From positions 1-21,428 of IMG/VR virus record IMGVR_UViG_3300009163_000209: DNA of 21,428 bases; one strand, written 5' to 3'. Shown here one piece after another: positions 1-21,428 of this stretch. The stretch comes from a virus. Both the position numbers and the translations under genes were made by a program. Under the pieces are notes generated by a model that was not told where the DNA came from, made no database searches, and was given only the letters and a program-made list of their open reading frames with translations. Numbering within the stretch: the stretch's first letter is position 1; the number at the start of each line of letters is the position of its first letter.

Positions 1-42
1 GCCCTTGATGGCAGTATCTAGGGTTCCAGAAATACTCTGCAT
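1..42 (-). CDS. Start of the next tail-tip gene, cut by the window edge
   Basis: After the TAA of the minor tail protein comes one base and then ATG (TAATATG, ATG at 42-40), followed by 13 open codons to the window edge: MQSISGTLDTAIKG. The same TAATATG junction is used at the tape-measure and decoration-gene starts. Openings of the type ...LxxAIKG are common in baseplate or hub proteins of siphophages. Only 14 residues are visible, so the function is inferred from position. Confidence 0.55.
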   Translation of the reverse strand, partial: MQSISGTLDTAIKG

Positions 43-43
43 A

Positions 44-436
44 TTACTGTTCTTTCAATTCTAAGCTAACCTCATAAAAGATTGCATTAGATAGATAATC
101 CCTGCGAATAATGTCTTCACTATAACTTTCTATCCAGACATTATAGGTTTGAGTTGTGCCTATCGGCGCACGAACAACTAGCGCAAGAACTGCCTGAGTA
201 TCAGATAATAACTTTAAAGTGTTGCGAGCTTCTTTCTTATCATATGTCTGAGTAGATAGGCTAGGAAGCTGAGTCCATTTAAGGCTGAAAGAATATTTAA
301 CTGCCTTAAAATATTTCTTTGTAAGCCCGCTGGCAAGTTCAACAGGAATTGAGCGCTCATCTCTCGCAGACGAGAAAGTGCGGCCCTGATCGGTAAGTTC
401 ATAGCCACCAAGACTAATTAGATTAGGCAATGCCAT
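44..436 (-). CDS. Minor tail protein after the tape measure (130 aa)
   Basis: Shares one base with the tape-measure stop (TAATG), so it is translationally coupled. The 130 residues look like a compact beta protein: LISLGGYELTDQGRTFSSARDERSIP, ASGLTKKYFKAVKYSFSLKWTQLP, then TYNVWIESYSEDIIRRDYLSNAIFYEVSLELKEQ. The pattern of a W-x-x-LP centre, a helix with ARNTLKLL and a final E-V-S-L-E-L strand is one I recall from minor tail or distal-tail-like proteins that follow tape measures in phages. It most likely sits at the tail tip. The specific role is not certain. Confidence 0.7.
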   Translation of the reverse strand: MALPNLISLGGYELTDQGRTFSSARDERSIPVELASGLTKKYFKAVKYSFSLKWTQLPSLSTQTYDKKEARNTLKLLSDTQAVLALVVRAPIGTTQTYNVWIESYSEDIIRRDYLSNAIFYEVSLELKEQ

Positions 437-3400
437 TAGATTCTACCGCTCCTTTGAGAATTATCTTGGTAAGACGTTACTTTCCTATTAATTGTACCAT
501 AAGCCTGCTGATTTTTTGGTGCAACTTTGACACCATATTCTTTCATCATTGACTCAAACCAGGCAGGCTCCCCAATGAAATTATCGACATAGATATTAGT
601 TGCCGAAGCTTGCGGGGCTGATGGAGCAGAGTTATTAGTTATATTAACTGACATTCCAGAATAATCAGATGGAGCAGTCTTGGCAGAGTTGAAACTCTTT
701 ACAAATTCAGACATACCCTGAGGAAGAGGAATAACTGCTTCATCATATCGACCCTCGCCAATTTGAGCAAGCATTCCACCCATCTGACGCTTAACAAGAC
801 CTCCAGAAGCCATCTTGAATGGAGCAATGTTATTAATTATTTGCTCAATTGGCCCATGATGGTCATTTGCTCCACCTTGTTCATCGGTCCAACCGTTTAC
901 AGCATCAGCCCATTTTCCTACTTTTTTCCAGTTTTCCCATAAACCTGCAAATTGGCGATTAAAGGCAGAGAATATATTTGCATTTACATCGAGTCCATTG
1001 CCAAGAACATCGTTAATAATAGACTCAAAGCCACTCTTGAGGCCGCCCTGATTTTGCATGTCCCATGAAATAAGAAGGGTAACAGTTCTACGAATGCGGT
1101 TATAAGAATCCAGCAAGTCGTTTACGGCGTTCTTGAAATTAAGCTTGCTCGAAGGGGACTCAATCCCCATAGCGATACCATCAACAAAAGGCTTGCCAAT
1201 CTCATCGGCAGCAACCCTAGATGGTGACTCAATCTTTAGAGATTTTTTACCATGATCTAACATCTCACTAGTTAAATCACCAACAGCTTTTTTAGGCTTT
1301 CCCTTATTTTCCTTAACACCATCTTCTACGCCATCAGCATATCCTTTTCCAACTTTTTTTCCATGCTTGTTGGCTTTGTCCGTATTTTTCTTTTCATCAC
1401 CGAGAACCTCCTTGGTGCCCTTTGTTTTATCGGACTCAGCGGCCCCAGTGGTAGATTCTTTTTCCTCTTTTGCTGGTTTAGATTTGACAATTTGACCTTT
1501 ATCGTCAATCCAAAATTTATATTTGTTTCCAGCCAGATCGTCGTATATACCATCATACTCAGAATCACCGGCTTTCCAGTTTTTACGCATTTTTACAACT
1601 GCCTCACCTACATTGGCTTTAATCCACTTCAGGTTTTTATTTAGCGCATCTGTACCGGATTTCGTCAGATTCCTCTTGTCGCGACCCATATTTTTAAAAC
1701 CTTTTCCAGTTACAATGCCATCACTGTCTGTTATCGGAGTAGCTCCTTCATCTACAACTACATTGCCCTTTTTGTCAAAATGAGTTCCAGCAATACCGCC
1801 AGCGCCAGTTTTTGGCAGCACTGTTTTAGCTATAAATTCTTTTAAACCGTTATTGCCTGTGAATCCATTGTTTTTTTGCCATTTTCTAAATTTATTTAAA
1901 TCTTTAACATCTTGAGCAGACTGAAAATTCCCACGAAAAAGTCTATGATATTTAGATAATTCATCTTCCATAATTGCTCTACCATAGATAGAAGTATTAG
2001 CTATTTTTGTCACCAGGTCCGCACCAGCTTTAGCATTTGATGTCTTTACAGATTCGACTTTTTGCTCAGGAGTCTGGAACTCACGGAGTCCCGCTTCATT
2101 AAAGCCTAGCGCGCCAGGAGAACTGACATTTTTTTTACGATTGGCAACTCTTCCATTAAACATATCAAATAATTTTTGCTCTTTCAAGTATGCAACAAAT
2201 TGCTTATCTTTTAATAAGGTTTTCCAAACATCTGGATTATAGTCAGCTTTATATAGAAAATCTAACATCTGTCCAAACTTTGGAATGTTAGATTTTCTAT
2301 ATAGATATTTCCCACCAGCTTGTGCCCATTTTCCATCACTTACGGTTACTGCCTTTGGTACCTTATCCCCGCTAGCTGGATCTTTGGGCGTGCTATCTGG
2401 GTTTGTATCTCCAGTATCTGTATTGTCTTCAGGAGTAGAATCAGGGTTTAGAGAACTTTCATCAATGCCAGACTTAGCGCTATCGGCCATAGACTTAACA
2501 ATATTCTTAATGTCAATCTCAGCAAGTTTAGATATCCAAGAATATATTCCAGTATAAGCCCATTCACCGCTCCAGAAAGACTCGTTGTTCATATCAACCT
2601 TAACTTGAGCAATAGCAAGTTTAAACATATCAAGGCCATTAGTCCAGGCACCAGCAATAAGTGGCATTCCATAGTTAGTTAAAGTAGCATTAATCTGATC
2701 CATCATAGCAACCCACTCCGCATCATTTTTGGGAGTGTACTTGGTGATAAGATCTATCTGCTCTTTAAGCGCTTTCTCTTGTATCGCCTTTAAGTCTTCA
2801 GCCGCTTTTTTGGCATCTGCAATTTTCTGTCTCTGCAAGTCGCGAGTTGCCTTAAGAAGCACTCCCCCACGCGCCTTGTCAATATCAGTAATTGCCTTCA
2901 CATTGCCCTTATCATTTTCAGCAAAAGTTAAGTCTAAGTTTCTAGCATCATCAATACGGCCCTCATAAATCGCAAGGCTTCTATCTCTACGATAATTTTC
3001 CTGGTCTAAAGAACGCTTATTCAGCGCTTCACGACGGCTCTGAACGTACTCCTGAGTAGCAAGAAGTTCTGCTTCTTTTTTCTCAACCTCGTCCATTGCT
3101 TTAATCTGGTCATCAAAGACTTGAAGTCGTTTCTTCCAAACTTCATCAAACTCTTTACTAATCATATCTTTTAATGAAGAAATAAAGTCATTGAGTTTTG
3201 CCTGAAGCGCCGACAAAAAATTATCATAAGGATTCTTACCGCCAGAACCAGAACTACTATCCAACGAATCTTTAGGTTTAGGAACTAAGACCTCAGATGG
3301 TCTAATTTCTTTTGTTTTATTTACAAAAGTAGTTTTTACTTCAACGGGCTTTCTCTTAGTTAATTTATCTAAACCTGCTCTAATGCTCTTAGTAATATCA

Positions 3401-6400
3401 AGTTTATCCGCAAAATCATTTACTTGCTTTTGAATTCCCTTGGCACCCAAAAGACCCGCAAGCCAACCGACACCTTTTGCTATCACCTTTACAATGGACT
3501 CAAATGACTTAGTAAAAGGTTGCATCAGATCGACCATAAACATTATTACGCTAGCAAAAGCCCTGCCTAGATATCCTAATGCTTCTTTCCAGTCTCCGTG
3601 AAATACTGCCATTAAAGCTTGGAAGATATTGATAATTACTTTAAAAGCATCAGCGATAGGATCGAACGCCATCTTGAGGCCAGGAGCTAATTTGGTTATA
3701 ATCCAAGCAAATGCTTTAATAACCCAAGCAATAGCAGAAGCCACCCCGCCAATAATCTGACCGATACCCTCCCATACGCTAGCAGTCTTCTTGCCACCCT
3801 CGGCGCCTGCGCTAACAGTCTTAAAACTATCTTTAAATACCCCGACAATTACCCCAACAGCGTCACCAACAGCGCTAAAAGCTTTCTTAATGCTATTAAT
3901 TCCGCCGGACATTCCCTTGGAAATCTCTTTCCAATGCTTGGCTAAAGTAACTACAATAGCAATCACAGCAGCAATAGCGGCAATAATAAGAGCAATAGGA
4001 CCTAGCATGGATGCAAACCCAGCCCCTCCAGCCACTACGCCTCCCTCAGCAGCCGCAACGCCAGCCCCAGCCGCTCCAGCCCCCCCCGCACCAGCCGCAG
4101 CCGCTCCAGCCCCAAGCCCAGGAATAAGTCCCTTGCCTACTTTAAGAACCTTCGATCCAACGCCTTTAAGCAGCCCACCAGTTCTTCCAAGAAGACCTAC
4201 TTTAGCAATAGGAGCGACGGCTGTAGAATTGGCTGCCGCTTGCACCCCAGCGGCCTCAACAAGTAATGCTATTTCTGCCGCTAAAGTCTCATTATATAGT
4301 AGCGTAGATGCAGCAAGGGCATCCGTTGCGCTAACGCCCTTCGCCAATTCCCCGTTGTACAATACCATAGCCTCAGTTAGAGCATTTTTTTCAGCCTCAG
4401 CTAAACCATCCGCAACAACTTGCAGGTCAGTTGCATCAGCATTAGCAAGCCTTGCAACCGTATCCGCAGCCATCTGATCTGTATTTATTGCTTGCCCAAG
4501 AAAAAGTTGCTCTTTCATCAATGCCAAATCTTCAGTGCTAACAGCAAGAGAATTAGTGGCGTCGGCCTCTACAAGAGTTGCCGTAGTCACTCTGGCTGAT
4601 GCATCTAATACGTTAGCATCGTGAGCTGACCTCAGGCCAGATGCAATATTCTCTGCATCAATAGAATCAGTTTTTGCAATATTTGCCGCAGTCTGAGCAT
4701 CTGTGCTTGCAACTCGCAAGTCATCAATAACTATACCTTTCTCATTAACGGCGTTCTGAGCATTCGTGGCAGCAGTTAGAGTAGATGTTTCTTTTCTTTC
4801 GGCTGCCTTGGCTATAGTTACCTCTTCAGACGCAGCAATAGATGCATTCTTAGAAACGAGACTCGCATTCTCAGCAGCAGCATCTGCATTAATAGATGCG
4901 GTTAAAGCATCTGTTTCTGCCCTTTCAGCCGCTATTGTTTCCGCCTTTAATTTGTTAAGTCTAGTTACGCTGCTTGGGTGCCCCACCATAGTAGGAGAAT
5001 TTGCTATCTGAGTCTCAACAATGCTTGCTTGAGCCTTCTCTGCCGCTCTCGCTTGACGCAAACTTTCTTTTGAATGCCTAACTAGGGTTTTGGCTGCTAT
5101 TTTTTCTTGTATTGCCTCAGTTTCTATAGCAGACGCAGCAATTTTGGCATCATTTGCAATTTGCAGATTGGTTCTTGCCGTATCTGCAGCAGAGGCTGCA
5201 TCTTTGTGCGCTTTCAATGCATCTGTAGATGCTGTTTGTGCTAATGTATACGATCTTTCCTTAACAGCTAACTGATTGTGTAGTTTAGTCGCAGCAGTTT
5301 GAGTCCGAGTAGCTTCAGCATCAGCAAGTTTAGCGGCTGTTTCCGCATCTTTAACAGGTTGACCGACAACTAAAGCATTTTTATATTCTTTATTGGCTAA
5401 CGTAAGTTCTTCTTGAGCAAGGGCTTGCTTTTGCATTAAATCTTCATTTATTGCCTGAAGTGGTGCAACTTTCGCAGCAGCTGCTTCTTGTTCTCTAGTC
5501 CATATTTCGGTGGCAAGAATCTTTGCGGCATTATACTGCAAGAAACTTTCAGCCTCAGCTGCAGTCATAGCCTCAGTTACGCCCATAGCCGCATTAACTA
5601 CGGACTGGGAAGTAATCATTTCTTCATCAGCTAGGACAGAACCTTTTTTAATTCCTATGAGGTTGGAAAGTCTTTGAGATAAGCTAGTAGAACTCTTTCC
5701 CAGATAGAAGAAACTGTCGCCAACCATGCCAACACTTCTAGTCATTCCAGTTAAATTATATTCAGCAACTAGCGCCTCTTTGGTTACCATCTGAAGCCCG
5801 GGCAGAACTGAAGTCATAGCCCTAAATAATACGCCGAAAACGCTGCCTGCGAGTCCACCAAGATATAGCAGAGGTCCAAGCGCAGCCAATCCAACCATCA
5901 AGCTGCCTAGAAATATTCTAACTCCTGCACTCATTTTTTCAAACTTTTCAAAAACAGATAAAAGAACTTGACCTATCTTGAGCAAAGCAGGGAACATAGA
6001 TTGACCCAAGCTTGCTCCAACCATCTTAAAGGTTTCACTCATGATACGCATCTTCGCTTCAGGAGATTTTAGTTTAATTTCAATTTCTCTACCGGACATT
6101 TTACGATATTCGGTAGCCAACTCTTTCATGCCTTTAGTCGAGACGTCTACCATAGCGGAGCTAGCAATAAGAGCTCGACCGAAACCGTTAGTCATATTTC
6201 CAGAAGCTAAAATTTCAGTACGATATTTTATTAAAACCTGAGCCATATCTTGAAAACTTGACTTGTTAACATCAAGATTCAAATCTTGCATCATTTTTGC
6301 CGCTGCGGGCAATTTTGTCATCAAAGTAGCGACAGCTTCTCTAATTTGAATATTTCCTTCATTAAGGGAAGCAGCCATTGGCTGGAAAGTTTTAATCTGC

Positions 6401-7857
6401 CTGCGCTGAACTACCTCAGCAATTACCTTATTAGCCTCAGCCTCATTGTTCTTAGTGCCAGCTGCGCCTCCCGCAACTCCACGAATTCTTAGCTCTTCAT
6501 AGTCTTGAGATATTTTCATTATCTTGGAAAGACCATCACCAGTGTTCTGAATAGCCGCTAAAGCACCTTTTCCAAAGGCTTTATCATAAACTTCCCCAGC
6601 TTTTTTAGTTGGAGCAACAATGCGAGCAAGAACAAAACTCAAACCAGTAGCGGCAGTTTCTAGAGGAAGACCCTTGTCGATAATACCAGTAAGAACTGAA
6701 GCTAACTCGGCAGCATTCAATCCAAACAATTTTGCGGCACCAGCAGCAACAGGCATTGCTGTAGCCAACTGGCTTAAGTTAATAACAGTCTTGTTTTCAA
6801 TCTGGTTTAACTGGTCAATGATAAAGTTAGTACCTTTAAGTTGATCGTTGAAAGTTTTAATTGCAGGGTTGGATGCAACGAACACTTTCATAGTGTTGCG
6901 ATAGAAATCTGTAGCAGTCCTAAGGCCAACGTCACCTAGAGCAGCAACATACTGAATGTTCTTACCTAGACGAATGGCCTCAGAACTAACTCCACCAATG
7001 CCATAACCCATAGACACAAGGTCACCAGTTAGAGTAGCTGCAGCTTTTTGGCTTGTACCAAAAGTCCTAACCTGGTCTGCGATACCCTCTTCAATATATC
7101 CATGAAATTTCTTGAAAAGATCTCTGCCTCCAACCTTTTCAATTCTAGTCATTTCCTTGTTTACTTGCAAGAACATACTAGTTGCGGCTTTAATGCCCAT
7201 CAACAAAGGAATAGTAAAACCAGTCATCATCTGACGTCCAGTCCACTGCATATTCTTACCCATAGAAGTGATTTGCATTCCTACACCAGAAAGGGTATTC
7301 CTGAGAGCCCCCCACTTCATCGAAGCCATCTCGCCAGAAGTTAAAGCCTGCCTGAATGTAGCCTGAGTTCCGGCTGCAATCTGACCCATGTTGGTGGAAT
7401 CGATTCTTCCGATTGGCATGATAGAACCACCAGCAGGACCATTCATTGGCATACGAGCCTGCGTTGCGCCAGCATTTATCTGACTGCGATAAGTTGCGGC
7501 AAGATTATTCAGGTAACGACTTTGATTAGCAACCCCTGCCATTCCAGGGGAAGCATTTCTACCAAAAGCCTGTGCCCCCATACTGCGAGACATTTGTGTA
7601 TAAGCAGCAGCCTGCTGTCTAAGCATTGCAGTGGTAGTTCTAGAAGCTGCCTGTTGCGCACTCTGACCTGTAACTCCAGCTGCACTTGCTGCAGCGGCTG
7701 CTTCTCCAAGAGAAGTAAAAGACGTTGCGGCAAGAGTAGCCATAGCACTCATCTGCTTCGCTACATTAGTGAATGTTTGACCAAAAGACTGAACGCCTTT
7801 AGTCATGGCAGTAAGTTGACTTATATTTGCTTGGATACCAACATAAATATTTGCCAT
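436..7857 (-). CDS. Tail tape measure protein, very long (2473 aa)
   Basis: The tape measure fills the tail tube, sets tail length and is ejected with the DNA. Residues 1-140 are Ala/Gln/Met-rich. A TP901-type core starts near 200 (MQWTGRQMMTGFTIPLLMG) and runs to about 680, with hydrophobic helices at 690-720. About 790-1225 is a very Ala-rich helical stretch. Residues near 1240-1275 are a Gly/Ala run leading to a membrane-like helix at about 1282-1300 (PIALIIAAIAAVIAIVV) and further hydrophobic segments to 1450. A second charged coiled coil lies at about 1546-1705. A linker with two NPDSTP units precedes an unrecognised domain at about 1832-2127. The end carries KIESPSRVAADEIGKPFVDGI and GEGRYDEAVIPLPQG, typical of tape-measure C-termini. 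Start follows the chaperone by one base (TAATATG); its stop shares a base with the next start (TAATG). I see no clear lysozyme or peptidase motif. Confidence 0.93.
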   Translation of the reverse strand: MANIYVGIQANISQLTAMTKGVQSFGQTFTNVAKQMSAMATLAATSFTSLGEAAAAASAAGVTGQSAQQAASRTTTAMLRQQAAAYTQMSRSMGAQAFGRNASPGMAGVANQSRYLNNLAATYRSQINAGATQARMPMNGPAGGSIMPIGRIDSTNMGQIAAGTQATFRQALTSGEMASMKWGALRNTLSGVGMQITSMGKNMQWTGRQMMTGFTIPLLMGIKAATSMFLQVNKEMTRIEKVGGRDLFKKFHGYIEEGIADQVRTFGTSQKAAATLTGDLVSMGYGIGGVSSEAIRLGKNIQYVAALGDVGLRTATDFYRNTMKVFVASNPAIKTFNDQLKGTNFIIDQLNQIENKTVINLSQLATAMPVAAGAAKLFGLNAAELASVLTGIIDKGLPLETAATGLSFVLARIVAPTKKAGEVYDKAFGKGALAAIQNTGDGLSKIMKISQDYEELRIRGVAGGAAGTKNNEAEANKVIAEVVQRRQIKTFQPMAASLNEGNIQIREAVATLMTKLPAAAKMMQDLNLDVNKSSFQDMAQVLIKYRTEILASGNMTNGFGRALIASSAMVDVSTKGMKELATEYRKMSGREIEIKLKSPEAKMRIMSETFKMVGASLGQSMFPALLKIGQVLLSVFEKFEKMSAGVRIFLGSLMVGLAALGPLLYLGGLAGSVFGVLFRAMTSVLPGLQMVTKEALVAEYNLTGMTRSVGMVGDSFFYLGKSSTSLSQRLSNLIGIKKGSVLADEEMITSQSVVNAAMGVTEAMTAAEAESFLQYNAAKILATEIWTREQEAAAAKVAPLQAINEDLMQKQALAQEELTLANKEYKNALVVGQPVKDAETAAKLADAEATRTQTAATKLHNQLAVKERSYTLAQTASTDALKAHKDAASAADTARTNLQIANDAKIAASAIETEAIQEKIAAKTLVRHSKESLRQARAAEKAQASIVETQIANSPTMVGHPSSVTRLNKLKAETIAAERAETDALTASINADAAAENASLVSKNASIAASEEVTIAKAAERKETSTLTAATNAQNAVNEKGIVIDDLRVASTDAQTAANIAKTDSIDAENIASGLRSAHDANVLDASARVTTATLVEADATNSLAVSTEDLALMKEQLFLGQAINTDQMAADTVARLANADATDLQVVADGLAEAEKNALTEAMVLYNGELAKGVSATDALAASTLLYNETLAAEIALLVEAAGVQAAANSTAVAPIAKVGLLGRTGGLLKGVGSKVLKVGKGLIPGLGAGAAAAGAGGAGAAGAGVAAAEGGVVAGGAGFASMLGPIALIIAAIAAVIAIVVTLAKHWKEISKGMSGGINSIKKAFSAVGDAVGVIVGVFKDSFKTVSAGAEGGKKTASVWEGIGQIIGGVASAIAWVIKAFAWIITKLAPGLKMAFDPIADAFKVIINIFQALMAVFHGDWKEALGYLGRAFASVIMFMVDLMQPFTKSFESIVKVIAKGVGWLAGLLGAKGIQKQVNDFADKLDITKSIRAGLDKLTKRKPVEVKTTFVNKTKEIRPSEVLVPKPKDSLDSSSGSGGKNPYDNFLSALQAKLNDFISSLKDMISKEFDEVWKKRLQVFDDQIKAMDEVEKKEAELLATQEYVQSRREALNKRSLDQENYRRDRSLAIYEGRIDDARNLDLTFAENDKGNVKAITDIDKARGGVLLKATRDLQRQKIADAKKAAEDLKAIQEKALKEQIDLITKYTPKNDAEWVAMMDQINATLTNYGMPLIAGAWTNGLDMFKLAIAQVKVDMNNESFWSGEWAYTGIYSWISKLAEIDIKNIVKSMADSAKSGIDESSLNPDSTPEDNTDTGDTNPDSTPKDPASGDKVPKAVTVSDGKWAQAGGKYLYRKSNIPKFGQMLDFLYKADYNPDVWKTLLKDKQFVAYLKEQKLFDMFNGRVANRKKNVSSPGALGFNEAGLREFQTPEQKVESVKTSNAKAGADLVTKIANTSIYGRAIMEDELSKYHRLFRGNFQSAQDVKDLNKFRKWQKNNGFTGNNGLKEFIAKTVLPKTGAGGIAGTHFDKKGNVVVDEGATPITDSDGIVTGKGFKNMGRDKRNLTKSGTDALNKNLKWIKANVGEAVVKMRKNWKAGDSEYDGIYDDLAGNKYKFWIDDKGQIVKSKPAKEEKESTTGAAESDKTKGTKEVLGDEKKNTDKANKHGKKVGKGYADGVEDGVKENKGKPKKAVGDLTSEMLDHGKKSLKIESPSRVAADEIGKPFVDGIAMGIESPSSKLNFKNAVNDLLDSYNRIRRTVTLLISWDMQNQGGLKSGFESIINDVLGNGLDVNANIFSAFNRQFAGLWENWKKVGKWADAVNGWTDEQGGANDHHGPIEQIINNIAPFKMASGGLVKRQMGGMLAQIGEGRYDEAVIPLPQGMSEFVKSFNSAKTAPSDYSGMSVNITNNSAPSAPQASATNIYVDNFIGEPAWFESMMKEYGVKVAPKNQQAYGTINRKVTSYQDNSQRSGRI
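2250..2303. repeat. Perfect 19-bp inverted repeat inside the tape-measure gene
   Basis: TATATAGAAAATCTAACAT (2250-2268) is repeated as its exact reverse complement at 2285-2303. The 16-base centre contains a second inverted pair, TCCAAA-C-TTTGGA (2272-2284). The reading frame runs through it, giving YRKSNIPKF and GQMLDFLYK. A 19-bp perfect stem is far beyond what coding sequence normally needs. It lies close to the N-terminal edge of a linker-flanked domain. Confidence 0.85.
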
Positions 7858-7858
7858 A

Positions 7859-8484
7859 TTAATCTATTGTCTCATATCCCATATTAATAGGCAAGAAACC
7901 AAGATCATTTGAGCTATTAATATCGTACCCGCTGGTATCGAGACTAGAATCAGAGTCATCAGACATATCAGCTCCCATAGCGGCAGCGACAGTCTTCATA
8001 AGTCTATTTTGTCTCTCGATAGCGCTCGCATATAACTCCATCAACTCTTCCATGGTTAGACAATCTTCTAAGTCCATGAAATTCTTCCAAGCGCCGCACT
8101 CGGAGAATACTTCTTTTTCGTAGGTAAGGAGGGGGAGGTCATCGAAGTGAATTCCTTCACCAGATGACGACCCCCCCTCCGTTACTCGTTTGGGTCTACG
8201 CCCATAGCGGCGTTAAGGATCTCGTTAAAGGTTCTGATATCCAACGAATCTTCGATGGCATCATTATCTTTAGCTAGATCAGGAGCAGCTTTTTCAAGGG
8301 CAATTGAAGCAGCTTCTACCATCTTATCAATATCTTCATCTGTTAGTTCTGCCTGATTCTCGAAGTTTAAATCTCCAACAATCTTAACAAAACGACGCAG
8401 TTGACGAATCGTCAATGGTCGAACCTCTACCTCGGTATCACCGATTAAAATCTTAACTCCTGTTGCTAAGTCTTTATTACTCAT
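7859..8484 (-). CDS. Tail assembly chaperone, long -1 frameshift product (GT-like, 208 aa)
   Basis: Translation follows the short chaperone to codon 99 (8484 to 8188), slips back one base on C CCA AAC, re-reads base 8188 and continues in the -1 frame to the TAA at 7861-7859. The joined part reads RVTEGGSSSGEGIHFDDLP and then LLTYEKEVFSECGAWKNFM, both clearly protein-like, followed by MEELMELYASAIERQNRL and MKTVAAAMGAD. A Gly/Ser-rich joint and a helical T domain are the usual GT layout. By the lambda model the G part binds tape measure and the T part recruits tube subunits. The ATG at 8077 lies inside this extension with no ribosome site, so it is not a separate gene start. The tape measure begins one base after its stop. 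Confidence 0.85.
8128..8180 (-). promoter_or_regulatory. Frameshift-stimulating stem-loop
   Basis: On the minus strand GGAGGGGG (8180-8173) pairs with CCCCCTCC (8135-8128), giving 8 bp. After a small internal loop, GTCATC (8168-8163) pairs with GATGAC (8143-8138), giving 6 bp. The apex can form a further 5-bp hairpin GTGAA-GGAA-TTCAC with a GNRA-type tetraloop. The stem starts seven bases after the slippery heptamer, the spacing expected for a stimulator. Confidence 0.8.
8182..8484 (-). CDS. Tail assembly chaperone, short form (G-like, 100 aa)
   Basis: This small protein should bind the tape measure during tail assembly without being part of the virion. It has the best ribosome site in the window (AAGGAGGTGA, matching the 16S rRNA tail). 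Residues 10-45 contain the typical beta-then-helix start (VEVRPLTIRQLRRFVKIVGDL), followed by an acidic helical part (LTDEDIDKMVEAASIALEKA) and TFNEILNAAMGVDPNE. A slippery C CCA AAC heptamer at 8194-8188 overlaps its last codons, so a fraction of ribosomes shift by -1 and make the longer form. Confidence 0.88.
   Translation of the reverse strand: MSNKDLATGVKILIGDTEVEVRPLTIRQLRRFVKIVGDLNFENQAELTDEDIDKMVEAASIALEKAAPDLAKDNDAIEDSLDIRTFNEILNAAMGVDPNE
8188..8194 (-). promoter_or_regulatory. -1 ribosomal frameshift slippery heptamer C CCA AAC
   Basis: The heptamer fits X XXY YYZ in the zero frame (..GAC CCA AAC GAG TAA). Both P- and A-site tRNAs can re-pair after slipping to CCC AAA. It lies one codon before the zero-frame stop and seven bases before a long stem-loop. 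Confidence 0.88.
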
Positions 8485-8521
8485 AAAGACTCACCTCCTT
8501 GTTTTTGAATTTTTGTTATTG

Positions 8522-9100
8522 TTATGCGTCAGCAATTGTACCATACTCTTTACCAGTAAATTGCGGGTCTGGAAGAATACGGAAAGATACTGGCAGTTTA
8601 ATGTTCTCATTACGCTTGTAACTGATTTCCGAAGATGCCATAGAGATTGCACGTGTGCAAAGATATGTACGAGTCCTCGGTACAGCAGTCGTTGTTCCCG
8701 GTGCGGGACCAACAACCTTAAGCTTACGCTCCTCGGGAAGAGCTGAGTGAATACCCAGGTTCAGAGTAGGCGTAGTTGAGCCATTGATAACACCAGGCTT
8801 AGTTGTATCAGTGACGTTACTGTCACCATATGCGGTAATACCACCATAACCCCAAGCAAGTGCTAGGTTAGAGAATGTGTTCTCAGCCATAGTTGTCTTA
8901 ATTGAAACTTTAACCTTAGATTGGATAACGCGTGCTGCGTCACCGAACTGGTCAACCTCGATGTCAACCATATCCGGCTCCCACGAGATAACCACTCCTT
9001 CTTGCGTAGCGCCAACGTCATAGAACGTCGCACCAGCTACGTTGCTGCTGACGGAAAGATTTCCCTCACCAACGATAATATTTGCGAATGTTACAGCCAT
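8522..9100 (-). CDS. Major tail tube protein (192 aa)
   Basis: Forms the hollow tail tube by stacking hexameric rings around the tape measure. A strong ribosome site (AAGGAGG, eight bases from ATG) and G/C-richer codons fit high expression. The text matches the usual tube pattern: an opening strand with GEGNLSVSS, GVVISWEPDMVDIEVDQFGDAARV, ESKVKVSIKTTMAENTF-like strands, a long loop, then RKLKVVGPAPGTTT and a final ISYKRNENIKLPVSFRILPD before the C-terminus. The following frameshifted chaperones and tape measure make this assignment firm. The absence of a sheath gene next to it implies a non-contractile tail. Confidence 0.88.
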   Translation of the reverse strand: MAVTFANIIVGEGNLSVSSNVAGATFYDVGATQEGVVISWEPDMVDIEVDQFGDAARVIQSKVKVSIKTTMAENTFSNLALAWGYGGITAYGDSNVTDTTKPGVINGSTTPTLNLGIHSALPEERKLKVVGPAPGTTTAVPRTRTYLCTRAISMASSEISYKRNENIKLPVSFRILPDPQFTGKEYGTIADA

Positions 9101-9117
9101 TTTAATAGCCTCCTTAT

Positions 9118-9315
9118 TTATTCAAGAACAAACATTTTTTTGCCGTTCCTATCCCGCCGTTTCGATAGACGCATCGCATGTGTAAAATCGACCTCTTCGG
9201 GCCGCCTACCAATGCCTAATGACTTTTGCCACTCAAATTCATAAATGCGTTTGCCTACCTTTGCGGCAAAACCAGGTGTCTTTCCAATGTACGTAATTGC
9301 AGTATACATTGCCAT
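9118..9315 (-). CDS. Small basic protein of unknown function between tail terminator and tail tube (65 aa)
   Basis: A 65-residue basic protein with GGAG about five bases before ATG. It begins with a beta-like stretch (YTAITYIGKTPGFAAKVGKRIYEF) and ends with a Lys/Arg-rich helix-like part (HAMRLSKRRDRNGKKMF). Small proteins with a V/I-x-YIGK opening are frequent in phage structural clusters, as I recall, but have no firm role. The clear ribosome site and the position between two tail genes support a real gene. Confidence 0.6.
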   Translation of the reverse strand: MAMYTAITYIGKTPGFAAKVGKRIYEFEWQKSLGIGRRPEEVDFTHAMRLSKRRDRNGKKMFVLE

Positions 9316-9354
9316 ACCACTCCATAATAATAGATTCTTGGTTATTAAGCAATA

Positions 9355-9768
9355 TTAACTTGCTGGAATCCAGCAAAACTCGAATAAAGAAGAAATCTCA
9401 TAGTAACCCTCTGGATTTACAGGCCGCCTATCGGCAGACCTGTATAGGTTCATATATAATAGTCTACCATACGTACCGGCAATTGGCTTAGTTTGTATGA
9501 GATCTGAATGATTTAATAAAGCAATTATTCTATCTCTAATCGCATAGCCACGGGCAATATCAGTATCTAATACGGTAAACCATACAGTATCATGATGGAT
9601 ATAGTACATTTCTTCACTTTTTATATCTGGAGAATAGTAATATATAATTACTGGAGCCGTATCTTCATCATAACCAATCATGGGGCTTATCGTTATAGAA
9701 GCTTTGCCCGCCAAGGATAGCAAGGTAGCATCACTTTGAATATATTGATTAATGCTATATATAATCAT
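9355..9768 (-). CDS. Tail-terminator-like protein (137 aa)
   Basis: A mixed alpha/beta protein of the size of tail terminators (lambda gpU, SPP1 gp17), which cap the finished tail tube and join it to the head. It opens with a helix (SINQYIQSDATLLSLAG), then beta strands (APVIIYYYSPDIKSEE, TVWFTVLDTD), a helix IRDRIIALLNHSD and final strands including GYYEISSLFEFCWI. It has AGGAG about ten bases before ATG and follows the upstream stop by three bases. Position two genes before the tail tube supports the call. Confidence 0.65.
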   Translation of the reverse strand: MIIYSINQYIQSDATLLSLAGKASITISPMIGYDEDTAPVIIYYYSPDIKSEEMYYIHHDTVWFTVLDTDIARGYAIRDRIIALLNHSDLIQTKPIAGTYGRLLYMNLYRSADRRPVNPEGYYEISSLFEFCWIPAS

Positions 9769-9771
9769 AAG

Positions 9772-10488
9772 TTAAAAACTCCTATCCGTAGGTTCAAACC
9801 AGCTGGGACCTTCTCCGCTGCTTCTTCCGCCTGACTTTTCACCAAAGGTTCCACCTTCTAGTGCAACTACATTTTCACGGTTTCCAGTAGATTTATTGCT
9901 AGTGAACGCAATCGCCGTTCCAAGATTAACTGCGGGCTGAAGTCTCCATATATCATCTGCGAGAGCAATGATTGTTCCAACAGCTTTATGAAGCTCATTT
10001 TCTGCTATTTGCTCTATGAAGCCTCCAAGCCACTCGCCATAAGAAGCCGCTCCTAGATGACTAACCGCAAGCTTGGCATCGGTAAAGCCAGATTTAGATC
10101 TTTTCCAAACTAATGTTGGATTACCTGTCATCTTATGGGGGGTAGTTCCAGCCAGTATATATGTTCCAATAGGTTCTGGCTCTTTCTCATTTGGAGAAAC
10201 GGTTATCCCATAAAAAGCTTGAGATGTTGAAGGGTCCTGAACTCTTTGAACTTTAAAGTGATCGCTGCCGTGACTTGTGCGTACCTGCGAGTCGCTACCC
10301 GGTCTATTTTCTTGCATATGCTCATTAGGATACTCATATGTATTTGGGTCATCTAAAAAGTTAATTACGGCAGTGTGAGCATTCTGGTTTCCAATGGCAA
10401 GAACTTTATTTATATTTCCCGTAGCAGTCCTTATTTCACGAATCATAGTCTTAACTGCAATAGCACAATCCATTGTTACTTCTATCAT
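9772..10488 (-). CDS. HK97 gp10-like neck/tail-completion protein (238 aa)
   Basis: Overlaps the previous gene by ATGA. The motif GTYILAGTTPHKMTG at about 107-121 resembles the G-T-x-P-H core of HK97 gp10-like proteins, which connect head and tail; the helix at 145-180 (YGEWLGGFIEQIAENELHKAVGTII) fits their C-terminal helix. Those proteins are usually 110-160 residues. Here about 75 residues lie before the first conserved part and a Gly/Ser-rich tail (GGRSSGEGPSWFEPTDRSF) extends the end. It lies between stopper and tail terminator, the normal place for this family. The call is moderate because only one motif is distinctive. Confidence 0.6.
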   Translation of the reverse strand: MIEVTMDCAIAVKTMIREIRTATGNINKVLAIGNQNAHTAVINFLDDPNTYEYPNEHMQENRPGSDSQVRTSHGSDHFKVQRVQDPSTSQAFYGITVSPNEKEPEPIGTYILAGTTPHKMTGNPTLVWKRSKSGFTDAKLAVSHLGAASYGEWLGGFIEQIAENELHKAVGTIIALADDIWRLQPAVNLGTAIAFTSNKSTGNRENVVALEGGTFGEKSGGRSSGEGPSWFEPTDRSF

Positions 10489-10859
10489 TGGTCCATCACC
10501 TTATATCCCGAAACTTCATAATGATGAAGTTTTCCACTATATCCGGGAATAGACAATACTGCTGTGATTTCCACAGGACCCGCCTCAATAACTTCGCCAG
10601 TAGCGTCTGTTACATTATATATTCTTTTAGTAAAATCTATTGCTGCGTCTGGCCCAAAAAAGAAATGAATAACTTGATCATATCCATATTTTGTATCATT
10701 TGCAACGCTAATTTCTTTAGTGAATTTGGGAATATAGGCACAAGAAACTGCAGAAGAAGAAATAGCCCAAGTTGCTACCTTCTGACCAGCAGCAGATACT
10801 GCGGTTGCTTTGCTGTAAATGTCTGCACGATTAATTAATCGCAGATATGGATTGCTCAT
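10485..10859 (-). CDS. Head-closure/stopper-like neck protein (124 aa)
   Basis: A 124-residue beta-rich protein overlapping the adaptor by ATGA, in the slot normally held by the head-closure (stopper) protein that seals the portal after packaging. Visible features: an N-terminal strand region, SSSAVSCAYIPKFTKEI, YDQVIHFFFGPDAAIDFTKRIYNVTD, and a closing AVLSIPGYSGKLHHYEVSGYKV. Stoppers such as SPP1 gp16 and the HK97 family have this size and the pattern of a short barrel with a long loop. Order (adaptor, stopper, gp10-like, terminator, tube) is the main support. Confidence 0.65.
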   Translation of the reverse strand: MSNPYLRLINRADIYSKATAVSAAGQKVATWAISSSAVSCAYIPKFTKEISVANDTKYGYDQVIHFFFGPDAAIDFTKRIYNVTDATGEVIEAGPVEITAVLSIPGYSGKLHHYEVSGYKVMDQ

Positions 10860-11743
10860 ATCATACCCATTGTATAGAGGGTATAATCCATCAACAATAC
10901 ATCTACCTCAATATTTCCGGTTCCAGCCATAGCAGCTGCCCCAAATGTTAGAGAATATTGGTCCATCTTCATTTGAGAAATACCATGCTTAGCATAGGCA
11001 TTATCATCATTTAGATAATCATAAATAAGAAGAGTCGCAGCATCAGTTATGTTGGTGGGCACATAATCCCAGCCCCAATTACCTCGAAATAAATAAAATT
11101 CATTTTCGCTAAACCGAGGTTGCAGATACATCTTTTCAGATGTAGCAATAGGAATTAACTGCTCTATCCTGCGCACATAGGCTTTAGACTCCACCGTAAT
11201 TTCGCAGTCGCCAGTAATATCAACGTCTGGCTTTTGAGTTGCTTCTATGAGCGATGTGCAGTTGATACCAAAGTATATTGTTTCGCGATCTTCACCTTCA
11301 AAAGATAAAGTTTTATTTTTTATTGATTGAAAGTTTTGACCACAGACAGTATCTATTACAGAACGTACTCGACGCTCTGTGCTGTCAAACTTATCGCTAG
11401 CAGCAGTCTCAAGCTCTGGATAGATATCAAAGAACTCTCCACTGCTCACATATTGCGCATATACATTAATATATGAAGTAGAAGTATATGTTACAGATGT
11501 TTTAATATACCTCCAAACAATCTTATGAGTCCCAAAACTACCCATATTGTCTGCTGAAAACTCATAGATGTATTCGCCCGCTGACGACCTAGTAGCAACT
11601 ACGTTATCTACTACAACGTCAGTCCAGTCATGAACTAGTGATATAAAAACTTGATAAACGCCCGAAACTACGTCGGCATCAGATGCCAGACTAAGGCTGG
11701 CGACATAGGCTACGTTCTGCTTGGTATAAGACTGAACCGCCAT
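10856..11743 (-). CDS. Head-tail adaptor (gp6-like) with an N-terminal Ig-like domain (295 aa)
   Basis: The C-terminal two thirds (about 100-295) read like head-tail connectors that form the ring under the portal: FDIYPELETAASDKFDSTERRVRSVIDTV opens as a helical bundle, a beta insertion follows, and the end carries ATLLIYDYLNDDNAYAKHGI and GNIEVDVLLMDY, typical of gp6/gp15-like adaptors. Residues 1-95 are extra: an Ig-like beta domain (VVATRSSAGEYIYEF) resembling the preceding 98-residue protein. The ATG follows the upstream TAA directly (TAAATG). Its stop overlaps the next start by four bases. Adaptors are often 100-200 residues, so the N-terminal extension explains the size. The adaptor call rests on position and C-terminal motifs. 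Confidence 0.72.
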   Translation of the reverse strand: MAVQSYTKQNVAYVASLSLASDADVVSGVYQVFISLVHDWTDVVVDNVVATRSSAGEYIYEFSADNMGSFGTHKIVWRYIKTSVTYTSTSYINVYAQYVSSGEFFDIYPELETAASDKFDSTERRVRSVIDTVCGQNFQSIKNKTLSFEGEDRETIYFGINCTSLIEATQKPDVDITGDCEITVESKAYVRRIEQLIPIATSEKMYLQPRFSENEFYLFRGNWGWDYVPTNITDAATLLIYDYLNDDNAYAKHGISQMKMDQYSLTFGAAAMAGTGNIEVDVLLMDYTLYTMGMI

Positions 11744-12040
11744 TTAGACCCTGAACTTCGCTTTAAGCGTTGCGCGCGATAATTGCGGCAATGCGCTGAA
11801 GTTTCCTTTCAGCTCTACAATATATTTCATCTCTGCGGCTGGGACTGTATAGTCATAATAATATACGCCAGCAGATTGTCGGGTCGCAGACCCGGTACTC
11901 ACAAGCCTTAAAGAGTCAGCATTGTAGATAGTAAATGTGACATTATTAGAGTCAGCGTCAATTAGAGTATTAGATTGATTTTTAAATGTGCCTTTTACTC
12001 TAATAGTATCTCCGGTATAAACTGTTGTTGTTGTTGTCAT
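11744..12040 (-). CDS. Small Ig-like beta protein (98 aa)
   Basis: A 98-residue protein that appears to be a single Ig-like beta sandwich: GDTIRVKGTFKNQSNTLIDADSNN looks like strands A-C, NVTFTIYNADSLRLVSTGSA follows, then ATRQSAGVYYYDYTVP and EMKYIVELKGNFSALPQ. No signal peptide. It shares the ATR-Q/S-SAG-x-Y-x-Y pattern with the first 95 residues of the next gene, so the two probably arose by duplication. The ribosome site (AAAGGG) is rather far from the ATG. The gap before it (12041-12065) contains a perfect TATAAT but no convincing -35. A capsid-surface or neck-attached Ig domain is the likely role; such domains in phages often bind host surface glycans weakly. Confidence 0.65.
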   Translation of the reverse strand: MTTTTTVYTGDTIRVKGTFKNQSNTLIDADSNNVTFTIYNADSLRLVSTGSATRQSAGVYYYDYTVPAAEMKYIVELKGNFSALPQLSRATLKAKFRV

Positions 12041-12065
12041 ATATGTATTATACCCTTTCTAATCT

Positions 12066-13259
12066 TTAAAGGCCAGAGAAAATTATATCTCCCGTCACTA
12101 AAGCATTAATCTCAATAGTAATGTTGTAATCGTCTAACTGCGTTATTTCGGGGCTGGTAATGGACTTAATCTCCATAGTTATATTAATATCATCAATAGT
12201 ATCTATGTCAACTGTCTCTGAATCCTCAATGCTCATTGTAACTGGCACCCTGCTTGATATTTCTATAATACCCTGTATCGGGACTGGGGCAACATAAAAG
12301 AGCTTAATAAGGGCACCCAGGGCCGTTACAGCGCCTTGTAGACGCTTAGTCGCTGCCTTTCGAATAACCCCATATGGAGAAGAAATTCCCTCTATGTGAT
12401 TGGAGGCTTTTTTGCGAATTAAGCCAGATGAAGATATTGACGCTATAAAGTTTCGGACTATTGATTTTCTTGCAACCACAGAACCGCCCGATGAGACAGA
12501 AGCAATAAATCTTCTCCTTGTAGCCTTCCGAAGAAGCGCCGAAGAAGATATGGCCCCAGCAACGCTTCTTCCAAATCGTTTGGCTGTCGTACCAGATGAA
12601 CCAAGAGTTCCAGCAATCAGCCTATGCGCAGTAACCCCGGAGGAAACTAATCCACTGGAAGATATGTGAGATATGAACACGGCGACAAATCTAGTAACTA
12701 AGTGAAGGCTAGATCCTGGCGATATACTCCCAGCAAAAAACCTACGAGAGGCTTTCTTAACAACAGAAGATGAAGCAATAGAGGCAGCAATATTTTTAGA
12801 TGACTTCTTGCTAATTGCCGCTGAAGAGGATATGGAAGATATGAGCCTGCGAGATACTCGGCCAACCTTGCTTCCAGACGAAGATATAGAAGATTGCAAA
12901 CTTTTTGATAAATATTTAACTAAGCTAGATGTTGAAGTAATTGCTCCAGATATTAGCCTACTTATGTATTTGCCAACAAGTCCCGAAGAATTAATGCTGC
13001 CAGCAAGAGTGCGTACAAACAATCTTGATGAGCTTAATGTAGCGCTTGAAGAAATGTTAGCATTTATAGGTTTAGATATATATTTATTAACAACTGCATT
13101 AGATGTTATATATGCCAAAAATGTTCTTTTAATAGATTGTTTGCTTCCATTGGAACCACTAGACGATAAAGACCCGGACAAGGACAGCGAAAGAACCCCT
13201 ACAGGAGGGTTTCTGTTCAATCTAAAGATAGTCGCAGTTGCTCTGCGGGACCTAGCCAC
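12066..13259 (-). CDS. Basic Ser-rich tandem-repeat protein with acidic C-terminal tail (397 aa)
   Basis: The start is GTG, sharing one base with the upstream TAG (TAGTG) and lacking a ribosome site, so it depends on coupling to the 510-residue gene. Residues about 24-322 consist of around 16 imperfect repeats of 17-22 residues with the consensus R-h-h-A-G-S-I-S-S-S-G-h-h-x-K-x-x-R (h hydrophobic), for example RTLAGSINSSGLVGKYIS at 83-100 and RNFIASISSSGLIRKKAS at 269-286. Residues 1-289 contain no Asp or Glu but many Lys and Arg. Residues 344-383 then become strongly acidic, with two related DD-x-NIT-x-EI units. The regular spacing suggests a beta-solenoid or fibrous rod. Similar short S/T-G-S-L repeats occur in environmental phage proteins, as I recall, but I know no function. 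Confidence 0.75.
   Translation of the reverse strand: MARSRRATATIFRLNRNPPVGVLSLSLSGSLSSSGSNGSKQSIKRTFLAYITSNAVVNKYISKPINANISSSATLSSSRLFVRTLAGSINSSGLVGKYISRLISGAITSTSSLVKYLSKSLQSSISSSGSKVGRVSRRLISSISSSAAISKKSSKNIAASIASSSVVKKASRRFFAGSISPGSSLHLVTRFVAVFISHISSSGLVSSGVTAHRLIAGTLGSSGTTAKRFGRSVAGAISSSALLRKATRRRFIASVSSGGSVVARKSIVRNFIASISSSGLIRKKASNHIEGISSPYGVIRKAATKRLQGAVTALGALIKLFYVAPVPIQGIIEISSRVPVTMSIEDSETVDIDTIDDINITMEIKSITSPEITQLDDYNITIEINALVTGDIIFSGL
12320..13190 (-). repeat. Tandem protein repeats of 17-22 codons, about 16 copies
   Basis: This marks the part of the 397-residue gene that encodes the repeat array (residues about 24-313). The repeats are clear at protein level (AGSISSSG-like cores separated by Lys/Arg-rich linkers) but diverged at DNA level, which points to old duplications under selection rather than recent slippage. 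Confidence 0.75.
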
Positions 13260-14791
13260 TACCAGTTGGCCGATCTACTAATACCCTGCATCGCTGGTTT
13301 AATATTAGAAACAGATATATCATTTATTGACAGACTTTTTATATCACCATAATATGCAGGAGTAGTTGAAATTAATGCTCCCCTTCTGGAGGGAGTAATT
13401 ACTCCACTACAGTCTCCAGATGAATATTTAGATAATGCAGTAGATGTATAGGTTACTGTCTCTGCAGGCGCTCCACCAACAGAGGCTGGAATTTTTGCTG
13501 TAATTTTTATAGTATATAATCCACTACCGGATGGCGACGTTTCTACGCTGACATCCCAAACATCATATGCCGCTCTATCTATAAGATTGGCTCCCTGAGC
13601 AGACCCAATTAAAGTGGTTACTCCATTTTCAACCTTATATAAACCAACTAAAGCATAGGTTGAATTAGCAACATTAGCATTTTTATTAGAATAAACAAAT
13701 CCTATCGATGCATAATAATAATTAAGAAGTTTGCCAGCAGACATTTCTCCAAAAAAATAAATATATGTTGTTGAAGCAGAGGATGCTCCACCAGCAGTTT
13801 TAGCAGGGGCAGCGGGGGCTACCATAGAATATTGATAAGTTCCTACCGGAGATACATCTGCCGTAGTAGCACCTGTCGTAGATACTAACGGGACATTAAC
13901 CATACCACCATACCAATGAGAATAGACTCTACAGGTTATGTATGTCCACGCTGCAGCTCCAGTTGTATAGGTAAGAGCTGTGCTGCTTCCAGTTGTGGTA
14001 AAATCTGAAATAGAACCTACTGCATTTGCTAAAGTAAGATTGGAGCCAGTTAAGCCAGTTCCACTATAAGTGCCTCCAGTAGAAGTATTATTTTTAAGCA
14101 CAAAGCCCATATTAATGCCACCGAGAGTAGAAGAATCCACTGCTGTAGTTGCAAATGTAGCAGTTGTTGAGCTTACATTGGTGCCAGTCGCAAAAATGCC
14201 GGTGCAGAGGATTGCCTCTGTAGAACTTACCGCATTGGTTCCACTCATTGAATAGCAGATAGCAGCCACATTAGACTGAGAAACAGAGAAAGTAGCTACA
14301 ATGCTAGCAGAAGTTGGAGCAGCGGAAGTTGGGGCGGCAGCAACATACATACTAAGTCTTCTAACTCCGTTGCCAAAAGTGCCAACTTGATTCCATGTCA
14401 TATTAGCGCCAGTAACGCTAGTGGGCGCTACAGTATTATTTGCAGTAGAGCCATTAGAATAAATAAATAAGACAGTAACCCGATTAGCAGGAGGGGCAGA
14501 TGCTAGCGGGATAGTAAATGTCGTAGTAGACGCTGCCGTTGTAGCATTAGGTGAAGAGCTAAGCATATTCACACCATAGACTGGTGTTCCAGATTTTAAG
14601 CCAATCATTTGGCCGCTGGTGAATTCAACAACATCGCCACTGACTAGCGCAGAAATAGTTTCAGTTAATTTATTTGCATCTCCAAAAGCATAAACAGATG
14701 CAGTAGGAACTCCAGAAGCAGTAGGCCATGAATCAGCCGCACCGGCGGTAGCAATATTAAACTGTTTATCTAAAGAAGTTTTATTAGACAA
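13259..14791 (-). CDS. Large adhesin-like surface protein, candidate head fibre (510 aa)
   Basis: The best start is TTG at 14791, overlapping the previous gene by eight bases; no ATG is available until residue 62 and there is no clear ribosome site, so translation is probably coupled. Composition is dominated by Thr, Ser, Ala and Gly, with almost no charged residues. Residues about 75-290 look like a jelly-roll or Ig-type adhesion domain (RVTVLFIYSNGSTANN, RRLSMYVAAAP, AAICYSMSGTNAV, TYITCRVYSHWYGG). Residues about 335-480 look like a second beta domain resembling carbohydrate-binding sandwiches (STTYIYFFGEMSAG, YASIGFVYSNKN, ALVGLYKVENG). Such proteins commonly contact cell-surface polymers. 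Binding function is inferred from style, not from a recognised family. Confidence 0.75.
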   Translation of the reverse strand: MSNKTSLDKQFNIATAGAADSWPTASGVPTASVYAFGDANKLTETISALVSGDVVEFTSGQMIGLKSGTPVYGVNMLSSSPNATTAASTTTFTIPLASAPPANRVTVLFIYSNGSTANNTVAPTSVTGANMTWNQVGTFGNGVRRLSMYVAAAPTSAAPTSASIVATFSVSQSNVAAICYSMSGTNAVSSTEAILCTGIFATGTNVSSTTATFATTAVDSSTLGGINMGFVLKNNTSTGGTYSGTGLTGSNLTLANAVGSISDFTTTGSSTALTYTTGAAAWTYITCRVYSHWYGGMVNVPLVSTTGATTADVSPVGTYQYSMVAPAAPAKTAGGASSASTTYIYFFGEMSAGKLLNYYYASIGFVYSNKNANVANSTYALVGLYKVENGVTTLIGSAQGANLIDRAAYDVWDVSVETSPSGSGLYTIKITAKIPASVGGAPAETVTYTSTALSKYSSGDCSGVITPSRRGALISTTPAYYGDIKSLSINDISVSNIKPAMQGISRSANW

Positions 14792-15443
14792 GGACGCAAT
14801 CCAATGCTGTATTTATATTAAATACTTCAAAAGCTTTTAGTGCTTTAATTAAATCGGACTCTGGACTGGCCAGCTCAAGTTGATGAAAGAATGTTTCAAA
14901 GTTAGTCATATTCCAGAATGGTCCATCAATTAATATATCTGGAAGGATTGCGTTGCCTCCATTCATGATGTCGTTCATCCACGAAACAATAGATAGATGA
15001 ATGGGGTCAATAAAATATAAAGAATTAATATAATCTTGAATATTGTTTTCAGAAAAAGTAGCGTCTATTTCATGTAAAAAATCTACATAAAATGTTCTAG
15101 TTTCAGCAAGATGTGCAATAAAAGTATCATAGCTGCGCTCCCATGAGCAACTAATAAAAGGCCAATTGTTAAAAGACAGCAATATAGTATAAGCATAGAT
15201 ATCGTCCATCTCAAAACTGCAGATAGCTACATGCTTATTGCAAGCGACAAGAGTAAACTGTTTAAATTGAGTTAAATCAATTTCAGTATAGGTAGGAGCG
15301 CCTTCAAAATCATTGCAAGTAAAGTTGCTAGCAAGATATAATGCCATGCCATCTACATTTGGATTGTATAGCATATCTGCTCTAAATGGATCTTCAGTAG
15401 TTCCCGAGCCTAAATATCTAACATAAAAATAGATTAAAGACAT
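14784..15443 (-). CDS. Protein of unknown function, acidic and aromatic-rich (219 aa)
   Basis: I do not recognise this protein. It begins two bases after the upstream TAG with CAGGAG as ribosome site. The first 110 residues look like a beta sandwich (LIYFYVRYLGSGTTEDPFRAD, FTLVACNKHVAICSFEMDDIYAY) and the rest is helical, rich in Asp, Asn, Phe and Ile. Cys occurs five times, unusual beside its Cys-poor neighbours. There is no signal peptide or membrane helix. Its end overlaps the next gene by eight bases. Lying between a decoration-like protein and an adhesin-like protein, it might be an assembly partner or chaperone for the surface proteins, but this is inference. Confidence 0.7.
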   Translation of the reverse strand: MSLIYFYVRYLGSGTTEDPFRADMLYNPNVDGMALYLASNFTCNDFEGAPTYTEIDLTQFKQFTLVACNKHVAICSFEMDDIYAYTILLSFNNWPFISCSWERSYDTFIAHLAETRTFYVDFLHEIDATFSENNIQDYINSLYFIDPIHLSIVSWMNDIMNGGNAILPDILIDGPFWNMTNFETFFHQLELASPESDLIKALKAFEVFNINTALDCVLV

Positions 15444-15445
15444 GA

Positions 15446-15895
15446 CTACTCCTGCCAGACAATACCAACAGAAGCATTGACCGAAGCTGCAGCGGTTACA
15501 CGCAAGCGCAAGAAAGCACTCACAGGAATTTGAATTTCACGATCAAGTGGATACTGAACTAAGATGCCAGACTGAGGGTGAACATAGTGAGACTCTAGCG
15601 CATTAGTCACACCAATAGTGCCCTCGTTGGTAGATGTATGCTTGGCAACAGTAACCGCAGCATCATACTTATCAGTATACTTTTCTGCTGTAATCGATGT
15701 TCCAGTAATGCCGCCCGTACCGCGAATTAACTCAACCTTAATAGGAGTTCCAGAACCAGAAGTACCATCAAACTCTACCCACCAACTTAAGATAGTAGCT
15801 CTCATGTTAGCGCTAGTTCCCAGCTCCATCAATGTTTTTAGTGAAGTACCTGTTGAGATGCCAGAAAGACTGGCAGTATAAATACCATTTGCCAT
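15446..15895 (-). CDS. Decoration-like virion protein (149 aa)
   Basis: The start overlaps nothing but follows the previous stop by one base (TAATATG), with GGAGG six bases upstream. The protein is all-beta by appearance: MRATILSWWVEFDGTSGSGTPIKVELIRG, YVHPQSGILVQYPLDREIQIPV, FLRLRVTAAASVNASVGIVW. Short proteins of this style, beginning AxIYTAxxxx and carrying a hydrophobic WxxxFD strand, are common in phage head regions and I recall them annotated as structural or decoration proteins. It probably trimerises on the virion surface. No enzymatic motif is visible. Confidence 0.65.
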   Translation of the reverse strand: MANGIYTASLSGISTGTSLKTLMELGTSANMRATILSWWVEFDGTSGSGTPIKVELIRGTGGITGTSITAEKYTDKYDAAVTVAKHTSTNEGTIGVTNALESHYVHPQSGILVQYPLDREIQIPVSAFLRLRVTAAASVNASVGIVWQE

Positions 15896-15896
15896 A

Positions 15897-16604
15897 TTAT
15901 CCTCCAGAGTTAAGCGTTAAATCATAGGTAGTCTCAAGTGAATCTCCACTGCTTAAGTTAATAGCAGAGAATACTGAACGGTCTAAAAGAGTCCCGCCAG
16001 CAACAGCCGCTTGAGTAAAAATACCATGCTCAGTAATAGCAGCGCTTCCATCTAAAGTATTGGTAGCAACAGTACGAAATACGTTAGCCGTGGGGTTAGA
16101 CTTAGTTCCCGTAGGGCGCACGTTGTCTGTGGCATAAGCAGTAGTAAGCTCAGAGCCAAGAGCAGTATTGGCAGCAGACTCTGCGCCAGTTCCAATCCCA
16201 ATACCATGAAAGTTAAAGTTTCCAGCACTAGCGTTGCCATTAAGTCCAGTAGCGATAGCCGCTACCCCGGCATCAGTCACAACACGCATGGAAATAATAC
16301 CAAGGTCTACAACCTCACCATCTCTGACGACAGTCCCCCAAAGCATCCCAAAAAATGTGGGAATGTTGTTGTCATAAGCCATCTTAGCTTTCTTGTAGCC
16401 ACGATAGATATTTTCCCAGTTCATAGTACGATAGTTGCGTACCTCACGGCTAAGCCGAGAATGTGGCATAGCATATTCATTAATTAACTCGTTTAAATCC
16501 GGCGAACCCTCGCTAGCGCGAATTACTTGGATACCAAGATTTCCAGCAGCTGCAAGTGAATGCGGACTATTTTGCTCTGACTTTTTAAGTCCAAAAACAG
16601 ACAT
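15897..16604 (-). CDS. Virion surface-type structural protein with beta-rich C-terminal domain (235 aa)
   Basis: A strong AGGAGG ribosome site sits six bases before ATG. Residues 1-95 are mixed and partly helical (LNELINEYAMPHSRLSREVRNYRTMNW...). From about 110 the text becomes a Gly/Ala/Thr-rich beta domain with the pattern FHGIGIGTGAESAANTALG, TAYATDNVRPTGTK, EHGIFTQAAVAGGTLLDRSVF and DSLETTYDLTL. I recall this domain from many phage structural cassettes, where it is annotated as a virion or tail-fibre-like protein. The position just after the capsid gene favours a head-surface or head-fibre role. The C-terminal Gly-Gly codons also form the ribosome site of the next gene. Confidence 0.7.
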   Translation of the reverse strand: MSVFGLKKSEQNSPHSLAAAGNLGIQVIRASEGSPDLNELINEYAMPHSRLSREVRNYRTMNWENIYRGYKKAKMAYDNNIPTFFGMLWGTVVRDGEVVDLGIISMRVVTDAGVAAIATGLNGNASAGNFNFHGIGIGTGAESAANTALGSELTTAYATDNVRPTGTKSNPTANVFRTVATNTLDGSAAITEHGIFTQAAVAGGTLLDRSVFSAINLSSGDSLETTYDLTLNSGG

Positions 16605-16641
16605 TTATTCCTCCTAAGGATGACAGGTGATTACCCTATAC

Positions 16642-16660
16642 CTAGTTTCTCACAAACTAG
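16642..16660 (-). repeat. 7-bp inverted repeat between two genes
   Basis: CTAGTTT and AAACTAG flank a 5-base loop in the gap between the 63-residue gene and the next start. No U-tract follows on the minus strand, so it is not a good terminator. A role in RNA processing or in exposing the AGGAGG ribosome site downstream is possible. Confidence 0.35.
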
Positions 16661-16661
16661 A

Positions 16662-16853
16662 CTAAGTAGCAACTTTATAATTATAATAAGAACGCAATTC
16701 ATCAGAAGATGCATTACGAAATCTTTGTGTTGACAGCAAAATTTCTGATTCTGCTTTGTAAACCAATTGATATGGATGATCGCGTGAAAAATCCACGCCA
16801 TCAGCGGTTAAATATCCAACACCAGTCTCCATATATAGCAAGACTTTTTCCAT
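16662..16853 (-). CDS. Small head-associated protein of unknown function (63 aa)
   Basis: A 63-residue protein between the capsid gene and the surface-protein genes. The text (GVGYLTADGVDFSRDHPYQL..., later FRNASSDELRSYYNYKV) reminds me of small proteins found after capsid genes in many phages, with a Gly-Tyr strand, an F-x4-P-Y/F-Q-x-V centre and a short C-terminal helix, but I cannot name a family. No clear ribosome site precedes the ATG, which sits shortly after the UUCG hairpin, so expression may be low. Function is unknown. Confidence 0.6.
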   Translation of the reverse strand: MEKVLLYMETGVGYLTADGVDFSRDHPYQLVYKAESEILLSTQRFRNASSDELRSYYNYKVAT

Positions 16854-16871
16854 CTAAACAGTATAGCAGAA

Positions 16872-16891
16872 AGCGGCCCCGAAGGGCCGCT
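16872..16891 (-). terminator. GC-rich UUCG hairpin after the capsid gene, weak terminator or RNA-stability element
   Basis: On the minus strand AGCGGCCC, TTCG, GGGCCGCT form a perfect 8-bp stem with the very stable C(UUCG)G tetraloop, about 30 bases after the capsid stop. Only TTTCTGC follows, so the U-tract is poor. It may terminate part of the transcripts, or protect the 3' end of capsid mRNA and so raise capsid over downstream genes. Confidence 0.6.
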
Positions 16892-16918
16892 CTCCATTAC
16901 GCTAATAATTATTACTAA

Positions 16919-17950
16919 TTAGAAACTACGAACCTTAATGTTCTTTACGTGAACGTAAGCCTCGGCGTTCTCAATCTGAGAAGCAACACGGATAAACTGT
17001 GTGTACTCGATTGTGTCCTTCTTCGGCTTGAACTCGCGATAAACAACGATATCACGCTGAATACCCCAAATCCTGTTGTCCGGGAATGTCAGCTCAAGCA
17101 CACCGTGGTTGCCAGCGGCACCAGAGTATGATCCAGTCTCAGTCTCGGGGAACAAAGGAACTTCCTTAAGGGTAATACCGAACGGACGGATTCCCTGGAC
17201 TACAGCGCTACCGCCTCCAGAGCCTGCACCCGTACCGGCATTGACAATAATGTCACCGAGAGTGCTTCCTGGCGAGGGAGCCCCGGTACCATCGATGATA
17301 CCAGCAGTGCCAGTATTTGATAGTGACCAAAGGTAATCCTGAAGCAGGCTTGACGAAGTGTACCATGACAGTCCACTGCGACGCTGTAGGTACTTGTTCG
17401 GAAGGTTACGAAGTGCCTTGTCGAATGTTGAGCGGCTAAGGTTTGCACCAGCCGCATCTACAACCGTGGCATTCGCACGAGCGCGAACGATGTATCCGTC
17501 AAGAGCCTTAAGCAGTGCATCTGACGAAGATACACTACCATTGATTGCAAGGTCCTCAAGGTCGTTTGCTGTCTGGCGAGCCATAAGCGAAGCGACATGA
17601 TCCTCAAGGCTTGTGCCCTCAATGTTGTCTTCCAAGCCTTCAGTTGAAAGCTCCCAGTCAAGACGAAGCTTGACCGTTGTCATCGAAATCTTGGAGAACG
17701 TGGGGTCCACGTTCGTCCCGTCATCTACCGACTCGGTGGCCTTACGCATAACGCGTGTACCAACACTAACCTTATCGATTTCTACGGTTGGGTTGTTCAT
17801 TCGCACAACACGTACATCGTTAAGGAGTACTGACTGCTCTACCAAGTAGTCAAGGAAACGATTGGCTTGCTGGGGCTTAAGAACCCCTCCGCCACCGGCA
17901 CCAAGTTGCGTAGTAGAAACAACCTTCTCTAATAGTTCTCTAGAACTCAT
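16919..17950 (-). CDS. Major capsid protein, HK97 fold (343 aa)
   Basis: This should be the main shell protein. It lies directly after the protease-scaffold gene, 16 bases downstream, with a very strong ribosome site (TAGGAGGT, eight bases from ATG). Length is typical. Visible features: a helical N-arm (LLEKVVSTTQLG), an extended stretch VEIDKVSVGTRVMRKATE at about 55-72, the helix-rich LSTEGLEDNIEGTSLEDHV at about 100-119, then DLEDLAINGS. A Gly/Ser-rich loop follows at about 240-250, and the protein ends in beta-rich text. It resembles the capsid family grouped with P2 capsids in my recall, but that sub-family is uncertain. There is no N-terminal delta domain, matching a separately supplied scaffold. 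Codons look richer in G/C third positions than in neighbours, as often seen in abundant proteins. Confidence 0.9.
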   Translation of the reverse strand: MSSRELLEKVVSTTQLGAGGGGVLKPQQANRFLDYLVEQSVLLNDVRVVRMNNPTVEIDKVSVGTRVMRKATESVDDGTNVDPTFSKISMTTVKLRLDWELSTEGLEDNIEGTSLEDHVASLMARQTANDLEDLAINGSVSSSDALLKALDGYIVRARANATVVDAAGANLSRSTFDKALRNLPNKYLQRRSGLSWYTSSSLLQDYLWSLSNTGTAGIIDGTGAPSPGSTLGDIIVNAGTGAGSGGGSAVVQGIRPFGITLKEVPLFPETETGSYSGAAGNHGVLELTFPDNRIWGIQRDIVVYREFKPKKDTIEYTQFIRVASQIENAEAYVHVKNIKVRSF

Positions 17951-17966
17951 TTTATATTACCTCCTA

Positions 17967-18269
17967 TTAGGACTCGTAGCCCAAAGCTTCTGCGATTTGC
18001 ACTGGTACGAAGATGCCGCCCCAGAAAGACTCAGCCTTCTTCTCGATGATTGACTCATCGCTTGTAACTTCTTCATCTACTGACTTCTTAACAGCTCCAG
18101 CATCCTCGACCTTTTCAATACGGTCGGCAACGCCTTCAACCTTGTCATCAACAGACTTTGTAACTTCTGCCAGCTTCTCATCCACTGACTCAATTACTTC
18201 TTCCTTCATCTTGCTGATTTTCTCATCTAGAAGGGTACTAAGGCCCTCCATGAGCTTTTCAATATCCAT
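17967..18269 (-). CDS. Possible second, shorter internal-start product: coiled-coil core (100 aa)
   Basis: A second in-frame ATG at 18269-18267 has GGAGGT six bases upstream, a well-placed ribosome site. The product (MDIEKLMEGLSTLLDEK...) is residues 509-608 of the protease-scaffold protein: the coiled coil with repeated KSVDxKVE-type heptads plus the aromatic C-terminus, without the zinc ribbon. This is close to the minimal size of a helical scaffold core. As with the longer product, the motif falls on Gly codons, so chance cannot be excluded. Confidence 0.35.
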   Translation of the reverse strand: MDIEKLMEGLSTLLDEKISKMKEEVIESVDEKLAEVTKSVDDKVEGVADRIEKVEDAGAVKKSVDEEVTSDESIIEKKAESFWGGIFVPVQIAEALGYES

Positions 18270-18755
18270 ATCGATACCTCCATCGTTTTCACCATCGGTG
18301 ATTATTTCATCTGAATCATCAGACTTAGTTACACTATCGCCAGAAGCTTCCATTGCCGCCCCACAGTCGCTGCAGTATGATGCGGAAGCATCACACATAG
18401 AACCACAGTCAGGACAAGCCATTTCTGAACCTGAAGCATCTTCACTATCATCTCCAATTTCTACGGAAACGATAGCAATTTCAGCTTCAGCTTTAGCGAT
18501 AGAAGTTACATCATCTGCTTTTTCGATATCAGTGTTACGCCCAACATAAATATTTACGTTAGGTGCTCCCTGAGTATTTGATGAAACAGAATTATCTGCG
18601 GACATCCCATCGGCATCGATTGACTTAGAAACATCATTGGATGTCTCTCCGTTGATCCAAGTAATAAACTTGGTAATCAAACCAACCTTTGCGTTATCGG
18701 ATAATGTCTGCACAGACTCTACTGTATCATCTGATACGTTTTCATGCAAATCCAT
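17967..18755 (-). CDS. Nested in-frame scaffold protein from an internal start (262 aa)
   Basis: Inside the protease gene the minus strand reads ATAGGAGGCAAT directly before ATG at 18755-18753, a full AGGAGG ribosome site four bases from the start. The frame is that of the large protein, so the product is its residues 347-608 (MDLHENVSDD...), beginning exactly where the extra conserved module ends. It carries the zinc ribbon and the coiled coil but not the protease. Phages such as lambda make their scaffold (Nu3) this way from inside the protease gene (C), giving many scaffolds per protease. The caution is that the GGAGG also encodes Gly-Gly. Confidence 0.6.
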   Translation of the reverse strand: MDLHENVSDDTVESVQTLSDNAKVGLITKFITWINGETSNDVSKSIDADGMSADNSVSSNTQGAPNVNIYVGRNTDIEKADDVTSIAKAEAEIAIVSVEIGDDSEDASGSEMACPDCGSMCDASASYCSDCGAAMEASGDSVTKSDDSDEIITDGENDGGIDMDIEKLMEGLSTLLDEKISKMKEEVIESVDEKLAEVTKSVDDKVEGVADRIEKVEDAGAVKKSVDEEVTSDESIIEKKAESFWGGIFVPVQIAEALGYES

Positions 18756-19793
18756 ATTGCCTCCTATAGAATGTTTATTTAAATCCTCATAAGATTTATT
18801 TGTCTCATTCTCATTTTTTCTTTTCATACGGTCAGAAATAGAGTTAGCCCAAGTTCTGCCAGCGTCTCCGCCCCACAGAGCCCAAGCTATTCTCCCGGCA
18901 GATGGAAAACCATCTTCACCGGGCGACCAACCTTGACCTTTTTTATCAACTTCGTGTCTTGCAAAGTAACTAACCATTCTATTAATAGTATCAAGAGGAA
19001 GTTGCTTACCGTTAGATAAGTCACGAGCTCGTGCTACTCCTATAGCAGTTCCACCACGATTAAATTCTTTGCGCCACTCCAAACCCTTACGAGCTTCAGA
19101 ACGAGCACCTTGTGGTGGACTAAAACCATCACTGGCTTTTTTCATTTCGGTTTGTACTACTTTAACTATAACATCAATATCGAGTTCATCAACAATTCCA
19201 ACTTCTCTCATAGCATCGCCATGATCGCAGTTAGCATTATCAATTTTAGCAACTCCATGTCTGTCACAGTAAAAAACTTTATACTTAGCAAGATCGTAAG
19301 TAAGGGAACCATCAGGAGCCCTTTTAACCATTGTTACAACAGCGGCAGGATTGCCCATGTTGTCTACAAGACTAAGTTCATTCAGCTCATACTGATTGAT
19401 TCGTCTTATAGTTCGATTACTAATTTTATCCATGTCTTCTGACGATTTTACAATACGTCCACCGACAGAAAAACCCTTCAGGGTTCCGTCAAGGATTTTT
19501 TCCCAAGTATCTTGGGCACCTTTGGAAATGTAGGCATCAACCTCAAATCCTCGATACTCTCGACCTTGGTAGGGAACCATGACGGGGCGATAATTAATTG
19601 CTTTACCGACAGCCTTTGGTGCATGCATTTCTCGGATATTTCCTACCCAATTCTTGAATGCATCAGCAGAAGCGGCATACTCAATTAAATCCCCTGAAGG
19701 ATCTACATTATCAGCAGTTGCATAACCTGTCACAATGCGACGAGCTATATCAACTTTGCTGAATGGGATAGATAATGTAATTTCATTTGACAT
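17967..19793 (-). CDS. Prohead protease-scaffold fusion with an extra conserved module and a zinc ribbon (608 aa)
   Basis: This protein should process and shape the procapsid. Residues 1-160 look like the HK97-type prohead serine protease (U35): His57 in REMHAPKAVGKA, Ser109 in LKGFSVGGR, then ELNELSLVDN at 137-145. Residues 176-191 hold a C-x2-H...C-x-H knuckle. Residues 236-317 form a separate conserved module with RGGTAIGVARARDL, SYFARHEVDKK and PSAGRIAWALWGGDAG, which I recall from environmental phage head genes without a known role. The C-terminal 262 residues look like a scaffold: acidic and Ser-rich, with a zinc ribbon (C460, C463, C474, C477), a Glu/Lys/Val-rich coiled coil at about 505-590 and an aromatic tail (ESFWGGIFVP). 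The start has the ribosome site TAGGGAGA. Two internal starts probably release the scaffold as separate products. U35 proteases are commonly 180-250 residues, so this is unusually long. Confidence 0.88.
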   Translation of the reverse strand: MSNEITLSIPFSKVDIARRIVTGYATADNVDPSGDLIEYAASADAFKNWVGNIREMHAPKAVGKAINYRPVMVPYQGREYRGFEVDAYISKGAQDTWEKILDGTLKGFSVGGRIVKSSEDMDKISNRTIRRINQYELNELSLVDNMGNPAAVVTMVKRAPDGSLTYDLAKYKVFYCDRHGVAKIDNANCDHGDAMREVGIVDELDIDVIVKVVQTEMKKASDGFSPPQGARSEARKGLEWRKEFNRGGTAIGVARARDLSNGKQLPLDTINRMVSYFARHEVDKKGQGWSPGEDGFPSAGRIAWALWGGDAGRTWANSISDRMKRKNENETNKSYEDLNKHSIGGNMDLHENVSDDTVESVQTLSDNAKVGLITKFITWINGETSNDVSKSIDADGMSADNSVSSNTQGAPNVNIYVGRNTDIEKADDVTSIAKAEAEIAIVSVEIGDDSEDASGSEMACPDCGSMCDASASYCSDCGAAMEASGDSVTKSDDSDEIITDGENDGGIDMDIEKLMEGLSTLLDEKISKMKEEVIESVDEKLAEVTKSVDDKVEGVADRIEKVEDAGAVKKSVDEEVTSDESIIEKKAESFWGGIFVPVQIAEALGYES

Positions 19794-19867
19794 TTATATA
19801 TATCTCCCTACTAGCAATATGTGGCAATACTGCAGATTGGGATAGCAACGGCTATGTTGTCCCCTGA

Positions 19868-19896
19868 AGCATACCAGAAGATATGACATATGTCAA
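19868..19896 (-). promoter_or_regulatory. Sigma70-like promoter upstream of the protease-scaffold-capsid genes
   Basis: On the minus strand TTGACA (19896-19891) is followed after exactly 17 bases by TATGCT (19873-19868), which is preceded by TGG, an extended -10 motif. The -35 is a perfect consensus match and the -10 matches TATAAT in four of six positions. It lies in the only sizeable gap in the right half (19794-19896, 103 bases) and points at the protease-scaffold gene. The leader of roughly 70 bases contains a small hairpin (ATAGC CGTT GCTAT) and ends in the ribosome site TAGGGAGA. Activity is inferred from sequence alone. Confidence 0.6.
19884..19895. promoter_or_regulatory. 12-bp perfect palindrome overlapping the -35, possible operator
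   Basis: TGACATATGTCA reads the same on both strands and overlaps five of the six bases of the candidate -35 (TTGACA). A dimeric regulator bound here would compete with RNA polymerase. No second copy was seen in the window. Such a palindrome can arise by chance in AT-rich DNA, so the operator role is inference. Confidence 0.35.
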
Positions 19897-20130
19897 CTAG
19901 CCAAATACAATATAACTAACAGTGCTTGTGCCAATAGTTGCAGTCTGATAGTTTCCCTCAACTGTAACATATTGTGGAGCAGAAGCTGGTAAATATATTG
20001 TATATTTACCGTCCAAGAGAACAGTGGCAGCAGCGGCTGCTGAAAACATCCATTTCTTGGTTCTGTTGGTTACAGTAATGGTATTAGTAGATGCAGCTTG
20101 CCCTGAAGCAATAACTTGTGCAATTTCCAT
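19897..20130 (-). CDS. Small conserved-looking structural protein of unknown function (77 aa)
   Basis: I do not recognise this protein. It starts one base after the portal stop and has a good ribosome site (GGGAAAGAGG, a few bases before ATG). The sequence alternates Thr/Val/Ile-rich strands with a short Ala run (SAAAAATVLLDGKYTIYLP), which suggests a small all-beta fold without signal peptide or membrane segment. Its place between portal and protease is one where phages put small head proteins, so a minor head or decoration role is possible. Its TAG is followed directly by the TTGACA of a candidate promoter. The clear ribosome site and tight spacing support it being a real gene; the function is open. 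Confidence 0.75.
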   Translation of the reverse strand: MEIAQVIASGQAASTNTITVTNRTKKWMFSAAAAATVLLDGKYTIYLPASAPQYVTVEGNYQTATIGTSTVSYIVFG

Positions 20131-20131
20131 T

Positions 20132-21428
20132 TTAACCTCTTTCCCTTACGCCCTGAGTATCTTGGGCTTCACCGCGTTCTTGCCCCGTACCATCAGTCTT
20201 AGGAGTAGCATTAGAGCCATTATCCTGACCTGACTTAGGTGGAGTTCCAAACATTGCATTAGTATTTCCAGTACCATCCGCAGCAGGCTTTCCAGCTTGC
20301 TGCAGTTTCAAGTTAGTGGGGTACATCAATACTTCATCTCCACCAGCAATTGCTGGCAAACCTACCTGAGTTCTTACCTCATTGGGAGTAATAACCTCAG
20401 TACGAAGATAACGATCATGAATTCTAGACCGCAAATCTTCATCGATAATATCTAGCTGCTCGAAGAAGAACAAGAACAAGTCACTAAACTCGGTGACAAT
20501 TCTGTTGATTTTCTTTTCAGCAATGACCTGATCTGGACTCACAACTTGAGTCTTGAATGTCTTATCAGCATCACGAGCGACTGCCATGTTTGCGTTATCA
20601 TAAACTCCGACCTTAGTTGGTGGGACACGATACGCAGAAATTATTTCGTCTCTGTTGGACTTTCGGTACTGGTCGAACGAGCCTTCCTGTACTCCGGCCT
20701 CAAGCTTCTCAAATCGGATATCAGCATCATTGTTAGATCCAATAGTCGCAGGGATAGGAACAACGAGTGTTCCGTGATTTCGGCCTTTAACTTCTTTCTT
20801 AAAATACGTAATAAGTTCACGTTTTGAGGCTTCACTTAACTTTACCCCCTTCAAGATAATAGCATAACGGGGAATAGCCTTATTTTCAAAATAATCAATG
20901 TTGTATTCTTTAGCAAACTTATCTCCCACAATAGCTGAGATTACAGAAACTGAAGGTGGGATTCCATAGAAAGTATGATTTGGGCTATAAACTTTAAAAT
21001 GCAAAATTTCATTGGGCTTGGGGTCGTCGCCAATTGGGTCTTTAGTCTCAGAGTCGCCAAAGTTCCTAAAGAAAATAGCAACACGATTAGCTAACTGAAC
21101 GTACCCATCTCGTTCTTTCCTAACTCGCATAAGGCGACTAGGAATATGTCCAACATACCCAACTTTACCAGAGTTAGTGCGGCCAATTTCCATGTATCCG
21201 TTTCCAGTTACAAGCATATCGGTCCAAATTTTAACCATTGTCTCAGTAAAAGTTTCTTCTTCATTAAAAGACTCAAAAAGAAGTTCCAGACGATCCTGCT
21301 CAGACTGATGCATATTGCGAATACGGTCTGCTTTCTCGGCATTAGTCGCAGACCGAGAAACTCTTTTCTCTGCCTTGGTTGTGGGTTTCCAGTTAAAGCC
21401 AAGTCCAACAGTATTCATAACACGAGCA
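20132..21428 (-). CDS. Phage portal protein, N-terminus cut off by the window edge
   Basis: The portal is the dodecameric ring at the capsid vertex through which DNA is packaged and ejected. About 431 codons are visible and the frame stays open (Ala-Arg-Val) before the Met at 21418, so the true start probably lies beyond the right edge. The text reads like HK97/PBSX-type portals: TGNGYMEIGR near visible residue 75, LHFKVYSPNHTFYGIPP near 145, then a stem/clip-like section, and ISAYRVPPTKVGV near 270 with a following helix ending in NRIV. The last 60 or so residues are Gly/Asn/Pro/Gln-rich and probably disordered. The next gene starts one base after its TAA, so the two are translated together. 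Family assignment rests on motif recall, not a search. Confidence 0.92.
   Translation of the reverse strand, partial: ARVMNTVGLGFNWKPTTKAEKRVSRSATNAEKADRIRNMHQSEQDRLELLFESFNEEETFTETMVKIWTDMLVTGNGYMEIGRTNSGKVGYVGHIPSRLMRVRKERDGYVQLANRVAIFFRNFGDSETKDPIGDDPKPNEILHFKVYSPNHTFYGIPPSVSVISAIVGDKFAKEYNIDYFENKAIPRYAIILKGVKLSEASKRELITYFKKEVKGRNHGTLVVPIPATIGSNNDADIRFEKLEAGVQEGSFDQYRKSNRDEIISAYRVPPTKVGVYDNANMAVARDADKTFKTQVVSPDQVIAEKKINRIVTEFSDLFLFFFEQLDIIDEDLRSRIHDRYLRTEVITPNEVRTQVGLPAIAGGDEVLMYPTNLKLQQAGKPAADGTGNTNAMFGTPPKSGQDNGSNATPKTDGTGQERGEAQDTQGVRERG

What the first reader, a model, noticed from the sequence alone, without database searches (positions are those of the whole stretch)
12066..13259. 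Repeat protein with 289 residues free of Asp and Glu and an acidic tail
About 16 repeats of 17-22 residues (AGSISSSG cores with Lys/Arg linkers) form a strongly positive array, and acidic residues appear only from residue 290, concentrated at 344-383 in two DD-x-NIT-x-EI units. Such charge separation suggests self-association, binding to the negative capsid surface, or binding to an anionic cell-wall polymer, nucleic acid or membrane. I know no described function for this kind of repeat.
Basis: partly seen in the sequence, partly recalled or inferred. Interest (0 to 1): 0.62.

Follow-up and report, generated by a model that had tools for sequence, protein, structure and literature searches.

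The report
Repeat-built shaft of phage neck fibre
An uncultured phage encodes a stiff, repeat-built rod that most likely holds a fast-changing adhesin out from the neck between its head and tail; the rod's odd charge pattern is a local trait, while the repeat, the gene neighbours and the fixed tail end recur in very different phages.

Summary
In detail: window 12066-13259 (minus strand) encodes 397 residues, the first 289 without Asp or Glu, with 16 repeats spaced 18 or 20 residues apart (25-322) and an acidic tail. The charge explanation does not hold. Relatives keep the repeat, but its net charge per 18 residues runs from about +3 to -1.8. What recurs is the gene's place: directly upstream of a small beta-sandwich protein (p98, phrog_18294) and the head-tail adaptor, next to a fast-changing partner gene. 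In other phages the repeats are fused to p98, p98 is fused to the adaptor, and the repeats are fused to a large N-terminal region occupying the partner's slot. In two independent pairs of close relatives the partner and the N-terminal part of the repeats differ strongly, while the C-terminal end, p98 and adaptor are 94-100% identical; in one pair the boundary is a sharp recombination point inside the repeats. I infer the shaft of a neck-anchored adhesion fibre, C-terminus at the neck, N-terminus towards a variable adhesin. It resembles the lactococcal neck passage structure in layout but not in sequence, polarity or shaft type. AlphaFold2 favours a beta-solenoid at modest confidence. No catalogued family or isolated phage matched.

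The parts
12066..13259 (-). p397, the repeat protein (GTG start, 397 aa)
   Evidence: ORF and translation; orthologue L003 of the same length at 76% identity
12294..13187 (-). 16 repeats, residues 25-322, spacing 18 or 20: K/R1, hydrophobic 3, small 5, I/V 7, small 11, hydrophobic 13, K/R15
   Evidence: profile tiling against shuffles; all-beta AlphaFold2 model
12069..12263 (-). acidic C-terminal tail, residues 333-397, short I/V-rich strand-like units; proposed anchor
   Evidence: window against L003: dN/dS 0.027 for codons 341-397, 100% identity over residues 361-397; short form of the motif in L007 and L009
13257..13261 (-). TAGTG overlap of the p510 stop with the p397 start (TAATG in L003, L009, L091): suggests translational coupling
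   Evidence: sequences around the starts
13259..14791 (-). p510, fast-changing partner, proposed adhesin; conserved C-terminus QGxxRSAxW
   Evidence: 46% identity to its L003 orthologue while MCP, p149, p235, p98 and p295 are 94-97%; 50% against 98-99% in the L009/L091 pair
14784..15443 (-). p219, unknown; changes together with p510
   Evidence: 82% in the window/L003 pair, 56% in L009/L091
11744..12040 (-). p98, small beta-sandwich (phrog_18294; weak MG2 likeness), proposed link between shaft and adaptor
   Evidence: family scans; fused to repeats in L096/L097 and to the adaptor in L102
10856..11743 (-). p295, head-to-tail adaptor
   Evidence: BLASTP E 3e-14 to Moab gp32, annotated head-to-tail adaptor

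Best explanation
p397 is the shaft of an adhesion fibre fixed to the phage neck. Its 16 beta repeats stack into a rod (beta-solenoid, or a trimeric beta fibre). The conserved C-terminal tail docks, directly or through the p98 beta-sandwich, on the head-to-tail adaptor. The N-terminal end points outward and carries p510, made in coupled amounts through the overlapping stop and start, which contacts the cell surface. Shown: repeats, gene order, fusions in relatives, and the identity gradient with a recombination point inside the repeats. Inferred: presence in the virion, docking on p98/adaptor, the rod shape, and p510 as the adhesin.
For: (1) Place: between MCP and adaptor in the same order in L003, L009, L091, L007/L089 and L019. 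(2) In loci recruited only by p98, the ORF upstream of (or containing) p98 is a periodic repeat protein in about 11 of 14 dereplicated groups, against 45 of 488 (9%) of ORFs of 200 aa or more with period z at least 4; binomial about 1e-9, with dereplication done by eye, L125 left out of the 14, and L009 counted by profile score because its z is only 2.8. (3) Fusions: repeats+p98 in L096 and L097; p98+adaptor in L102 (phrog_442, E 3e-15) and Streptomyces phage KimJongPhill gp16; repeats with a 525-aa N-terminal region in L007/L089. (4) Gradient: window/L003 identity along p397 runs 62, 50, 75, 88, 77, 88, 100% from N to C; p510 46%; p98 94%, p295 95%. L009/L091: p505 50%, first 90 residues of the shaft 44-56%, next 45 at 78%, then 98-100%, p97 99%, p295 99%, with nucleotide identity stepping from about 0.6 to 1.0 inside the repeats. 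(5) Upstream partners in some relatives carry glycan-binding-type folds: Laminin_G_3 in L096, legume-lectin type in Faust gp30, DUF2341 in L102 and L096. (6) Repeat profile and AlphaFold2 both point to two strands per repeat.
Against: No virion or structure data exist for this phage. p510 itself matches no lectin family, and the L007 N-terminal region shows no detectable similarity to p510. p98 does not match BppU_N, the fold known at lactococcal necks. The structure model is modest: pLDDT 64 for the repeats, 42 for the whole protein. The gradient also reflects recombination, since dS falls along the gene as well as dN (0.92 to 0.25).
Confidence: 0.55

Rival explanations
1. A capsid-surface head fibre: p397, p510 and p219 decorate the icosahedral shell and the neighbouring p98 is a decoration or anchoring protein of the capsid, not of the neck.
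For: The genes follow the MCP directly; related phages of the same MCP family carry collagen-like GPQGPQG proteins in the region around the MCP.
Against: p98 is fused to the adaptor in L102, KimJongPhill and, by my reading of the sequence, L125, which favours the neck.
Confidence: 0.22
2. The basic array itself is the working part and binds an anionic target (teichoic-type polymer, DNA, membrane or capsid surface), with the acidic tail shielding it by self-association.
For: Net charge about +2.5 per repeat, an acid-free run of 289 residues and a -12 tail; also basic in L003, L096 and L097.
Against: Array charge in the same position ranges from +3 to -1.8 per 18 residues and is near zero in L125; the basic positions are mainly single K/R at repeat positions 1 and 15, fitting solvent-facing turn residues.
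Confidence: 0.1
3. A trimeric beta-structured tail or baseplate fibre whose gene merely sits in the head module.
For: A repeat with mostly even spacings and a tolerant loop is also what a triple beta-spiral shaft would show; tail fibres show the same variable-end pattern.
Against: Fixed linkage and fusion to p98 and adaptor, with the tail genes further downstream.
Confidence: 0.08
4. Non-structural: an assembly chaperone or internal DNA-condensing protein.
For: Highly basic, low-complexity sequence.
Against: Coupled to and exchanged together with p510, fused to large N-terminal regions in L007, L096 and L097; acidic homologues or analogues such as L100 could not condense DNA.
Confidence: 0.05

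Closest known systems
Neck passage structure (NPS) of lactococcal 936 and P335 (TP901-1) siphophages (PMC6669499, PMC10747895)
   Same: A beta-sandwich anchor beside portal/adaptor, an elongated shaft, and a variable outer part; conserved anchor and diverse distal region; adhesion role proposed.
   Different: NPS is one polypeptide anchored by its N-terminal BppU-type domain with a helical coiled-coil shaft; here the anchor end is C-terminal, the shaft is beta repeats, the parts are usually separate genes, and p98 does not match BppU_N.
Collar whiskers and spikes (T4 wac/fibritin, XM1 gp40; compared in PMC10491603)
   Same: Fibrous elements on a collar around the neck.
   Different: Described as helical, triple coiled-coil collar proteins; no sequence relation seen here and a beta-repeat shaft is proposed.
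Ca2+-dependent beta-helical antifreeze domain of an Antarctic bacterium (PDB 3p4g)
   Same: Best structural match of the repeat model: Z 21.2, rmsd 2.4 over 237 residues.
   Different: 9% identity, Foldseek E 0.8 only; Ca2+ binding in such repeats needs acidic residues, which are absent here.
Collagen-like proteins of related phages (e.g. L027, Moab gp31)
   Same: Repeat-built proteins in the region around the MCP, some with short I/V-rich acidic strand units and a small beta-sandwich protein encoded nearby.
   Different: Gly-x-y repeats; strand units at the N-terminus instead of the C-terminus; relation is by analogy only.

Membership tests
Lactococcal-type neck passage structure | BppU N-terminal beta-sandwich as anchor | tested here: inconclusive
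   None of 12 p98 members matched BppU_N in Pfam at E 0.1; five match MG2 (best 3e-6) and all match phrog_18294. Profile comparison with the LtfC/BppU-like A6 set gives probability 66%.
Lactococcal-type neck passage structure | Encoded in the head module with the adaptor as attachment site | tested here: inconclusive
   Encoding is met: order MCP...p510-p397-p98-adaptor; p98 fused to the adaptor in L102 and KimJongPhill. Physical attachment not testable here.
Lactococcal-type neck passage structure | Trimeric helical coiled-coil shaft | tested here: not met
   Repeat pattern and both AlphaFold2 models are all-beta in the repeat region.
Lactococcal-type neck passage structure | Carbohydrate-binding tip | tested here: inconclusive
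   p510 matches nothing in Pfam or PHROGs; upstream partners of some relatives match Laminin_G_3 or legume-lectin families.
Beta-solenoid proteins | Short tandem repeats stacking as coils of two or more strands | tested here: inconclusive
   Repeat model pLDDT 64, pTM 0.56; VIA-align Z 21 to 3p4g, Foldseek E 0.8.
Ca2+-dependent (RTX-like) beta-helix | Conserved Asp in the turns | tested here: not met
   One D/E in the 298-residue repeat region; D/E at most 9% at any repeat position in the relatives tiled.
Left-handed beta-helix (hexapeptide) | Aliphatic residue every sixth position | tested here: not met
   Hydrophobic at 3, 7 and 13; position 1 is K/R in 77% of repeats.
Triple beta-spiral fibre shaft | Trimeric shaft with Gly/Pro turn and alternating hydrophobic strands | not testable with these tools
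   Hydrophobic 3, 7, 13 and small residue 11 are compatible; no multimer prediction available.
phrog_18294 (p98 only) | Sequence match to the family profile | tested here: met
   E 2.5e-11 for the window p98; all 12 members of A3 match.

The most novel reading that the evidence does not exclude
A previously undescribed, widespread class of phage neck appendage: beta-repeat shafts of interchangeable repeat type (15-22 residues), anchored at the C-terminus through the p98 domain on the adaptor, used by siphophages and at least one phage with a contractile-tail sheath gene, with the repeat array itself serving as the recombination site at which adhesins are swapped.
Probability: 0.35. Interest if true: 0.7.

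Novelty: new variant of a known kind. Interest (0 to 1): 0.5.

Why it matters
Neck appendages are poorly known, and here a host-contact candidate can be recognised in uncultured phages from gene order: a repeat protein directly upstream of a p98 domain and an adaptor. The two close pairs of relatives show which part is exchanged and which part is fixed, so the adhesin end of many unannotated metagenomic phages becomes predictable and testable.

Tried and rejected
No match for p397 in Pfam, PHROGs (best E 0.28), PDB sequences, or INPHARED phages by tblastn, nor for L019, L097, L103 or L125 repeat proteins in INPHARED; BLAST's low-complexity filter may hide distant repeats. Foldseek gave no hit at E 0.001 or better in PDB or BFVD. 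A single-repeat HMM from the window and L003 was too short to find far relatives, so a tiling profile was used. I first read L007 as a fusion of p510 with the shaft; BLASTP and profile comparison show no similarity of its N-terminal region to p510, so only 'same slot' is claimed. p98 against the adaptor N-terminal domain: probability 45%, not claimed as homology. No Rfam match and no tRNA in the window. The long stop-free antisense frame opposite the gene (184 codons) is not conserved in length (103 aa ORF in L003) and is taken as a by-product of composition.

Full report
What is there. Window 12066-13259, minus strand, is an intact 397-codon gene. Residues 1-289 contain no Asp or Glu. Tiling with a repeat profile gives 16 repeats from residue 25 to 322, spaced 18 or 20 residues. 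Over 116 repeats from the window and relatives the pattern is K/R at 1 (77%), hydrophobic at 3 (91%), small at 5 (95%), hydrophobic at 7 (78%), small at 11 (91%), hydrophobic at 13 (84%), K/R at 15 (69%). In a subset of five proteins, of 20 spacings other than 18, 15 are even, so most keep the in/out alternation of a strand. The acidic tail has a conserved core (IEI...ED...I), once in L007/L009 and extended in the window and L019.

Surroundings. The window is a 21.4 kb IMG/VR fragment holding a head-tail module on the minus strand. Its MCP is about 54% identical to that of Streptomyces phages of the Stanwilliamsviridae. Order after the MCP: a small ORF, p235 (phrog_5417), p149, p219, p510, p397, p98, p295 (adaptor), then tail genes. 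p510 stop and p397 start overlap as TAGTG; L003, L009 and L091 have TAATG at the same place, which suggests translational coupling.

Relatives. Two contigs carry a 76%-identical p397. Searching with the MCP and with p98 instead gave syntenic loci whose repeat protein differs: 263 aa in L009/L091/L092, 488 aa in L019, 875 aa with a 525-aa N-terminal region in L007/L089. The repeat profile learned from these sequences scores 154-314 in the window, L003, L007, L009, L091 and L019, 148 in L103, and 44 and 58 in L096 and L097, with shuffles at most 14.5; since the profile was retrained on these proteins, the scores are partly circular, but the shuffles were scored with the same profile. More distant loci recruited by p98 alone have other repeat types in the same slot: 20 residues in L098/L101/L104, 21 in L100, 15 in L102, 22 in L125. 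Whether those are homologous or repeatedly invented I cannot say.

Linkage. Counting by eye, about 11 of 14 p98 groups have a repeat protein upstream or fused, where 9% would be expected from other ORFs. Physical linkage is suggested by three kinds of fusion: repeats to p98 (L096, L097), p98 to adaptor (L102 by PHROGs; KimJongPhill by annotation; L125 by reading), and repeats to an N-terminal region in p510's place (L007/L089).

Which end is fixed. Between the window and L003, MCP, p149, p235, p98 and p295 are 94-97% identical, p219 82%, p510 46%, and p397 rises from 50-62% at the N-terminus to 100% at the C-terminus. L009 and L091 repeat this independently: p147 98%, p217 56%, p505 50%, the shaft 44-78% over its first 135 residues and 98-100% after, p97 99%, p295 99%; nucleotide identity steps from about 0.6 to 1.0 within the repeats. 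Recombination has therefore replaced the distal part and kept the C-terminal part with p98 and the adaptor. In the window/L003 pair dS also falls along the gene (0.92 to 0.25), so the gradient is not selection alone; the tail's dN/dS of 0.027 against 0.44 for the rest does indicate constraint there.

Structure. Full-length AlphaFold2 with six sequences: pLDDT 42. Repeat region with ten aligned repeat regions: pLDDT 64, pTM 0.56, all beta, about two strands per repeat. VIA-align ranks the beta-helical antifreeze domain 3p4g first (Z 21.2, rmsd 2.4, 237 residues), then HMW1 and EtpA secretion domains, while Foldseek finds nothing significant. I take this as support for a beta rod, not for any particular family; a trimeric fibre is not excluded.

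Charge. I therefore read the K/R at positions 1 and 15 as turn residues of this lineage's repeat rather than as the function.

Comparison with what is known. The layout matches the neck passage structure of lactococcal phages, where a BppU-type domain rings the neck, a shaft follows, and carbohydrate-binding modules cap it (PMC6669499, PMC10747895). Differences: C-terminal anchor, beta shaft, separate genes, and a p98 that Pfam does not call BppU_N. It works like an NPS, but I do not file it as one.

Limits. Everything is from sequence. Presence in virions, attachment at the neck, and p510 as adhesin are inferences. p510's fold is unknown.

Noticed in passing
window 13259-14791: p510 is nearly charge-free (3.9% D+E, 4.3% K+R) and ends in a motif QGxxRSAxW kept in L003, L009 and L091 although the rest has diverged; possibly its docking end on the shaft.
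   Followed up: partly
window 15897-16604: p235 (phrog_5417, unknown function) is 96% identical to its L003 orthologue and present in the close relatives; a strongly conserved capsid-module protein without a role.
   Followed up: no
   Followed up: no
L027 367-3531, L004 18633-20135: Collagen-like GPQGPQG proteins of related phages begin with short I/V-rich strand units (e.g. NNIILKEDNNITLV) that look like the window's acidic C-terminal tail, with a small beta-sandwich protein encoded nearby.
   Followed up: partly
L028 11140-13173: A regulator-like ORF and a 430-aa ORF that reads like a C5 DNA methyltransferase are inserted in the head module just after the MCP.
   Followed up: no
L043 4657-6351, L034 11546-13219, L049 4192-6156: Proteins near the MCP with long Thr-rich (TTTTSTTTT) stretches, mucin-like linkers in related phages.
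   Followed up: no
L096 4202-7267, L097 4679-7276: In the repeat+p98 proteins a segment reading like a fibronectin type III domain (VIERKDGxGEW...YYYRxKRVS) is inserted between the N-terminal region and the main repeat array.
   Followed up: no
L126 (NZ_FMWL01000012.1): Acidaminobacter hydrogenoformans DSM 2784 carries the L096 prophage region (100% over 10.2 kb), the only named host found for this arrangement.
   Followed up: partly
window 12808-13281, plus strand: Long antisense open frame (157 aa ORF, 184 stop-free codons) opposite the repeats; shorter in L003, so likely compositional.
   Followed up: partly
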